Shown: in pieces, positions 1-64,000 of the stretch
Numbering within the stretch: position 1 is the stretch's first letter
How the letters are laid out: each line of letters starts with the position of its first letter
Source of the DNA: Rhodobacter xanthinilyticus
GTDB lineage: Bacteria > Pseudomonadota > Alphaproteobacteria > Rhodobacterales > Rhodobacteraceae
Assembly: GCF_001856665.1 (NCBI RefSeq)
Contig: NZ_CP017782.1
Span: 62,001-126,000 of the forward strand
Reading direction: 5' to 3'
DNA length: 64,000 bases
Translations under genes and position numbers: made by a program
Notes under the pieces: generated by a model
What the model was told of the DNA's origin: nothing
Seen by the model: only the letters and a program-made list of their open reading frames with translations
Database searches by the model: none

Positions 1-349
1 TTTCCTGCGGAGCAAGCGGATACACCAGCTCAGGGACAACACCGCGCTGCAAGCCTTTGTGGATCGTAAACCCATGCAACCGGCAACGAATGCCGACACC
101 ACGCAGCAGCGCCATCAAGAGCGTGCCTTTGGTATTGCACTGCCCATAGCCGTCGGAAAGCACTTCGGATGCGGGGATGTCGTCAGCTCGATTGTATCCG
201 AACGCGATTTCATTCCGAACGAAATCATAGGCAGCTCCGATCCGATCGTATTCGGATAAGCCGCGCCAGCTGCGGTTCTCAATTAGACGCGCAAGAGGCG
301 CGGCATCAAAATCCAGTAGTTTGGTGGGTACAAGTAGGGGGTCGATCAT
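1..349 (-). CDS. Transglutaminase-like domain protein (5' part, runs off the window)
   Basis: Reading leftward from an ATG at 349-347, the frame stays open to base 1, so only the first 116 codons are visible. The translation starts MIDPLLVPTKLLDF and contains DGYGQCNTKGTLLMALLRGVG. This is the Cys-containing core of transglutaminase-like (papain-fold) domains, with the presumed nucleophile Cys in GQCNTK; the His and Asp of the triad should lie beyond the window. No signal peptide or membrane segment is visible in this part. GGAG lies about 12 bases upstream of the ATG, and a MerR-type promoter at 385-415 points at the gene. It is therefore probably a member of the metal-induced set to its right. 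Its substrate cannot be inferred. Confidence 0.7.
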   Translation of the reverse strand, partial: MIDPLLVPTKLLDFDAAPLARLIENRSWRGLSEYDRIGAAYDFVRNEIAFGYNRADDIPASEVLSDGYGQCNTKGTLLMALLRGVGIRCRLHGFTIHKGLQRGVVPELVYPLAPQE

Positions 350-384
350 CTGCAACGGGTCGCTCCTCGAATCGTCTTGGAACA

Positions 385-415
385 AGACTAATTGCTATAG
401 TCACTATAGCTTCAA
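385..415 (-). promoter_or_regulatory. MerR-type operator/promoter for the transglutaminase gene
   Basis: On the minus strand there is a -35 TTGAAG (415-410), a 19-bp spacer and a -10 TAGTCT (390-385). The spacer holds the perfect dyad GCTATAG-TGA-CTATAGC (394-410). Over-long 19-bp spacers with a central dyad are the hallmark of MerR-family promoters. The predicted start falls near 378, about 29 bases ahead of the ATG at 349. Three similar sites occur in the next 13 kb. Confidence 0.75.
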
Positions 416-444
416 TCCTTTCTTTCAGAAAGAATCTCCCGCAA

Positions 445-1074
445 CTATTTGTCCGTGTGAACCGCTTTGTGGTGTTCGCCGTGTGCGTCGCGCAGGATGT
501 CGATACCGCCCCAGGCCGCGATCCCGGCGACGATCACACCGACGACAAGGTCCGGCCAGTTGGTTCCTAGCCAAGCGACGAGGCCACCGGCCACGACGAT
601 CCCGAGGTTCGCGGCGAAATCGTTGTAACTGAAGGTGTTGGCCGCGCGGATATTGACGTTTGGATTTTTGAGCTTAGCGAGCAGCCAAACGCAGACTGCG
701 TTGATAGCCGCCGCGATCAGGGCCATTGCAATCATGATCGTCCCGAGCGGATCTGACCCACCGATGTAGCGGCGCCACGCATCGTAGAGGATGCCTGCAG
801 CGAACAGGATCAGCAGCCCGCCGGAAACGTTCGCCGCCCCGCGTTTCCATTTGGCGGATCGGGACAAAGCGAAAAGGCTGATCGCGTAGACGAAGCTGTC
901 GGAGAGGTTATCGAGCCCGTTGGCGATCAGGGCACTTGAGTCGCCGAAGGCGCCTGTTGCGAAAAAAGCCACGGCCAAACCGATATTGAGCGCCAGAACG
1001 ATCCAAAGCGTCCGTCTCTCCATTGAATCTTGTCTAGCGGCCATTTTGTGGTTCCAGCTTGTGTTGTACGACAC
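445..1074 (-). CDS. Short cation diffusion facilitator (CDF) family metal transporter
   Basis: A 209-aa membrane protein with about five or six hydrophobic segments. Motifs fit the CDF fold: ALIANGLDNLSDS in the second segment (metal-site Asp/Asn positions) and ANTFSYNDFAANLG in the fifth. The usual cytoplasmic C-terminal dimerisation domain is missing, so the protein ends soon after the last helix with HGEHHKAVHTDK; truncated CDF members of this size are known. CDF proteins export Zn, Cd, Co or similar ions by proton antiport in the inner membrane. It lies 52 bases downstream of merR on the same strand and is probably cotranscribed. The exact start is uncertain: Met codons at 1074, 1044 and 1023 are possible, and AGAAG just upstream of 1074 is the best ribosome site. 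Confidence 0.8.
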   Translation of the reverse strand: MSYNTSWNHKMAARQDSMERRTLWIVLALNIGLAVAFFATGAFGDSSALIANGLDNLSDSFVYAISLFALSRSAKWKRGAANVSGGLLILFAAGILYDAWRRYIGGSDPLGTIMIAMALIAAAINAVCVWLLAKLKNPNVNIRAANTFSYNDFAANLGIVVAGGLVAWLGTNWPDLVVGVIVAGIAAWGGIDILRDAHGEHHKAVHTDK

Positions 1075-1126
1075 ATTAACTTCTGCGGCTGATCTGCGTT
1101 CCAGCCGGAATGTTGGCTGAATTCCT

Positions 1127-1555
1127 TCAGGCCCCGATTTCCTCGTGTTCGGTCAAGCATTCCGAATGGTCCCGCAACACCTCAAGCACCTTGCAATCTC
1201 CCGTCCGCCCGCCGCTGCATTCGTGAACCATGCGTTTCAGTTCCGTGCGCAGCGCCTTCAGGCGGGCCATGCGCTGCTCCACCTGTTTGAGCTGGCGACG
1301 CGCGATGGCATCAGCCTCATCACAGGGCCGGTTGGGATGGTCGCTGAGGTCGAGCAGCTCGCGGATCGCATCGAGCGAGAAACCGAGTTGTCGCGAATGG
1401 CGGATGAAGGACAGCCGGTCGAGCTGTGCATTGTCGTAGCGCCTCTGCCCGCCTTCGGTCCTGCCAGGTTCGGGCATGAGCCCAATCTGTTCGTAGTACC
1501 GGATGGTCTGCACCTTCGTGCCAGTCTTCTTTGACAGAGTACCGATCGTGAGCAT
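1127..1555 (-). CDS. MerR-family heavy-metal-responsive regulator (PbrR/CadR/ZntR-like)
   Basis: A 142-aa regulator. The start at 1555 is fixed by GGAGG five bases upstream and by the family-typical opening MLTIGTLSKKTGTKV. The N-terminal winged helix (about residues 1-70) is followed by a dimerisation helix. Three cysteines, C78, C113 and C121 (in CSGGRTGDC), match the metal-binding cysteines of divalent-metal sensors of the PbrR/CadR/ZntR group and not the Hg or Cu(I) types. Such proteins bind stretched promoters and untwist them on metal binding. Four such promoters lie within 13 kb, and one (1661-1691) is divergent from merR. The CDF gene follows in the same operon. Which metal (Pb, Cd or Zn) is sensed cannot be told from sequence. 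Confidence 0.88.
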   Translation of the reverse strand: MLTIGTLSKKTGTKVQTIRYYEQIGLMPEPGRTEGGQRRYDNAQLDRLSFIRHSRQLGFSLDAIRELLDLSDHPNRPCDEADAIARRQLKQVEQRMARLKALRTELKRMVHECSGGRTGDCKVLEVLRDHSECLTEHEEIGA

Positions 1556-1660
1556 TTTCGCCTCCATGAAAAAGATACAGTTTGTGTAGGTTTTGCCGTC
1601 GGAATAAACAAGTGTCGGTTTCACAGACGCGTGAGTTCAAGCTATACCATGATTTCGTGC

Positions 1661-1691
1661 TTGAACCTCTAGCGGCTAGAGGATGTATCCG
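1661..1691 (+). promoter_or_regulatory. MerR-type operator/promoter for the SCO-Dsb-lspA-lnt operon
   Basis: TTGAAC (1661-1666), a 19-bp spacer, then TATCCG (1686-1691). The spacer contains the perfect dyad CCTCTAG-CGG-CTAGAGG (1666-1682), very close to known CadR/PbrR operators. It drives the plus-strand operon starting at 1727 and sits 106 bp from the merR start, so the regulator can also autoregulate. Confidence 0.82.
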
Positions 1692-1726
1692 CACTTGCAA
1701 TAAGAATCAAAAACAGGCGAACAGGA

Positions 1727-2329
1727 TTGTCCCTTACATCGGCACAGAAGTTTCTTTGGGTTTTGGCAGGCGTGGCAGCGCTTGCCTTCGTATGGCTCTT
1801 GCTATGGTCCGATTATCGTGCCGATAGCGCCCGAACTGACGCCGAGCCGCCTTTTTTCGCTGAGTTCGAACTGACGGACCACCAGGGTATGGTTCAAACC
1901 GAGGAGGACTTTGCGGGGCGCTGGATGCTGGTTTTTTTCGGCTTTACCAACTGCCCCGACGTCTGCCCGACGACCCTATCTGAGGTCGCGGCGGTGATGG
2001 ACGGTCTGGGCGACGATGCCGCCAAGGTCCAGCCGATTTTCATCACCATCGACCCCGAACGGGACACGCCCGCCGCACTCGCCGAATACGTCACGCTGTT
2101 CGATGCGGGCATCATCGGTCTGACCGGCACGCCGGAACAGATCGCCGCCACATCCGAGACGTTTCCGATCTTCTTTGAACGCGTCGAAGAGGCTGCGGCG
2201 CCGGATGGTTACACGATGGGCCACACGTCGCATTTGTTCCTCTTCGATCCCGACGCGGGCTTCGCCGACTCGTGGCCCTACGGCACCTCCGCCGAAGAGA
2301 TACTCGCCGATCTGGAAGAGAGGTTCTGA
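1727..2329 (+). CDS. SCO family copper chaperone / thioredoxin-fold protein
   Basis: A 200-aa protein with an N-terminal membrane anchor (about residues 8-28) and a periplasmic SCO/PrrC thioredoxin-like domain. The copper and redox motif is FGFTNCPDVCP (CxxxCP), followed by FITIDPERDT and the distal metal-ligand His in MGHTSH. SCO proteins deliver copper to the CuA site of cytochrome oxidase or act in thiol redox control. The start is a TTG at 1727; no better start is visible because the anchor begins right after it. It is the first gene of a tightly packed operon (to 9185) behind a MerR-type promoter. A second SCO gene lies at 3904. Confidence 0.9.
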   Translation: MSLTSAQKFLWVLAGVAALAFVWLLLWSDYRADSARTDAEPPFFAEFELTDHQGMVQTEEDFAGRWMLVFFGFTNCPDVCPTTLSEVAAVMDGLGDDAAKVQPIFITIDPERDTPAALAEYVTLFDAGIIGLTGTPEQIAATSETFPIFFERVEEAAAPDGYTMGHTSHLFLFDPDAGFADSWPYGTSAEEILADLEERF

Positions 2330-2334
2330 CCGAC

Positions 2335-2757
2335 ATGAACCGTATGTCCGGAGAAACAGCCCTCGGGCTGGCGTGGATCATCGCGCTCGTCGCCTCGCTT
2401 GCCGTGCTTTTTGTCGGCGAGGTGCTGGGGCAGACGCCCTGTGTGCTGTGCTGGTTCCAGCGCGCCTTCATGTTCCCCTTGGCCATTGTCCTCGGGCTCG
2501 GCCTTTGGTGGCGGGACGGCCGCGTGGGGCGCTACGGCATCGCATTGGCGCTTGGCGGCGGCGCAATCGCCCTCTGGCACATGGGGCTGTACGTCGGTCT
2601 TGTTCCCGAACGCGTCCAGCCCTGCACGGCCACCGGCCCCTCTTGCACCGATGACAACCAACTGGTCTTCGGCATCCCTATCCCGCTGATGGCGCTCGCC
2701 GCCTTCGCGCTGATCGGGGCGCTGTCGGCCCTTTCATTGAAGGACACACGAACATGA
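2335..2757 (+). CDS. dsbB: Disulfide bond formation protein B (DsbB) family
   Basis: A 140-aa four-helix membrane protein. The first redox pair is CVLC in GQTPCVLCWFQRAF. The second periplasmic loop has Cys residues in VQPCTATGPSCTDDN. DsbB-type proteins reoxidise a DsbA partner and pass electrons to quinone. The ATG at 2335 follows the SCO stop by five bases; the longer upstream reading only overlaps the SCO gene. The 3' end overlaps the dsbA-like gene by four bases, indicating translational coupling and a working pair. Confidence 0.88.
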   Translation: MNRMSGETALGLAWIIALVASLAVLFVGEVLGQTPCVLCWFQRAFMFPLAIVLGLGLWWRDGRVGRYGIALALGGGAIALWHMGLYVGLVPERVQPCTATGPSCTDDNQLVFGIPIPLMALAAFALIGALSALSLKDTRT

Positions 2758-3413
2758 ATCGACGCGGCCTGATCCTGTCCGTTCTTGCCCTCGGCGCCGC
2801 CGGTTTCGGCGGAGCCACCTGGTTTGCAATCCGCCCCGGCCCAGTGGCCGAAGCGGAGCCCGTTGCTCCGGAACTTGCGGAGGCGATGATCCGCCCCTAC
2901 TCGCCCATCCTCGGGCCTGCGGATGCGCCCGTCACGATCGTCGAATTCTTCGATCCGGCCTGCGAGGCCTGTCGCGCCTTTCATCCCATCGTGAAGGACA
3001 TCATGGCCGAGCATGGGGAAGCTGTCCGCGTCGTGATCCGCTACACGCCCTTCCACGGCGCGGCATCCGAGGAAGCCATCCGCGTGCTCGAAGCGGCGCG
3101 CATGCAGGACGTTTACGTGCCGGTGCTCGAGGCCGTTCTGCGGGAACAGCCGAGATGGGCGTCGCACGGTGCCCCGGCGCCTGGCCTGATCCTTCAGATC
3201 GCCGCCACGGCCGGACTCGATGCCGAAGCCGCGCGCACGCAAATGCTGGCACCCGGTGTCGTGGCGATCCTTAACCAGGATCGTGCTGACGTCGAGGCCG
3301 TGGGAATTCGCCAGACGCCCACATTCTTTGTGAACGGCAAGCCGCTCGATCCATTCGGGGAGGCAGAGTTGCGTCGTCTGGTGGCCGCCGAAGTCGCTGC
3401 CGCGCAAAGCTGA
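2754..3413 (+). CDS. DsbA-family thiol:disulfide protein, membrane anchored
   Basis: A 219-aa thioredoxin-fold protein with an N-terminal hydrophobic segment (about 5-27). The active site CEAC lies in EFFDPACEACRAFHP, and the cis-Pro loop is IRQTPTFFVNG. The fold resembles DsbA/ScsC-like oxidoreductases that use CxxC and an inserted helical domain. It overlaps dsbB by ATGA and is followed by the PCu(A)C chaperone. This suggests a role in oxidising or protecting thiols of periplasmic copper chaperones, although that role is inferred from position only. Confidence 0.88.
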   Translation: MNRRGLILSVLALGAAGFGGATWFAIRPGPVAEAEPVAPELAEAMIRPYSPILGPADAPVTIVEFFDPACEACRAFHPIVKDIMAEHGEAVRVVIRYTPFHGAASEEAIRVLEAARMQDVYVPVLEAVLREQPRWASHGAPAPGLILQIAATAGLDAEAARTQMLAPGVVAILNQDRADVEAVGIRQTPTFFVNGKPLDPFGEAELRRLVAAEVAAAQS

Positions 3414-3436
3414 ATGGAAAGGGCAGGATCAGAACG

Positions 3437-3904
3437 ATGAAAAAGTATATTTTGACTGGCACACTGGCCGCGCTTTTGACCCTTGGAGGGCTCTCGGTGC
3501 CCGCGCTGGCCGGACCCGAGGATGTTGTCGTCGAGAACGCGTGGTCCCGCGCCTCCATCGGGATGAACCGTCCCGGGGCCGCTTACATGACGATCCGCAA
3601 CACTGGCGACGAGCCGGTGACGCTGATCGGCCTTACAACACCGCTCGCGATGATGCCCGAAATCCACGAGACGAAGACCAATGCCGAAGGTGTGAGCTCC
3701 ATGAGCCCGGCGGGGGAGATCGCGATCGCCCCGGGCGAGAGCGTCGCGCTCGAACCGGGGGGCCTGCACGCAATGCTGATGCGGCTACAAGAACCGATGA
3801 CGGAAGGGGACACCTTTCCGCTGACCCTGCTTTTCGACGACGGAGGCGAAGTGACGGTCGAGGTGCCGATCCTCGGAATCGCCGCGCGGGGGCCAGAGGA
3901 CTGA
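3437..3904 (+). CDS. PCu(A)C periplasmic copper chaperone
   Basis: A 155-aa secreted protein with a signal peptide ending near VPALAG. The copper-binding pattern of the family is complete: MMPEIHET, then a Met about ten residues on (VSSM), then GGLHAMLM, giving the H(M)X10MX21HXM type site. PCu(A)C proteins bind Cu(I) and work with SCO to load CuA centres or buffer periplasmic copper. It lies 23 bp after the dsbA-like gene, and its stop overlaps the start of the second SCO gene, which supports joint function. Confidence 0.9.
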   Translation: MKKYILTGTLAALLTLGGLSVPALAGPEDVVVENAWSRASIGMNRPGAAYMTIRNTGDEPVTLIGLTTPLAMMPEIHETKTNAEGVSSMSPAGEIAIAPGESVALEPGGLHAMLMRLQEPMTEGDTFPLTLLFDDGGEVTVEVPILGIAARGPED

Positions 3905-4530
3905 TGCGGCGACGGGCGGTCCTGGGGTACGGCGCGGCTGGTGTCGGGGCGGTCGCCCTGATGCTCTTCGTCGGTTGGTGGCAGGTCGATGGACCCGGTG
4001 GACCCGAACCTGTCGGGCAGCGGCCTGTGGCCCTGACCGAGATGGATTTCCGTCTGACGGATCATGAGGGCAACGCGGTCGGGCCGGAAACCCTGATCGG
4101 TCGCCCGACGATGGCGTTCTTCGGCTTCACCTACTGTCCCGTTGTCTGCCCGACCACGCTTTCTGACATTTCGGGATGGCTCGACGATCTGGGAGACGAG
4201 GCCGACGAGATGAACGTGGTTTTCATCACGGTCGATCCCGAGCGCGACACTGTCGAAACGATGGCCGAATATGTCGGCTACTTCCATCCGGCGATCCGCG
4301 GCTGGACGGGACCGGAAGAGCAGATAGCGCGCGTCGCGGACGGCTTCCGCGCCACCTACGAGCGAGTACCGGCGGAGAGCGGCGATTACACGATGAACCA
4401 CACCGCGAGCGTCTTCCTGTTCGCAGCCTCTGGGCGATTCGTCACCATGATCGACTATCACGAGCCCAAAGAATTCGCGGTGCCGAAGATCCGCCGCGCG
4501 CTGGAAGAAGAAATGGAGGGGGCGACATGA
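3904..4530 (+). CDS. SCO family copper chaperone (second copy in operon)
   Basis: A 208-aa protein that starts inside the PCu(A)C stop codon (TGATG). It has an N-terminal anchor (about 7-25). The CxxxC site is FGFTYCPVVCP, followed by FITVDPERDT, and the distal His is in MNHTAS. It shares the fold of the protein at 1727 but differs in sequence, so these are two paralogues and not a recent duplication. One SCO next to PCu(A)C is the usual pairing for copper insertion; the other may serve thiol redox. Confidence 0.9.
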   Translation: MRRRAVLGYGAAGVGAVALMLFVGWWQVDGPGGPEPVGQRPVALTEMDFRLTDHEGNAVGPETLIGRPTMAFFGFTYCPVVCPTTLSDISGWLDDLGDEADEMNVVFITVDPERDTVETMAEYVGYFHPAIRGWTGPEEQIARVADGFRATYERVPAESGDYTMNHTASVFLFAASGRFVTMIDYHEPKEFAVPKIRRALEEEMEGAT

Positions 4531-5900
4531 GGCTCAGAACTTTGGCGGCTTGTGTCGCAATTGCGGGGACGGTTTCGGGAGCGGCTATCGCCATCTCTGA
4601 TTCCATGTCGAAAGAACCCGTGCCGCCGGAACTTGCCCAGGCAGGTAGCTGGATGCCCCAAGGTCCTGAAGCCCCCCAGAACGTTGACATCCCCGTGACG
4701 CTGCCCGCGGCGGCATGGGCAGACGATGCACCCGACCTCAGCCCGCTGCCCCTTCTGCAGGCCGCGTTTGCCGACAGGCCGGTGCAAGCGATCAAGCCAC
4801 CCCTGTCGACGTGGTCGCGCGACATTGCTCCGGGCGAAACGCTCGATTTCTTGCTGTCAGAGGCCGGTCTTGCGGCACCTGACAGAGCCGAAGTTGCCCT
4901 CGCGCTTGGTGCGGAATACGATCTGCGACGGCTGCGGCCGGGGCACTCGGTCACTGTCGCTTCGACCGTGGACGGCAGCCCCCGCACCGTCTCACTCGCC
5001 GTCGAGGACGGGGTTCGGATCGAGGTGGTTTTCGGCGAGCAGATGTCCACGCAGGTCGTGGCTCCGGATCCGGAAATCGTAACCCTTGCCGGCGAAGCCA
5101 TGATCGACAGCTCGATCTTCGCGGCACTCGACGAAGCCGGCATACCCGCCCGTTTTTCCGTGGACCTTGCGCAGATGCTGGGTGGGACCGTGGATTTCCG
5201 CCGCGAGATGGCCGGTGGCGAAACACTAAGGCTTCTCTGGCGTGAGGCGCGGGTCGGAGAGGACAGGATCGGACAGCCCGAACTCGCCTTCGCCGCACTG
5301 GAGATCGGCGGTTCGCTTTACGAGATCGTATGGCCGGACGACGGCAGCGGTCAGGCGACGATCTACGTCGATGGCGAGGTGCTGCGCGTCTTCGCACAGC
5401 CGGTCGAGGGTGCGCGCCTCAGCTCGGTGTTCGGACGCCGCACGCATCCGGTCTTTGGCAACGTCCGGATGCACACCGGCGTCGATTTTGCAGCGGCACG
5501 TGGGACACCGGTTCAAGCGACGGCACCGGGGCGGGTCAATTTCATCGGCTGGCGCGGCGGATATGGTCGCGTGGTCGAAATCTTGCACGGCTCCGACACC
5601 ATGACGCGCTACGCGCATCTGAGCGCCGTGCCGGAAGACTTGGCACAAGGCCAACGCGTTGCGGCGGGAGACGTGATCGGCCGCGTCGGCGCGACTGGCA
5701 CGGCGACAGGTCCGAACCTGCACTATGAGGTGCTCGTGGATGGGCGCCCGACTGACCCCCTCTCTGACGACCGGCTCGCCGAAGCGGCCGAGAGCGATGC
5801 GGATGATACCGCCGCGCTCTCGCGTCTGGCCGAGGCGCGGGCGCTTCTGAATGAAAACCTCGGCAGCGAGATTGCCAAAACGACAACCGAAAGGCTCTGA
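4527..5900 (+). CDS. M23 family murein endopeptidase with long N-terminal domain
   Basis: A 457-aa protein whose ATG at 4527 overlaps the SCO stop. It has a signal or anchor segment (about 5-25). The middle resembles the OapA/LysM-like substrate domains of MepM-type proteins, and the C-terminal LytM/M23 domain spans about residues 300-420. Zinc ligands are visible: the His and Asp of MHTGVDFA and the HxH-type pair in YAHLS and NLHYEV. M23 enzymes cut peptidoglycan cross-links. Its place among copper chaperones is unusual and suggests wall remodelling as part of the metal response. Confidence 0.88.
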   Translation: MRLRTLAACVAIAGTVSGAAIAISDSMSKEPVPPELAQAGSWMPQGPEAPQNVDIPVTLPAAAWADDAPDLSPLPLLQAAFADRPVQAIKPPLSTWSRDIAPGETLDFLLSEAGLAAPDRAEVALALGAEYDLRRLRPGHSVTVASTVDGSPRTVSLAVEDGVRIEVVFGEQMSTQVVAPDPEIVTLAGEAMIDSSIFAALDEAGIPARFSVDLAQMLGGTVDFRREMAGGETLRLLWREARVGEDRIGQPELAFAALEIGGSLYEIVWPDDGSGQATIYVDGEVLRVFAQPVEGARLSSVFGRRTHPVFGNVRMHTGVDFAAARGTPVQATAPGRVNFIGWRGGYGRVVEILHGSDTMTRYAHLSAVPEDLAQGQRVAAGDVIGRVGATGTATGPNLHYEVLVDGRPTDPLSDDRLAEAAESDADDTAALSRLAEARALLNENLGSEIAKTTTERL

Positions 5901-5903
5901 CCC

Positions 5904-6359
5904 ATGAAACGCATGACACAAGTTCTTGCCATCACGCTCGCCCTGTTCCCAGCGGCCCAGGCCCTCGCAGAGGCAACGGCGATCGACGTCCGCAAGACCA
6001 ACGGATGCGGCTGCTGCCTCTCGTGGATGAAACATCTCGAAGAGAACGGGTTTGTGCCGACCGGCCAGGACATGTTCGGCGGGCTTCTCGTGCGCTTCAA
6101 GCTAGACAACGGCGTGCCGCAGCGCATGGTCTCCTGCCACACCGCGCTCATTGACGGCTACGTGATCGAGGGCCATGTACCGGCCGCTGACATCCGCCGC
6201 CTTCTCGAGGAGCGCCCGGACGCCGTCGGCCTCGCTGTTCCGGGGATGCCCTATGGCTCGCCCGGCATGGGGCCAGAAGACGACCGCGAGGCCTATGATG
6301 TCTTCCTCATCCGCAAGGACGGGTCGACGGAAGTCTTTTCGAGCTACGCCGAAGGATAA
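5904..6359 (+). CDS. DUF411 family periplasmic metal-binding protein
   Basis: A 151-aa protein with a cleavable signal peptide (ending near AEA). The DUF411 signature KTNGCGCCLSWMKHLEENGF has a CxCC metal-binding motif, and VSCHTALIDGYVIEGHVP follows. DUF411 proteins are common in copper and silver resistance loci and are thought to bind metal, but no reaction is established. It sits three bases after the M23 gene. A second DUF411 gene at 14108 shows that the motif recurs in the island. Confidence 0.88.
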   Translation: MKRMTQVLAITLALFPAAQALAEATAIDVRKTNGCGCCLSWMKHLEENGFVPTGQDMFGGLLVRFKLDNGVPQRMVSCHTALIDGYVIEGHVPAADIRRLLEERPDAVGLAVPGMPYGSPGMGPEDDREAYDVFLIRKDGSTEVFSSYAEG

Positions 6360-6371
6360 TCTGGCCCGCCC

Positions 6372-7154
6372 ATGGAAAATCTGTCTCCGATAATGCTCGG
6401 CTTTCTCGGAAGTCTTGCCGCCGGATCGCTCACAGCAGTCGGAGCAGTTCCCGTGCTGTTCGGGCGCATCCCGTCTCGGGCCACACGCGATCTGTCGCTC
6501 GGCTTCGCTGCCGGTGTGATGCTCGCCGCTTCTTTCTTTTCGCTGATCATCCCGGCATTGGATGCGGCGGAGCCGATGTTCGAAAACGGCGCGATGCCTG
6601 CGGCCATCGTATGCGTTTCGATTCTTCTGGGCATGGGGGCTGTCGCCCTGATGAACGAAAAGCTGCCGCACGAGCACTTCAAGACGGGACGCGAAGGGCC
6701 CGAAGCGGCGTCTTTGCGGCGGGTCTGGCTGTTCATCATCGCAATCACGATCCACAACTTCCCCGAAGGCCTTGCGGTTGGGGTCGGCTTCGGATCCGGA
6801 GGTATGGAGGGCGGTCTGCCGCTCGCCATCGGCATCGGGCTTCAGAATGCGCCCGAAGGATTGGCCGTCGCTGTATCTCTGCTGGGCGAGGGATATCCGA
6901 AGCTGCGCGCCTGGGGCATCGCGGCGCTGACGGGCATGATCGAGCCGATTGGCGGTTTGCTCGGGGTCGGCATCATCACACTGTCGGAACCGCTGCTTCC
7001 ATGGGGTCTGGCCTTTGCCGCGGGCGCAATGCTCTACGTCATTAGCCACGAAATCATCCCCGAAACCCATCGCAGCGGCCATCAGAACAGGGCGACGCTC
7101 GGTCTCGCAGTCGGGCTCGTTCTGATGCTGTTCCTTGATGTCTGGTTGGGATGA
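6372..7154 (+). CDS. ZIP family metal transporter (ZupT-like)
   Basis: A 260-aa protein with about eight transmembrane helices. The ZIP metal path is clear: HNFPEGLAVGVG in the fourth helix and QNAPEGLAVAVSL in the fifth. A cytoplasmic His-bearing loop (LPHEHFKTG) lies between the third and fourth helices. ZIP proteins move Zn and other divalent ions into the cytoplasm. In a resistance operon this may restore essential metal balance or feed the sensor. It is followed four bases later by lspA in the same operon. Confidence 0.88.
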   Translation: MENLSPIMLGFLGSLAAGSLTAVGAVPVLFGRIPSRATRDLSLGFAAGVMLAASFFSLIIPALDAAEPMFENGAMPAAIVCVSILLGMGAVALMNEKLPHEHFKTGREGPEAASLRRVWLFIIAITIHNFPEGLAVGVGFGSGGMEGGLPLAIGIGLQNAPEGLAVAVSLLGEGYPKLRAWGIAALTGMIEPIGGLLGVGIITLSEPLLPWGLAFAAGAMLYVISHEIIPETHRSGHQNRATLGLAVGLVLMLFLDVWLG

Positions 7155-7158
7155 GGCA

Positions 7159-7641
7159 ATGTCACTAAACAAGGTATCTCCGATGATCGGCGTCTTCGCA
7201 GCACTTGCTGCGTTCGCGATCGATCAGATCACCAAAGCCATTGGCGTTGCGAATGCCGTCACTTTAAGCGCCGGAATTCCCGTGTTTCCGGGATTCAACC
7301 TCGTCTTTTATCGTAATGACGGCGTGACTTTCGGTATGTTGGGCGGCGCGCCGTGGTGGAGCCTCATCGCTTTCGCTCTTGCCATCTGTGTTTGGCTGGG
7401 GGTTATGCTGTTTCGCGCCGACAATGCGGTGGAAACGCTTGCCTACGGTGCGATCATTGGCGGAGCCCTGGGCAATGTCATCGATCGTGTGCGGTATCGG
7501 GCTGTAACAGACTTTCTCGATTTCTACATTGGCACAACACATTGGCCTGCCTTCAACTTGGCCGATGTATTTGTCGTCAGTGGCGTGGGGCTCTTGCTCG
7601 CCGCGCCATGGATCAGCGCGCGGCGTTCGATCAAGTCGTGA
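7159..7641 (+). CDS. lspA: Lipoprotein signal peptidase (signal peptidase II)
   Basis: A 160-aa protein with four membrane helices. The catalytic Asp pair is present in GNVIDRVRYRAVTDFLDFY and FNLADVFV, typical of LspA. The start at 7159 is chosen because it clears the preceding ZIP stop and precedes the first helix. LspA cleaves prolipoproteins after Lgt acts. LspA homologues (for example PbrC) are linked to lead and cadmium resistance operons, and that fits this island. It overlaps lnt by four bases. Confidence 0.9.
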   Translation: MSLNKVSPMIGVFAALAAFAIDQITKAIGVANAVTLSAGIPVFPGFNLVFYRNDGVTFGMLGGAPWWSLIAFALAICVWLGVMLFRADNAVETLAYGAIIGGALGNVIDRVRYRAVTDFLDFYIGTTHWPAFNLADVFVVSGVGLLLAAPWISARRSIKS

Positions 7642-9185
7642 AGCCGGAAATTCTGAACCGCATCGCTCTGCGCCACCGTTTGCTTTCGCGGATGACGCTT
7701 GGTTTCGCCGCCGGGGCGATGACCGTTCTGACTTTCCCGCCTCATTCGATTCTCCTGCTCGTTCCCGTTGCCTATTCCGCGTTGTTTGTCGGGCTTCGCG
7801 ATCTCTCCTTCGGGCGCGCTTTCCTCGTCGGCTGGGCGTTTGGTCTCGGCCAGTTCGGTTTCGGGATTTGGTGGATCGCGGAAAGTTTCTACGTCGAGGC
7901 CGAGCGGTTTGGGACGATGGCGATTCCGGCGGTCGCGGGATTGTCCGCAGGTCTCGCGATTTTCCCAGCCATTGCCGCTGCGCTTTTTGCCGAAATCGCG
8001 CGGCGCGGAGCCATGGGCAGTCTCTTGGCCTGCCTCCTGTTCGCGACCTCCTGGACCGTGGCCGAGTGGTTGCGTGGTCACGTTCTGACAGGGTTTCCCT
8101 GGAACCTGGCCGGTTACGCACTTGTAGACTACGCCGCCCTTCGCCAGACCGCCGCCTGGGTCGGAAGCTATGGGCTAAGCTTTCTCACCGTGTTCGTCGC
8201 GGTACTCCCTGGCGCGGCTGCTATGGCGTCCGGGCGGCAACGATTGACCATCTCGCTCATGGCGCTGGCCGGAATCGCGACGATGTGGGCTGTCGGCACG
8301 CTGCGCCTCCAGTCGGATGCACAACAGCCACCCGGTGTCGACCTGCGCATCGTCCAGGGCAACATTCCACAAGAGGAGAAATGGGCTCCCGAGAACCGCG
8401 AGGCGACCTTCGCGCGCTATCTTGAGCTTTCAACCCGGCCCGGCGATTTCGACGTGCTTCTCTGGCCGGAAACCGCCTTTCCGGGTTTCCTCGATGAGGA
8501 TACGGAGGCACGGGCCCGCATTGCCGCAGCGCTACCAGACGGCAGAGTGCTGCTTACCGGTGTGCCGGACCGTGTACCGAGCGAGGATGGCACCCGATAT
8601 TTCAACACGGTCCAGGCATTTGACGAGACCGGCGAGATCCTGACCGGATACGCGAAACACCATCTCGTGCCCTTCGGCGAATATGTGCCATTCCGCGGCT
8701 GGTTGCCCATCGAGCGGCTCACGGCGGGTCTGGGCGATTTTACGCCCGGACCGGGCCCGAGAACGCTTGCGCTTCCGGGTGTGCCGCTGGTCGCCGTGGC
8801 GATCTGCTATGAGATCATCTTCCCAGGGCATGTGGTCGACGACCTGTTCCGGCCGGACTGGATTTTCAACGCGACAAACGATGCCTGGTTTGGCACCAGC
8901 ATCGGACCCGAGCAGCATCTGGCTTCCGCACGTATGCGCGCCGTAGAGGAAGGCCTTCCAGTCATCCGAGCCGCGAATACGGGCATCTCTGCGGTCATCG
9001 ACGCGAGCGGAGAGATCGTTGCGCGGCTCGATACCGGCGAAACGGGCATCGTCGACGCTAGCCTGCCCTCCGCGCGACCGCCGACACTCTACGCGAGCTT
9101 CGGGGACTGGATGCTGTTGGCGCTCATCTTGGCTTCGTGGAGCTGGGCAATGGCGCCAATGCGACGGCTCACTACCGCCGCATGA
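7638..9185 (+). CDS. lnt: Apolipoprotein N-acyltransferase
   Basis: A 515-aa protein using a GTG start at 7638 that overlaps the lspA stop (GTGA). The N-terminal part (1-200) has about six helices. The C-terminal nitrilase domain carries the Glu-Lys-Cys triad: LLWPETAFP, YAKHHLVPFGEYVPF and VAICYEIIFP. Lnt adds the third acyl chain to lipoproteins in the inner membrane. Pairing lnt with lspA on a plasmid metal island is unusual, since both are normally single chromosomal genes; no lgt is present here. It ends ten bases before a convergent gene. Confidence 0.9.
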   Translation: MKPEILNRIALRHRLLSRMTLGFAAGAMTVLTFPPHSILLLVPVAYSALFVGLRDLSFGRAFLVGWAFGLGQFGFGIWWIAESFYVEAERFGTMAIPAVAGLSAGLAIFPAIAAALFAEIARRGAMGSLLACLLFATSWTVAEWLRGHVLTGFPWNLAGYALVDYAALRQTAAWVGSYGLSFLTVFVAVLPGAAAMASGRQRLTISLMALAGIATMWAVGTLRLQSDAQQPPGVDLRIVQGNIPQEEKWAPENREATFARYLELSTRPGDFDVLLWPETAFPGFLDEDTEARARIAAALPDGRVLLTGVPDRVPSEDGTRYFNTVQAFDETGEILTGYAKHHLVPFGEYVPFRGWLPIERLTAGLGDFTPGPGPRTLALPGVPLVAVAICYEIIFPGHVVDDLFRPDWIFNATNDAWFGTSIGPEQHLASARMRAVEEGLPVIRAANTGISAVIDASGEIVARLDTGETGIVDASLPSARPPTLYASFGDWMLLALILASWSWAMAPMRRLTTAA

Positions 9186-9194
9186 GAAAGACCG

Positions 9195-9707
9195 TCATGC
9201 AAAGATGTGGATAGGTGTCCCGTCCTTCACCATTGCATAGATGTCCTCGATCTCCCGATCCGTGACCGCGATGCAGCCAGCTGTCCAGTCGCGGACATTT
9301 GTCGGGTCGATGCCGGGGCGTGGGCCACCATGGATGAAGATGTCGCCGCCGGGGGAAAGGCCCTGCGCTTCGGCAAAGGCGATGTCGGCCTCGTTCGGAT
9401 AAGAGATGCCAATCGAAAGATGGTAGGTGCTGTTGGGGTTTCGCCTGTCGATTGTGTAAACTCCTTCCGGAGTCCGGCCATCCCCCTCGAATTGTTTGTG
9501 ACCCTCAGGAGCGAAACCCAGCCCGACCGGATAGGTTTGCAAGACGCGATCGGCTCCGTCGAGAACAAGCAAGCGCTGTCCCTTGTAAAGCCGAACACGG
9601 GTGACTTCGGGTCCGTCATAGCTGCGGAACTTGCTGGCACACCCGGACAGAAACGCTACCAGCCCGCCCAACAGGACGGCGCGGCGGGGAAATCGGATGG
9701 TTTTCAC
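9195..9707 (-). CDS. L,D-transpeptidase lipoprotein (YkuD domain)
   Basis: A 170-aa protein with a lipobox (LSGC) after a short signal sequence, so it is a predicted lipoprotein and a possible substrate for the neighbouring LspA/Lnt. The YkuD catalytic motif HGG-(17 residues)-GCIAV is complete with the nucleophile Cys. L,D-transpeptidases form 3-3 cross-links or attach proteins to peptidoglycan. It is convergent with lnt. A second, distinct YkuD protein is encoded at 12640. Confidence 0.88.
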   Translation of the reverse strand: MKTIRFPRRAVLLGGLVAFLSGCASKFRSYDGPEVTRVRLYKGQRLLVLDGADRVLQTYPVGLGFAPEGHKQFEGDGRTPEGVYTIDRRNPNSTYHLSIGISYPNEADIAFAEAQGLSPGGDIFIHGGPRPGIDPTNVRDWTAGCIAVTDREIEDIYAMVKDGTPIHIFA

Positions 9708-9770
9708 TGCTCGATGCCTCTTTCGTGAGGTCTGTTATGGACATTACGTTACCTTGCAAATGCTGCGTGA

Positions 9771-12125
9771 TCAATGTCCGTGGGCAAGCGCGGCCTTTGC
9801 CATCTGTGGGCCAACCTGCTCACCGCCGGACGGCGGCGCCTTGGCCTCTTGGCTGTTCAGCAGGCGCAGGGCATTGGCCACCACCAGCAATGACACTCCT
9901 ACGTCGGCTGCAATCGCGCCCCACATCGATGCCAGTCCGAACGCGGTAGCGACAACGAAAACGCCCTTGGTCGCCAAGGAAATACCGATGTTCTGATGAA
10001 TGATCGACATTGTCCGGCGCGAATGACCGATCAGCCAAGGCACCTTGCCGAGATCGTCGGTCATCAGGGCTATATCCGCCGTCTCGATTGCCGCGTCCGA
10101 ACCAACGGCACCCATTGCGATGGCGTAATGCGCGCGCGCCATGGCCGGGGCGTCGTTGACCCCGTCGCCGATCATGGCCACCATGTCATGCGTTTCGACC
10201 AGTTCTTCGATGGCAGTCACCTTGTCTTCGGGCAGAAGCTCGGCACGGACCTCGTCGATGCCGACCTCGGCTGCAACAGCGCGCGCTGTCCGCTCGTTAT
10301 CACCGGTCAGCATGACGATGGTCTTCACACCCTGCGCGTGAAGCTGCGCCACGATGCCTTTGGCATCCGGGCGGATACGGTCGCGCAATTCCAAGATGCC
10401 GGTGACACCGGTGTCGTCGCCCACGGCAACAAGGGTGCTGCCAGCCCCTTCGATGCGGTCGCGCAAATCCTTCGGAATGGCGTCGCCGAAACCCTTCTCC
10501 TCGGCAAACCGGTCCGACCCCAGCCAGATCGACCGGCCGTCTGTGCGTCCTTCAAGTCCCCTGCCCGGAACGGTTCGGGTATCTTCCGCGGCGGATACCT
10601 TGATGCCGTCGGCTTCTGCCCGCGCAAGAATGGCGCGCGCCAAGGGATGCGAGGAACGTGCCTCCAGCCCAGCGGCGAGGGTCATCAGATCTTGCGCCGA
10701 TGCTTTGCCCAGCGGATGCACCGCCGCCACCTCGGGCTCGCCCATGGTGATCGTGCCGGTCTTGTCCATGGCCAGTGCAGTGGTCTTGCCCGGTGCCTCA
10801 ACATATGCACCGCCCTTGATCAGCACCCCGGCCCGCGCTGAGGCGGTGAGTGCAGCGACGATGGAGACCGGTGTCGAGATGACCAGAGCGCATGGGCAAG
10901 CGATCACCAGCAGCACGAGTGCATTGTAGAACCAATAATCCCAGGCCCCCCCGAAAATGAGCGGCGGCAGCAGGGCAATTGCAATGGCGAGAGCCATGAC
11001 GATAGGCGTATAGATGCGGGCGAATTTCGCCACCCACTGCTCCACCGGCGCGCGGCGGGCATGGGCGTCGCCGACCATGCGGATAATCTTGGCCAACACG
11101 GTGTCCGAGGCGGCCTTCGTGGCGCGCACCGTCAGTGTGCCTTCGCCGTTGATCGTACCGGCATAGACTTCGTCGCCCCGTTCCTTTGGGACCAGCGCAC
11201 TCTCTCCGGTGATCGGCGCCTGATCGACGGCCCCTGCCCCATCGACAACCTCACCATCCAATGGGATGCGGTCTCCGCCGCGCACGATGAAACGTGCGTT
11301 GATAGCAACCGCAGAAGCCGGAACGTCCGCTTCCGAGCCGTCATCATGAAGAACTCTTGCCGTCGGCGGCGCGAGGTCGAGCAGAGCTGAAACCGCATTC
11401 CTCGCACGCCCGACGCTCCAGCTTTCGAGGTAGAGCGAGAGCGAAAAGAAGAACGCGACTGTCGCCGCCTCGAAAAATTCGCCAAGCCCGATGGCACCGG
11501 CCACGGCGACCACCATGAGCAGGTTCATGTCGGGCGACAGCCGCCGAGCGGACGACCATGCCTTGGGTGCCACGAGCCAGACACCGAACAGGATCGCAAC
11601 CGCGAACAGCCCTGCCTCGACCAGTGGCATCGGCGCTTCGCCGTGACCCGCGAAGAGGCCGAGCGCCCCGCCCATGCCGGTCTCGATGATGTGCCACAGA
11701 AATCCTGCGGCCCAGAAGCCTCCACTGAGCGCCGTAAACAGCCGCTGTCTTGCAAGATGGGCCGCCTGGTCGACCGACGCGTTCTCGGCATCCCAAGGCT
11801 TGGCGGTCATGCCGGTGCTTGCGACCAGTTCTGCAATTTCGCCGTCCGATAAACTCTTGGCGCTGTCGAGAATAGTCATCCGCCCATTGATCACGTCGAA
11901 CGCGAGATGCTCGGCCCCGCCGATCTTCGGGCCGACCACCTTGTTCAGGATTGCTACCTCCTCGGCGCAATCGAGGCCGGACACCTGAAAACTGCGCCCG
12001 CCCGATGGCGCGGGCGTCGTCGGAACGATGTCGCCGCACGTTCCGGCGCCCCCGCAGCAGCTGCCGCCGCTTGTCTGGGCATCTTCGGCGTGATCGTGGT
12101 CGTGACGATGGGTGTCGGACGGCAT
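9771..12125 (-). CDS. Heavy-metal P1B-type ATPase (Zn/Cd/Pb exporter)
   Basis: A 784-aa pump. The N-terminus is rich in His and Cys (GGSCCGGAGTCG) and is followed by a heavy-metal domain with SGLDCAEEVA. Core P-type motifs are present: the transmembrane CPC in IACPCALVIS, the phosphorylation loop DKTGT, HP in SSHPLARAI, and the hinge GDGVNDAPA. CPC together with a DCxxE-type N-terminal site is typical of ZntA/CadA/PbrA pumps. It has its own MerR-type promoter (12158-12188) right upstream. It is likely the main metal exporter of the island. Confidence 0.92.
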   Translation of the reverse strand: MPSDTHRHDHDHAEDAQTSGGSCCGGAGTCGDIVPTTPAPSGGRSFQVSGLDCAEEVAILNKVVGPKIGGAEHLAFDVINGRMTILDSAKSLSDGEIAELVASTGMTAKPWDAENASVDQAAHLARQRLFTALSGGFWAAGFLWHIIETGMGGALGLFAGHGEAPMPLVEAGLFAVAILFGVWLVAPKAWSSARRLSPDMNLLMVVAVAGAIGLGEFFEAATVAFFFSLSLYLESWSVGRARNAVSALLDLAPPTARVLHDDGSEADVPASAVAINARFIVRGGDRIPLDGEVVDGAGAVDQAPITGESALVPKERGDEVYAGTINGEGTLTVRATKAASDTVLAKIIRMVGDAHARRAPVEQWVAKFARIYTPIVMALAIAIALLPPLIFGGAWDYWFYNALVLLVIACPCALVISTPVSIVAALTASARAGVLIKGGAYVEAPGKTTALAMDKTGTITMGEPEVAAVHPLGKASAQDLMTLAAGLEARSSHPLARAILARAEADGIKVSAAEDTRTVPGRGLEGRTDGRSIWLGSDRFAEEKGFGDAIPKDLRDRIEGAGSTLVAVGDDTGVTGILELRDRIRPDAKGIVAQLHAQGVKTIVMLTGDNERTARAVAAEVGIDEVRAELLPEDKVTAIEELVETHDMVAMIGDGVNDAPAMARAHYAIAMGAVGSDAAIETADIALMTDDLGKVPWLIGHSRRTMSIIHQNIGISLATKGVFVVATAFGLASMWGAIAADVGVSLLVVANALRLLNSQEAKAPPSGGEQVGPQMAKAALAHGH

Positions 12126-12157
12126 GAATGGACCTCTGGATTCGGGTGCTTTACCAT

Positions 12158-12188
12158 GGCATAACCCCTACAGCAGCTAGAGCTTCAA
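12158..12188 (-). promoter_or_regulatory. MerR-type operator/promoter for the P-type ATPase
   Basis: On the minus strand: -35 TTGAAG (12188-12183), a 19-bp spacer (CTCTAGCTGCTGTAGGGGT) and -10 TATGCC (12163-12158). The dyad is less perfect than in the other three boxes. The predicted start is near 12151, about 25 bases before the ATG. Confidence 0.72.
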
Positions 12189-12307
12189 GAGCAAAATACG
12201 GTGGTATTTCAGTTTGTTTTATTGCTAGAGGATGCGGCGATCGGCTCCATCACGCCTTGAGGCATGAAAAGCCGATGCAAAGAAAAACAGACACGAAAGG
12301 AAGCTTG

Positions 12308-12592
12308 ATGCGGGTTTTGATGCTGAAGCAAAAAATAATTGTTGCAGTGGCGCTGTCTCTTACGGCCGGGTGCGCAATCCAGCCGACTGGACCGGGCGAC
12401 TCGGCAGACCGGCGGGGCAACGTTCCCGAAGCCGTGATTGCAATGGCTGCCCCGGATCAGGATGTTGCAACCGCGCGCTTGGTGCCCGAGGACGGGTGCT
12501 ACTGGTACGAACACAGCGGCCCCGTTGAAACGACCTTGCTGCCGCTGCGCACGGCGAACGGCAACCCTATCTGCGTCGCGCGGGAAGTGTGA
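12308..12592 (+). CDS. Small lipoprotein of unknown function
   Basis: A 94-aa protein with a basic N-terminus, a hydrophobic stretch and a lipobox (LTAGC), so it is a predicted lipoprotein. The ATG at 12308 has AAAGGA upstream. The mature part ends with a segment containing DGCYWYEHSGPVETTLLPLR and a second Cys near the end, which could form a disulfide with the Cys of DGCYW. I do not recognise the family. It is divergent from the ATPase gene and convergent with the L,D-transpeptidase at 12640. Confidence 0.7.
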   Translation: MRVLMLKQKIIVAVALSLTAGCAIQPTGPGDSADRRGNVPEAVIAMAAPDQDVATARLVPEDGCYWYEHSGPVETTLLPLRTANGNPICVAREV

Positions 12593-12639
12593 CGACGACC
12601 CGCACGTCACATCAATGCGCTGAGAGTTAATTACCTCAT

Positions 12640-13302
12640 TCAACTTCTCGCGGTAACGCTGTCCTCAGCCGAATAAAGATGTGCTGTCGATCCGATCTCG
12701 ACGTTCGGATAAAGCTCGTTGATGTGTGCCATAACCATCCGCACGCAACCCGAACTCGCACGACCGCCGATGCTTCTCGGATAGGGTGTGCCGTGTATCC
12801 GAAGATAGGTGTCGCGATCACCGACATAGAGATAGAGCGCCCGTGACCCGAGAGCGTTTTCCGGCCCTGGTTCCATCCCATCGGCCCATTGTGCGTTCAC
12901 GGGATCGCGTTCGATCATGTTTTGTGTTGGCGTCCAGTGCGGCCACCTGACCTTGCGCTTGATGTTATAAACACCCGGCTCGTAGAGGTTGCCCCGCGCG
13001 ATCGCCACGCCGTAGCGCATCGCGGTTCCACCCTCCTCAATGTGGTAGAGATACCGCGCGACCGCATCGACATGGATGTCTCCCGGCACGAGGCCGTTTT
13101 TCGCGTCCACACGCTGAGGCAAGAAACGTGGGTGTAGTCCCCAAGGGTTTGACGTGGCCGGATCGAAGCCGGGCGGGCTGACTTGCGCGTCCCATTCAGC
13201 CTTCTGCGCCTCGGTGGGCCAGCTATCGGCAAACACAGGGTTGGCCACAGTCGCCGAAAAGAGCGCTGTTGTCGTTTGAATAAAGTGTCGTCTTGTCAGC
13301 AT
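12640..13302 (-). CDS. L,D-transpeptidase (ErfK/YbiS type)
   Basis: A 220-aa protein with a Tat-like or Sec signal (LTRRHFIQTT then a hydrophobic stretch ending near VFADS). The catalytic motif is RIHGTPYPRSIGGRASSGCVRM with the nucleophile Cys. An upstream segment with YHIEEGGTAMRYGVAIARG matches the YkuD fold of ErfK/YbiS proteins, which cross-link peptidoglycan or anchor outer-membrane lipoprotein. A MerR-type promoter (13364-13394) directs it, making it a metal-induced wall enzyme by inference. Confidence 0.88.
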   Translation of the reverse strand: MLTRRHFIQTTTALFSATVANPVFADSWPTEAQKAEWDAQVSPPGFDPATSNPWGLHPRFLPQRVDAKNGLVPGDIHVDAVARYLYHIEEGGTAMRYGVAIARGNLYEPGVYNIKRKVRWPHWTPTQNMIERDPVNAQWADGMEPGPENALGSRALYLYVGDRDTYLRIHGTPYPRSIGGRASSGCVRMVMAHINELYPNVEIGSTAHLYSAEDSVTARS

Positions 13303-13363
13303 GTCGTACCCTTTCGGTTCCCACCGGCGATCAATGGCAAGAACGATATAAATTCTCGTCGAC

Positions 13364-13394
13364 TAGATAGGACTTCTAGTGGCTAGAGGTTCAA
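13364..13394 (-). promoter_or_regulatory. MerR-type operator/promoter for the L,D-transpeptidase
   Basis: On the minus strand: -35 TTGAAC (13394-13389), a 19-bp spacer (CTCTAGCCACTAGAAGTCC) and -10 TATCTA (13369-13364). The CTCTAG half-site equals that of the box at 1661. The start would lie near 13357, leaving a leader of about 55 nt. The rest of the gap to 13593 shows no further gene. Confidence 0.78.
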
Positions 13395-13593
13395 GGGTAA
13401 ATTTTCGTGAACGCTTGCACGCGACCCTGGTAGCACATGCTTGCCTTGCGGGCGGGTTAACGGCCAACTAGGTCAGGTCCGAATTAGCGTGGTAAAGCGG
13501 GAGTCAGGGGGCGGAGTAGGACAGATTTGCCGAATTGGTCCCCCGGTGGATCGGTTTTGGTCGAAAGATACTATCCTGACACCCTGTCGATCT

Positions 13594-14115
13594 TCACCCG
13601 CCCGTGTCATTGGCCGAAACTTCGGCTTGGAACTCACGTTGTCGCTCAGGCCAGGTGCTCTTGATGTAGACGAGGATAGCCGCGATCTCTGCGTCTGTCA
13701 GATCCTCTCCGAAGGCCGGCATGTCGCTCTCGTATCCCGGCACGACGGCCCCGACCCCGCCTTTAGTGATCTGAAAAAGCATGCGGTCTGAATGGTGCCA
13801 AGTGTGGCCTGAGTCATCATGCGGCGGGGCCGGCATTCTTCCTGTGTCAAGACGACGACGCCAATCGGGCTGACCCTCGAGGCTGGCACCATGGCAACTG
13901 GCGCAGTTGTCCGCATAAAGCTGTTGCCCTGCCATGACCTGGGATGCGAGCACGGGCTCTCCCAAAAACGTCAGTCCCTCGACACGCGGGTCAACCGGTT
14001 CCGATTGGGCCAGCACCACAACGCCGGTGGTCGCGAGCGCGGACACTAGGGCAGCGAGGTGCACTGACCGCCTGACCGTACACTTCGCCGATCGATCTTT
14101 CGGCCCTTTATTCAT
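13594..14115 (-). CDS. Secreted or membrane-anchored c-type cytochrome (class I-like, one heme)
   Basis: About 173 aa with an N-terminal hydrophobic segment (about 17-36) and a single heme site, CASCH, in YADNCASCHGASLEG. The distal Met is probably in YESDMPAFGEDLTDAEIAAIL, the usual class I cytochrome c ending. The start at 14115 is a choice between nearby Met codons (14121 is also possible); both overlap or abut the DUF411 gene end. It is the last gene of a three-gene operon with DUF411 and a BNR-repeat fragment. Similar mono-heme cytochromes accompany copper resistance genes. Its electron partner is unknown. Confidence 0.82.
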   Translation of the reverse strand: MNKGPKDRSAKCTVRRSVHLAALVSALATTGVVVLAQSEPVDPRVEGLTFLGEPVLASQVMAGQQLYADNCASCHGASLEGQPDWRRRLDTGRMPAPPHDDSGHTWHHSDRMLFQITKGGVGAVVPGYESDMPAFGEDLTDAEIAAILVYIKSTWPERQREFQAEVSANDTGG

Positions 14116-14605
14116 CGGCATAAATTGAAATTCCGTCTGGGCCAAAGGCATAGGTCCTTAGCGTGCCTGACTTGACCGCAGCCATGCCCGGCGCGTTCGC
14201 GGGCATTCCCGGCAAGGTGATACCCGTTATCGCCGGACGGGTTTCCAGCAGCCGATCGATGATGTCGACGGGGACGAGACCGCTGACATAGTAGCCGTCG
14301 ATCTCGGCCAGGTGGCAGCCGATGCCCTGGGCGGGCACACCGACTTCGACCGAGCGTTTGTCGAAGTCGCGGTCATCCACACGCGTAACGGTAAAGCCGT
14401 GTTCTTCGAGATAATCCCCATAGGCATCACAGCAGCCGCAGCCCGGATCGCGCCAGATGGTGATCTGCCTTTCGTTGCCCGCCAAATCGGACGCCATATC
14501 GCCTGTCGCTTGCGCCCAGGCCGATGTGGACAGGCCCACCATTCCGACAATGCCGCTGCCAATCAGGCCAAGCGCGTTTCTTCTCTGCATCATTTTCTCC
14601 ATCAT
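14108..14605 (-). CDS. DUF411 family metal-binding protein (second copy)
   Basis: A 165-aa protein with a signal sequence that has a twin-Arg-like start (QRRNALGLIG) and ends near AWAQA. The DUF411 core is RDPGCGCCDAYGDYLEEHGF with CxCC, then IGCHLAEIDGYYVSGLVP. The ATG at 14605 overlaps the upstream stop (ATGA) and has GGAG seven bases before it. It shares the motif but little else with the copy at 5904, so both were probably recruited separately. Probable periplasmic metal binding; no enzymatic role is established. Confidence 0.87.
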   Translation of the reverse strand: MMEKMMQRRNALGLIGSGIVGMVGLSTSAWAQATGDMASDLAGNERQITIWRDPGCGCCDAYGDYLEEHGFTVTRVDDRDFDKRSVEVGVPAQGIGCHLAEIDGYYVSGLVPVDIIDRLLETRPAITGITLPGMPANAPGMAAVKSGTLRTYAFGPDGISIYADE

Positions 14606-15128
14606 TGTTCTCCTGTTTCGATCCAAGTTGCGCCGCCGTCACGGCTGATTTTCAAGATGCCGCCCAACAGGGCAGCGATGTAGGTCTCGTCTCTTGGATG
14701 AACCGCAACAGCGGTCGCAGCTTTGCTGGCCCGCTTTTGCCAGATGACTCCGCCGTCCTGCGATGCCCAGAGGCCCGAGGGCAGCGCGGCGTACATCACT
14801 TCCGGCGCCGAGGGGGCACTGGCCAGCGACAGGATCGGTTCACCTCCAGGCAATGGCGCTTCGGACGGTGGGGCTTCACCCGCAACCAATGCGTCCATCG
14901 CGTTGCCTGGCTGCACGTCCTGCCAGCGACAAAAGCAATCGGGCACCCGCGTTAGGCCAACTTCGGTGCCCGCATAGATCCAGATCCCGCCCATGCCGGT
15001 TTCAAGCTCGACCGAAGCCAGAGCAAGAGGATCGCGCTCTGCGTCGTCGAGCCAGGGGCGGTCCATGGCGAGCGACCAGGTTGCACCGGCGTCTTCGCTC
15101 TTCCACAACCCGTCGCCGCGAAGCGAGG
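14602..15128 (-). pseudogene. BNR/sialidase-type repeat protein, 5' end lost
   Basis: An open frame of about 175 codons with repeated beta-propeller blades: GLWKSEDAGATWSLA, GLWASQDGGVIWQK and GILKISRDGGATWIE, i.e. the SxDGGxTW Asp-box. This matches exo-alpha-sialidase-like or F510_1955-type proteins seen near DUF411 genes. The reading frame is open to 15128, where a transposon end (TGTCGC) begins, so the N-terminus, signal and promoter are gone. The downstream DUF411 and cytochrome genes have therefore probably lost their original promoter. Confidence 0.8.
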
Positions 15129-15367
15129 TGTCGCGTAGCCCTTAATTTCGAGACATGGCGCGTTGAGCGCCGAATTTTACCCTTAAATGCGAGATTCCAG
15201 CGCCTTCGAGTGGAGTTTCCTCGTCTTTCCGCAGGGTCTTTGGTCGAACCCTGTCTCAGATTTATGGGCAAAATTCCGGAATTAAAAGCAAAATCTCATA
15301 TTTAAGGGCAAAGCACAGCCATTGATTTCGTTGAATTTCCCATCTCATAATTAAGGGCTAAGCGACA
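15129..15367. mobile_element. 239-bp element consisting only of two transposon ends (TGTCGC...GCGACA)
   Basis: The element starts TGTCGCGTAGCCCTTAATT and its right end is the inverse, TGTCGCTTAGCCCTTAATT. Inside are five copies of a 16-bp motif with consensus TCTCATAATTAAGGGC: two inverted at 15138-15153 and 15179-15194, three direct at 15254-15269, 15294-15309 and 15343-15358. A TGT start plus multiple internal recombinase-binding repeats at both ends is typical of Tn7/Tn5053/Tn552-type (DDE with TnsB/TniA) elements. There is no coding capacity. Flanking 5-mers CGAGG and CCGGG do not match, so it is not a clean insertion: it is either a deletion remnant or rearranged. Confidence 0.7.
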
Positions 15368-15400
15368 CCGGGGTCATGGTTCTCTCCGAGGTCGCATTGA

Positions 15401-15862
<462 letters not shown>

Positions 15863-16044
15863 TGAAGCCTCGGGATTTCGTCACATTTTTTTGGGGCTCC
15901 CTTTTTCCGACACGAAGGACGTGGTGGCAGGACACTTGACCTGCTACCTGGACTGAACCCATACGATCAGTCGATGTATCGGGAATGCACCCGCCTGACA
16001 CCGAGTGGTTGAAATCGTTTCGAACGAAAAACCAACACCATCTT

Positions 16045-17127
16045 TCACTGACCTGTCGGGAAACTTGCCGCTTTCCACATTCGATACCGCCCCTGCCCTG
16101 TCACCTCACGGATCAAACCACTTGCCTCCATCCACGCCAGATTGCGCTGAACGGCAGCGCGACTGGCACCGGTCACAGCCTCAGCCATCGGGGCGGAGAC
16201 CAAGGGCCACTCAGAAAAAGTTCCTCGCAAGGCAAGCGGCGTGCGACCGGACAATTGCGCCATGATGTTTTCTGCCCGACCGGCCCACGCTTCGATATCG
16301 TCAAGCGTTCGCATCGCCGTCAGAATTGCGCTGTTCATCCCATCCAACCAGCGTGCCATGCGTTCGGTTGGCGAACCCGAGACACGCAGCCCCCCTGCCC
16401 CGCCCATGGCGAGCGGTGCGAAAATGGTACCGCTTCCGTCACTGGCCGCGATCCTGGACGCGGTGACGGCGGCTTCCATCTGGTCACCGTGCTGTCCGAG
16501 GCCGGCCAGGTTCCAGAGATGAAAGCCCATGCAAGCCCGCGTGATTGGGTGGAGTTCGGCTGCGGCCGTCATCAAATCCAGCCAGCTGCCTGCGCGATCT
16601 TCGAAGCGCTCGGCATCATTCTCGATATTCTCGGGATCGCGGCGATCCAGGAAGGCGGCCAAGTCACCCTTTGGCCCGGGACCGCCTGTCAGGCGCCGAA
16701 CAGCCCATCCAACTCTTGCCAGCGCATTTGGGTCATCCTGTGCGCCTGACAGCCGCATCGATACCCAAAGGGCCAGACGATCAGCACTGACCCGATCCCC
16801 TGCGAACCAGCTGAGGTCTGCCGCCTCGATCAGTGCGAGGCGGTGCCGCCAGCCTTCCGGGCCACGCAGCAGCCGGTCATCCAGAGCACCCAGGCGTCCA
16901 GCGACCCGTGCCAGTCGCGCAGCGTGAACGCCCTCTGCCTTTGCCCAGTCTTCGATGACAGCAGTGTCGGGCGGTTCCGCCCGTGGCCCGGGAGGCAAAT
17001 CATCCGGTTCTTCTTCGAGTGGTCCCGGCAGAAACCATAGATCCTCTTCGTGAACCTCTTCATCCTCCTCGATGGTGATGAGGGGGTCATTGAAATCATC
17101 AGTCAAAGCGGATGCTTGGGTCTTCAT
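16045..17127 (-). CDS. Plasmid-type helix-turn-helix protein, DUF1612-like
   Basis: A 360-aa protein with an acidic N-terminus (residues 15-60), a helical middle with HRLALIEAADLSWFAGDRVS, and a C-terminal winged-helix-like segment (about 315-350) containing TGASRAAVQRNLAWMEASGL and IREVTGQGRYRMW. The order fits rhizobial and roseobacter plasmid proteins annotated DUF1612 plus HTH, although my match is by memory of motifs. It is divergent from the serine recombinase. A perfect 8-bp inverted repeat begins three bases upstream of its ATG and may be its own operator. Confidence 0.6.
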   Translation of the reverse strand: MKTQASALTDDFNDPLITIEEDEEVHEEDLWFLPGPLEEEPDDLPPGPRAEPPDTAVIEDWAKAEGVHAARLARVAGRLGALDDRLLRGPEGWRHRLALIEAADLSWFAGDRVSADRLALWVSMRLSGAQDDPNALARVGWAVRRLTGGPGPKGDLAAFLDRRDPENIENDAERFEDRAGSWLDLMTAAAELHPITRACMGFHLWNLAGLGQHGDQMEAAVTASRIAASDGSGTIFAPLAMGGAGGLRVSGSPTERMARWLDGMNSAILTAMRTLDDIEAWAGRAENIMAQLSGRTPLALRGTFSEWPLVSAPMAEAVTGASRAAVQRNLAWMEASGLIREVTGQGRYRMWKAASFPTGQ

Positions 17128-17129
17128 GT

Positions 17130-17153
17130 GTGCAAAATACGGTTCTTTTGCAC
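17130..17153. promoter_or_regulatory. Inverted repeat, candidate operator
   Basis: GTGCAAAA (17130-17137) and TTTTGCAC (17146-17153) form a perfect 8-bp inverted repeat with an 8-bp spacer, starting three bases upstream of the DUF1612-like ATG (17127). The position would block its ribosome site or promoter if bound. The region on to 17353 also carries the repeated GCAAACGG/ACAAACGG half-sites (17300-17345) just before the recombinase, which may be a res-type site. Confidence 0.5.
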
Positions 17154-17353
17154 ATTACCCAAGTGATTTTGTGGCGGTTGCCTTTGCTCTTTATATAGTA
17201 TGCGCGCGCGACTGCCGGTGGAACCTCTCAGATCGCGCTCAGCGTATGGAAACCAAGGGTTTTTGGACGAGCGCGACGAGAGAGCACCTACTTGCACTCG
17301 TTTACAAACGGTCGTTTATTGGCGATATATTAAATTGCAAACGGCCCAGTTTC

Positions 17354-18235
17354 ATGCCCCTGATTGGCTATGCGCGCGTCTCCACCGAGGATCAGACCCC
17401 CCTGCCCCAGTCTGAGGCACTGCAGTCTGCGGGATGCGCCGAGATCTTTGAAGAGCACGCCTCGGGCGGCAATCGCGCGCGGCCCGTGCTTGCACGTGTG
17501 CTGGAGCGGATTGGCAAGGGCGACACGCTGGTCGTCGTGCGGATCGACCGGCTTGCGCGGTCTTTGTCGCACCTACTTGAGGTGATCGAAAGACTGGAGG
17601 GCAAGGGGGCGTTCTTCCGCTCGCTCCAGGACCCGATCGATACTTCCTCTCCTCAGGGCAAGTTCACGTTGCAGGTTCTGGGCGCTGCGGCTGAGTTCGA
17701 ACGCGCTCTGATCCGCGAGCGTACCAAAGCCGGACTTGCCTCGGCACGCTCAAAGGGCCGCGTCGGCGGCAACCCAGGTCTTCGCGCCAAGGACCCTGAA
17801 GCGCTGCGCAAGGTGCGGCTGGCGCGACAGGACGGCTACATGGAGCGCTTGAACGAAACTGCGCAGGATTGGGTGCCCCATGTGCGCCGTTTGCGCCCCG
17901 ATATGGCTTGGGAGGACGTCCTGCGGATCATCAATGGCCCCCTGCCCCCAGATCGCCATTGGACACAAAGCCGACTGCTCCGTGCCGTGAAGGCATACGT
18001 GGCGGACGGATTCCTGCCTGCTGAAGTGCTTGGACGCGCTGGACGTCGCGAAACCGACGATCGCCTGCCTGCGATTGTCGCCGCAATCAAAGGTGCTGAC
18101 CCCGAGATCACCTTGCAGACAATCTGCGACCGACTGGAATCCATGCGTGAGCGCACCCCTCGCGGTCGCACCAGCTGGCAGCCTTCCTCAGTCAGAATGC
18201 TGCTGGAGCGTGCTGAAAAGCTGGGGCTCCTCTGA
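17354..18235 (+). CDS. Serine recombinase / resolvase family protein
   Basis: A 293-aa protein. The start at 17354 gives the classic opening MPLIGYARVSTEDQ with the catalytic Ser of RVS. Further resolvase motifs are VVRIDRLARSLSHLLEVIE and ERALIRERTKAGLASARSKG. The first 185 residues fit Tn3-type resolvases. The extra 110-residue C-terminal part with DPEITLQTICDRLE and SSVRMLLERAEKLGLL is probably a DNA-binding extension. Such proteins resolve plasmid multimers or cointegrates. It lies next to repABC, which fits a multimer-resolution role. Confidence 0.88.
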   Translation: MPLIGYARVSTEDQTPLPQSEALQSAGCAEIFEEHASGGNRARPVLARVLERIGKGDTLVVVRIDRLARSLSHLLEVIERLEGKGAFFRSLQDPIDTSSPQGKFTLQVLGAAAEFERALIRERTKAGLASARSKGRVGGNPGLRAKDPEALRKVRLARQDGYMERLNETAQDWVPHVRRLRPDMAWEDVLRIINGPLPPDRHWTQSRLLRAVKAYVADGFLPAEVLGRAGRRETDDRLPAIVAAIKGADPEITLQTICDRLESMRERTPRGRTSWQPSSVRMLLERAEKLGLL

Positions 18236-18369
18236 GGATCACACTTGTGTTGGCCTAACCGATTGCCACTAAATCTAGAAAGTGCTTGCACGAATCTGGT
18301 TGGTCGGGCAATAGTCTCGAAAAATAACGCGCGGTCACATAAAAAACGCGCCCACGGATCGGGGCAGAC

Positions 18370-19563
18370 ATGAGCGAAGTAGAGCAGGATCTAGACATCG
18401 CCATCGGGCACTACGCGGAACTTCTCGCGTCGAACCTGCATGCTCAGCGCGCCGCACACTTCCCTCCGGATGCAAAGAAGGTGATGCGCACTTTGACCAG
18501 CGGCGAAGCTGCTGAACTCCTTGGCGTCGATCATACCTATCTTCGTAAGCTTCATCGAGAAGGAAAGATCGTTGACGTCGAGACGACAGCTGGAAGTCAT
18601 CGCCGCTATACGCTCGATGATATCTGGGAAATCCGTCAAACGCTTGAAGGAAATGCAAAGAAGTCTGGAACTTACGTGCCTGGACGTCGCGACGGTGACG
18701 AGCTTCAAGTCGTTTCAGTGGTGAACTTCAAGGGCGGGTCCGGCAAAACGACGACATCTGCTCACCTCGCTCAACGCTTGGCGCTTAAGGGGTACAGGGT
18801 TCTTGCGATCGATCTCGACCCTCAAGCATCCCTTTCAGCTCTTCATGGAATCCAGCCGGAACTCGACCTTATGGAGGGCGGAACCCTCTATGATGCAGTT
18901 CGCTATGACGATCCGGTTCCGATCGGCGAAGTGATCCGCAAGACCTACATCCGCGGCCTTGATCTCATCCCGGGCAACCTTGAACTCATGGAGTTCGAGC
19001 ACGAGACGCCTGCTGCTATCCAGCGAGGAGGAGCGAAGGCGTTCTTTGCGAGAGTTCATGATGCTCTCGATAGTGTTGAAGCAAACTACGACGTTGTTGT
19101 GATCGACTGCCCGCCGCAGCTTGGTTTCTTGACGATGTCAGCGCTTTCCGCGTCCTCGGGTGTACTCGTGACGGTTCACCCGCAGATGCTTGACCTCATG
19201 TCGATGTCCCAATTCCTGCGAATGACTGCGGATCTCCTGGGAGTGATCAGGGATGCAGGCGCAAATCTGCGCTTCGATTGGCTGCGCTTTTTGCCAACGC
19301 GATACAAAGTCGGCGACGCGCCACAAACCGAAGTCATCGCTTTCATTCGCGGGCTGTTCGGGAGGTCGGTCCTGACCAATCACATGGTTGAATCGACCGC
19401 AATTTCTGATGCCGGCTTGACCAAGCAAACGCTCTACGAAGCCGACAAGAAGGACTTCACGCGTCAGACGTTTGATCGTGCGATCGAATCCATGAACGCA
19501 GTGAACGATGAGATCGCTGAAATCATCCAGAACACATGGGGGCGGAATGGCAAGAAAGCCTAA
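18370..19563 (+). CDS. repA: Plasmid partition ATPase RepA (ParA family)
   Basis: A 397-aa protein with an N-terminal helix-turn-helix (TSGEAAELLGVDHTYLRKLH) and the deviant Walker A motif KGGSGKTTTSAH near residue 120, followed by LAIDLDPQASLS and VVIDCPPQLGF. RepA of repABC plasmids partners RepB for segregation and represses the operon. The upstream gap 18236-18369 has TTGCAC (18286-18291) with a weak -10 about 17 bp later, a possible operon promoter. It overlaps repB by 17 bp. Confidence 0.93.
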   Translation: MSEVEQDLDIAIGHYAELLASNLHAQRAAHFPPDAKKVMRTLTSGEAAELLGVDHTYLRKLHREGKIVDVETTAGSHRRYTLDDIWEIRQTLEGNAKKSGTYVPGRRDGDELQVVSVVNFKGGSGKTTTSAHLAQRLALKGYRVLAIDLDPQASLSALHGIQPELDLMEGGTLYDAVRYDDPVPIGEVIRKTYIRGLDLIPGNLELMEFEHETPAAIQRGGAKAFFARVHDALDSVEANYDVVVIDCPPQLGFLTMSALSASSGVLVTVHPQMLDLMSMSQFLRMTADLLGVIRDAGANLRFDWLRFLPTRYKVGDAPQTEVIAFIRGLFGRSVLTNHMVESTAISDAGLTKQTLYEADKKDFTRQTFDRAIESMNAVNDEIAEIIQNTWGRNGKKA

Positions 19564-20476
19564 ACTTGGCCTGCCGCTGCAGACCCTTCGCAACGCTCCT
19601 GACGCTCTTGAAGGGCGCCGACTGCGTGGCGGTGTATTTGAGATCGATCCGGCGCAGATTATTACCGAAGGACGATTGGATGACAGGCTTCAGATTGAAG
19701 TTGAGGGTCTGAAGAATTCAATCTCCAAGAACGGTCAGCGTGTGCCTGTCTTGGTCCGCCCACTGGAAGGCGATCGCTACAACCTGATCTATGGCCGCAG
19801 ACGCCTGGAAGCATGTCGCGAACTCGGTATCAAAGTTCGAGCCATCGTCACGGAAGTTGATGGTGATCAAGCGCTTCGAGATCAGCTTCTCGAGAACCAA
19901 GAGCGTCGTGATCTGAGCTTTATTGAACGTGCGCTTGTTGCGACGGCGCTTCTGGATGGTGACCATTTGGAAGGGGCTGAGCGCACCAATCGAGGTGTCG
20001 CCGAAGTCCTAAACCTCCACGAAGCTGGGGTTTCACAACTCTTGAGTGTCGTTCGGACGGTCGGCGAGGAACTCATCCAGGCAATTGGTGCGGCTCCCGG
20101 GATTGGTCGCCCGAGATGGGAAGAGCTCAAAAAGGCTTTGGGTGCCTACGACGGTGATCGAGACCAACTGCAAGCCGTAGCTCATGCAGCCAAGTCCGAA
20201 AGTTCCGGCTCGGTCGATGAGGTTTCTGAGCGTGCGTTTCTCGCAGTTCTGGCAGCTGCGAAGAGCCCAGAGAAGAAAGCAAACCCGTCTAGAAAGGGCG
20301 TGCCTGCTTTGGCGATCCCCGGTGTCGGAGCTGCGACGATCAAGACCGGCCGCCAAGGCAAGCAGCTTAAACTCGATCTGACTACGGATGAACCTGATTT
20401 TATCAGCTGGTTGGAGGGCAATGCCCCAAAGCTGATTACCGAGCTTCATGAGCGCTGGAAGCGTTCAGGAGACTGA
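19547..20476 (+). CDS. repB: Plasmid partition protein RepB (ParB family)
   Basis: A 309-aa protein starting MARKPKLGLPLQ at 19547, inside the repA end. The ParB motif is NLIYGRRRLEACRELG, with LRDQLLENQERRDLSFIERA after it and an HTH (RGVAEVLNLHEAGVSQLLSV) near the middle. RepB binds centromere-like palindromes; two candidates lie just after repC. The gap to repC (20477-20677) holds the antisense RNA gene typical of this plasmid class. Confidence 0.93.
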   Translation: MARKPKLGLPLQTLRNAPDALEGRRLRGGVFEIDPAQIITEGRLDDRLQIEVEGLKNSISKNGQRVPVLVRPLEGDRYNLIYGRRRLEACRELGIKVRAIVTEVDGDQALRDQLLENQERRDLSFIERALVATALLDGDHLEGAERTNRGVAEVLNLHEAGVSQLLSVVRTVGEELIQAIGAAPGIGRPRWEELKKALGAYDGDRDQLQAVAHAAKSESSGSVDEVSERAFLAVLAAAKSPEKKANPSRKGVPALAIPGVGAATIKTGRQGKQLKLDLTTDEPDFISWLEGNAPKLITELHERWKRSGD

Positions 20477-20509
20477 GGAAGAGCAACCAACAAGAAGGAG
20501 GCACGATAC

Positions 20510-20554
20510 AGGCAAAAAGAAAAAGGCCCCGAGAAGCTAGCTTCACGAGACCTT
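20510..20554 (-). terminator. Rho-independent terminator of the ctRNA
   Basis: The minus-strand arms AAAGGTCTCGTGAAGC and GCTTCTCGGGGCCTTT pair with a few G-U pairs around a short loop, followed by a run of T (complement of 20514-20524). Confidence 0.8.
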
Positions 20555-20604
20555 TGTAAGGTTTCGCACCGGGATCAGCCCGCTACAAAATCTCAGTTTT
20601 CGCA
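20514..20604 (-). ncRNA. Counter-transcribed antisense RNA controlling repC (ctRNA)
   Basis: A minus-strand transcript of about 90 nt lies in the repB-repC gap, as in other repABC plasmids, where it is the main incompatibility determinant. It has its own promoter at 20611-20639 and a strong terminator hairpin at 20521-20554. The RNA would pair with the repC leader and lower RepC synthesis. Ends are inferred from promoter and terminator spacing. Confidence 0.8.
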
Positions 20605-20610
20605 CTTCTG

Positions 20611-20639
20611 AATGTAGCGTTCTGGCCCCTACCCCGCAA
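20611..20639 (-). promoter_or_regulatory. Sigma-70 promoter of the ctRNA
   Basis: On the minus strand: TTGCGG (20639-20634), a 17-bp spacer and TACATT (20616-20611). Spacing and position, 80-90 nt before the terminator, fit a ctRNA promoter. Confidence 0.75.
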
Positions 20640-20677
20640 GCGCAAAGCGATTCGCGGGCCGTAGAAATTTTGCCTTC

Positions 20678-21901
20678 GTGAACGTTTTCATGGAGTACAC
20701 ACCGATTTCGCCGTTTATGCGGCCGATCTCGCACGCCCATCTGCGCGTGATCGAGCGACCCGAGGCATCTGTTCCGGGCAGACCCGTCAACAAGTGGGAA
20801 CTCCTGCGCGAGCTCTCCAAGGCGCAAGCGGCCTTTGGCGTGTCAGAACGTGATTTGACTGTTTTGCAGGGGCTCCTCAGCTTCTTTCCAGACGATGCAC
20901 TTGGCGGGAACGCCGAGATGGTAGTCTTCCCCTCGAACAAGGCGATCTGTGAGCGCCTGAATGGTATGCCCTGCTCCACTATGCGTCGTCACCTCGCGCG
21001 TCTTGTCGAGGCTGGTTTGCTCCAGCGGCGTGATAGCCCCAATGGAAAGCGCTACGTCCGCAAGCACGGCGAAGAGCGCGTCGCCTTTGGCTTCGATCTT
21101 TCCCCGCTCTACTGCCAGTCCGAGGAGATAGCACGGGCCGCAGAGGCCGTACGTGAGGCTGAGGAGCGCGTCAGGCGTTTGAGAGAGGTTGTAAGCCTCA
21201 TGCGGCGTGATCTCGCGGCCCTCGCGGAGTTCGGAGACGAGATGCAGCCAGGCCTAGGCATCTGGGACCAGCTTCGTGACAAGGCTATCCTCACAGCGCG
21301 CGCGCTTCGCCGTAAGCTTTCAATTGAGGACCTCGCGGCATATCGAGCAGATCTTGAAGCTCTCCTCGATCAGGCACGCAACATCATTGATGGCTCTGAA
21401 ACAGAAGAAATGAACACCAATGATGCTCGATCTGAGCGTCACCATCATAATTCAAATAAAGAATCTATAGATCTTGAACCTGCTTTAGAAAAAAGCGGGG
21501 CGGCGGCCGGCGTGCCAGATGTGGACAGGGATGAGCCCGTGGCTGACGTCGATGAACAGGACACAAGACACCTGCCAAAGATCCCGCTGCACCTGGTGAT
21601 CGCGGCATGTCCCTCGCTCAAGACCTTCTATCAAGGCGAGATCCGGCATTGGCACCAGCTTTTTGATGCGGCATGCCATGTGCGACCAGCCATGGGGATC
21701 AGTGCATCTGCATGGGAAGAAGCTCAGCGGTTCATGGGTCCGGAGCAAGCGTCGATCGTCGTTTCTGCCATGCTGGAACGCTTTGAGGACATCAGATCGC
21801 CTGGTGGATACTTGCGAGCTCTGACTGCCAAAGCTGTGGCCGGTGAGTTTTCCTGTGGGCCGATGGTCATGGCATTGATTGGACGACGATCTGCAGCTTA
21901 A
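20678..21901 (+). CDS. repC: Plasmid replication initiator RepC
   Basis: A 407-aa protein from a GTG at 20678; an ATG at 20690 giving MEYTPISPF is equally likely and closer to the family start. Conserved RepC features are VNKWELLRELSKAQAAFGVS, RDLTVLQGLLSFFPDD and the C-terminal FEDIRSPGGYLRALTAKA. RepC initiates replication at an origin normally inside its own gene. The coiled region (about 145-200) and the acidic, polar linker (about 240-290) separate two DNA-binding domains. The stop codon lies inside a perfect palindrome (21897-21912). Confidence 0.93.
   Translation: MNVFMEYTPISPFMRPISHAHLRVIERPEASVPGRPVNKWELLRELSKAQAAFGVSERDLTVLQGLLSFFPDDALGGNAEMVVFPSNKAICERLNGMPCSTMRRHLARLVEAGLLQRRDSPNGKRYVRKHGEERVAFGFDLSPLYCQSEEIARAAEAVREAEERVRRLREVVSLMRRDLAALAEFGDEMQPGLGIWDQLRDKAILTARALRRKLSIEDLAAYRADLEALLDQARNIIDGSETEEMNTNDARSERHHHNSNKESIDLEPALEKSGAAAGVPDVDRDEPVADVDEQDTRHLPKIPLHLVIAACPSLKTFYQGEIRHWHQLFDAACHVRPAMGISASAWEEAQRFMGPEQASIVVSAMLERFEDIRSPGGYLRALTAKAVAGEFSCGPMVMALIGRRSAA
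21408..21495. other. AT-rich stretch inside repC, candidate oriV
   Basis: This 88-bp stretch (ATAATTCAAATAAAGAATC and neighbours) is much richer in A+T than the rest of repC and encodes a low-complexity polar linker. In studied repABC plasmids oriV lies in an AT-rich segment within repC, so this is the best candidate. No iterons are visible. Confidence 0.5.
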
Positions 21902-21912
21902 CAGCTGTTAAG
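21897..21912. repeat. 16-bp palindrome, partition (parS-like) site 1
   Basis: The perfect palindrome CTTAACAGCTGTTAAG overlaps the repC stop codon. An identical copy lies 58 bp downstream. Position and symmetry fit RepB-binding centromere sites of repABC plasmids. Confidence 0.72.
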
Positions 21913-21954
21913 GTTGAGAGACTGCGTACTGTTCCGCCACCTCGGGACTGACGA

Positions 21955-21970
21955 CTTAACAGCTGTTAAG
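21955..21970. repeat. 16-bp palindrome, partition (parS-like) site 2
   Basis: A second identical CTTAACAGCTGTTAAG, 58 bp (about 5.5 helical turns) from the first. No third copy was noticed elsewhere in the window. Confidence 0.72.
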
Positions 21971-22081
21971 GTCCCGTCTCGGGAGCGTCAGAACAGGAGA
22001 GAGAAAGGTTTGTTGGTTTGAGGGGTGACGGGAAGTGAGATCGGAAGAGTGGCTTCCGGCGCCCGTCGTGGAGAAGATCTG

Positions 22082-23629
22082 ATGGCGAAATCTGCCCAGA
22101 AAGTCACCCTGTCCCCGTCCCGGGACATTCCCTTCGACAAGCTCGTGCTAAGCCAGTCCAACGTCCGGCGCATCAAGGCCGGCATCTCGGTCGAGGAACT
22201 GGCCGAAGACATCGCCCGCCGCGGGTTGCTGCAGAGCCTGAGCGTTCGGCCCGTTCTGGCGGATGACGGGTCCGAGACCGGCAAGTTCGAAATCCCCGCT
22301 GGCGGCCGGCGCTTCCAAGCACTCTCGCTCCTGGTGGAGCAGAAGCGTCTGGCCAAGACGACGCCCATCCCCTGCATCGTACGGGATGCCACTTCCGCGA
22401 TCCTCGCCGAAGACGACTCGCTCGCTGAGAACATGCAGCGTGCAGCCCTGCATCCGCTCGACCAGTTCCGCGCCTTTGTTGCTTTGCGGGAGAAGGGTCA
22501 AGGCGATGAAGAGATCGCAGCCGCCTTCTTCGTCACGCCGCAGGTGGTGAAACAGCGCCTGAAACTCGCCGCCGTGGCCCCTGCCCTGCTTGAGCTCTAT
22601 GCCGAGGACGAGATGACGCTGGAGCAGCTGATGGCCTTCACGGTCAATCCGGATCATGAGCGCCAGGTTCAGGTCTGGGAGGCGATCCGGTCATCCTGGA
22701 ACAAGGAGCCCTATCAGATCCGGCGGATGCTGACGGAAACCTCTGTGCGCGCCTCTGACCGTCGGGCCGTCTTTGTCGGCGTCGAGGCGTACGAGACGGC
22801 GGGTGGCACCTTGTTGCATGACCTCTTCCAAGGCGATGACGGCGGCTGGCTGGAAGACCCTGCCCTGCTCGATCGTCTGGTCAGCGAGAAGCTTCAGGCC
22901 GAAGCCGAAGCCATCGCGACCGAAGGTTGGAAATGGATCGAGGTCTCGCTCGACCTGCCCTATGGCTACAGCCACGGTTTGCGGCGGCTGAGCGGAGACC
23001 CGGCGCCGATGACGGATGACGAAGGCGCGGCCCATGCCAAGCTGCTTGCCGAATACCGAGCGCTCGAAGAGGAATACGAGGGCCAGGATGAATTCCCCGA
23101 AGAGATCGACGCGCGTCTTGGCGCGTTGGAAGTCGCGATGGAGAAGCTCGAGGCTCGGCCGCTGATCTTCGACGGTGAGGAGATCGCGCGGGCAGGGGCT
23201 TTCGTGACGCTTGATCGCTATGGCGAGCTTGCCGTCTATCGGGGCTTTGTGCGGCCCGAGGATGAGCCTCAGGAAGACGCCGACGTCCACAGCGGTGAAC
23301 AGGCTGTAGGCGGGCAGGGCGCTGAGCTTTCAACGGGGAGCAGCACGGATGGTGCTGGCCATGGCACGGTGATCACCTCTGCTGGTCAGGCGCTTGGCGC
23401 GAACGTGCCCGAAGACGAGGACGACGGCGCGTTGAAGCCGTTGCCCGAGCGGCTGGTCATGGAGCTGACGGCGCACCGCACCCTGGCCTTGCGCGAAGCA
23501 GTCGGGCGTTCACCTGAGGTCGCGCTGACGCTGCTGCTCCTGAAGCTCGTGGGTGACACCTTCCGGACATCCAATTTCGCCGGCAGCTGCCTCGAGGCTT
23601 CGGTGCTGGAAACGGCGGTGCAAAATTAG
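22082..23629 (+). pseudogene. ParB/RepB-like nuclease-domain protein, C-terminus cut by IS21
   Basis: The frame starts at 22082 (GGAGA ten bases upstream) and encodes about 508 residues of plasmid sequence. The ParB-like N-terminal domain has NVRRIKAGISVEELAEDIARRGLLQ, PAGGRRFQALSLL and LAEDDSLAENMQRAALHPLDQ, then an HTH-like segment (FFVTPQVVKQRLKLAAV). Related plasmid proteins are longer. The reading frame passes into the left end of IS21 at 23607 and stops after seven foreign codons (ETAVQN). It is distinct from RepB and lies just past the partition palindromes. Function after truncation is unknown. Confidence 0.8.
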
Positions 23630-23725
23630 GCCACGGTAGCGGCGGGATCGTCTCGCTGCGGGCGGAGTAAAATCCTGCCACTTTTCCCTTCTTGCGGCAG
23701 CAGGGAGGGTGGGGAGATTTATACC

Positions 23726-25213
23726 GTGGAACTTTACAAGAAGGTTCGCTTGGCGTGTGCCGAGGGCATGAGCGCGCGGGCGGCGGCGAAGCATTTCAAC
23801 ATTTCGCGCGGGACGGTTGAGAAGATGTTGGCCTTCTCGGTGCCGCCTGGCTACCGGCGGGACAAGCCGATCAGGCGGCCGAAGCTGGACGGGTTCACCG
23901 AGTTCATTGACGCCTGGCTTGAAGCCGACAAGGCGGTGCATCGCAAGCAGCGTCATACGGCCAAGCGGATATGGGAACGGCTTCAGGCCGAGCATGGCTT
24001 CACCGGCGGCTATACGATCGTCAAGGATTACGTGCGTGAGCGTGAGCGGCGGACACGGGAGATGTTCGTGCCACTGGCCCATCCGCCGGGCCATGCTCAG
24101 GCCGATTTTGGCGAAGCGGTCGTCGTCATCGCCGGTGTCGAGCAGAAGGCGCATTTCTTTGTCATCGACCTGCCGCACAGCGATGCCTATTTCGTCCGGG
24201 CCTATCCGGCGGCGACGGCGGAGGCCTGGATAGACGGGCATGTCCGCGCCTTTGCCTTCTTCGGCGGGGTGCCGCAGTCGGTGCTCTACGATAACGACCG
24301 CTGCCTGGTCTCGAAGATCCAGCCAGATGGCACGCGCATCCGCGCCACGCTGTTCAGCGGCTTGCAGTCGCATTACCTGTTTCGGGATCGCTATGGTCGG
24401 CCCGGGAAGGGGAACGACAAGGGCGCTGTCGAGGGGATGGTCGGCTACGCCCGCCGCAACCACATGGTGCCGATCCCCCACTTTGCCAGTTGGGACGCCT
24501 TCAACGCCGACCTTGAAGGGCAGTGCTGCGCACGCCTCACGCGCATTCTTCGGGGTCACAAGGAGACGATCGGCGAGAGGCTGCAGCGCGATCTGGCGGC
24601 GATGCGCCCATTGCCTACTGCCCCGTTCGACGCCTGCGACCAAGCGAGCGGCAGGGTCAGCTCGCAGTCGCTCGTGCGCTATGACACCAACGATTACTCG
24701 GTCCCGGTCGCCTATGGCCATCAGGATGTCTGGATCCGCGGCTATGTCGATGAGGTCGTGATCGGCTGTCGCGGGGAGGTGATCGCCCGACACCCGCGCT
24801 GTTACGATCGCGAGGACATGATCTTCGACCCGGTTCACTACCTCCCGCTGATCGAGCGCAAGATCAATGCCTTGGACCAGGCTGCGCCTCTGGCGGAATG
24901 GGACCTGCCCGAAGAGTTCCAGACTTTGCGCCGCCTGATGGAGGCGCGCATGCTCAAGATGGGGCGCCGCGAGTATGTGCAGGTGCTGCGGCTGCTTGAG
25001 ACCTTTGGCATGGATGACCTGCATGCCGCCGTGAAGAAGGCCCTGAAGCTGGGCGCGGTCGGCTTTGACGCCGTGAAGCACCTCGTGCTTTGCCAGGTCG
25101 AGAAGCGCCCCCCAAGGCTTGATCTCGATGTCTACCCCTACCTGCCGCGGGCGAACGTCGAGACGACGCGTGCGGCCAGCTACATGGCCTTGATGTCGGA
25201 GGCGGCGGAATGA
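23726..25213 (+). CDS. istA: IS21 transposase IstA
   Basis: A 495-aa DDE transposase with an N-terminal HTH (GMSARAAAKHFNISRGTVEKML). The integrase core has the first Asp in HAQADFGEAVVV, the second in SVLYDNDRCLV and the Glu in GNDKGAVEGMVGYARRN. It ends with the beta-barrel domain (VRYDTNDYSVPVAYG). It overlaps istB by ATGA. Confidence 0.93.
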   Translation: MELYKKVRLACAEGMSARAAAKHFNISRGTVEKMLAFSVPPGYRRDKPIRRPKLDGFTEFIDAWLEADKAVHRKQRHTAKRIWERLQAEHGFTGGYTIVKDYVRERERRTREMFVPLAHPPGHAQADFGEAVVVIAGVEQKAHFFVIDLPHSDAYFVRAYPAATAEAWIDGHVRAFAFFGGVPQSVLYDNDRCLVSKIQPDGTRIRATLFSGLQSHYLFRDRYGRPGKGNDKGAVEGMVGYARRNHMVPIPHFASWDAFNADLEGQCCARLTRILRGHKETIGERLQRDLAAMRPLPTAPFDACDQASGRVSSQSLVRYDTNDYSVPVAYGHQDVWIRGYVDEVVIGCRGEVIARHPRCYDREDMIFDPVHYLPLIERKINALDQAAPLAEWDLPEEFQTLRRLMEARMLKMGRREYVQVLRLLETFGMDDLHAAVKKALKLGAVGFDAVKHLVLCQVEKRPPRLDLDVYPYLPRANVETTRAASYMALMSEAAE

Positions 25214-25974
25214 GCGAGGCTCCGAAGATCCTGCTTGCCCACCATCTGAAGACGCTGAAGCTGCCCACCTTCCTGCGGGAACACGAGAAGGTTGCGCGCC
25301 AATGCGCCGCCGAAGGGTTGGACCATGTCCAATTCCTGTCGCGCCTCGTTGAACTGGAACTCATTGACCGCGAGCGGCGGATGGTCGAGCGCCGCATCAA
25401 GGCTGCGAAGTTCCCGGCCACCAAAAGCCTCGACAGCTTCGACTTCAAGGCGATCCCGAAGCTGAACAAGATGCAGGTGCTGGAACTGGCGCGCTGCGAA
25501 TGGATCGAACGGCGTGAGAACGTGATCGCCCTTGGCCCCAGCGGAACCGGCAAGACCCACATTGCCTTGGGCCTCGGGTTGGCGGCCTGCCAGAAGGGCA
25601 TGTCTGTCAGCTTCACCACCGCCGCCGCGCTGGTCAACGAGCTGATGGAGGCGCGAGACGAACGTCGGCTGCTGCGCGTCCAGAAGCAGATGGCTGCCGT
25701 CAAGCTGCTGATCATCGACGAGCTCGGGTTCGTGCCCCTGTCAAAGACCGGCGCCGAGCTGCTTTTTGAGATGATCTCCCAGCGCTACGAGCGCGGTGCC
25801 ACGCTGATCACCAGCAATCTGCCCTTCGATGAATGGACCGAGACCTTCGGCACCGAGCGGCTGACCGGCGCGCTCCTCGACCGGTTGACCCACCACGTCA
25901 ACATCCTCGAGATGAACGGCGAAAGCTATCGCCTCGCGCAAAGTCGCGCGCGCAAGACCGGCGACAACACCTGA
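25210..25974 (+). CDS. istB: IS21 helper ATPase IstB
   Basis: A 254-aa AAA+ ATPase of the DnaC-like IstB family. Walker A is GPSGTGKTHIALGLG (about residue 113), Walker B is LLIIDELGFVP, and sensor 1 is LITSNLPFDEW. IstB assembles on DNA with IstA and selects the target. It ends 165 bp before the right end. Confidence 0.93.
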   Translation: MSEAPKILLAHHLKTLKLPTFLREHEKVARQCAAEGLDHVQFLSRLVELELIDRERRMVERRIKAAKFPATKSLDSFDFKAIPKLNKMQVLELARCEWIERRENVIALGPSGTGKTHIALGLGLAACQKGMSVSFTTAAALVNELMEARDERRLLRVQKQMAAVKLLIIDELGFVPLSKTGAELLFEMISQRYERGATLITSNLPFDEWTETFGTERLTGALLDRLTHHVNILEMNGESYRLAQSRARKTGDNT

Positions 25975-26139
25975 TCCAAAGTATCAGACTTGGACCTGAC
26001 GGTCCAAGGCGGCCAGTCACCCGCAAGCTATATGGAGAGCGCGGCTGACTGGCCGCCGCCCATCAGCCGCGTCTCGCGCAAACCCAAAGTGGCCCAATTT
26101 TGCGCCGCCCCGTGGCCCAATTTTACTCCGCCGTTGACA

Positions 26140-27286
26140 TCATCGTCGTCGCGCGCGACTTGTGGCGCAGAACATCGCCCACCTCGTGCAAGGCTACGCC
26201 AGAGCGAACCATCCGAGTTGCGAGGCTGTGGCGAAGCACATGCGATCCGAGATACCGGGCAGGCATCTCGATCTTCAGTGCTGCGCAGGCCCGGGCAAGG
26301 ATTTTGCTGACGATGCGGCTGTCCTTGAACCCGAGATAGGGGGCATAGGACCTGACAAAAAGAACGCGCGTTACGGTCGATGGTCGGGCATCGCGCAGGT
26401 AAGCGCTGATTGCGGCGCCGACATCTTCCGGAAGCGGGAGACGGTCACGCCGTTTGCCCTTTCCTCGGACGAGCAGCTCTCCCGCTCGCCAGTCGATGTC
26501 ATCGATCTCTATCGCCATGACTTCGGGCACACGCAGGCCGAGCCGGGCCATCAGCAGGAACATGGCATAGTCACGAACGCCATAGCTGGACTCTCGCCGG
26601 ACCCACTCAAGGATGGCCTCGATGTCTGTCGGCGGCAGATACCTGGGAAGTCGGTTGTTCTGGATGCGATGTACCTTCGGCACAGTCGACGACAGATTGG
26701 TTACGGTCAGGCCCCGGGCAAACAGGTACTGGAAGAAGCAGCGCAGATGGGATGCCGGCGTCCGCGCCATCGACAGACTCTTCCCCTTCTGGATGTGTTC
26801 GAGGAACGCAACGATGTCTTGGTGCCTGATCGACGAAGGGTCAGGCACTGTTTCGCCAAACCGGTGGTCCAAGAAGCGGACGGCATATCGCTTGACATGA
26901 TAAACTGAACTCGGACTCAGGCCGCGTTGCCCGAGCAGGAAGCCTTCCAGGTCATCCAGCAGCGTGTCCTTTGCAATTTGGGCAGCAGATACAGGTGGCG
27001 GAATCGCAACGCCGATGCTGATGAGGTGGAGGACGAACCGTCTGACCAAGTTCGGGATCCGGACCGCGTTCACTCGATCAAATGGAACCTGCCGGGCAAG
27101 GCGATCGGCGATTTCCAGCGTCAATGACGTCGGCTCAACACCATGGGCCTCCAGAACCCGGCCAAACCGTCGAAGCTGGAAGCGATAGTTAGACAGCGCC
27201 CTACGCTGCATGTGCGTCGACGCGAGGCTCTCCTCGAACGAACTGAAGTAGGTGTCGAGGCAGGTTGGTTGGATTTTCTTGGCCAT
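26140..27286 (-). pseudogene. Tyrosine recombinase, C-terminal catalytic Tyr removed by IS21
   Basis: The start at 27286 (GGAGAG upstream) gives MAKKIQPTCLDTYF and about 382 native residues. Phage-integrase motifs are present: the first Arg in ARLGLRVPEVMAIEIDDIDW, and HVLRHSLATRMVRSG. The sequence then runs HKSRATTMM into the IS21 end, exactly before the expected TTxIYAKVD, so the nucleophilic Tyr is missing and the product should be inactive for strand cleavage. The family resembles the recombinases that occur in trios. It was probably joined to the ParB-like gene by an IS21-linked deletion. Confidence 0.82.
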
Positions 27287-27315
27287 ACGCTCTCTCCATG
27301 TTGCTGGCGCAACAA

Positions 27316-27470
27316 GGATTATGCCGAACGCCTTGGCACGAAACTGAGGGTTCAGGACCATGAAGCCGGTCAGCCGCACCTAATAATCTTTGGCTGGTCT
27401 GGCAGTATGCCAAGTCGATGCTTCTCGTCGACTGGAGGGCCATGCGGCATAATCCTGATCCCGGCATAAT
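27316..27470. repeat. GGATTATGCCG inverted-repeat set upstream of the broken recombinase
   Basis: GGATTATGCCG at 27316-27326 has a perfect inverse CGGCATAATCC at 27445-27455, and CGGCATAAT recurs at 27462-27470. The ATTATG core resembles the ends of the trio element at 35789-41395. They may be binding sites of the tyrosine recombinase. No gene lies between 27287 and 27568. Confidence 0.5.
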
Positions 27471-27554
27471 ATTCTCTGACCTGCTCCCGGCCACGACTCG
27501 ACGCCTTTGGTGGCGGCGCGCATGCCATCGATCTCAGCGCTCGTAAATCCATCG

Positions 27555-27568
27555 GCTGGTCCAGCACG
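27555..27568. repeat. 14-bp direct repeat, left of IS3 copy 1
   Basis: GCTGGTCCAGCACG is repeated exactly at 28996-29009 on the other side of the IS3 copy. This is much longer than the 3-5 bp duplications usual for IS3-family elements. Confidence 0.8.
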
Positions 27569-27607
27569 TGTACCGGGGCACGGTTATGAGACAGCGCGTT
27601 GCGCTGG

Positions 27608-28531
27608 TCATGCCGCCATTTTGAACCCTTTGGCGGCGTCGGTTTCAAGGGCCTTCTGTTCGGCCCTGATCTGATCGGGCGTTTTGTAGCCGTGCCGTTC
27701 CCGCAGCCATGATGCGTTGTATCGCGCGGCGAAGGCGGCCAAAGCATGCCTGAGCTCTTCGACGGTCACAAAATGGCGGACCCAGAGCAGTTGCTCCTTG
27801 AGGGTGCGTATGGCCCGTTCGGCCACCCCATTGCCCTCGGGCTGGCGCACGAAAGCTGGTGAACTGGTGATCCCGAAGCATTTGATCTCGCTCTGGAAGT
27901 CTTCTGACATGTAGTTCGATCCGTGGTCGTGCCGCAGGATCAGGCCGAGGGCCGTATCCGGCCCGATACAGCCGAAGTGCCGGGTGACGCCCTGACGGAT
28001 CGGTTCCAGCGCCTCCCACCGGCTGGCACTTGAAGACGCATGGGTGCCGACGAACTCGCCCGAGCAATGATCCACCGCGATGAACACGTAGGCCCGTCCC
28101 TCCCCGATGGTGACCGTCTGGGTCATGTCCGTGCCCCAGACCTGATCGACCCGCTCAGTGACGATCGTCCCGTCATGGGGATGCGCATCCCGCTGGACGG
28201 GTCGCTGAGGTGCCAGAAGGTCGTTCTCCTTCATGACCCGCCGCACCCGACGGGGGGCGGTACAGACGCCCAGATGCCGAAGCCGCGCCCATATCTTCCG
28301 GTAGCCTTCCCCGGAAAACGGCGAGGCTTCGATGATGGCCTCGATATGCTCCAGAAGCGCGCTGTCGCTGCAGGCCCCCTCCGGACCACGACGACGTGGC
28401 GGCCGCGCCTCATTGGCGGCATTGCCCGTAACACGATGCCGGTACACCGTCGCCCGGGGGACCCCCCAGATGTTGCAGACACGCGTCGTCCCGTAGCGCC
28501 GGTGCGTGGAGATCGAGTGCGCCTGGCTCAT
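27608..28531 (-). CDS. IS3-family transposase OrfB (copy 1)
   Basis: A 307-aa integrase-core transposase. An IS3 OrfB start region (THRRYGTTRVCNIWGVPRAT) is followed by the DDE catalytic residues: Asp in QVWGTDMTQTV, Asp in LRHDHGSNYMSEDFQ and Glu in QPEGNGVAERAIRTLKEQ. It overlaps orfA by four bases (ATGA), suggesting translational coupling; a frameshift fusion with OrfA is the family's usual strategy and cannot be excluded. Confidence 0.92.
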   Translation of the reverse strand: MSQAHSISTHRRYGTTRVCNIWGVPRATVYRHRVTGNAANEARPPRRRGPEGACSDSALLEHIEAIIEASPFSGEGYRKIWARLRHLGVCTAPRRVRRVMKENDLLAPQRPVQRDAHPHDGTIVTERVDQVWGTDMTQTVTIGEGRAYVFIAVDHCSGEFVGTHASSSASRWEALEPIRQGVTRHFGCIGPDTALGLILRHDHGSNYMSEDFQSEIKCFGITSSPAFVRQPEGNGVAERAIRTLKEQLLWVRHFVTVEELRHALAAFAARYNASWLRERHGYKTPDQIRAEQKALETDAAKGFKMAA

Positions 28532-28929
28532 GTCCTCGACCTCCGCCGGGCCAAAGGGCGGCCGCCCTCCAGCTTGTCGATCTTCGCGTACAGCAACTCG
28601 TTGGCCATGGTGATCTCGCCCACCTTGGCCTGCAGCCGCGCAATCTCGTCGTCACGCTCATCGCGCTCGCGTTCCTTCAGCGCACTCTCGGCCGCCATGA
28701 GCACCCGGTCGCGCCATTCGGACAGCCGGTGAACCGGAACGTTCAGGTCCCGCGACACCGCCTCCAAGCTCTCACCCCGCATGAGCCGCTGAACCGCCAC
28801 GAGTTTGCGCTTCGCCGAAAGGCGCCTGGCAGGACCGGCCACGGCCCCGCCGTCGCCAGCGTGATGGGCGCGCGCCGACGGGGCCGTGGCCTCCGTCGCA
28901 CCTGAGGTGTCGTCGATCTTCTTGTCCAT
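28528..28929 (-). CDS. IS3-family OrfA (copy 1)
   Basis: A 133-aa DNA-binding protein with an HTH (RGESLEAVSRDLNVPVHRLSEW) and a C-terminal heptad-rich coil (DDEIARLQAKVGEITMANEL), as in IS3-family OrfA proteins. It recognises the element ends and can be fused with OrfB. Confidence 0.9.
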   Translation of the reverse strand: MDKKIDDTSGATEATAPSARAHHAGDGGAVAGPARRLSAKRKLVAVQRLMRGESLEAVSRDLNVPVHRLSEWRDRVLMAAESALKERERDERDDEIARLQAKVGEITMANELLYAKIDKLEGGRPLARRRSRT

Positions 28930-28995
28930 GCTCTACTCCCCTTTCCTGAGAGAAATAGCGCTCCGAACTGTCTCAAGAAACCGTGCACCAGCCCA

Positions 28996-29009
28996 GCTGG
29001 TCCAGCACG
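28996..29009. repeat. 14-bp direct repeat, right of IS3 copy 1
   Basis: Exact partner of 27555-27568 (GCTGGTCCAGCACG). Confidence 0.8.
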
Positions 29010-29049
29010 CAAGAATGGTTGGTCGCGGCGCTGAACAGGGAGGACGCCG

Positions 29050-29694
29050 ATGCCTGAGATCATCTGCACCACTGTCTACCAGTTCCCCGAGCTCTCGGAT
29101 GCGGCCAAAGAGAAGGCCCGCTGCTGGTATCGCGACCTCGGGCCCCACGACGACTGGTGGGACGCGGTCTATGAAGATTTCGAGCGGGTCTGCGAGATAC
29201 TCGGCATCAGCCTGAAGACCACGCCCGTCCGCCTGATGGGCGGCGGGATGCGCCAAAAGCCCTGCATCTGGTTCTCCGGGTTCTGGAGTCAGGGCGACGG
29301 GGCCTGTTTCGAAGGATACTGGTCCCACGCCAAGGGCGCGGCCGCTCGCATTCGGGACTACGCGCCCACGGACGCGACGTTGCACGGCATCGCCGACCGG
29401 CTGCAGGCCATCCAGCGGCGGAACTTCTACCAGCTCGCCGCCGAGGCCAGCCACCGTGGTCGCTACTACCATGAATACACCATGTCGGTGGACATCACGC
29501 GGGACAGCGCGACCTGGCAGCCGCCGACTGAGGACGCGGAAGAAGTCGTGACCGAGGCGCTACGTGATCTGGCCCGCTGGCTCTACCGCCAGCTTGAAGC
29601 CGAATACGACCAGCTCACCTCAGACCAGGCCATCGAGGAGGGAATCATCGTCAACGCGTATACGTTCACGGAAGGAGGGCGGCGGTTTGGGTGA
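29050..29694 (+). CDS. Conserved plasmid protein (often labelled antitoxin of TA stability system)
   Basis: A 214-aa soluble protein. The opening CTTVYQFPELSDAAKEKARCWYRDLG and the middle RLMGGGMRQKPCIWFSGFWS are conserved in a family frequent on alphaproteobacterial plasmids and phages. Databases often name it an antitoxin of a stability system, a label I regard as weak because no toxin partner is next to it. It is rich in aromatic residues and has no membrane segment. GGGAGG about 11 bases upstream supports the ATG at 29050. Confidence 0.6.
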   Translation: MPEIICTTVYQFPELSDAAKEKARCWYRDLGPHDDWWDAVYEDFERVCEILGISLKTTPVRLMGGGMRQKPCIWFSGFWSQGDGACFEGYWSHAKGAAARIRDYAPTDATLHGIADRLQAIQRRNFYQLAAEASHRGRYYHEYTMSVDITRDSATWQPPTEDAEEVVTEALRDLARWLYRQLEAEYDQLTSDQAIEEGIIVNAYTFTEGGRRFG

Positions 29695-29753
29695 GCTGAT
29701 CTCGTTTCACGCAGACAAGCGGGGGCTAGTCTGTTGTAAGATATCGGCAGTGG

Positions 29754-30368
29754 TCACGGCTTCTGCCGCACGACCGTCATGACCCGGGAATATTGTTTGA
29801 TCCAGATGGCCTTATCTGGGCTCAACCATTTAATCAGTTCCATGATCTGACTATACTCAGCGGTGATATTTCGATGAAGAATTGGCTCATGATGAAAGAC
29901 GCGGTTGCGGAATTCACGGACATCGTCACAGCGCTTGTATAGTTGTGCATAGGAAACAGGCCCCGGCAGGTGAGGGAAGTCTGCATGCAGACTTGCCCAG
30001 AAGACGGGTTCGTGCCTTGGCAGCAGCATTTTCACCCAGAATCCAAAATTGAGCTCTGCGGTCATTCGCCCTGAGGTAACCGCGCCCGTTGTGACGAGCT
30101 TGTCGCGTGCTGTTTTTACTATGCGCTTGCCGCCGCTCTTGATCTGCAAGAGAAAGGCAGGGTCATCCCACCATTGCGGACCATAGAGCGCGATGAGGCG
30201 AGCGACGATTATATTCCTTAGACTGACCTCGGCTGCGCTCAGTACAGGGAAGAAAGCCTCACTGAGCTGAATGTTCCAGCCATAGAGGGCCAGAGCGCGA
30301 TCTGGATTGTGACCAGCAGCAACGAGGTACTTCGTGAGACGTTCTTGAGAAATTATATTTGTTACCAA
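29754..30368 (-). CDS. Abi-family abortive-infection-like protein with HEPN-type RX4H motif
   Basis: A 204-aa protein that begins with a TTG at 30368 in the available frame. The pattern RLTKYLVAAGHNPDRALALY...SEAFFPVLSAAEVSLRN and the late motif EFRNRVFHHEPI fit Abi-like proteins. RNRVFH gives R-x4-H, the catalytic signature of HEPN ribonucleases. Such proteins cleave RNA on phage infection. On the minus strand TATAAT overlaps the first codons, so the true start may be slightly further in. It is A+T-richer than its neighbours, consistent with separate acquisition. Confidence 0.65.
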   Translation of the reverse strand: MVTNIISQERLTKYLVAAGHNPDRALALYGWNIQLSEAFFPVLSAAEVSLRNIIVARLIALYGPQWWDDPAFLLQIKSGGKRIVKTARDKLVTTGAVTSGRMTAELNFGFWVKMLLPRHEPVFWASLHADFPHLPGPVSYAQLYKRCDDVREFRNRVFHHEPILHRNITAEYSQIMELIKWLSPDKAIWIKQYSRVMTVVRQKP

Positions 30369-30413
30369 ATACTTAATGCTCCGATCGACTGTTCGCGTAC
30401 CGTCAGACTGCGC

Positions 30414-30443
30414 TTGACAGTCGTGCGAAGATACCCATATATG
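30414..30443 (+). promoter_or_regulatory. Sigma-70-like promoter of a candidate small RNA
   Basis: TTGACA (30414-30419) with ATATAT/TATATG 17-18 bp later (30437-30443). No open frame follows; a terminator hairpin appears 43 bp downstream. Confidence 0.6.
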
Positions 30444-30449
30444 AGAGCA

Positions 30450-30527
30450 ATCGAAGGCAAAGTCAGGCCTTCAAACCCTTAGAAGCCCGCGACAGCCGTT
30501 ACAGGTCCTCGCGGGTTTTCGCTTTTT
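30450..30527 (+). ncRNA. Candidate small RNA with two hairpins and terminator
   Basis: Between the Abi-like gene and the LexA-controlled gene, a promoter is followed by two stem-loops: GAAGGC/GCCTTC (30453-30458, 30467-30472) and CCCGCGA/TCGCGGG (30486-30492, 30509-30515) with a run of T to 30527. The layout (about 78 nt, internal hairpin plus terminator) is like plasmid antisense RNAs, but it has no obvious partner here. The remaining bases to 30727 show no gene. Confidence 0.5.
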
Positions 30528-30727
30528 ATACATCTACTTACGGAAATCCAAGAAGATTTGGCGAGGCAAACTCTCAGCCCAATATGGTGCGGTGGCGCTT
30601 GTTCATCCCACTATTCTGCTTCTAGTCGACCTTCACCAGGAATGGCTTTTCCAAGCTCAGAGTTATGACGTGTGAAGATACCGCAGGCCTGTGACCCCGT
30701 TCGTCGGGGGCGAGCGCCCCGTTCCTG

Positions 30728-31024
30728 TCACTTGTTCCCGTCGATCCACTTCGACATGAGCCCCTTGTCGCGGAAGCATTCGTCCGGAACGGCGCGCTGT
30801 TTGATCCGGGCGAGTTTCTCAGCGAAGGCTACCTGCTTGGACGTGGGCAGCCGGTCCATGTCCGATACCGGCTTCAGCTGGGCCTGAGCCTCGATCCAAG
30901 CGCTCAAAGATCGCCGGTCTTGCTGAACCTCCCAGGGCAGGAGCGTCCGGTTGCGCAGGGCGAGCGACCGCGCATAGGCAATCTGCTTGGGTGTTACGGG
31001 CAGGGCGTGCGTGGTGATTTCCAT
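30728..31024 (-). CDS. 98-aa protein with two internal repeats, under a LexA-box promoter
   Basis: A small basic protein made of two related halves: TPKQIAYARSLALRNRTLLP (residues 11-30) and TSKQVAFAEKLARIKQRAVP (61-80), each followed by an S-W-I ending (LSAWIEA, MSKWIDG). The repeats resemble the short helical DUF3072-like unit, often linked to DNA-related plasmid genes, but the function is unknown to me. Its promoter (31054-31082) has a perfect LexA site in the spacer, so it should be SOS induced. Confidence 0.7.
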   Translation of the reverse strand: MEITTHALPVTPKQIAYARSLALRNRTLLPWEVQQDRRSLSAWIEAQAQLKPVSDMDRLPTSKQVAFAEKLARIKQRAVPDECFRDKGLMSKWIDGNK

Positions 31025-31053
31025 GGTGGAACCCCCTTTCTGGCTTGGTTCAG

Positions 31054-31082
31054 AATATAGAACATAACAGGAACAAAGTCAA
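31054..31082 (-). promoter_or_regulatory. Promoter with LexA (SOS) box in the spacer
   Basis: On the minus strand: TTGACT (31082-31077), a 17-bp spacer and TATATT (31059-31054). The spacer contains GTTC-N7-GTTC (31060-31074 read on the minus strand), the alphaproteobacterial LexA consensus. LexA binding here would block RNA polymerase. Confidence 0.75.
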
Positions 31083-31201
31083 GCAAAGCATCGGGAACGC
31101 CTTGGTGCGAGAGGGAGAGAGGGGCCGGGAAAGATCAGGTCCGAGGCTGCCCGAGAGAGGGTGTCCGGGCCTGATCCTATCCTTCATTCCGGAGATTCCC
31201 G

Positions 31202-34200
31202 ATGACCCATCTTGCCCCTGTTGCGCAGGCGTCCTTGCCTGCGCCCGTTGTTCCGTTGGCAGCAAATCCTGCCCCTGCGATCGTTGCTGTTGCCGAAGCG
31301 CTGCAGCCCGATCTGGCGCAAGGGCTTCTGATCGACCCGCTGCGCCTGCGCCGCGAGATGGAACATGCCTTTGGCGGTTCCGATGCGACCGGTGCTTGGG
31401 ACTGGAAGCTCGCCTATGAGGCGGGCGAGGTGGCGCTGATCCTCTTTCTGCGGAAATTCGGTCGGGCGTTGCTTGCGCGTGCCGGCTCGCCTGCGGCGCT
31501 CTTGCCGATCCTCGCCAAGGTGGCAGGCCTCTTGCCCACGCACACCCGGCGGTCGGAAGAGATGGAGCGCTTTCAGCAATTCTCGACGCCGCTGCCCATG
31601 GGGCTCGCGGCTGTGGCGGCAGCACAGATCACGCCCTATGATCTTGTCCTAGAGCCGTCTGCCGGGACCGGGCTTCTGGCGATCCTCGCCGAGATCGCCG
31701 GCGGCACTCTGGCTCTGAACGAGTTGGCGGACACCCGCGCCGACCTTCTTCGCTTGCTGTTCCCGGGCCGACCGGTCACGGGGTTTGATGCCGCGCAGAT
31801 CGACGATCATCTCGATGCCTGCTCAAGCCCGAGCGTCATTCTGATGAACCCGCCCTTCTCGGCTGTGGCCAATGTCGATGGTCGGTCGACCGAGGCGACG
31901 GCCCGACATCTGCGCTCGGCCCTTGCGCGCTTAGTTCCCGGCGGACGGCTCGTGGCCATCACAGGGGCCGGTTTCGCTCCTGATGCGCCGGCCTGGGCCG
32001 AGACCTTCGGCCGTCTGACCGAGACGGCCCATCTCATCTTCACCGGCGCGGTGTCGGGCGCAGCTTTCGCCAAGCACGGCACCAGCTTCGAGACGCGGAT
32101 TTCTGTCTTCGATAAATGCCGCGGCGGTGAGCCGGGCGGCATCACCGCTGACCTGCACCAGCCCACGTCCCCCGACGTGGCGCGTCTAATGTCCAGGGTC
32201 ACTGCAGAGGTTCCGCCGCGCCTCGAGATGGAACGGGCCGCAAATGCGCGTCTGGGCCACTCTCCCCTCTTCCCGGGAAATCCTGCCCCCACAACATGCA
32301 AGCCCGTCAACCGATCGCGCGCGACCTCTGCGGCTCAACCGGAGAAACCTGGAGCGCAGATCGAGGTCGAGGACCTAAGCTACGAACTCCGCGACAACGC
32401 CGAGGACGCGACACGTCTGTCCGATGCGATCTACGAGACCTTCCGTTTGCAGGCGATCGACATCCCCGCAGCGACCGCACACCCGACCAAGCTTGTGCAA
32501 TCGGCGGCCATGGCCTCTGTCGCACCTCCGAAACCCACGTACCGCCCCAAGCTGCCCCCGGCCGTCCTGCGCGACGGCCTGCTGTCCGACGCGCAGCTCG
32601 AGACCGTCATCTACGCGGGGGAGGCGCATGGCGCGCATCTCACTGGGTCTTGGACCGTTGATGAGACCGGAGACATGGTCTCCGCTGCACGGGACGATGC
32701 CGCTGACGCCGTCCGCTTCCGCCGGGGTTTCTTTTTGGGTGATGGCACCGGCGCGGGCAAGGGCCGTCAGTCGGCCGGGATCTTGCTCGACAACTGGGCC
32801 CGAGGAAGACGCAAGGCGCTCTGGATCTCGAAAAGCGACAAGCTTCTCGAGGACGCACAGCGCGACTGGTCGGCCCTTGGCCAGGAGCGCCTGCTGGTCA
32901 CGCCGCTCTCGCGCTTTGCCCAAGGCCGCGACATCCCGCTGACCGAGGGCATTCTCTTCACCACCTACGCCACACTGCGTTCTGAAGAACGGGGGGCCAA
33001 GAAATCCCGCGTCGATCAGATCGTCGACTGGCTCGGGGCGGAGTTCGATGGGGTGATCCTCTTTGACGAAAGCCATGCCATGGCGAATGCCGCCGGGGGC
33101 AAAGGCGAGCGAGGCGATACCATGGCCTCGCAGCAGGGCAGGGCGGGTCTGCGGCTGCAGCACAAACTTCCGAATGCCCGCGTGGTCTATGTCTCGGCCA
33201 CGGGTGCCACGACCGTCCACAACCTCGCCTATGCGCAGCGTCTCGGGCTTTGGGGCGGGGAGGATTTCCCCTTCCAGACCCGGTCGGAATTCGTGGAAGC
33301 CATTGAGGCTGGCGGTGTCGCGGCGATGGAGGTTCTTGCCCGCGACCTCCGGGCACTCGGCCTCTACACAGCGCGGTCGCTTTCCTATGACGATGTCGAA
33401 TACGAGATGCTAGAGCATGCTCTCAGCCCCGAGCAGCGCGGCATCTACGATGCCTATGCCGGGGCCTTCGCTATCATCCACAACAACCTGACTGCGGCGC
33501 TGGAGGCGGCGAACATTTCCGGCGCGGCCGACGGGCCGACCGGGTCGGGCACGCTGAACCGCCAGGCCAAGTCCGCAGCGCGGTCCGCCTTCGAGAGCGC
33601 CAAACAGCGCTTCTTCGGCCATTTGCTCACCTCGATGAAGACCCCCACGCTTATCGCATCCATCGATGCAGATCTGGCTGCGGGTCACGCGGCGGTCATC
33701 CAGATCGTCTCGACGGGTGAGGCGCTGATGGAACGCCGCCTGTCGGAGATCCCGACCGACGAATGGAATGATATCCGTTGTGACATCACACCCAGGGAAT
33801 ACGTTCTGGACTACCTCGCCCATTCCTTCCCGGTGCAGCTCTACGAGCCTTTCACCGACAGCGAGGGCAACCTCTCGTCGCGCCCCGTCACGCGCGACGG
33901 CCAACCGGTGGAGTGCCGCGAAGCCGTCCGGCGTCGTGACGCGCTGATCGAGAAACTGGCTTCGCTTCCGCCGGTGCCGGGTGCACTCGACCAGATCGTC
34001 CAGCGCTTCGGCACGGATCTCGTGGCCGAAGTCACAGGGCGCTCGCGGCGCATCGTGCGGAAGGGCGAAGGGCATTCGGCACGGCTCGTAGTGGAGAACC
34101 GGGCTGGAGCCGCGAACTTCGCGGAAACCCAAGCCTTCATGGATAACGAAAAGCGTATCCTGATCTTCTCGGATGCCGGCGGCACCGGGCGCAGCTATCA

Positions 34201-35590
34201 CGCCGATCTCGGGGCGAAGAACCAGCGCCTGCGGGTCCACTACCTCTTGGAACCCGGCTGGAAAGCAGACGCGGCGATTCAAGGTTTGGGCCGCACCAAC
34301 CGCACCAACCAGGCGCAGCCGCCGCTGTTCCGGCCGGTGGCCACCGATGTGAAGGCGGAGAAGCGGTTCCTGTCCACCATCGCGCGCCGCCTCGATACGC
34401 TCGGAGCCATCACGCGGGGTCAGCGCCAGACGGGCGGGCAGGGGCTGTTTCGCCCCGAGGACAATCTCGAGTCACCTTACGCCCGCGATGCGCTGCGCCA
34501 GCTTTACCGCCGCATCTATCGCGGCGATGTCGTGGGCTGTTCCCTCGGGGCCTTCGAGGATGCCACCGGCCTGAGCCTGACCGATGACAACGGTCTGAAG
34601 GACGACCTGCCGCCGATCACGACCTTCCTCAATCGCCTGCTGGCGCTGACGATCGACATGCAAGCCGTGCTATTCTCGGTCTTCGAGGAATTGCTCGACC
34701 AGCGGATCGAGGGCGCCATCGCCGCCGGGGTCTATGACCTTGGGCTCGAGACGCTGCGCGCCGAGAGCTTCCGCGTCACGGACGCGCGGGTGATCTACAC
34801 CCATCCAGGCTCGGGTGCGGAAACCCAGCTTCTCACCATCGCGGAAAAGCGCCGCAACACGCCGACAGCGCTCGTGGATGCGCTCGACTGGCTCGATGAT
34901 CCAAAGGCGCGGCTCTTGGTCAACAGCCGCTCAGGCCGGGCGGCGGTGCAGGTGCCCGCCACCAGCCTGATGCTGGACGATGGCACCATCGAGCCGCGCC
35001 TGCGCCTGATCCGCCCGTTTGATGCCAGCACGGTCCCGGCCAAGGTCATGGAGGACACCCACTGGCTCGAGGCCGACCGCGCGGCCTTCACAGCGGCGTG
35101 GACTGCGGAACTGGCCCAGGTGCCGGAGTTTTCGGACTCCACGCTGCACATCGTGGCAGGTCTGCTGCTGCCGATCTGGAAGCAGCTTCCCCAGGATGAA
35201 ACCCGCGTCTACCGCCTGCAGATCGATGACGGGCAGCGTATCATCGGCCGCCGCGTCTCGCCCGCCTGGGTCGCGACCACGCTGGCCAAAGACGCGCCGA
35301 AGCTCTCGGCGGCGCAGGTCCATGCCCTCGTTCTGGAGGGCAAGACAGTCGTGAGGCTGGCCGAAGGGATGGAATTGCACCGCTCGCGCGTCATGGGTGT
35401 GAACCGGATCGAGCTTTCGGGCTTCTCGGAGGCAGCCAAGGATCGACTCAAGGCCGACGGCTTCTTCTCGGAAATCATCAGCTGGAAGCTGCGGCTGTTC
35501 TGCCCGACCGACGCCGATGGCGTCGCGATACTGGATCGCCTTCTTGCACGTTGCCCTGTCGCAAGTCTACATGATCGCGGAGGTTGTTGA
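31202..35590 (+). CDS. Strawberry-notch-type helicase with N-terminal methyltransferase-like domain
   Basis: A 1462-aa protein. Residues about 100-300 form a Rossmann methyltransferase-like domain with LEPSAGTGLLAILAE (near 150) and ILMNPPFSAVAN (near 215), the NPPF motif of DNA-amino methyltransferases. Residues about 450-1250 match Strawberry-notch helicase/ATPase proteins: Walker A in GDGTGAGKGRQSAG (near 515), Walker B in ILFDESHAMAN (near 620), and the C-terminal SNO part with SDAGGTGRSYHADL and GRTNRTNQAQPP. Such giant proteins are common on roseobacter plasmids and phages. Their task is unknown, but DNA modification coupled to translocation is plausible. It is followed three bases later by the split toprim gene. 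Confidence 0.85.
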   Translation: MTHLAPVAQASLPAPVVPLAANPAPAIVAVAEALQPDLAQGLLIDPLRLRREMEHAFGGSDATGAWDWKLAYEAGEVALILFLRKFGRALLARAGSPAALLPILAKVAGLLPTHTRRSEEMERFQQFSTPLPMGLAAVAAAQITPYDLVLEPSAGTGLLAILAEIAGGTLALNELADTRADLLRLLFPGRPVTGFDAAQIDDHLDACSSPSVILMNPPFSAVANVDGRSTEATARHLRSALARLVPGGRLVAITGAGFAPDAPAWAETFGRLTETAHLIFTGAVSGAAFAKHGTSFETRISVFDKCRGGEPGGITADLHQPTSPDVARLMSRVTAEVPPRLEMERAANARLGHSPLFPGNPAPTTCKPVNRSRATSAAQPEKPGAQIEVEDLSYELRDNAEDATRLSDAIYETFRLQAIDIPAATAHPTKLVQSAAMASVAPPKPTYRPKLPPAVLRDGLLSDAQLETVIYAGEAHGAHLTGSWTVDETGDMVSAARDDAADAVRFRRGFFLGDGTGAGKGRQSAGILLDNWARGRRKALWISKSDKLLEDAQRDWSALGQERLLVTPLSRFAQGRDIPLTEGILFTTYATLRSEERGAKKSRVDQIVDWLGAEFDGVILFDESHAMANAAGGKGERGDTMASQQGRAGLRLQHKLPNARVVYVSATGATTVHNLAYAQRLGLWGGEDFPFQTRSEFVEAIEAGGVAAMEVLARDLRALGLYTARSLSYDDVEYEMLEHALSPEQRGIYDAYAGAFAIIHNNLTAALEAANISGAADGPTGSGTLNRQAKSAARSAFESAKQRFFGHLLTSMKTPTLIASIDADLAAGHAAVIQIVSTGEALMERRLSEIPTDEWNDIRCDITPREYVLDYLAHSFPVQLYEPFTDSEGNLSSRPVTRDGQPVECREAVRRRDALIEKLASLPPVPGALDQIVQRFGTDLVAEVTGRSRRIVRKGEGHSARLVVENRAGAANFAETQAFMDNEKRILIFSDAGGTGRSYHADLGAKNQRLRVHYLLEPGWKADAAIQGLGRTNRTNQAQPPLFRPVATDVKAEKRFLSTIARRLDTLGAITRGQRQTGGQGLFRPEDNLESPYARDALRQLYRRIYRGDVVGCSLGAFEDATGLSLTDDNGLKDDLPPITTFLNRLLALTIDMQAVLFSVFEELLDQRIEGAIAAGVYDLGLETLRAESFRVTDARVIYTHPGSGAETQLLTIAEKRRNTPTALVDALDWLDDPKARLLVNSRSGRAAVQVPATSLMLDDGTIEPRLRLIRPFDASTVPAKVMEDTHWLEADRAAFTAAWTAELAQVPEFSDSTLHIVAGLLLPIWKQLPQDETRVYRLQIDDGQRIIGRRVSPAWVATTLAKDAPKLSAAQVHALVLEGKTVVRLAEGMELHRSRVMGVNRIELSGFSEAAKDRLKADGFFSEIISWKLRLFCPTDADGVAILDRLLARCPVASLHDRGGC

Positions 35591-35593
35591 CCC

Positions 35594-35788
35594 ATGTATT
35601 CCGAGACCGAAGACCTTGTGCGCGATCTGGCTGAAAATGCCGAAGGCGTCTGTCGTGCCTACTTGTCCAAGGGGAGGCGGGAAGGATCCTACTGGATCGT
35701 CGGCGATCTGCAGAACAACCCCGGTCGGTCACTCTTCGTGCGGTTGACGGGCCCTGCGTCGGGACCAGGGGCAGCGGGCAAGTTTACG
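35594..35788 (+). pseudogene. Host toprim gene, 5' part (codons 1-65), split by the RIT element
   Basis: MYSETEDLVRDLAENAEGVC...GPGAAGKFT. The frame is native up to ACG at 35786-35788, then enters element sequence. The missing rest resumes in frame at 41394. Joined, the gene would give 343 aa, nearly the same length as the 345-aa toprim protein inside the element. Confidence 0.88.
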
Positions 35789-36951
35789 GAACATGTTGCG
35801 GCGCGGATTATGTTGCGGTTGCGGTTCTGGTCCCTGTTCTGCTGTGGATTTCGCGGGGCTGGGCAACATAACCTCAGCGCAGCGGGGGGAGTTTCGTGAA
35901 GGTGCGCGATGCAGCGGAACTGTCACGCCGCCTCGCGCGCGATGCTGAGGCCGTGTGTCGGCATTACCTTCCCAACGGGCGGCGGCAGGGTCAGTACTGG
36001 ACCGTCGGCGATGCGCGCAACACGCCGGGGCGGTCGATGTTCGTCCGGCTGAAGGGACCGGAGGCGGGCCCCGGTGCCGCCGGTCATTGGACCGATGCCG
36101 CCACGGCCGAACATGGCGACCTTCTCGACGTGATCCGGGAGAGCTGTGGCCTGACCTCGTTCGGCGATGTTGTCGAGGAGGCGCGGCGCTTCCTGAGCCT
36201 GCCACTGGTCGAGCTTGCCCGGCCCGACACTCCTATGCCTGCCCGCGCCACCATGGTGTCGCCGGATGCGGCACAGCGGCTGATTGCCATGGCGCAGCCG
36301 ATCCGGGGCACCCCGGTCGAGACCTATCTGGCTGGTCGTGGCATCGCGCCGGTCGAGGACGCGGGGGCGTTGCGGTATCATCCACGCTGCTACTATCGAC
36401 CCGACACAGGCGCACCAGCGCAGCCGCGTCCGGCGATGATCGCGTCCGTCACCGACCTGCAGGGCAGGATCACCGGAGCGCACCGCACCTGGCTCGCGCC
36501 GGACGGCTCGGGCAAGGCGGCGGTCACCACTCCCCGGCGGGCCATGGGCAACCTCCTAGGCAATGCCGTGCGCTTCGGGGTTGCGGATGAGGTTCTGGCC
36601 GTCGGCGAAGGGATCGAGACGATGCTGTCGCTGCGCGCGGCATTGCCGGGCATGCCGATGGCGGCAGCATTGTCGGCTGGTCATCTGGGCGCGTTGGAGA
36701 TCCCGCGCAACTTGCGACGCCTCTACATCGCCCGCGACGCCGATGCCGCGGGCGACAGGGCCGTCGCCACTCTGACCGCACGCGCGCTAGCGGCGGGGAT
36801 CGACGTGCAGGTGCTGTCGCCCCGAGGCGGCGACTTCAACGACGACCTGCAGGCCACCGGCCTCAACCAGCTGCGCGCAGCACTCCACCCCCAACTCACA
36901 CCAGAAGATGCAAACAAGTTCGGCGAAGGCTGAACAGCGAGGAGGATCGAA
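35789..36951 (+). repeat. Left 1163-bp inverted repeat
   Basis: Begins GAACATGTTGCGGCGC and ends GAGGAGGATCGAA. Identity with 41365-40204 is indicated by the encoded proteins and by both junctions. A leader with TTATGTTGC and GCAACATAA precedes the toprim gene. Confidence 0.85.
35896..36933 (+). CDS. Toprim-domain protein inside the RIT element (intact copy)
   Basis: A 345-aa protein from a GTG at 35896 with GGGGGGAG upstream. The N-terminal part has RHYLPNGRRQGQYWTVGDA, a zinc-less primase-like fold of phage and plasmid toprim proteins. The toprim motif Glu is in VGEGIETMLSL and the DxD in LYIARDADAAGDRA, with GGDFNDDL at the end. It is a paralogue of the gene the element interrupts (same length and order of motifs). 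Probably a primase- or topoisomerase-like DNA enzyme. Being part of a long inverted repeat, it exists again at 41258-40222 with a frameshift. Confidence 0.85.
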   Translation: MKVRDAAELSRRLARDAEAVCRHYLPNGRRQGQYWTVGDARNTPGRSMFVRLKGPEAGPGAAGHWTDAATAEHGDLLDVIRESCGLTSFGDVVEEARRFLSLPLVELARPDTPMPARATMVSPDAAQRLIAMAQPIRGTPVETYLAGRGIAPVEDAGALRYHPRCYYRPDTGAPAQPRPAMIASVTDLQGRITGAHRTWLAPDGSGKAAVTTPRRAMGNLLGNAVRFGVADEVLAVGEGIETMLSLRAALPGMPMAAALSAGHLGALEIPRNLRRLYIARDADAAGDRAVATLTARALAAGIDVQVLSPRGGDFNDDLQATGLNQLRAALHPQLTPEDANKFGEG

Positions 36952-37011
36952 CGCGGAGGTGTGCGCCGAAACGTGCGAACTCTGTGTTTCCATAGAAAAG
37001 GAGACACAGCC

Positions 37012-38255
37012 ATGTTCGAAGAAATCTTCCTCGCACCGGCGGCGGCAAAGCACCGCAATGCGCCGCTCGCCGATCTAAGGGCAGGATACCTTCTACAACT
37101 CAAAGCAGGTGGGGCACGGCGCACCACACTGCGAAAGCATGCGAATGCCCATCTCAACCTCGTGCGGCTTCTGGACCTTCGCGATCACGACAGGATTAGC
37201 CAGAATGAGATCGAAACCGCCGCCAGGCTCTGGGCCAATCCCGAAGGTCGCAGATTTGACCGGGAGGCCACAAGTAAGGCCAAGCAGCGCTTCATCAGCC
37301 ATTGCTCAGACCTTCTGCATCACCTTGGCTGGATCGAAGCCGATGACGCGGTCCATCCCTGTGCCGCAGAACTCAGTACCTACGAAACCTGGTTGCGCAA
37401 GGAGCGGGGCCTCTCCCCCGAAACGGTTCGTGGTTACTGTCACGCGGCTGGCCACTTCCTGACCCGGATTGCGGCGCGCGGCATTCTGATCGGCGCGCTT
37501 TCGATAGCTGATATTGACGATATCATTGGTGATGAACATCGCCGCGGCGTCTGGAGCCGAAGAACGCTCCACGACTACGCGCAGCGCCTCAGAGCATTCA
37601 TCGCCTTTGCCGAAAAGCGCAAATGGTGTCGCCCGGGTTTGGGCGCAGGTATCGTCGCCCCGAGATACAGGGTTGACGAGGTATTGCCGAAGGGGATCGA
37701 GCGCAACGACGTCGAGCGGCTTATGGATTCGGTCTGCGGGGGCGCATTGTCGATCTGCGTGATCGGGCGATCCTCATGCTGTTCACATCCTACGGTTTGC
37801 GTGTCGCTGAGGTAGCGGGCCTGCGCCTCGATGACTTCGATTGGGACGCTGAAATGCTTCGAGTCCGATGCCCGAAGCCGGGTCGGACCCAGCTCTGGCC
37901 GCTATTTCAGGAAGTTGGGCAGGCGATCCTGGACTACTTCCAGCATGGGCGGCCTACAGGTTACGGGCGCGCTGTCTTCTTCACCTCGCGGGCGCCGATC
38001 CGTCCCTTGGATCGCAAAGCATTGGGAAAAATCGTTCGCGATAGACTCGCGACAATCGGCGTCGTGACGGGCCGGCGAGGCCCACATGCACTCCGGCATG
38101 CAGCCGCCCAACACCTTATGGATCGCGGCATGTCGATGAAAGTCATCGGAGACTTCCTCGGCCATCGCGATCCGTCTTCAACGGCGATTTATGCGAAGGT
38201 CGACTTGGCAGCCTTACGTGAGGCGGCAGCCCTCGAACTGGAGGGCCTGCTATGA
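37012..38255 (+). pseudogene. RIT recombinase A (frameshifted)
   Basis: The start at 37012 has AAGGAG upstream. The N-terminal SAM-like domain (LSPETVRGYCHAAGHFL) reads to about residue 242, then the frame breaks in a run of five G at 37738-37742. The other frame continues RIVDLRDRAILMLFTSYGLRVAEVAGL, HALRHAAAQHLMDRG and LGHRDPSSTAIYAKVD, with Arg, HxxR, His and Tyr all present. One added or two removed G would restore about 415 aa. The downstream recombinase starts in the stop codon, so the trio is one operon. It may be a real inactivation, a sequencing error or programmed slippage. Confidence 0.82.
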
Positions 38256-39208
38256 AACTGGGAGTTGCGATTGAGCACTACGTCGAATGGCGACAAGCAC
38301 ATGGTGCGAAGTTCACGACGGCACGGAACCTCTTGCGGCAGTTCCTGCGCCACGTCGGTGACGAAATAGAATGCGACGACATATCGACGGACCAGGTGCT
38401 GAGCTTTTTGATTGGTCAGGGACCTAGAACCCGGCATCGCGACAGCAAAGCTTATGCTCTGGCGGGCTTTTGGAGATTTGCAATCAGTCGCGATTACGCC
38501 GGCTCTTCGCCGCTCCCCGCAAGCGAAGGACCGCGACCCTTGCTGGCTCCACCTCATATTTACAGTCGCATACAGTTGCAGCGTCTCTTCGATCTTCGAA
38601 ACATCGAGATCGCATTGGGCCGCGCGAAGCAACTCGACCCAATCACGTTCCGCACATTGCTCTTGCTGCTCTATGGCGCCGGGCTGCGCTACAGCGAGGC
38701 AACCGGCCTCGCGCGTGAAAATGTCGACATGTCAACTTCCGTCCTGACGATCCGGGATACCAAATTCCAAAAAAGCAGGTTGGTACCATTCGGATTGTCC
38801 CTCGCGAAAGTGCTTGTCGACCACCTGTTGCAGCCTGCGGGAAAGCGATATGCGAAGGATGGTACTGCGTTCTTGCTGTCGAATAGGGACGGCACGCGGC
38901 TCGCCAGCAGCACCGTTCAGGCTGCGTTCGACCGGCTACGGCGCACTGCGGACGTCCGTGGTAGCGTGGGTGGTAGAGTAGCGCCGCGCCTGCACGATCT
39001 CCGACACACCTTCGCCGTTCACAGGCTGACCACTTGGTATAGGCAGGGCGCAGATGTGCAACGGCTGATGCCGGTGCTGTCCACCTACCTCGGGCACTCC
39101 GATCTGGAAGGCACCAAGATCTACCTGACGATGACCCCGGAACTCTTGAGCCAAGCGTCGAGACGATTTGCGCTCTATGCCCATGGAGGTGATGATGCCC
39201 GAGCGTGA
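38252..39208 (+). CDS. RIT recombinase B (tyrosine recombinase)
   Basis: A 318-aa phage-integrase family protein. It has an N-terminal core-binding domain and catalytic residues Arg in YGAGLRYSEATGLA, HDLRHTFAVHRL, His in LGHSDLEGT and Tyr in KIYLTMTPE. It overlaps recombinase A (ATGA) and C. In RIT elements the three proteins are all needed or co-inherited; individual roles are not settled. Confidence 0.88.
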   Translation: MKLGVAIEHYVEWRQAHGAKFTTARNLLRQFLRHVGDEIECDDISTDQVLSFLIGQGPRTRHRDSKAYALAGFWRFAISRDYAGSSPLPASEGPRPLLAPPHIYSRIQLQRLFDLRNIEIALGRAKQLDPITFRTLLLLLYGAGLRYSEATGLARENVDMSTSVLTIRDTKFQKSRLVPFGLSLAKVLVDHLLQPAGKRYAKDGTAFLLSNRDGTRLASSTVQAAFDRLRRTADVRGSVGGRVAPRLHDLRHTFAVHRLTTWYRQGADVQRLMPVLSTYLGHSDLEGTKIYLTMTPELLSQASRRFALYAHGGDDARA

Positions 39209-40190
39209 TCTTCTTGGCCCCTGGCTTCGGCGTTTCCTGACCGAATTCATCGTTACCGAGCGAAACCTGGCCCGAAATACGCGTGCCAGCTATCGTGATA
39301 CCTTCCGCCTGTTCCTGCCATTTGCCAGCCGAAAGCTGAGAAAACCCGTTGACAGGTTGACGGTGCGTGACCTTGCATCAGGGCTCGTTCTAAAGTTCCT
39401 CTCGCATGTGGAGGACGACCGCGGATGTTCAGTCCGTACCCGCAATCAACGACTTGCCGCAATAAAAGCCTTTGCCCGCTTTATTGGCAGCAGAGATCCG
39501 GCGCATATCGAGTGGTGCGGGCATATCCGCGCCATCTCGTCGAAGAAAACCATGCAGCCATCTGTTGGATGGCTGACTCGGTCGGAAATGGAGGCGATGC
39601 TTGCGGTGCCGGATAGGAAGACGGAACGGGGGCAGCACGAATACGCGCTCCTGCTCTTCCTTTACAACACCGGCGCGCGCGTGTCCGAGGCAACAGAGCT
39701 GAAGGTGCAGGATCTGTCGCTTGCCGCCCGGAGGGGCGGCCATGATCTTGCGACCCTTCATGGGAAAGGCGGCAAGATCCGCCAGTGCCCGTTGTGGCCG
39801 GAAACCGAGCGGGCTCTTGCGCACGAAATCCGTGAACGCGAAATGGACGCACCTGTTTTTGTCAGCAGGCTGGGGACAGGGTTTACGCGCTTCGGGGTCT
39901 ATCGCCTGATTGAGCGCTGTGCTGCGCAAGTTCCAGCGCTCGCTGGCCGCACGATCACGCCGCATGTGATCCGACATACGACCGCCTGCCATCTGGTTCT
40001 TGCCGGGGTAGACATCAACACCATCCGCGCCTGGCTTGGGCATGTGTCGATCAGCACGACCAACATTTATGCCGAGATCGACCTAACGCTGAAAGCCAAC
40101 GCCGTTGCGCTATGCGAAGTCGGCCAACAGAGGCCAGGGCGCTCGTGGAAGGAGGACAAAGACCTGATGGCGTTCCTGAAATCGCTGTAG
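39195..40190 (+). CDS. RIT recombinase C (tyrosine recombinase)
   Basis: A 331-aa protein. The ATG at 39195 follows GGAGG by five bases and overlaps recombinase B by 14 bp. Catalytic residues: Arg in NTGARVSEATEL, HVIRHTTACHLVLAG, His in LGHVSISTT and Tyr in NIYAEIDL. It ends 13 bp before the right inverted repeat. Confidence 0.88.
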   Translation: MPERDLLGPWLRRFLTEFIVTERNLARNTRASYRDTFRLFLPFASRKLRKPVDRLTVRDLASGLVLKFLSHVEDDRGCSVRTRNQRLAAIKAFARFIGSRDPAHIEWCGHIRAISSKKTMQPSVGWLTRSEMEAMLAVPDRKTERGQHEYALLLFLYNTGARVSEATELKVQDLSLAARRGGHDLATLHGKGGKIRQCPLWPETERALAHEIREREMDAPVFVSRLGTGFTRFGVYRLIERCAAQVPALAGRTITPHVIRHTTACHLVLAGVDINTIRAWLGHVSISTTNIYAEIDLTLKANAVALCEVGQQRPGRSWKEDKDLMAFLKSL

Positions 40191-40203
40191 CAACCGCGCG
40201 TCA

Positions 40204-41365
40204 TTCGATCCTCCTCGCTGTTCAGCCTTCGCCGAACTTGTTTGCATCTTCTGGTGTGAGTTGGGGGTGGAGTGCTGCGCGCAGCTGGTTGAGGCCGGTG
40301 GCCTGCAGGTCGTCGTTGAAGTCGCCGCCTCGGGGCGACAGCACCTGCACGTCGATCCCCGCCGCTAGCGCGCGTGCGGTCAGAGTGGCGACGGCCCTGT
40401 CGCCCGCGGCATCGGCGTCGCGGGCGATGTAGAGGCGTCGCAAGTTGCGCGGGATCTCCAACGCGCCCAGATGACCAGCCGACAATGCTGCCGCCATCGG
40501 CATGCCCGGCAATGCCGCGCGCAGCGACAGCATCGTCTCGATCCCTTCGCCGACGGCCAGAACCTCATCCGCAACCCCGAAGCGCACGGCATTGCCTAGG
40601 AGGTTGCCCATGGCCCGCCGGGGAGTGGTGACCGCCGCCTTGCCCGAGCCGTCCGGCGCGAGCCAGGTGCGGTGCGCTCCGGTGATCCTGCCCTGCAGGT
40701 CGGTGACGGACGCGATCATCGCCGGACGCGGCTGCGCTGGTGCGCCTGTGTCGGGTCGATAGTAGCAGCGTGGATGATACCGCAACGCCCCGCGTCCTCG
40801 ACCGGCGCGATGCCACGACCAGCCAGATAGGTCTCGACCGGGGTGCCCCGGATCGGCTGCGCCATGGCAATCAGCCGCTGTGCCGCATCCGGCGACACCA
40901 TGGTGGCGCGGGCAGGCATAGGAGTGTCGGGCCGGGCAAGCTCGACCAGTGGCAGGCTCAGGAAGCGCCGCGCCTCCTCGACAACATCGCCGAACGAGGT
41001 CAGGCCACAGCTCTCCCGGATCACGTCGAGAAGGTCGCCATGTTCGGCCGTGGCGGCATCGGTCCAATGACCGGCGGCACCGGGGCCCGCCTCCGGTCCC
41101 TTCAGCCGGACGAACATCGACCGCCCCGGCGTGTTGCGCGCATCGCCGACGGTCCAGTACTGACCCTGCCGCCGCCCGTTGGGAAGGTAATGCCGACACA
41201 CGGCCTCAGCATCGCGCGCGAGGCGGCGTGACAGTTCCGCTGCATCGCGCACCTTCACGAAACTCCCCCCGCTGCGCTGAGGTTATGTTGCCCAGCCCCG
41301 CGAAATCCACAGCAGAACAGGGACCAGAACCGCAACCGCAACATAATCCGCGCCGCAACATGTTC
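40204..41365 (-). repeat. Right 1162-bp inverted repeat
   Basis: Inverse of 35789-36951, one base shorter: four C at 40788-40791 correspond to five G at 36363-36367. Confidence 0.85.
40222..41258 (-). pseudogene. Toprim-domain protein, inverted copy with one-base deletion
   Basis: Same protein as at 35896, reading from 41258 leftward. After VEDAG the frame shifts because of a missing G (40788-40791) and stops at 180 aa; the correct frame resumes at once and runs to 40222. No other change was seen in the translations, so the copies separated very recently or are kept alike by gene conversion. Confidence 0.85.
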
Positions 41366-41395
41366 GGTATTATGTGGAATTCCACATAATACCGA
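41364..41395. repeat. 32-bp perfect palindrome at the right end of the RIT element
   Basis: Perfect inverted repeat centred between 41379 and 41380 (arm TCGGTATTATGTGGAA). It is absent from the left end. It may be two recombinase half-sites joined head to head, as expected for an end junction, or a leftover of an earlier excision. Confidence 0.85.
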
Positions 41396-42230
41396 TGGGG
41401 CCACAGGCGAGCATGGCGATCTCCTCGATATCATCCGCGCCCGGACGGGGATCACGCGCTTCCCCGACCTTGTCGCCGAGGCCCGAGCGCATCTTGGCCG
41501 TCCGCAGCCGGTCGTCCCGGATAGGCAAGAGCCGAGGAAGGCCAAGGCGCCCGGTGGCACTCCTGCGGCGGCGGTGCGCTTGTTTGCTGCCTCGAACCCG
41601 ATCACAGGCACGCTTGCTGAGACCTACCTCCGTTCCCGAGGCATCACCCAATTCGGGGCGAACGGCGCCTTACGCTTCCACCCGAAGTGCTGGCATCGGG
41701 AAGAGGGGCAGACCCAGAGCATCCCCAGACCGGCGATGATCGCGGCGGTCACCGATGGGGCAGGGGCCGTGCAGGGCGTGCATCGCACCTGGCTGGCGCC
41801 TGACGGACAGGGGAAGGCGGCAGTGAATCCACAGCGTCGGGCTATGGGTCACCTCCTCGGCAATGCCGTTAGGCTGACCTCGCAGGATGACATCCTCGTC
41901 GTCGGCGAAGGCATCGAGACCATGCTGTCCCTGTCCGAGGCAATCCCAGGTCTGCCCGTCTGGGCGGCACTCTCTTCGGGTCACCTCGGGGTGGTCCAGC
42001 TGCCGGAGGGGCTGAAGCGCCTCTACATCGCGATCGATCGCGATCCGGCCGGGCAGCGCGCGGCAGAGAAGTTGAGCGACAGAGCCTCCGAGGTCGGGAT
42101 TGGTTGCCATGTGCTGGAACCGCGGCTAGGGGATTTCAACGATGATCTTCGGGCGAACGGCAAGGACGCGCTGCGCCAGCATCTGGCAGGTCAGATCGGG
42201 CCAGAGGATCGGTATCGCCTGCCCAGCTGA
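41394..42230 (+). pseudogene. Host toprim gene, 3' part (codons 66 to end)
   Basis: From GAT at 41394 the frame reads DGATGEHGDLLDIIRARTG and onward to FNDDLRANGKDALRQHL. The toprim Glu is in VVGEGIETMLSLSEAI and the DxD in LYIAIDRDPAGQRA. It joins exactly to codon 65 at 35788. It may still be expressed from an internal ATG (41574), lacking the N-terminal domain. Confidence 0.88.
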
Positions 42231-42340
42231 GCTGCATCGCGCAGGGGGGCTGGGAGTGCGGGGCAGGGGGCTGCATCCCAGTCGTGGCTCTGGATCGTCG
42301 TCGTCACCTCATCCCGGGCCTTGCGCATCCACCCGTCAGC

Positions 42341-42553
42341 CCTGCGCGGCCTTCAAGAGATGGGCAGGCCGTCAAAGCGGTTGCCCCTGCAAGGTCGGCA
42401 GGGAACCTATTTCCGCCGGCGGCAAAGCCGCCTTTGCATCGCGAGACAAATAGCTTCCCTGCCGACCTCCTCCACGCTGTTCCGGCCCCGGTGAAGCCGG
42501 GGTGAAGGGGCAACCGCCCGACGGCTCGGGTCTGCCCATGAAGGCCGCGCGGG
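42341..42553 (+). ncRNA. Large nested-helix structured RNA candidate upstream of DUF2493
   Basis: Five successive helices nest around one axis. P1: CTGCGCGGCCTTC-type arms 42341-42354 with 42540-42553. P2: ATGGGCAG/CTGCCCAT (42360-42367, 42532-42539). P3: GCCGTC/GACGGC (42368-42373, 42520-42525). P4: GCGGTTGCCCC/GGGGCAACCGC (42377-42387, 42507-42517). P5: a 20-bp arm with one mismatch (42393-42412, 42448-42467). Within the P5 loop is GGCGGC/GCCGCC, and between P5 and P4 a CCCCGG/CCGGGG hairpin (42486-42502). It ends 39 bases before the DUF2493 start. The rest of 42231-42340 shows nothing else. Confidence 0.7.
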
Positions 42554-42592
42554 ATGACGCGCGGACGAGACAGGCCCGGAGGCAAGAAACCG

Positions 42593-43525
42593 ATGACGAT
42601 CCACACCCGCGACGACGCGTATGAACCCGCCCACACCGCATCCCAGACCGCCCATGCGCTCGACGAGCTGCAGCTCTATGGCTACCGCCCCTTTGACGAG
42701 CCCGATCCGCGTCCGATGCCAGATGGGCAGCGCCTCGCCGTCGCCGTCGCCGACATCTTCGACGCCCTCGTTGCGACCCTCGAAGACACCCGCATGGAAC
42801 CCGACCTCGAAGAGGTGCTCTGGGGCCAGGTCAACCTCTTCCACCGCGCCACGGCCCGGATCGAGCGGACGCTCGATGAGAACGAGCAGGCGCAGCGCCG
42901 CCTCCAGCGCGAGCAGGACGGCTCCGAAGTGAAGTCCGTCGAACTCGAGCGCCTGACGGCCGAAGGCCTGACTCTCGTTGAACGGCGCAACTGCATGGAC
43001 ATGATGCGCGATCACGCGGCCACCGAGTTCGTCCATCACACGGGATCGACCTGGCGCCCCCGCACCGGCTCGATGGTGAACCGCCAGCACATGACCGCCG
43101 CCCTGATCGACAGCCGCGACTTCCTGGCCGCCAAGCGCCGCGCCGAGACCGAGGTAATGCTTCCCGCAGGCCCCAAGGTCGCCCTCACCGGCGGGACCGA
43201 TTTCAATGATCACCGCCTGATCTGGGGCAAGCTCGACCAGGTCCGGACTAAGTATCCCGACATGGTCCTCCTGCACGGTGGCAGCCCGAAGGGCGCAGAG
43301 CTCATCGCCGCCAAATGGGCCGAAGCCCGGGGCGTGACGCAGGTGGCCTTCAAGCCCGACTGGACCAAGCACGCCAAGGCCGCGCCCTTCAAGCGCAACG
43401 ACGCGATGCTGGATGTGCTCCCGGTCGGGGTCCTTGTCTTCCCCGGAACCGGTATCCAGGAAAACCTCGCCGACAAGGCCAAGAAGCTCGGCATCCCGGT
43501 CATGAAGTTCGAGAAGGGGGCGTGA
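42593..43525 (+). CDS. DUF2493 domain protein
   Basis: A 310-aa protein. The start at 42593 has GGAGG upstream. The N-terminal helical part (1-190) has a coiled segment (ERTLDENEQAQRRLQREQ). The C-terminal Rossmann-like DUF2493 domain (about 198-310) includes VALTGGTDFNDHRLIWGKLD, LLHGGSPKGAELIAAKWAE and VLVFPGTGIQENLADKAKKLG. DUF2493 belongs to the SLOG/DprA-like nucleotide-binding superfamily. It is a frequent neighbour of toprim and strawberry-notch genes on these plasmids. The role is unknown. Confidence 0.82.
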   Translation: MTIHTRDDAYEPAHTASQTAHALDELQLYGYRPFDEPDPRPMPDGQRLAVAVADIFDALVATLEDTRMEPDLEEVLWGQVNLFHRATARIERTLDENEQAQRRLQREQDGSEVKSVELERLTAEGLTLVERRNCMDMMRDHAATEFVHHTGSTWRPRTGSMVNRQHMTAALIDSRDFLAAKRRAETEVMLPAGPKVALTGGTDFNDHRLIWGKLDQVRTKYPDMVLLHGGSPKGAELIAAKWAEARGVTQVAFKPDWTKHAKAAPFKRNDAMLDVLPVGVLVFPGTGIQENLADKAKKLGIPVMKFEKGA

Positions 43526-43609
43526 GCCCCCGACTTCAATCCGGGACAGAACATTGTGGAAACGTCGAAGAGCGCTTGATATTGTGGTCTGGAGAGAGGC
43601 ATCAACAAC

Positions 43610-43876
43610 ATGTTCGACACATCGCAGCAAATGGAAGTGTTCCCGACGACGGTCGATCTCAAGCGGATCGACCCGTCTCTCAACATGCGGCGCTTCTATC
43701 GAATGAGCGTTCAGCCGGACCTGTTTGGCGGCGCATGCCTCGTGCGGGAATGGGGCCGTATCGGGTTTCGAGGGCAGATGCTAATCGAACGGCACCCAGA
43801 CGAGGGGCATGCTGTGACCGAGCTACTGAAGCTTGCAGCGACGAAGCATCGCCGAGGATACTTACGTTCGAGCTAG
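43610..43876 (+). CDS. WGR-domain protein
   Basis: An 88-aa protein that is essentially one WGR domain: MSVQPDLFGGACLVREWGRIG then RGQMLIERHPDEGHAVTELLKLAATKHRRGY. WGR domains occur in PARPs and MolR-type proteins and bind nucleic acid. Stand-alone versions are common on rhizobial and roseobacter plasmids. The following 43877-44059 has no gene I can support. Confidence 0.82.
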   Translation: MFDTSQQMEVFPTTVDLKRIDPSLNMRRFYRMSVQPDLFGGACLVREWGRIGFRGQMLIERHPDEGHAVTELLKLAATKHRRGYLRSS

Positions 43877-44059
43877 CTGATCCTTTGGGCTTTGATAGTC
43901 CAAGACCAGTCCCTGGGGTATCTACGCCTGAATGGTCGACTTCCAAGGCAACGTCTTGAAATTCGATTGATAATCTCGGCGTCACTCCCTAAGGTTGTCG
44001 CAGGCCCAGAAAATGGGCGCGCATAGTTACAATGCGCATTGGGATACCGGGAGGCCAGG

Positions 44060-44183
44060 GTGGATAACGACAAGTCAGAACTTCGATGGGGAGTCGAGCA
44101 ACGTCTCGAGTTCATAGAGTTCCGCTTGTTCTGGGAGGGGCATGTAAACCGGAGTGACCTCATGGATCAGTTCGGTGTCTCGG
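44060..44183 (+). pseudogene. WYL/HTH-type regulator, N-terminal fragment cut by IS3
   Basis: From a GTG at 44060 the frame reads SELRWGVEQRLEFIEFRLFW then EGHVNRSDLMDQFGVS, the winged-HTH start of WYL-domain regulators, and is interrupted by IS3 copy 2 at 44184. The rest of the gene is not in the window. Confidence 0.7.
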
Positions 44184-44222
44184 TGTACCGGGGCACGGTT
44201 ATGAGACAGCGCGTTGCGCTGG

Positions 44223-45146
44223 TCATGCCGCCATTTTGAACCCTTTGGCGGCGTCGGTTTCAAGGGCCTTCTGTTCGGCCCTGATCTGATCGGGCGTTTT
44301 GTAGCCGTGCCGTTCCCGCAGCCATGATGCGTTGTATCGCGCGGCGAAGGCGGCCAAAGCATGCCTGAGCTCTTCGACGGTCACAAAATGGCGGACCCAG
44401 AGCAGTTGCTCCTTGAGGGTGCGTATGGCCCGTTCGGCCACCCCATTGCCCTCGGGCTGGCGCACGAAAGCTGGTGAACTGGTGATCCCGAAGCATTTGA
44501 TCTCGCTCTGGAAGTCTTCTGACATGTAGTTCGATCCGTGGTCGTGCCGCAGGATCAGGCCGAGGGCCGTATCCGGCCCGATACAGCCGAAGTGCCGGGT
44601 GACGCCCTGACGGATCGGTTCCAGCGCCTCCCACCGGCTGGCACTTGAAGACGCATGGGTGCCGACGAACTCGCCCGAGCAATGATCCACCGCGATGAAC
44701 ACGTAGGCCCGTCCCTCCCCGATGGTGACCGTCTGGGTCATGTCCGTGCCCCAGACCTGATCGACCCGCTCAGTGACGATCGTCCCGTCATGGGGATGCG
44801 CATCCCGCTGGACGGGTCGCTGAGGTGCCAGAAGGTCGTTCTCCTTCATGACCCGCCGCACCCGACGGGGGGCGGTACAGACGCCCAGATGCCGAAGCCG
44901 CGCCCATATCTTCCGGTAGCCTTCCCCGGAAAACGGCGAGGCTTCGATGATGGCCTCGATATGCTCCAGAAGCGCGCTGTCGCTGCAGGCCCCCTCCGGA
45001 CCACGACGACGTGGCGGCCGCGCCTCATTGGCGGCATTGCCCGTAACACGATGCCGGTACACCGTCGCCCGGGGGACCCCCCAGATGTTGCAGACACGCG
45101 TCGTCCCGTAGCGCCGGTGCGTGGAGATCGAGTGCGCCTGGCTCAT
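44223..45146 (-). CDS. IS3-family transposase OrfB (copy 2)
   Basis: Protein identical to the OrfB at 27608-28531, with the same DDE residues and the same four-base overlap with OrfA. Likely active. Confidence 0.92.
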   Translation of the reverse strand: MSQAHSISTHRRYGTTRVCNIWGVPRATVYRHRVTGNAANEARPPRRRGPEGACSDSALLEHIEAIIEASPFSGEGYRKIWARLRHLGVCTAPRRVRRVMKENDLLAPQRPVQRDAHPHDGTIVTERVDQVWGTDMTQTVTIGEGRAYVFIAVDHCSGEFVGTHASSSASRWEALEPIRQGVTRHFGCIGPDTALGLILRHDHGSNYMSEDFQSEIKCFGITSSPAFVRQPEGNGVAERAIRTLKEQLLWVRHFVTVEELRHALAAFAARYNASWLRERHGYKTPDQIRAEQKALETDAAKGFKMAA

Positions 45147-45544
45147 GTCCTCGACCTCCGCCGGGCCAAAGGGCGGCCGCCCTCCAGCTTGTCGATCTTC
45201 GCGTACAGCAACTCGTTGGCCATGGTGATCTCGCCCACCTTGGCCTGCAGCCGCGCAATCTCGTCGTCACGCTCATCGCGCTCGCGTTCCTTCAGCGCAC
45301 TCTCGGCCGCCATGAGCACCCGGTCGCGCCATTCGGACAGCCGGTGAACCGGAACGTTCAGGTCCCGCGACACCGCCTCCAAGCTCTCACCCCGCATGAG
45401 CCGCTGAACCGCCACGAGTTTGCGCTTCGCCGAAAGGCGCCTGGCAGGACCGGCCACGGCCCCGCCGTCGCCAGCGTGATGGGCGCGCGCCGACGGGGCC
45501 GTGGCCTCCGTCGCACCTGAGGTGTCGTCGATCTTCTTGTCCAT
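45143..45544 (-). CDS. IS3-family OrfA (copy 2)
   Basis: Protein identical to the OrfA at 28528-28929. Confidence 0.9.
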   Translation of the reverse strand: MDKKIDDTSGATEATAPSARAHHAGDGGAVAGPARRLSAKRKLVAVQRLMRGESLEAVSRDLNVPVHRLSEWRDRVLMAAESALKERERDERDDEIARLQAKVGEITMANELLYAKIDKLEGGRPLARRRSRT

Positions 45545-45610
45545 GCTCTACTCCCCTTTCCTGAGAGAAATAGCGCTCCGAACTGTCTCAAGAAACCGTG
45601 CACCAGCCCA

Positions 45611-45712
45611 GCCTTCATCAATCTGGCCTGGCTTGGTGTCGTGGGCGCGGGGCAGCCCTATGCCCTGATCGTCTGCCTGATCTACGCCGCGGCGGTGTTC
45701 CGCTGGGTTTAG
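45611..45712 (+). pseudogene. DUF2160 membrane protein of the glycerol ABC transporter, C-terminal tail
   Basis: The frame after the IS end reads FINLAWLGVVGAGQPYALIV followed by CLIYAAAVFRWV and stop, the end of the small DUF2160 membrane protein that precedes the glycerol-binding protein in rhizobial/roseobacter glp operons. The permease and ATPase genes expected upstream are missing. Confidence 0.72.
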
Positions 45713-45722
45713 CGAACGACCC

Positions 45723-45753
45723 GCGTGGCCGGGCAGGAGGGGCTCGGCCACGC
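45723..45753 (+). other. Intercistronic hairpin before glpV
   Basis: GCGTGGCC (45723-45730) pairs with GGCCACGC (45746-45753). Hairpins here commonly stabilise the highly expressed binding-protein mRNA; there is no T-run, so it is not a typical terminator. Confidence 0.5.
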
Positions 45754-45794
45754 TTCACACTCAATGACTGAACGGTTCAAACGGGAGGACTAAA

Positions 45795-47507
45795 ATGAAC
45801 CTTAAGCTCACATCAACAACGGCGGCGCTGCTGATCCTGTCGGGTCCGGCCTTCGCCGACATGGATGCCGCGCGCGGCTTCCTCGACAAGGAGATCGGCG
45901 ATCTGTCGTCGCTGAGCCGTGCCGAGCAGGAAGCCGAAATGCAGTTCTTCGTCGATGCGGCGAAGCCTTTCGCGGGCATGGAAATCAAGGTCGTCTCTGA
46001 AACGATCACCACCCACGAATACGAAAGCCAGGTGCTGGCCCCGGCCTTCACCGCGATCACCGGCATCAAGGTCACCCATGACCTGATCGGCGAGGGCGAC
46101 GTGGTCGAAAAGCTGCAAACCCAGATGCAGTCGGGCGAGAATATCTACGACGGCTATGTTAATGACAGCGATCTGATCGGCACCCACTGGCGCTATCAGC
46201 AGGTGCGCAACCTGACCGACTGGATGGCAGGCGAGGGCGCCGATGTGACCCTGCCGACGCTCGATCTGGCCGACTTCATCGGCCTGAGCTTCACCACCGG
46301 CCCGGATGGCAAGGTCTATCAGATGCCGACCCAGCAGTTCGCGAACCTCTACTGGTTCCGCTATGACTGGTTCAACGACGAGAAGAACAAGGCCGACTTC
46401 AAGGCGGCTTACGGCTACGATCTGGGCGTTCCGGTCAACTGGTCGGCCTATGAGGATATCGCCGAGTTCTTCACCGGTCGTGATCTGTCGCACCTGGGCG
46501 TTCAGGGCGCGGTCTATGGCAACATGGACTACGGCAAGAAAGACCCCTCGCTTGGCTGGCGCTACACCGATGCGTGGATGTCGATGGCCGGTATGGGCGA
46601 TGTGGGCGAACCCAACGGCCTTCCGGTCGATGAATGGGGCATCCGCGTGAATGAGAACTCGCAGCCGACGGGCTCGTGCGTGGCGCGCGGCGGCGCGACC
46701 AACAGCCCCGCGGCAGTCTATGCCGTCACCAAGGCGATCGAGTGGCTGAACAAGTACTCGCCCCCGGCGGCCGCTGGCATGACCTTCTCCGAGGCCGGTC
46801 CGATCCCGGCGCAGGGCAACGTCGCGCAGCAGATGTTCTGGTACACCGCCTTCACCGCCGACACCGTCAAGCCGGGACTGCCGGTGATGAACGAGGACGG
46901 CACGCCCAAGTGGCGCATGGCTCCCTCGCCGCATGGCGTTTACTGGAAAGAGGGCCAGAAGGTCGGCTATCAGGACGCCGGTTCGTGGACGCTGATGCAA
47001 TCCACCCCGGTGGATCGTGCCAAGGCGGCCTGGCTTTATGCCCAGTTCGTCACCTCGAAGACCGTGGACGTGAAGAAATCCCACGTGGGCCTGACCTTCA
47101 TCCGCGAGTCGACCGTGCAGCATGACAGCTTCACCGAGCGCGCACCCAAGCTGGGCGGTTTGGTCGAGTTCTACCGCTCGCCCGCACGCGTGGCATGGTC
47201 GCCCACTGGTACCAACGTTCCGGATTACCCGAAGCTGGCGCAGCTGTGGTGGCAGAACATCGGCGATGCCATGTCGGGCGCCAAGACCCCGCAAGAGGCA
47301 CTCGATGCGCTCTGCGCCGATCAGGAGCGCGTGCTGGAGCGTCTTGAGCGGGCCGGTATCCAGGGTGACATCGGTCCCAAGCTGAATGAGGAGATGGACG
47401 CCCAGTACTGGTTCGACCAGCCCGGCGCGCCCTATCCCAAGCTTGAAAACGAGGACGAAACCCCGCAGACCGTCAGCTATGATGAGCTGATCAAGTCCTG
47501 GCAGTAA
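45795..47507 (+). CDS. glpV: Glycerol ABC transporter substrate-binding protein
   Basis: A 570-aa periplasmic protein with a signal peptide (ending SGPAFA) and extracellular solute-binding family 1 features (EYESQVLAPAFTAITGIKV). The length, the ending with YWFDQPGAPYPKLENED, and neighbours DUF2160 and glycerol kinase match the GlpV family. GGGAGG precedes the ATG. Without the permease and ATPase genes, removed by IS3 copy 2, it cannot drive uptake unless partners are elsewhere. Confidence 0.85.
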   Translation: MNLKLTSTTAALLILSGPAFADMDAARGFLDKEIGDLSSLSRAEQEAEMQFFVDAAKPFAGMEIKVVSETITTHEYESQVLAPAFTAITGIKVTHDLIGEGDVVEKLQTQMQSGENIYDGYVNDSDLIGTHWRYQQVRNLTDWMAGEGADVTLPTLDLADFIGLSFTTGPDGKVYQMPTQQFANLYWFRYDWFNDEKNKADFKAAYGYDLGVPVNWSAYEDIAEFFTGRDLSHLGVQGAVYGNMDYGKKDPSLGWRYTDAWMSMAGMGDVGEPNGLPVDEWGIRVNENSQPTGSCVARGGATNSPAAVYAVTKAIEWLNKYSPPAAAGMTFSEAGPIPAQGNVAQQMFWYTAFTADTVKPGLPVMNEDGTPKWRMAPSPHGVYWKEGQKVGYQDAGSWTLMQSTPVDRAKAAWLYAQFVTSKTVDVKKSHVGLTFIRESTVQHDSFTERAPKLGGLVEFYRSPARVAWSPTGTNVPDYPKLAQLWWQNIGDAMSGAKTPQEALDALCADQERVLERLERAGIQGDIGPKLNEEMDAQYWFDQPGAPYPKLENEDETPQTVSYDELIKSWQ

Positions 47508-47605
47508 GCCTTCCTCCCCGGCCGGGGCCCCTCGGGGCCTCGGCTATCCTGAAAACGTCCGGCGCCAGGCTGCCGGGCACGACATCGCTCTGAGGAGAAG
47601 CGGTT

Positions 47606-49090
47606 ATGACCCACATTCTTGCAATCGATCAGGGAACCACGTCCACGCGGGCCATTCTTTTCGATCAGGCGATGAACGTGGTCTCCTCGGCGCAGGAAGA
47701 ATTTCCCCAGCATTATCCGGCCAGTGGCTGGGTCGAACATGACCCGGCCGATCTGTGGTCCACCACCGCCGCCACCTGCCGCGCCGCGATTGAGCGCGCA
47801 GGCACGGGCGCCGAGGGAATCGCCGCCATCGGCATCACCAACCAGCGAGAAACGACGCTGGTCTGGGACCGCAAGACCGGAAAGCCCATTCATAACGCGA
47901 TCGTCTGGCAGGACCGGCGCACCTCGGCGCTGTGCAAGGCGCTCAAGTCCGAAGGGTTCGAAGAGATCGTGACGGATCGCACGGGTCTGTTGCTCGATCC
48001 CTATTTCTCGGGCACCAAATTGGCCTGGATCCTCGACAATGTCGAAGGCGCGCGGGCGCGGGCCGAGGCCGGAGAGATCGTCTTCGGCACGGTCGATACC
48101 TGGCTGGTATGGAACCTGACGGGTGGGGCGGTGCATGTTACCGATGCCACCAATGCCGCACGGACCATGCTTTACGATATTCGCAAGGGCCGCTGGTCGC
48201 AGACCATCTGCGAGCGTCTCGGCATCCCGATGGCGATGCTGCCCGAGGTGCGCGACTGCGCCGCCGAGTTCGGCCAGACCCGCCCGGACCTGTTCGGCCG
48301 CGCCATCCCGATCCTCGGGATCGCGGGGGATCAGCAGGCTGCGACCGTGGGGCAGGCCTGCTTTGCGCCGGGCATGATGAAATCCACCTATGGCACCGGC
48401 TGTTTCGCGTTGCTCAACACCGGTGCGGCGCCGGTGCGTTCGCAAAACCGGCTGCTGACGACCATCGCCTACCAGTTGGACGGCAAGCCGACCTATGCGC
48501 TTGAGGGCTCGATCTTCATCGCAGGCGCTGTGGTGCAATGGCTGCGCGACGGGATCAAGATCATCCGCGAGGCGAAAGAGGCACAGGGTCTGGCCGACCG
48601 GGCCGATCCGACGCAGCAGGTGGTTCTGGTGCCGGCGTTCACCGGGCTTGGTGCGCCCTATTGGAACGCCGAGTGTCGCGGCGCGGTCTTCGGGCTGACG
48701 CGCAACTCGGGCCCGGAAGAGCTGACCCGCGCGGCGTTGGAAAGCGTGGGCTATCAGACGCGCGACCTGTTGCAGGCGATGCGCGCGGATTGGACCGGCG
48801 GGGGCGAGACCGCGCTCCGGGTCGATGGCGGTATGAGCGCCTCGGACTTCGCGATGCAATTCCTGTCGGACATCATCGACGCGCGGGTGGACCGCCCCAA
48901 GGTGCTTGAGACAACCGCCATGGGCGCGGCCTGGCTGGCAGGACAACGCGCGGGGCTTTACCCGAACCAGTCGGAATTTGCCGCGCAATGGGCGTTGGAG
49001 CGGTGCTTCCAGCCGCAGATGGCGGCCGAGACCCGCGAAGATAAATACGCGGCCTGGCGCCGCGCGGTGGATGCAACGATGCGGTTCTGA
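47606..49090 (+). CDS. glpK: Glycerol kinase
   Basis: A 494-aa FGGY-family kinase. The opening [17 protein letters not shown] is the phosphate-binding start, [14 protein letters not shown] and [10 protein letters not shown] surround the glycerol site, and [13 protein letters not shown] and [11 protein letters not shown] are glycerol-kinase signatures. It makes glycerol-3-phosphate. It lies 98 bp after glpV, with a GC-rich hairpin in the gap, and 26 bp before an alcohol dehydrogenase gene, so it probably belongs to the same operon. Confidence 0.92.
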
Positions 49091-49116
49091 CCCGCGGGGC
49101 CACCCGAGGAGGAGCG

Positions 49117-50265
49117 ATGACGATCTTTTCCGTGACGGCTCCGGCCCAGACGATCTTTGGTCGCGACAGTCGGCTGGGCGCGGCCGCGCATGTAGCACGG
49201 ATGGGCGCGCGCATCTTGCTGGTCAGCGGCCGCTCGGTTCCCTGGGTCGAGACCTTCGAAGCCGAGTTGCGCGCCGCAGGTCTCGCCGTCGAGCGGATTT
49301 TCTCCACCGGAGAACCCAGCTTGGGCGACGTCCGCGCCGGTGTCAGCGCCGCGCGCGCCTTTGGCGCGGAGTGCGTTGTCGCGGTCGGCGGGGGCGCGAG
49401 CATCGACCTTGGCAAGGCCATCGCGGGGCTGACGGGGTCAAAGGGCGACCCCGAGCAGTATCTGGAGTTGGGGCCAACCCCGGCCCGCAGCCTGACCGAT
49501 CCGCTGCCCTTCATCGCCATGCCGACCACCTCGGGCACCGGGGCCGAGGCCACGCGCAACGCGGTCATCAGTGTGCCCGAGCGGCAGTTGAAGATCAGCC
49601 TGCGCGACCCCCGGCTGGTTCCGGTGTTGGCAATCGTCGATCCGGCCCTGACCGATGCGCTGCCCAAGGCGCTGACGCTTGCAACCGGGCTCGACGCGAT
49701 CACGCAGTTGATCGAAAGCTATCTGTGCAACCGCGCGAACCCCGTTACCGATGCGCTGTGCCGCGACACGCTACCCGAGGCGATTGCCGCCCTGCGGTGC
49801 CTGATGGAGGGACCGTCACACACCGCACGCGATACCATGGCGCGGGCGAGCTACCTTAGCGGTCTGGCGCTGGCCAGTTCGGGGCTGGGCGTGGTGCATG
49901 GGCTTGCCTCGGTGATCGGTGGGCGCGGCGGTGCGCATGGCGCCATCTGCGGGCGGCTTCTGGCCGACGCGCTGAAGGTTAACCGCGAAGCGGCCGTGCG
50001 CGCGGGCCAGCCCACCCGGCGCTTTGATGAGGTCGAGGCGTGGCTGCGCGAAGGGCTTGGCGGAACGGTTAGCGGGCCAGAGCGTCTGCGTGCCTTCATC
50101 GACCGCCACGGCCTACCAACGCTGAACGATCTACACCTGTCCGAGCGCGATTTCGCTGCCGTCGCGCAAGAGGCCCTTGGCGCCTCCTCGACCAAGGCAA
50201 ATCCCGTTGCGCTCAGCGTCGATGACATTGCCCGGATCTTGCACGGCGCCGCGCGGAGCAAGTGA
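49117..50265 (+). CDS. Iron-containing alcohol dehydrogenase
   Basis: A 382-aa group III dehydrogenase. The NAD-site GGG is in VVAVGGGASIDLGKAIAGL; metal ligands are expected in TGLDAITQLIESYLC (Asp) and at the His of GLGVVHGLASVIGG. The family acts on butanol, glycerol, 1,3-propanediol or maleylacetate. With glpK next to it a glycerol- or propanediol-linked reaction is suggested, but the substrate cannot be read from sequence. GGAGGAG supports the ATG at 49117. Confidence 0.87.
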   Translation: MTIFSVTAPAQTIFGRDSRLGAAAHVARMGARILLVSGRSVPWVETFEAELRAAGLAVERIFSTGEPSLGDVRAGVSAARAFGAECVVAVGGGASIDLGKAIAGLTGSKGDPEQYLELGPTPARSLTDPLPFIAMPTTSGTGAEATRNAVISVPERQLKISLRDPRLVPVLAIVDPALTDALPKALTLATGLDAITQLIESYLCNRANPVTDALCRDTLPEAIAALRCLMEGPSHTARDTMARASYLSGLALASSGLGVVHGLASVIGGRGGAHGAICGRLLADALKVNREAAVRAGQPTRRFDEVEAWLREGLGGTVSGPERLRAFIDRHGLPTLNDLHLSERDFAAVAQEALGASSTKANPVALSVDDIARILHGAARSK

Positions 50266-50347
50266 GGCAGGGGCACGGTTCCTCCTGTATTTTCAGGGAA
50301 AAATAGGGTAACATCATTCGTACTGCTTAACGCGGGGGAGGAACGTC

Positions 50348-51124
50348 ATGTTCGTCGCTCAGTCTGTTCTGCAAGGCGGTGGCGCGGGGTGGTCGGCGGT
50401 TGCCTGCGCGTTGGCGCTTTCGTTTTCTGTCGCCCCCGCGAGCGCGCAGGATAGCGGCGACTGGAAGATGCAGTTCAACCCTTACCTCTGGGGCTCGGGC
50501 CTGAGCGGCAGCGTGGCCACGGTGCCCGGGCTGCCCGCCGCCGATATCGACAAGTCGTTCAGCGATATCCTTGATGATCTCGATCTCGGCGCTATGGCCG
50601 GGCTGACAGCTCGGAAGGGCGATTTCGGGCTATTCGGCGATGTGATGTATGTGAAGGTCGGGGCCGAGCAGGCGCTTGGCCCGGTGCTTGGCAGCGCCAC
50701 GCTCGACGCGAAGAATGTCGCGTTCACCCTTGGCGGCGACTACGTCATTGCACGCTCCCAAAATGGCGAGTTGCGGCTGGCCGGCGGCCTTCGTTACTGG
50801 AACGTCGAGACCGATCTGCGCTTCAGCGGCGGTGCGGTGGGGGAGCGTTCAGGATCGGCTTCGAACGATTGGATGGATGGGCTGGCCGGCGTGAACTGGC
50901 AGGCCGACACAAGCGCGAAAACCTTCGTGACGGGTTGGGCAATGGTCGGCGCTGGCGGATCGGACTTTACCGCCGATGTCTTCGCGGGCCTCGGCTACCG
51001 GATCAGTGAGCGCAATTCCATCGTCGGCGGCTACCGATATCTGAGCGTCGATCGCGAGGACGGTGATTTCCTGTATGACGTCGAGCAGCAGGGCCTGATG
51101 CTGGGCCTGAGCCTGCCGTTTTGA
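50348..51124 (+). CDS. Outer-membrane beta-barrel protein
   Basis: A 258-aa protein. A signal sequence (cleavage near ASAQD) is followed by alternating strands, e.g. MQFNPYLWGSGLSGSVATV, LGGDYVIARSQNGELRLAGG, YRISERNSIVGGYRYLSVD, and a terminal Phe (LGLSLPF) typical of autonomously inserted barrels. GGGGAGG lies before the ATG. I know no function. It faces the minus-strand genes that follow. Confidence 0.75.
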   Translation: MFVAQSVLQGGGAGWSAVACALALSFSVAPASAQDSGDWKMQFNPYLWGSGLSGSVATVPGLPAADIDKSFSDILDDLDLGAMAGLTARKGDFGLFGDVMYVKVGAEQALGPVLGSATLDAKNVAFTLGGDYVIARSQNGELRLAGGLRYWNVETDLRFSGGAVGERSGSASNDWMDGLAGVNWQADTSAKTFVTGWAMVGAGGSDFTADVFAGLGYRISERNSIVGGYRYLSVDREDGDFLYDVEQQGLMLGLSLPF

Positions 51125-51154
51125 CGGCGCCGCGCACTCCGGCCGCTTGGGCGG

Positions 51155-51494
51155 TTACTCAAGCTGCCACAGACCGTCGGCACGCTTGCAGCGCTTGAAT
51201 TCGCCACGCTGCGGACCGGCCTTTTCTTTCGTCTCAAAGACATGCGCAAGAAGGACGCAATTGTCCTGAATTTCGGTGATCTCGATCGAACCACCCGCGC
51301 CGCTGGCCTCGTTTTTCCACTCTCCCATATCGCCCGGCTTCGCCTCGGGGGCGGTGTAGAGCGCTTCCGCTTCGGCCATCATCAGCTTGACGTCATCGGG
51401 GGCAGGCCGGAGTCGCCCAACATGACGGCCGCGCCTGTGCCTGCGCCATTCCGGCGAAACCGATAAACGTCAGCAGGGTAAGAAGGGGTCGCAT
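51155..51494 (-). pseudogene. Small exported protein with a frameshift after the signal peptide
   Basis: An ATG at 51494 starts a clear signal peptide (RPLLTLLTFIGFAGMAQAQA), but the frame then stops. The rest, GLPPDDVKLMMAEAEALYTA to GLWQLE, lies in another frame and matches the size and layout of small periplasmic proteins with two Cys (NCVLLAHVF, FKRCKRA). One missing base near 51437 would join the two. I do not recognise the family with certainty. Confidence 0.6.
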
Positions 51495-51563
51495 TCGAGA
51501 GTTCTCCACGGCAGGGACACGAGCATTGATTTGCCGGTCATGGCATGAGCCGAAGGTGCCTTG

Positions 51564-52907
51564 TCAGTTGATCTTGCGCAAGATGCGGTAGGTGTTGCGC
51601 TCGGAAATCCCGAGCGTCTCGGCCAGTTTCTGGCGGTTGCCGCCAAACCGGTCGAGCAGCAGTTGCAGATAGGCGTCGCGCATTTCCTCAAGCGTGGGCG
51701 GCGCTGCGAAACGCAGCAAGATCCCGTTGCTGCCAGCGGCCTGTACGCCGGTCTGGCCAGCCAGCCCGACATCGGCGGGCAGGATCTCGGCGCGGCCGGC
51801 GGACATGATCAGCCCGCGTTCAATTGCGTTGCGCAATTCGCGAATATTCCCGGGCCAATCGTAGCTTTGCAGCGCGGTGCGGGTTTCGCGCGGCAGAACC
51901 TTGTCGACGCCGCGCTGGAACGAGCGGTTCTCCAGCAGGAACTCGGCCAATGTCGGGATGTCCTGCGCGCGCTCGCGCAGTGCGGGCACCGCCAGGCTGA
52001 GGGCCGAGAGGCGATAGAACAGCTCGGGGCGGAAGCGGCCCTCGCGCGCGGCGCCTTCAAGGTCGGCGGCGGTGGCCGCGATCAGCCGCACGGGGCAGGG
52101 CAGCGACATGACCGAGCCCTGCGGCCGGTAGCAGCCCTGCTCCATCACCCGCAATACCGGGGCTTGCAGGGTCAGCGGCAGCTTTTCGATTTCGTTCAGA
52201 AATACCGTCCCGGCCTCGGCGGCGGCAAAAAGGCCCTCGCGCCGGGGTGTGCCGCTACCCGGCAGGCTGCCGAAGAGATCGGCCGCGCTTAGTTCCGGGT
52301 CGCAGTCGATGGTCACGAAACGCGCGTTGGCGCGCGGGCTTTGCATGTGGATCGCCTCGGCCACGGCGGTCTTTCCGGTGCCCGCCTCGCCACGCAGCAG
52401 CACCGGCGCATCCGAGGCCGCGACCAGGCCGATCATGCGGCGTAACTCAACCATCACGGGGCTGTCGCCGGTTAGGGTCATCTGGTCGGCGCGTTGGGCC
52501 TTGGCCTGCCAGAACGCCAGATCACGCCGCAGCGCAGCTGTCTCGAACACCCGCCCAAGCGCCAGTTCAAGGCTGTCGGGTGAGACCGGCTTGACCATAT
52601 ATTCCACCGCCCCCGCTTTGACCGCGCGCACCGCCTGGTCGATCGAGCCGAAGGCCGTCAGGATCACCACAGGGCAGAACTCGCGCAGCTCCGGCAGGAA
52701 GGTCATGCCGTCGGTATCGGGCAGGCGCATGTCGAGGATCGCCAGCGCCGGGGCGAAATATCCCAGCATCTCCAGCGCTTCGGCTCGGGAGCGCGCGCCG
52801 CGTGCGTCATGTCCCAGTTCGGCCAACTGGTCGCAGAGCAGGCGGTTCAGGGTGCGGTCGTCCTCGACCACAAGGATCGGGCGCGGGGCTACGGGGGGAG
52901 GTGTCAT
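51564..52907 (-). CDS. NtrC-type response regulator lacking the GAFTGA loop
   Basis: A 447-aa protein. The receiver domain (about 10-125) has VVEDDRT, the phospho-acceptor Asp in AILDMRLPDTDG, and LTAFGS and KPVS. The AAA+ domain (about 145-375) has Walker A GEAGTGKTAVAEA, Walker B VFLNEIEKLP and YDWPGNIRELRNAIERG. A Fis-type HTH (NRQKLAETLGISERNTYRIL) ends it. Where sigma-54 activators have GAFTGA there is LPGSGTPRREG, so it probably does not contact sigma-54; Rhodobacter NtrC is a known precedent that works with sigma-70. It overlaps the kinase gene by ATGA. Confidence 0.88.
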   Translation of the reverse strand: MTPPPVAPRPILVVEDDRTLNRLLCDQLAELGHDARGARSRAEALEMLGYFAPALAILDMRLPDTDGMTFLPELREFCPVVILTAFGSIDQAVRAVKAGAVEYMVKPVSPDSLELALGRVFETAALRRDLAFWQAKAQRADQMTLTGDSPVMVELRRMIGLVAASDAPVLLRGEAGTGKTAVAEAIHMQSPRANARFVTIDCDPELSAADLFGSLPGSGTPRREGLFAAAEAGTVFLNEIEKLPLTLQAPVLRVMEQGCYRPQGSVMSLPCPVRLIAATAADLEGAAREGRFRPELFYRLSALSLAVPALRERAQDIPTLAEFLLENRSFQRGVDKVLPRETRTALQSYDWPGNIRELRNAIERGLIMSAGRAEILPADVGLAGQTGVQAAGSNGILLRFAAPPTLEEMRDAYLQLLLDRFGGNRQKLAETLGISERNTYRILRKIN

Positions 52908-54814
52908 GGCGACGTCTCCTGTGAGGTGATGGCATCCGCCTGCAGGGCGTCTGTTTCCGGGGCGTCGGGATCGGGGAAGCTGACGGTAAAGACCGAACCG
53001 CGCCCGAGGCTGCTTTCGACCTCGATCGTGGCGCCGTGGCGTTCGAGGATGCCGCGCACGATCGACAGGCCAAGCCCACGGCCCATGCTCGCATCGGCGC
53101 GGCGCGACCAGAAGGGCATGAAGATCCGCTCCAGATCCGCCGCCGCGATGCCGATGCCCAGATCGGTGACCGACAGGCGCACCTTGCCCGCCTCACGCCA
53201 GCCGCGCAACGTGACGGTGCCGCCCTTGGGCATGGCGTGGAAGGCATTCATGATCAGGTTGGTTAGCAGCATCCGCAGGTCGGCATCGGTGGCGATCAGC
53301 CGCAGGCCGGGTTCCAACTCGGTCACTATCGTGATGCCGCCCTGCTCGGCCTGATAGTTAAGCAGTTGCGAGACGCCCGAGACGACGCGGTCAAGCTCGA
53401 TCAATTGGCGGCCTTCGCCGGGCGGCGCTGAAAGCATCAGCAGGTTGTCGGTGATCTCGATGCATTTGCCGACCTCAGAGCGGATCGTGTCGAAATAGGC
53501 GCGGGCGCGTTCCGGGCGGCCCTGGTCGAATTCGCGCGCCAGCGCCGCAAGGGCGAGTTCAACCGAGGAGAGCGGATTGAAGATCTCATGCGCGACCCCG
53601 GCGGCCAAGAGGCCGATCTCGCTTAGCCGTTCTTCCTGCGAGATGCGGGCCTGCGTGTCGAGATCGCGGATCGCCTCGACGACGCAGGGCGGGCCGTCAC
53701 CCGCCAGTTCGATCCGGGCTGAGCTGACCTCGACCGTGCGCGCGCCCCCGGCGCAGTGATGCCGGTCGCGGAAGGTCACCGCGGGGGCGCCTTTCTCGAT
53801 CAGTTCGACCACCGGGCAGGTCACCAGCGTGTGCGGGCAAGGCGTGTCTCGGCCGTGGCTGGAGGCATAGCAGAAGCTGCCCGCGACGGTTTCCGGGTCA
53901 TGCCCGGTCTGCCGGCAATAGGCGCGATTGGCGCGCAGGATGCGGAAGTCGGGGCCGATCACGCGCACGCCGTCGGGCAGCGCATCGAGCAGCGCCTGCA
54001 ACTCGGCCTCTGAGTGGCGGATCGTGGCCAGCTGGCTTTCAATCTGCGCGGACATGCGGTTGAAGGCCTGCCCGAGACCGGCGATCTCATCTTCGCCCCT
54101 AATATCGAGCTGGGTATCGAGCGACCCTTCGGCCAGCGCGCGATTGGCGGCGGTCAGACGGTCGAGCGGTGCGATCACCATGCGCCGCAGCGCGATCCAC
54201 ATCGCGGCGCTGGCCAGCGTCACGACAGCAAGCCCCAGAACCCCCAGCCAGATCGCGCCGGAAAAAGCCTCGCGGCGGATCGCCCCGGCGCGGTAATCCA
54301 CCACCAGCAGCCCGTTAACGGGATGTTCCGCCGCCTCGCCGTGGCACTGGCGGCACTCGCTGCGGTTCAGCACCGGGTTGATCGAGCGCATGGCGACCTC
54401 GCCGCCGCCTTCGTCAAGGTAACGCGCGCCGGGGGCGCGGCTTTCTAGCGCCTCTTGCAGCGCCGGGCTGTCCAGCATCTGCCCGACGCGCGACGGGTCC
54501 GACGAGAAGCGCACCTCGAAATCGGGATTGACGATCATCACCCGCGCGATGTCGTCCTGCCGACCCAACCCGTCGAGGATCTGCAAAAGCCCTGGGATGT
54601 CGCGCTTGAGCATTGCGTTTTCCAGTGCGCCCTGAAGCAGCTCGTTGATCTGGCCGGCCGCGCGGGCGTGAACCGAGATCATCTGGTTGCGGTAAAGCGT
54701 GCTGAGCACGGCAAGGAATAGCGCCGAGACGACGATCAGCAAGCCACCGAGTGCGAGGATCAGCTTGCGCTGCACCGAGGCGCCCGCCCAATGCCGGAAC
54801 CGGGCCATGATCAT
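52904..54814 (-). CDS. Sensor histidine kinase with periplasmic c-type heme motif
   Basis: A 636-aa kinase starting at 54814 inside the upstream stop (ATGA). Two membrane helices (about 18-38 and 183-205) enclose a periplasmic domain with CRQCH at about residues 154-158 (NRSECRQCHGEAAEHPVNG), a CxxCH heme c attachment site. HAMP, PAS (with a Cys pair in DTPCPHTLVTCPVVELIEKG), HisKA (VAHEIFNPLSSVE, near 408) and HATPase (LIMNAFHAMPKG, LSVTDLGIGI, GRGLGLSIVRGIL) domains follow. A heme c sensor suggests redox or gas sensing in the periplasm. It pairs with the regulator at 51564. Confidence 0.88.
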   Translation of the reverse strand: MIMARFRHWAGASVQRKLILALGGLLIVVSALFLAVLSTLYRNQMISVHARAAGQINELLQGALENAMLKRDIPGLLQILDGLGRQDDIARVMIVNPDFEVRFSSDPSRVGQMLDSPALQEALESRAPGARYLDEGGGEVAMRSINPVLNRSECRQCHGEAAEHPVNGLLVVDYRAGAIRREAFSGAIWLGVLGLAVVTLASAAMWIALRRMVIAPLDRLTAANRALAEGSLDTQLDIRGEDEIAGLGQAFNRMSAQIESQLATIRHSEAELQALLDALPDGVRVIGPDFRILRANRAYCRQTGHDPETVAGSFCYASSHGRDTPCPHTLVTCPVVELIEKGAPAVTFRDRHHCAGGARTVEVSSARIELAGDGPPCVVEAIRDLDTQARISQEERLSEIGLLAAGVAHEIFNPLSSVELALAALAREFDQGRPERARAYFDTIRSEVGKCIEITDNLLMLSAPPGEGRQLIELDRVVSGVSQLLNYQAEQGGITIVTELEPGLRLIATDADLRMLLTNLIMNAFHAMPKGGTVTLRGWREAGKVRLSVTDLGIGIAAADLERIFMPFWSRRADASMGRGLGLSIVRGILERHGATIEVESSLGRGSVFTVSFPDPDAPETDALQADAITSQETSP

Positions 54815-55800
54815 GACAGCACCTGAAACAGCTTGCGGTGATGCCCGGTGCGGCGGCAGACCGGGCAAAGGCCTCCTTCAGCGTTCGCGGGGCGATGCGC
54901 GGCAGGCTCATGCACCGATACCCCGCAGCCGCGGCAGGCATAGGCTTGCAGCGGCACGTCGGGGGGGGCTGGGGCCATCGCGGCTAGTTGCAAGGCATCC
55001 TCGTCGCAGACATCGGCACAAAGCCCGCAGCCGGTGCAGGCCGCAGGCTCGGTCCGGTAGCACGGATTTCCCTCGTCGTCCTTGATACGGATCAGAACGC
55101 CATGGGGGCAAATGCGCAAACATGCCTCGCAGCCCGTGCATCTATTGGCGTCAATGCGAGGAGTGGCGGCGAAAACCTCGCTGTCACGGCAGGGTTCTGC
55201 CTGCAACCGTGCCAGTGCGTCTACCTGAGTCTCGGGAGTGGCAACGCGCTTGAAAATGTTGCGGCGCGCGGGGTTTTCGGGGGCTTCGCGCAGCAGGGTC
55301 GTGATTTCGGCATGGCTGGCGGGCGCCAGTCCAAGCCCCGCCAGCCCGCGGCCCTCGGCCAGCGCCGAGATCTGCGCTGTGCGCGCCGACAGATCATGCC
55401 CCTCGGGCGGCTTGTCAGGACAGGTCGCGCAATCGCCGCTGGCCAGCGCGATACGGTGCACACCCTCTGCCAGAAGCGTGGCAAGATCGTTCAGCGACAG
55501 CGCATGGGCGCAGGGGCGCGATGCATCACCCTGGGGGTGGCGCGGGCAAAGCGCCAATGCCACCCCGCCGCGCCGTGCTGCAACGGCAGAGGAGCCGGGC
55601 AACGAGAGCGCGCTTTCGGGGCAGGCCGCCGCACAGAGCCCGCAGCCCGAGCAGCGTTCCGGCTCGATCTGCAACCCGCCGCGGATCGGTTCAAGCGCAC
55701 CGTGGGGGCAGGCCTCGATACAGGCCGCGCAGGAACTGGCGGACAGACGGGCGGCGGTGCAACTGCCCGCGGCCAGCCGGGGCAGGGCGCTGGTTACCAA
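54811..55800 (-). CDS. Four-cluster [4Fe-4S] ferredoxin-like accessory protein
   Basis: A 329-aa cytoplasmic protein with two separate ferredoxin pairs: CAACIEACPHGAL and CSGCGLCAAACPESAL near the N-terminus (residues 24-70), and CTGCEACLRICPHGVL and CTGCGLCADVCDEDAL near 220-280. A C-terminal rubredoxin-like or zinc module has two CxxC pairs (YACRGCGVSV, GLCPVCRRTGHH). Proteins of this kind accompany molybdoenzyme chaperones and may hand electrons to, or help mature, the enzyme. It overlaps torD-like and kinase genes on both sides. Confidence 0.8.
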   Translation of the reverse strand: MVTSALPRLAAGSCTAARLSASSCAACIEACPHGALEPIRGGLQIEPERCSGCGLCAAACPESALSLPGSSAVAARRGGVALALCPRHPQGDASRPCAHALSLNDLATLLAEGVHRIALASGDCATCPDKPPEGHDLSARTAQISALAEGRGLAGLGLAPASHAEITTLLREAPENPARRNIFKRVATPETQVDALARLQAEPCRDSEVFAATPRIDANRCTGCEACLRICPHGVLIRIKDDEGNPCYRTEPAACTGCGLCADVCDEDALQLAAMAPAPPDVPLQAYACRGCGVSVHEPAAHRPANAEGGLCPVCRRTGHHRKLFQVLS

Positions 55801-56567
55801 CTCTCGGCCGCTCCGGGCACGAAGGGCGCGGCCTCGGCCTCGGGCTGGCTTGAGGCGGGGACCGATTTGCGCGGCTGACGCGCAAGGCCGGTCAGATCCT
55901 CAAGCTCGTCGCGCAGGGCCTCAAGGTAGGCTGCGCAGAGCAGCCCCGCAGCGGCATAGAGCGGCTCGGCCACGCGAAGGGCCATTCTGCGACCGAACTC
56001 GGGCACCCAGGGCAGCAGATGCGCGTCAAGGAAATGCGCCGCATCGGCCATGCTCGCCTCGGTGCCGAGGTTCAGCAGCAGGCCAAGGAATTGCAGCTCA
56101 TGCACGATATGATCGTCGGCGCGCTTGCGCCAGTCAGGGACGGTTACGCCGTAATGCGCATACCAGTCGCGCACCTCGAACATCGGGCCCTGACGCTCCA
56201 GCTTTTCCTCGGTCAGCCAGACCGAGGCGTTGGGCGCCAGCCGGTAGCCATGCGTCAGGAATACATCGGCGTAATCGGCGGCCAAGGCATCCAGCGCGCG
56301 GGCGGGAACCTGCTCGGGCAGGCCCGACAGGGCAACCCGCAGGACCTGGGCGCCTGCGCGACCCTCGGGCGAAGGCAGCAGCGCCTCGAACATATCGGGC
56401 GCCTGAATGGCACGCAGTCCGCACATCAGATCGCTGTCCGCCTCGCGGTCAAAGAGGCGGATCAGCAGGCCAAGCGCCTCGGCGGCGGTATCAAGGGTGC
56501 CCCGTGCCGTATCAGGGGCGGCACGGGGCAGGGGCGGGGAGGGGAGACTGGTTTGAGGTTCACCCAT
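55794..56567 (-). CDS. TorD/DmsD-family molybdoenzyme chaperone
   Basis: A 257-aa, mostly helical protein. The family signature is YADVFLTHGYRLAPNASVWLTE and the later ADDHIVHELQFLGLLLNLG. These chaperones bind the Tat signal of the catalytic subunit and hold it until the Mo cofactor is inserted. It lies between the two Fe-S genes, overlapping both, and should serve the enzyme at 57244. The N-terminal 30 and the Ala/Pro-rich C-terminal 30 residues are extensions. Confidence 0.85.
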   Translation of the reverse strand: MGEPQTSLPSPPLPRAAPDTARGTLDTAAEALGLLIRLFDREADSDLMCGLRAIQAPDMFEALLPSPEGRAGAQVLRVALSGLPEQVPARALDALAADYADVFLTHGYRLAPNASVWLTEEKLERQGPMFEVRDWYAHYGVTVPDWRKRADDHIVHELQFLGLLLNLGTEASMADAAHFLDAHLLPWVPEFGRRMALRVAEPLYAAAGLLCAAYLEALRDELEDLTGLARQPRKSVPASSQPEAEAAPFVPGAAESW

Positions 56568-57228
56568 CGACCCGCCCTTTCGAATGCGGAACGAACACGA
56601 TTGAGGGATTGGTTAGTTCCGGGTCGGCCATGGATTTGACCTGACGCACGACCTCATCGTTCGGCCCGCGCGCTTTCGTCTCGTAGCTGCCATCGCGCAG
56701 CTGGTCGATCGGCCCGATGTCGAGCACCCGCATCATGCAGGCCGAGACGCAATAGGGTTTGCGCCCTGCCTCCAGCTCGTCGATGCACATGTTGCACTTC
56801 TTGACGACGTTCTCTTCGGGGTCGAACTGCGGCGCGCCATAGGGGCACGAGGCCTCGCATTTGCGGCAGCCGATGCACAGCGTGGTGTCGATGTCCACAA
56901 CGCCATTGTCGGGGCGCTTGAAGATCGCGCCGGTCGGGCAGGTCGGGATGCAGGCCGGCTCCGCGCAATGGTTGCACGACATGTTGATCTTGAAGGCGAA
57001 AACCTCGGGGAACGTGCCGCCCTCGATATATTGCACGCGGCGAAAGCGCGGCCCCGCCGAAAGCCCGTTCTTGTCCTTGCAGGCGATCTCGCAGGCACGA
57101 CAGCCGATGCAATCCACGTTGTTGTGGATGAAGCCGAACTGCTGCTCGGGGACTACGGGGGTGTAGCCCTCGCGCTTGCGCTTGGCGGCATTGGCCTTGA
57201 TGGCTTCCTTGTCGATCTTGTTGGCCAT
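56560..57228 (-). CDS. DmsB-like four-cluster [4Fe-4S] subunit
   Basis: A 222-aa protein with four Cys groups in the DmsB/NrfC order: CIGCRACEIACKD, CNHCAEPACIPTCPTGAI, CIGCRKCEASCPYGAP and CNMCIDELEAGRKPYCVSAC. It has no signal of its own, so it should be exported with the Tat-bearing catalytic subunit. It carries electrons between the membrane cytochrome and the Mo site. It lies 15 bp downstream of the catalytic gene. Confidence 0.9.
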   Translation of the reverse strand: MANKIDKEAIKANAAKRKREGYTPVVPEQQFGFIHNNVDCIGCRACEIACKDKNGLSAGPRFRRVQYIEGGTFPEVFAFKINMSCNHCAEPACIPTCPTGAIFKRPDNGVVDIDTTLCIGCRKCEASCPYGAPQFDPEENVVKKCNMCIDELEAGRKPYCVSACMMRVLDIGPIDQLRDGSYETKARGPNDEVVRQVKSMADPELTNPSIVFVPHSKGRVDG

Positions 57229-57243
57229 GATGGTTTGCCCCCT

Positions 57244-59808
57244 TTACTGATCGCGCCGGAAGACATGGGAGCGCGCCGTGGCCAGCTGATCCCATCCGGG
57301 GCGGTGATGCAGGTCGGTCTTGCGGATGTTGCACAGCACCGTGTTGTAGGCGAAGGCCCCGGCGGGCGAGGGATCGTCCTTGGTCAGGAAATCCGGGTTG
57401 CCCGCGCGGTCCACGCCGTCCTTGTCGAGGTCCATCCAGGCGCCCTCATGCAGCACCAGAACGCCGGGCATACAGCGCTCGGTCACATAGACCGGGGTCA
57501 CCACGCGGCCGCGATCGTTCCACAACTCGACGATGTCGCCATGCTTGATGCCCATGCGTTTGGCATCGGCGGCGTTCATCGTCGTTTCCTGACTGAAGGT
57601 CTCGCGCAGCCATGGGATGTTGTTGAAGATCGAATGCGTGCGCCAGCGCGGATGCGGGCTGATCAGGTGGAAGGGGTAGGTCGCGGTCAGCGGATGGTTG
57701 AGGCTTTCCCAGGGCTCGATCCATTTCGGGATCGCGGGGATTTCATAGCCGTATTGCGTGCGGCTCCAGTCGTCGATCTGCGCCAGTTGCGAGGACAGGA
57801 TCTCGATCTTGCCCGAGGGGGTCTGGAACGGCAGGCCCTGCTCGATCTGGGCGCGGAAGGCGACATGCGGCTGCGACAGGATGAACTTGTAGACGCCGCG
57901 CTTCTTGAACTCTTCCCAGCTCCATTCGACATGCTGGTGCTCTTGCACCTTGTGCCACCAGTCGACCAGATAGGCTTCGTCGGTCGCATCGGGATTGTCG
58001 AAATAGTCGCGCGCGGCCTTCGGGTTGTAGGCCGGGCCAAAGCCAAGGCGCCAGGCAAGCTCGGTATAGACCTGGAAGTCGGTCTTGCTCTCGCCCAGAG
58101 GCTCGATGACCTTCGGGCGGTGGATGTAGTAATGCCCCTTGTACCAGGGCAGCGCGACATCGTGGCGCTCGAAATGGGTGGCGATGGGCAGCAGGTAGTC
58201 GGCCCAGATGCCGGTCGGCGTGATCGTGCTGTCCGAGCAAACCAGAAGGCTTTCGCCCTCGCCCTGTTCGTCGAGCTTGCGGATGGCCGCGATCTCTTTG
58301 TTGATGTTCGTCAACTGGTTGAACCAGTCCGAGCCCTGCCAGAAGATGCCGCGGATATTCGGAACCACCCCGTCGAACTGGTCGCTGCGCGGCCACAGAC
58401 CGGCCTCTTGCCGGGTGACATTGGGGTAGTTGAGCACGATATGCGCCCAACGGTCGGACTTGATCGAGGCATACCAGACGTTGGCATATTGGTCATAGGG
58501 ATAGGCCACCGCCTCGGAGTGCCAGGCCTTGCCCACGCCTTCGGCGCAGCCGCCGAGGATGCCGATATTGCCGGTCATCGCCTGAAGCGCCGCCGCCATG
58601 CGGTTATATTGCTCACCATAGGCATTGCGCCCCGGTGCCCAGCTGGCCTTGAGCGCGGCGGGCTTGGTGGTGGCATACATTTCGGCCAGCTTGCGGATGT
58701 CATCGGCCTTCACGCCGCAGATCTCGGCGGCCCATTCGGGCGTCTTCGGCACGCCGTCATTCGTGCCAAGGATGTATTCCTTGAAGCTTTCATGCCCCCG
58801 CTGATAGGCCCAGTTCGGCGTCGTGCCCGGGTCCATGCCCTGCACGAAGCGGTCGATGAAGCCCTGATCGTGCCAGCCATTGTCCCAGATGTGATAGGCC
58901 ATGCCTGCCATCATCGCGGCATCGGTATTGGGACGGATCGGGATCCACCAGGCGTCATAGGCGGCGGCCGAGTCGGTGTACTGCGGGTCGATCAGCACGA
59001 ACTTGCAGCCACGCTGCTTGGCCATGCGCATGTAATAGAACGTGTTGCCGCCATGGAAGGTATAGGCCGGGTTCCAGCCCCACATGATGATCAGCTTGGA
59101 ATGCGCATAGGCGTCATCCTCGTTGCCATCTTCGATCGTGCCGAAGGTCATCCGGCTAGAAAACGTCGTGCCCTGATAAGAGGGCACCGACCAGCTCGAG
59201 GTGCGGCAGCCAAACATACCCAGAAACCGGCCCAACAGCCCCTCGATCTGGTCGGATTTATGCAGAACCCCGTAAGAGGCGCCCGCATAGGATTGGTCAA
59301 GCAGGGCCTGCGGCCCGTATTTGTCGCGCAGATAGACCATACGCTCGGCGATCTCGGTCAGCGCCTGATCCCAGCTCACGCGCTTGAACTTGCCCTCGCC
59401 GCGCTTGCCCACGCGCTTCATCGGATACAGCAGCCGCTCGGGCGAATAGAGCCGCGAGCGGTAGCTGCGCCCGCGCAGACAGGCCCGCAACTGCGGCTTT
59501 TCCTCGGTGTCGGTGCCATAGGCATCGCCCTGATAGGTGCCGTTATCGGTGGACAGACGCACGATCACGTCGCCCTTCTTATGCGCCACCAGCATGTGCC
59601 GCGAGCCGCAGTTATGCGCGCAGGAGGTCACGACGGTTTCAAGATCGTCGTCGCGCGGATAGGGCTCGTAGGCGAAGGCATTGGCCTTGCGCGCGCCCGC
59701 TGGCATCACCAGTGCCGTTGCGGCTGCGGCGCTGGCGGTTTGCAGGAACTGGCGCCGGGTGGGGGTGAACAGCCGTGCCCAGGCTGCGGGGTTGAACCGG
59801 GTGGTCAT
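57244..59808 (-). CDS. DmsA-like periplasmic molybdopterin oxidoreductase
   Basis: An 854-aa protein. The ATG at 59808 follows AAGGAGAG by about nine bases; an in-frame ATG at 59826 overlaps the cytochrome stop and is less likely. The Tat motif is TRRQFLQT (17-24). The N-terminal Fe-S motif is C63-x3-C67-x3-H71 with C110 in RACLRG, so the third Cys of DmsA-type enzymes is replaced by His. YPMKRVGKRGEGKF is strongly DmsA-like, and S210 in VPSYQG lines up with the Mo-ligand Ser of DMSO reductases. LPIATHFERHDVALPW and PRWRTHSIFNN are further cofactor regions. Substrate unknown: sulfoxides or N-oxides are likely by family, but this is inference. Confidence 0.87.
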   Translation of the reverse strand: MTTRFNPAAWARLFTPTRRQFLQTASAAAATALVMPAGARKANAFAYEPYPRDDDLETVVTSCAHNCGSRHMLVAHKKGDVIVRLSTDNGTYQGDAYGTDTEEKPQLRACLRGRSYRSRLYSPERLLYPMKRVGKRGEGKFKRVSWDQALTEIAERMVYLRDKYGPQALLDQSYAGASYGVLHKSDQIEGLLGRFLGMFGCRTSSWSVPSYQGTTFSSRMTFGTIEDGNEDDAYAHSKLIIMWGWNPAYTFHGGNTFYYMRMAKQRGCKFVLIDPQYTDSAAAYDAWWIPIRPNTDAAMMAGMAYHIWDNGWHDQGFIDRFVQGMDPGTTPNWAYQRGHESFKEYILGTNDGVPKTPEWAAEICGVKADDIRKLAEMYATTKPAALKASWAPGRNAYGEQYNRMAAALQAMTGNIGILGGCAEGVGKAWHSEAVAYPYDQYANVWYASIKSDRWAHIVLNYPNVTRQEAGLWPRSDQFDGVVPNIRGIFWQGSDWFNQLTNINKEIAAIRKLDEQGEGESLLVCSDSTITPTGIWADYLLPIATHFERHDVALPWYKGHYYIHRPKVIEPLGESKTDFQVYTELAWRLGFGPAYNPKAARDYFDNPDATDEAYLVDWWHKVQEHQHVEWSWEEFKKRGVYKFILSQPHVAFRAQIEQGLPFQTPSGKIEILSSQLAQIDDWSRTQYGYEIPAIPKWIEPWESLNHPLTATYPFHLISPHPRWRTHSIFNNIPWLRETFSQETTMNAADAKRMGIKHGDIVELWNDRGRVVTPVYVTERCMPGVLVLHEGAWMDLDKDGVDRAGNPDFLTKDDPSPAGAFAYNTVLCNIRKTDLHHRPGWDQLATARSHVFRRDQ

Positions 59809-59822
59809 GGTTCTGCTCTCCT

Positions 59823-61295
59823 TCACTCGGCAGTTTCGGGCAGACGGTATTTTTCGTCCGAGGCGGTGGGGCGGTCAGCGGCCCAGGCGGGGGTCTCGGG
59901 GTCCATTCCGGGCCAGGGGTGCCGCGCATAGGGATACGAGATCCGATACCAGGCGCGCCCGCCGTGGCAGCCGTAGCAGGTGTCCGACGAGACCTCTTTC
60001 GCCAGCTCTTCGATATTGGCCGCGTTGAGGTAGGTCACGTTGTGACGGTTGGTGCGGAACAGCTCACCATGGCAGCTCAGGCAGCCATTCGCGGTTGCCG
60101 GATCGGTGGGGTCTTCCATATCGCCGCGCACCTCGTGCCACGGACCACCAAGGCCCATGATCTCGACGGGGTCCGGCATCGCGCCATGGCAGCGCAGGCA
60201 GGTGGTCTCGGGGTTGACCATCTTGCGGTTGGTGAACTCGGGGCTGGCCGAGGCGCTGAAGAAGGGGCGGCCCGGCATCATGTCGGGGCTTTCCTCGCGC
60301 GGGTCATTGCCCTGGTGGCAGAAGTTGCACTGAAGGTTCATCACCTCCTGCGCGAAATCGCTTTGCAGGTGGCGCCAATGCAGGTCGGCCTGCGGGCCGC
60401 TGTAGGTATCCAGCGTTTGATACCAGGCGAGGCTCGTTTCGGCCTGCACCCCGGCGGGGCTTTCCGCGCGCGGCTTGGCATCGTTGATTTCCTGGTGACA
60501 CACGAGGCATTCGGCATTCGAGGCCGTCTCGATGTTCTTCGGGAAATGGATCGGGTGATAGCGCGCCTCGTCGTAGCTAAGGCCTTCGACTTCGGCCTCA
60601 AGGGCGGCAACGCGTGCGGCGATCTCGGCTTCCTGCTCGGCGCTCGGCGCGGGCGGGTTGGTAAAGGGGATCTGCGCGATCTCGGGCGCCTCGGCTGCGG
60701 GCGCCTCGGTCGCGGCCGGTGCTTCGGAGGCCACCGCATCGGACTGCGCGAAGGGCAGATCGCCCGGCGCGATCGGTGCGTCGTTCTGACCGGCCAGCCA
60801 GGCAATCAGATTGTGCCGGTCGGCGGGTTTGGACAGGCCAGCGAAGGCCATCGTGGTGCCGGGGACCATATCCTTGGGCTTGGTCAGATATTGGTCGAGC
60901 CGCTCGGGGCTCCAGACCTCATTCGCCTGGGCCAGCATGGCCTCGGAATAGGAAAAGCCCGCAGCCGAGGCCACGGGACGCGCGACGATGTTCCACAGGT
61001 TCGGGCCGGTGCGAGCGGCGCCGCCCTGATCCGCTGTATGGCAGGCGGCGCATTTCTGGAAGACCTTGGCGCCAGCCTCGGGGTCGAGTGCGGCGACCTG
61101 AGCCTCGGCCGGTGCCGGGGCGGTCGCGGATGCGGTTTGGGACGGCGCGGCCTCTGCCGTCGCCTCCGGCGCGCTGGCCGGTTCATCAACTGAAATCGAG
61201 TAAAGCAAGGAGCCGACGGCATTCAAAGCCACCAGCGACGTGGAACCGAGCAATACGCCGAATGCCAGACCGAGAATGGATTCGAATTTCGTCAT
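59823..61295 (-). CDS. Membrane-anchored six-heme cytochrome c fusion
   Basis: A 490-aa protein. An N-terminal membrane anchor (about 7-33) and an Ala/Pro/Glu linker lead to a class I cytochrome c domain (residues 70-180: FQKCAACHTADQGG, TGPNLWNIVARP, GTTMAFAGL) of the CycM/mitochondrial type. A second Ala/Pro/Glu linker (180-225) joins a C-terminal multiheme part with CLVCH, CNFCH, CLRCH, CLSCH and CYGCH. It takes the place of a DmsC-type quinol anchor, so it probably passes electrons from the membrane to the DmsA/B-like subunits. I know no described protein with this domain order. Confidence 0.85.
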   Translation of the reverse strand: MTKFESILGLAFGVLLGSTSLVALNAVGSLLYSISVDEPASAPEATAEAAPSQTASATAPAPAEAQVAALDPEAGAKVFQKCAACHTADQGGAARTGPNLWNIVARPVASAAGFSYSEAMLAQANEVWSPERLDQYLTKPKDMVPGTTMAFAGLSKPADRHNLIAWLAGQNDAPIAPGDLPFAQSDAVASEAPAATEAPAAEAPEIAQIPFTNPPAPSAEQEAEIAARVAALEAEVEGLSYDEARYHPIHFPKNIETASNAECLVCHQEINDAKPRAESPAGVQAETSLAWYQTLDTYSGPQADLHWRHLQSDFAQEVMNLQCNFCHQGNDPREESPDMMPGRPFFSASASPEFTNRKMVNPETTCLRCHGAMPDPVEIMGLGGPWHEVRGDMEDPTDPATANGCLSCHGELFRTNRHNVTYLNAANIEELAKEVSSDTCYGCHGGRAWYRISYPYARHPWPGMDPETPAWAADRPTASDEKYRLPETAE

Positions 61296-61362
61296 CGCAG
61301 GCTATCCGTGCAAGAGGAGGTGCAGGAGGCGCGAACGCCTCCCACGATTGGCAAGGCTCGGG

Positions 61363-62095
61363 TTACTTGGCCATGAACGAGGTGCAGACCCAGCCGTCAC
61401 CCATGCCGCTCATGCCGCTCATACCCGACATGCCACCCATGCCGGACATACCGCCCATGCCGGACATACCCGACATGCCACCCATACCGGACATACCGGA
61501 CATACCGCCCATGCCGGACATACCCGACATGCCGCCCATACCGGACATACCGCCCATGCCGACATGCCACCCATGCCGGACATACCCGACATGCCACCCA
61601 TGCCGGACATACCGCCCATGCCGCTCATACCCGACATGCCACCCATGCCGGACATACCGCCCATGCCGGACATACCCGACATGCCACCCATACCGGACAT
61701 ACCGGACATACCGCCCATGCCGGACATACCGCCCATGCCCGACATGCCACCCATGCCGGACATACCGCCCATGCCGCTCATACCCGACATGCCACCATGC
61801 CGGACATACCGCCCATGCCGCTCATGCCCGACATGCCGCCCATACCGGACATCCCCGACATGCCGCTCATGCCTTGCATTGCAGGTGCGTAGGTCCACTG
61901 CACGCAGACGCCTTCGCCGCCGGCCATGCCGCTCATGCCCGACATGCCACCCATCCCGGACATACCGCTCATGCCCGACATACCGCCCATGCCGGACATG
62001 CCGCTCATACCCGACATGCTGTCGGCCAGTGCCACGCCGCCGACGGCGCCGGCGCACAGCAGGATGGCCAGAGCTCCCTTAACCATAGCTTTCAT
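61363..62095 (-). pseudogene. Periplasmic Gly-Met-Ser repeat protein, two frameshifts
   Basis: The ATG at 62095 has AAGGAG upstream and gives a signal peptide (VKGALAILLCAGAVGGVALA). The mature part is a repeat of GMSGM/GGMSGM, coded by a 15-18 bp unit. Two non-repetitive islands occur: AGGEGVCVQWTYAPAMQ after the first block and GDGWVCTSFMAK at the end. A single missing base near 61795 and a 10-bp loss near 61560 break the frame. The continuous first product is 105 aa (62095-61778); restored, it would be about 245 aa. Methionine would be roughly a third of residues. Either metal (Cu(I)) binding or an oxidant sink is possible. It lies 67 bp before the cytochrome gene. Confidence 0.72.
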
Positions 62096-62187
62096 TTCAC
62101 TCTCCTTGGTGATGGCCGCTCACGGGGTCGCCCGTCAGGGCCTGTTGCCCGGGGAACCCCCCGGATGGGCAGCGCCGCGCGCCGCTC

Positions 62188-62553
62188 TCATTCGATGTCG
62201 TGCCAGTGCCGCAGGTCGTAAGGCCCGGTCATTCCGGGATGGATGAACGGGGTGAACCAGGCGCCCTGATCGTCGAGCCATGCTAGGATGGTCGGGGGAA
62301 TGGGGGCCTCGATCCCGTGGGCCGCGTTTTCCTGCCAGTTTGCGTCCGGCGTGAATTGCACGATGACCGGTGCACCCTCGGGCCGCGCGTTGGGGGCGAT
62401 GCCGCCGATGAACCCGGTTGCGTCCTGCGAATGCGCTGCGGAAGCCAGGGCAATGCCGAGGCTAGATGCGAGGCTGGCGATCATCAGAGACCGGATAAGA
62501 CGTTTGGGCTTGGTCGGTTTCGCATTGGCCGCAGGACAGATCATCGCACTCAC
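62188..62553 (-). CDS. Small secreted protein, first gene of the molybdoenzyme operon
   Basis: 121 aa from a GTG at 62553 (an ATG at 62544 is also possible). A long basic N-region (AKPTKPKRLIRSL) and hydrophobic stretch end near ASAAHSQD, a plausible cleavage site. The mature 75 residues include DANWQENAAHGIEAPIPPTI and end GPYDLRHWHDIE, rich in His and Trp. The family is unknown to me. It follows the predicted promoter at 62630-62658 and precedes the Met-rich gene by 92 bp. Confidence 0.6.
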   Translation of the reverse strand: MSAMICPAANAKPTKPKRLIRSLMIASLASSLGIALASAAHSQDATGFIGGIAPNARPEGAPVIVQFTPDANWQENAAHGIEAPIPPTILAWLDDQGAWFTPFIHPGMTGPYDLRHWHDIE

Positions 62554-62629
62554 TTTCGCTGGGGCCCGGCCTTTGTGTTCAGAGGCCCGGGTTGGCAGCG
62601 AAACCTTAGCAAAAGATCATGCGCTAAGA

Positions 62630-62658
62630 AGTATAAATGCTTTAAATACAGTAACTTG
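62630..62658 (-). promoter_or_regulatory. Predicted promoter of the molybdoenzyme operon
   Basis: On the minus strand: good -10 TATACT (62635-62630), 17-bp spacer, poor -35 CAAGTT (62658-62653). A poor -35 with good -10 suggests an activated promoter, in line with the operator pair just upstream. Confidence 0.55.
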
Positions 62659-62684
62659 GCTTGCTGCGTGGGTTGGTATATGGC

Positions 62685-62760
62685 TGCCAAATTGGCACGC
62701 CGCGTCGCGGCATCGCGTGGCGTGGCCACGATAGCGCGGCGCGGTCCTGCCAATTTGGCA
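62685..62760. promoter_or_regulatory. Pair of palindromic activator sites (TGCCAAATTGGCA)
   Basis: TGCCAAATTGGCA at 62685-62697 and its inverse TGCCAATTTGGCA at 62748-62760; each is nearly palindromic. Centres are 63 bp (six helical turns) apart and about 70 and 130 bp before the predicted start, the usual place for NtrC-type regulators. Likely sites for the regulator at 51564. Confidence 0.65.
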
Positions 62761-62944
62761 GAAGCCGGGATGACGGGTTGTCATGCGGCGCATTGACGCA
62801 TGAGTTCGGCGCGGGCGTTCCAAAGGGCCTGGGAGCACGTCGCGGTCTTCGCGGTGGTGCGGAATCGACGGGAACTCGATTCGCGGCAAGGCGGAAAAGC
62901 CCGATCCAGGGCGAGGATGTGTGGGGGTGTTCAGCAAAAGGAAA

Positions 62945-62970
62945 CCCGCCGCAGAGTGACCTGCGGCGGG
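62945..62970 (-). terminator. Rho-independent terminator after the small lipoprotein gene
   Basis: CCCGCCGCAG (62945-62954) pairs with CTGCGGCGGG (62961-62970). On the minus strand it is followed by TTTCCTTTT, so it ends transcription from 63295. Between 62761 and 62944 I see no gene. Confidence 0.8.
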
Positions 62971-63028
62971 TGCGCGGCGCGACCGCTTTGGCGCGCCCCT
63001 CGGCAGCGTTGCGCCGCCGAGGCCTGAA

Positions 63029-63295
63029 TCAGTTGCAGGGGGCTTCGTAAATCGCGCCGGTCTGCGGGTTGCGGTAGGTGCAGAGCTTGTTGGTGGGCGT
63101 CGCATTGGCGCCGATCGCGGTGCCGATGGCCGCGCCCGCAAGCGTCGTTGCCGCCGTACCCTTGCCGCCGCCCAGCTGGCTGCCGACAGCCGCGCCTGCA
63201 AGTGCGCCCGTTGCGGCATTGATCCCCTGGTCGTTGGTGCAACCCGCCAGGAACCCGATCAACACCAACATCCCGATAGATGCCGTCTTCCGCAT
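63029..63295 (-). CDS. Glycine-zipper outer-membrane lipoprotein (17-kDa antigen / SlyB-like)
   Basis: An 88-aa protein with a lipobox (LAGC) and a glycine-zipper segment (ATGALAGAAVGSQLGGG and AGAAIGTAIGANA), followed by a short Cys-bearing tail (LCTYRNPQTGAIYEAPC). This is typical of small Rickettsia 17-kDa/SlyB-type envelope lipoproteins. It has its own terminator downstream and is not part of the molybdoenzyme operon. Confidence 0.82.
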   Translation of the reverse strand: MRKTASIGMLVLIGFLAGCTNDQGINAATGALAGAAVGSQLGGGKGTAATTLAGAAIGTAIGANATPTNKLCTYRNPQTGAIYEAPCN

Positions 63296-63433
63296 GATAT
63301 TTCCTTTCGCTCAGTGCCAGATCATACCCACAGCAGGGTGAGGCACATAACTACACTCTCCCATCCGTCTAATATGCGGACAGGGTTGTCCTTTGCGAAC
63401 CATCCCGAGGTGGAGGCTGCGCTTTGCGCGCAC

Positions 63434-64000
63434 TGTACCGGGGCACGGTTATGAGACAGCGCGTTGCGCTGGTCATGCCGCCATTTTGAACCCTTTGGCG
63501 GCGTCGGTTTCAAGGGCCTTCTGTTCGGCCCTGATCTGATCGGGCGTTTTGTAGCCGTGCCGTTCCCGCAGCCATGATGCGTTGTATCGCGCGGCGAAGG
63601 CGGCCAAAGCATGCCTGAGCTCTTCGACGGTCACAAAATGGCGGACCCAGAGCAGTTGCTCCTTGAGGGTGCGTATGGCCCGTTCGGCCACCCCATTGCC
63701 CTCGGGCTGGCGCACGAAAGCTGGTGAACTGGTGATCCCGAAGCATTTGATCTCGCTCTGGAAGTCTTCTGACATGTAGTTCGATCCGTGGTCGTGCCGC
63801 AGGATCAGGCCGAGGGCCGTATCCGGCCCGATACAGCCGAAGTGCCGGGTGACGCCCTGACGGATCGGTTCCAGCGCCTCCCACCGGCTGGCACTTGAAG
63901 ACGCATGGGTGCCGACGAACTCGCCCGAGCAATGATCCACCGCGATGAACACGTAGGCCCGTCCCTCCCCGATGGTGACCGTCTGGGTCATGTCCGTGCC
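63434..64000 (-). mobile_element. IS3-family insertion sequence, copy 3 (cut by window end)
   Basis: Same end TGTACCGGGGCACGG and sequence as copies 1 and 2, in the same orientation as copy 2. Together copies 2 and 3 flank 17.8 kb of cargo (45611-63433). Confidence 0.92.
63473..64000 (-). CDS. IS3-family transposase OrfB (copy 3, partial)
   Basis: C-terminal 175 codons of the same OrfB as at 27608 and 44223; the frame is open through the window edge. Confidence 0.9.
   Translation of the reverse strand, partial: GTDMTQTVTIGEGRAYVFIAVDHCSGEFVGTHASSSASRWEALEPIRQGVTRHFGCIGPDTALGLILRHDHGSNYMSEDFQSEIKCFGITSSPAFVRQPEGNGVAERAIRTLKEQLLWVRHFVTVEELRHALAAFAARYNASWLRERHGYKTPDQIRAEQKALETDAAKGFKMAA

Follow-up and report, generated by a model that had tools for sequence, protein, structure and literature searches.

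Single-stranded-DNA promoters are best known from enterobacterial plasmids. Frpo, 328 bp in length (PMC7690428), is described as a site where RNA polymerase starts on the folded transfer strand (PMC7690428, PMC11541004), and Frpo and ssi sites are also described as priming sites (PMC7690428). Transcription from single-stranded DNA has been reported for the leading regions of F and ColIb-P9 (PMC7690428, PMC7314908, PMC11541004); for RP4, leading operons are reported to be induced early, and single-stranded-DNA promoters were not identified there by the authors (PMC7314908). A 2024 survey of leading regions describes Frpo-like sites found by similarity and by a -35/-10 search, and the words Alphaproteobacteria, DUF2493 and DUF736 are all absent from its main text (PMC11541004). 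Candidate single-stranded-DNA promoters are also reported for an insect-metagenome element (PMC11541004), and the term 'ssDNA promoter' appears in a paper on pLS20 of Bacillus (PMC8708921).

The window, a stretch of 64,000 nt from Rhodobacter xanthinilyticus, carries a folded element of about 325 nt, close in size to Frpo, with a long nested hairpin and an A+T tract near its tip, as in Frpo. The Frpo of F folds better on the T-strand: the region upstream of F ssb, which we took as Frpo, reaches -172.5 on that strand versus -152.1 on the complement (shuffle difference -6.4, sd 5.2). As with Frpo and ssi, the site precedes genes that are directed towards the transfer genes and lie on their strand. 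It differs in that the genes behind it are DUF2493 and DUF736, its hosts are alphaproteobacterial and it is known from sequence alone. No match to the element was found in E. coli genomes (near mode), and its 41 plasmid matches (blastn, distant mode) include no enterobacterial record; among the records listed for a search with F Frpo, at least 5000, were enterobacteria, one Pseudomonas and four 'uncultured' entries, with no named alphaproteobacteria. No canonical -10 was seen in the stem arm of the element, where the sigma-70 score was 6.37 versus 6.61 for shuffles. The F Frpo control, at 7 versus a shuffle mean of 7.3, was also not above its shuffles, so the scan does not discriminate. In our best reading the element would work like Frpo and ssi; because no sequence homology was found and no -10 is visible with a scan of this kind, we do not file it as a member.

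Two other classes of folded single strand invite comparison. In the single-strand origins (sso) of rolling-circle plasmids, RNA priming begins on a folded single strand. A plasmid single-strand origin had been suggested from the sequence of this locus, and its central idea, a function in single-stranded plasmid DNA, comes close to our best explanation; an sso proper differs in hosts and gene placement, since the element occurs on large conjugative plasmids among others and stands before two gene families. Integron attC sites function as a folded bottom strand and have a GTT/AAC core pair. The element is much longer, only one of its arms has an invariant TTG, with no mirrored GTT/AAC pair, and neighbouring annotations name tyrosine recombinases, none of them an integron integrase.

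Fold and extent of the element

A sequence-only reading of the window had pointed to 213 nt (42341-42553) with nested helices that seemed improbable by chance, and this judgement holds. The plus strand of this stretch folds at -139.3 kcal/mol versus -93.4 for shuffles (sd 5.4; z -8.52) and the minus strand at -141.3 kcal/mol (z -8.88); none of 200 shuffles was as low on either strand, and the inverted repeats lie where they had been placed. The extent was right in that the 213 nt fold, but the true element spans about 325 nt (42285-42609, minus strand) and its outer pair had been missed. The outermost helix, 42285-42298 with 42596-42609, comes from the consensus fold of 27 full-length relatives (columns 26-39 and 354-367, mapped onto the window) together with an outer inverted repeat at 42281-42303 and 42591-42613 (23 nt, 83%), which spans the DUF2493 start codon at 42593. 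Inside it, on the minus strand, helix P1 pairs 42341-42355 with 42539-42553, the two ends of the 213-nt stretch (15 nt, 93%; supported by the fold and the consensus), and a middle helix pairs 42377-42391 with 42503-42517 (15 nt, 93%; consensus fold). The inner helix of 21 bp pairs 42392-42412 with 42448-42468 (21 nt, 95%; consensus fold), and its left arm covaries strongly with its partners (columns 175, 179, 180, 183 and 186-188). A local hairpin, CCGCGCG-loop-CGCGCGG at 42545-42564, is conserved in the 27 relatives as well; it shares bases with the right arm of P1, and the two are mutually exclusive.

At the tip (42410-42450) the minus strand reads TTTG..TCGCGATGCAAAG-hairpin-GGCGGAAA, near-invariant in an alignment of 33 sequences and in a pattern scan of GTDB. 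The core sets collected by pattern have fixed anchors, whose conservation therefore carries no weight of its own, and the mismatch counts are taken from positions beyond the anchors. A minus-strand TTG at 42390-42392 follows the AAA of the tip at a distance of 17-19 nt and is conserved in 62 of 63 representative arms. Judged by its sequence, this TTG could be a -35 core, and the A tract of the tip an UP-like element.

Compensatory changes in relatives had been set beforehand as a test of the structure, and they were found: across the 27 relatives, double changes that keep pairing occur at 23 of the 101 minus-strand consensus pairs. The sequence-only reading could name no RNA family for the stretch, and none emerged from Rfam at gathering score, either for the whole window or for the locus at a loose threshold (best sub-threshold match, E 2.9).

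The strand that folds

When one base of a Watson-Crick pair changes, the mismatch reads G.T on one strand and A.C on its complement; the ratio of the two therefore reveals the folding strand. We counted as flanked those single mismatches with Watson-Crick pairs on either side, and the strand reading and its odds rest on these flanked counts. Over pairs 1-18 outward of the tip, read on the minus strand, 60 clusters gave 26 G.T, 2 A.C and 48 others, and 142 cores gave 66 G.T, 4 A.C and 105 others; pair 5 alone supplies 13 of the 26 G.T in the clusters. When the arms were paired with gaps in a strand-neutral manner, flanked mismatches on the minus strand came to 30 G.T, 2 A.C and 53 others (clusters); all mismatches under this pairing (48 G.T, 24 A.C) are less one-sided than the flanked ones. 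Unflanked counts over pairs 1-8 of the minus strand were 30 G.T and 6 A.C in the 60 clusters and 80 G.T and 11 A.C in the 142 cores. Over pairs 9-18, in a fixed register, they were 29 G.T and 38 A.C (clusters, minus strand), with mismatch runs, internal loops and register shifts in this part of the stem, and between pairs 8 and 15 there are several positions with more A.C than G.T. Restricted to pairs common to the two strand predictions (37 full-length rows), the count on the plus strand is 22 A.C, 3 G.T and 22 others within 42341-42553, and 23 A.C, 6 G.T and 31 others within 42275-42620.

Consensus folding of the 27 full-length relatives gave -141.3 kcal/mol with 101 pairs on the minus strand versus -96.7 kcal/mol with 81 pairs on the plus strand, where double changes were kept at 19 of the 81. 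The energy difference between strands in single sequences (mean -13.3, negative in 38 of 45, versus -7.6 kcal/mol for shuffles) is partly a matter of base composition and was therefore kept out of the main evidence. Evolution supports the minus strand, the template of DUF2493, as the folding strand. Both the mismatch asymmetry and the consensus folding favour this strand over the plus strand, from which a large noncoding RNA had been proposed.

These counts bear directly on the idea that the element acts in cis as a regulatory leader of the DUF2493 or DUF736 mRNA (plus strand), such as a riboswitch or an attenuator. The element does occupy a 5′ leader position, with a ribosome site within a fold that is stable on the plus strand too. 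We give this explanation very little weight, since the stem mismatches would mostly be A.C, and unpaired, in plus RNA (26 versus 2 of the opposite kind), the consensus energy is about 45 kcal/mol weaker than that of the minus strand, and a U-run terminator was not seen by eye in the locus sequence. An attenuator in the plus mRNA was also considered as a candidate in itself; it is disfavoured by the mismatch asymmetry.

A structured RNA that is read off the minus strand, runs antisense to the DUF2493 and DUF736 leaders and regulates these genes would show the same preference, as G.U, and deep covariation is typical of RNAs; on grounds of sequence it is the main alternative to a single-stranded-DNA site. 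The promoter of such an RNA would have to fit into the little sequence that the two unrelated genes have in common in front of their coding parts, and the strict same-strand coupling to relaxase described below would not be expected. Large structured RNAs in Rfam are like the element in length and covariation, but the element has no Rfam match at threshold and its selected strand is the template strand. We consider this alternative distinctly improbable, and that the element acts as single-stranded DNA rather than as RNA seems to us highly probable.

Neighbouring genes, relaxase and distribution

The genes assigned to the flanks in the sequence-only reading were confirmed by Pfam. Upstream lies a toprim frame (41574-42230, plus strand; DUF7146 and Toprim_3, PF13362), and downstream the DUF2493 gene (42593-43525, plus strand; YAcAr/SLOG family, 310 aa; PF10686, E 3.2e-30), whose start codon is inside the element and whose Shine-Dalgarno-like GGAGG (42578-42582, plus strand, by eye) lies within the outer fold. 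A WGR-domain gene follows (43610-43876, plus strand; PF05406), and is found 3′ of DUF2493 in three related plasmids as well. On pP73C of Celeribacter the plus-strand order is ssb, radC, strawberry-notch, toprim, element, DUF2493 and WGR; minus-strand genes ending in ParA come next, and then mobC and relaxase on the plus strand.

Of the 148 distinct cores, 143 are followed by 250 nt or more of sequence. Profile searches, with DUF2493 and DUF736 profiles built from clear cases, placed 115 of these before DUF2493, 27 before DUF736 and one (L086) before neither, and Pfam confirmed each family on one example. The tie to DUF2493 alone that had been assumed is thus too narrow. The median distance to the gene match is 108 nt for DUF2493 and 89 nt for DUF736. 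DUF736 genes are reported on all Mesorhizobium elements with the conjugation cluster of the ICEMlSym-R7A type, often duplicated (PMC8627217), and in ICEMlSym-R7A an rdfS-traF-msi107 operon is described upstream of oriT and the relaxase gene rlxS (PMC11963761).

The position of the relaxase was counted for 125 copies in 50 genomes, which were hand-picked for contigs longer than about 40 kb from among at least 120 GTDB stretches. A relaxase is on the contig for 90 copies and within 60 kb for 88; the count left out the 35 copies without one on the contig and the two beyond 60 kb, and part of the DUF3363 matches, among the matches listed, entered it. Of the 88 copies, 87 (61 of 62 contigs) have the relaxase downstream, sharing its strand with the gene that the element precedes, and in 75 of the 87 it is within 20 kb; the lone exception is in G421. 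A set of 50 copies from genomes of the same family and plasmids has a relaxase on the contig for 34 and none there for 16, and the layout agrees in 32 of the 34, the exceptions being the window copy and G361:C5. Neighbouring copies less than 12 kb apart share a strand in 21 of 21 pairs.

This regularity speaks against reading the element as palindromic mobile DNA of the MITE or REP type, or as a plain site for a protein that binds double-stranded DNA. The element is palindromic and can occur in several copies per genome, three in its own; a narrow distance to two gene families and a single orientation relative to relaxase do not suit such an origin, and a double-stranded site predicts no strand asymmetry, yet asymmetry was found. 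Explanations of this type retain next to no probability. Integron attC sites and MITEs, considered as candidates, are rejected on the one-arm TTG, the single orientation and the narrow gene distance.

That the element is associated with plasmids, as had been expected, is borne out: blastn in distant mode found it in 41 of 72,556 plasmid records, 34 of the matches covering at least 80% of the query. In Haematobacter massiliensis pOT1-5 (L057:8001-9772) an IS110-family transposase gene splits it into parts at 8001-8227 and 9596-9772. Among genomes of the same family it was found in 39 of 394 at E <= 0.001, several by weak partial matches only. The tip pattern was used for a scan of GTDB, which returned at least 120 stretches and shows the element to be widespread in Alphaproteobacteria, with rhizobia, roseobacters, sphingomonads and acetic acid bacteria among the match titles. 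R1, a model of the minus-strand core built from 33 sequences, was searched against 80 of these stretches, and 74 scored at least 30 bits. Below that score were L064, L067, L078 and L107, non-alphaproteobacterial by title (Endozoicomonas, Phocaeicola, Prevotella and Planctomycetota), and L089 and L119, both Hyphomicrobiales. The pattern-based counts given above took in all loci, including the 40 GTDB stretches outside the R1 search, a few of which have non-alphaproteobacterial titles. In evenly drawn samples, at E <= 1e-5, 14 of 289 genomes from the class and 19 of 299 from the phylum carry the element; each of the 19 is from the class of the window, in a sample whose class make-up is not given.

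The genome of the window has three copies: the window copy, C2:224099 and C1:3228645. The third, on the largest contig (G000:C1:3228645-3228771), lies about 10.6 kb from a relaxase match that is below the family cut-off (23.8 bits) and in the usual orientation, which suggests that it is part of an integrated conjugative element.

The window copy itself is atypical: no relaxase lies closer than 99 kb, and the one at that distance is on the other strand. Our conclusions rest on the family and not on this copy. Its element and DUF2493 frame are intact. The module looks cut down, with a short toprim frame (218 aa as listed, versus 343 aa, from coordinates, in the pP73C relative) and a transposase-like frame pair after the WGR gene, seen by eye. 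This pair, an integrase-core-like protein and a small upstream partner at 44223-45544 on the minus strand, is probably an IS3-type insertion sequence. To the left of the element three consecutive tyrosine-recombinase-like frames (37776-40190, plus strand, by eye) resemble what we take to be a 'recombinases in trio' element, and plasmids of Methylocystis, Gemmobacter, Haematobacter and Pseudorhizobium have annotated recombinase trios close to their toprim/DUF2493 module. At 41370-41390, between two toprim frames in opposite directions, frames on both strands begin MEFHIIP, which indicates an inverted repeat near the end of the recombinase island. The window copy may be a relic or part of a composite plasmid.

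A putative transfer-strand promoter

On balance we favour the view that the element is a structured site in the single-stranded conjugative T-strand, serving as a promoter and possibly also as a priming site. This view builds on the fold, its covariation, the minus-strand preference, the placement before DUF2493 and DUF736, the relaxase layout and the same-strand repeats. The sequence-only reading as a whole is partly supported. In the literature on DUF2493, DUF736, Frpo and single-stranded-DNA promoters, as represented by titles and the starts of abstracts in open-licence PMC, the element is not described.

F has the same layout, with ssb, psiB and an antirestriction gene placed upstream of traM on the traM strand, and so does ColIb-P9, with ssb, psiB and ardA upstream of nikA and the relaxase gene nikB on their strand. 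If oriT lies just before the relaxase gene, as we take it to do in F and ColIb-P9 and as in ICEMlSym-R7A, the minus strand would enter first on the element side; from the layout and the known systems we infer that the minus strand is the T-strand. In the mechanism that we propose, the T-strand would enter the recipient with its leading region single-stranded, and the minus strand would fold into a long nested hairpin whose double-stranded stretches could be used by RNA polymerase or primase. The DUF2493 or DUF736 gene behind the hairpin would then be transcribed at once, ahead of second-strand synthesis, and the same start site may prime that synthesis. The minus strand would be both the folding strand and the template of DUF2493 and DUF736, as in the Frpo arrangement.

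The folded T-strand might instead be recognised by primase or RNA polymerase for second-strand synthesis only, the placement before DUF2493 and DUF736 being secondary. The evidence on strand and position also fits this, and Frpo and ssi are themselves described as priming sites too (PMC7690428). Priming alone, however, does not require that 142 of 143 copies keep a narrow spacing to members of only two gene families, nor that all 21 pairs of neighbouring copies share a strand, and we think it unlikely as the whole explanation. That the site is a promoter, rather than a priming site alone, appears likely to us.

Returning to the single-stranded-DNA promoter, we put forward one extension of it tentatively, as a possibility that we hold somewhat short of even. 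The element may represent a class-wide alphaproteobacterial family of such promoters, on conjugative plasmids and integrative and conjugative elements alike, unrelated in sequence to Frpo and with a code of its own (a near-invariant TCGCGATGCAAAG tip, a spaced TTG and no sigma-70 -10), which would switch on DUF2493 or DUF736 first in the recipient for establishment or anti-defence.

Beyond this locus, the count of G.T versus A.C single mismatches in stems provides a simple test of which DNA strand folds. If the proposed family is real, early expression from transferred single strands would extend to rhizobia, roseobacters, sphingomonads and acetic acid bacteria, and the element would supply a sequence handle for finding leading regions in Alphaproteobacteria. 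DUF2493 and DUF736, both uncharacterised, would then become candidate establishment or anti-defence families.
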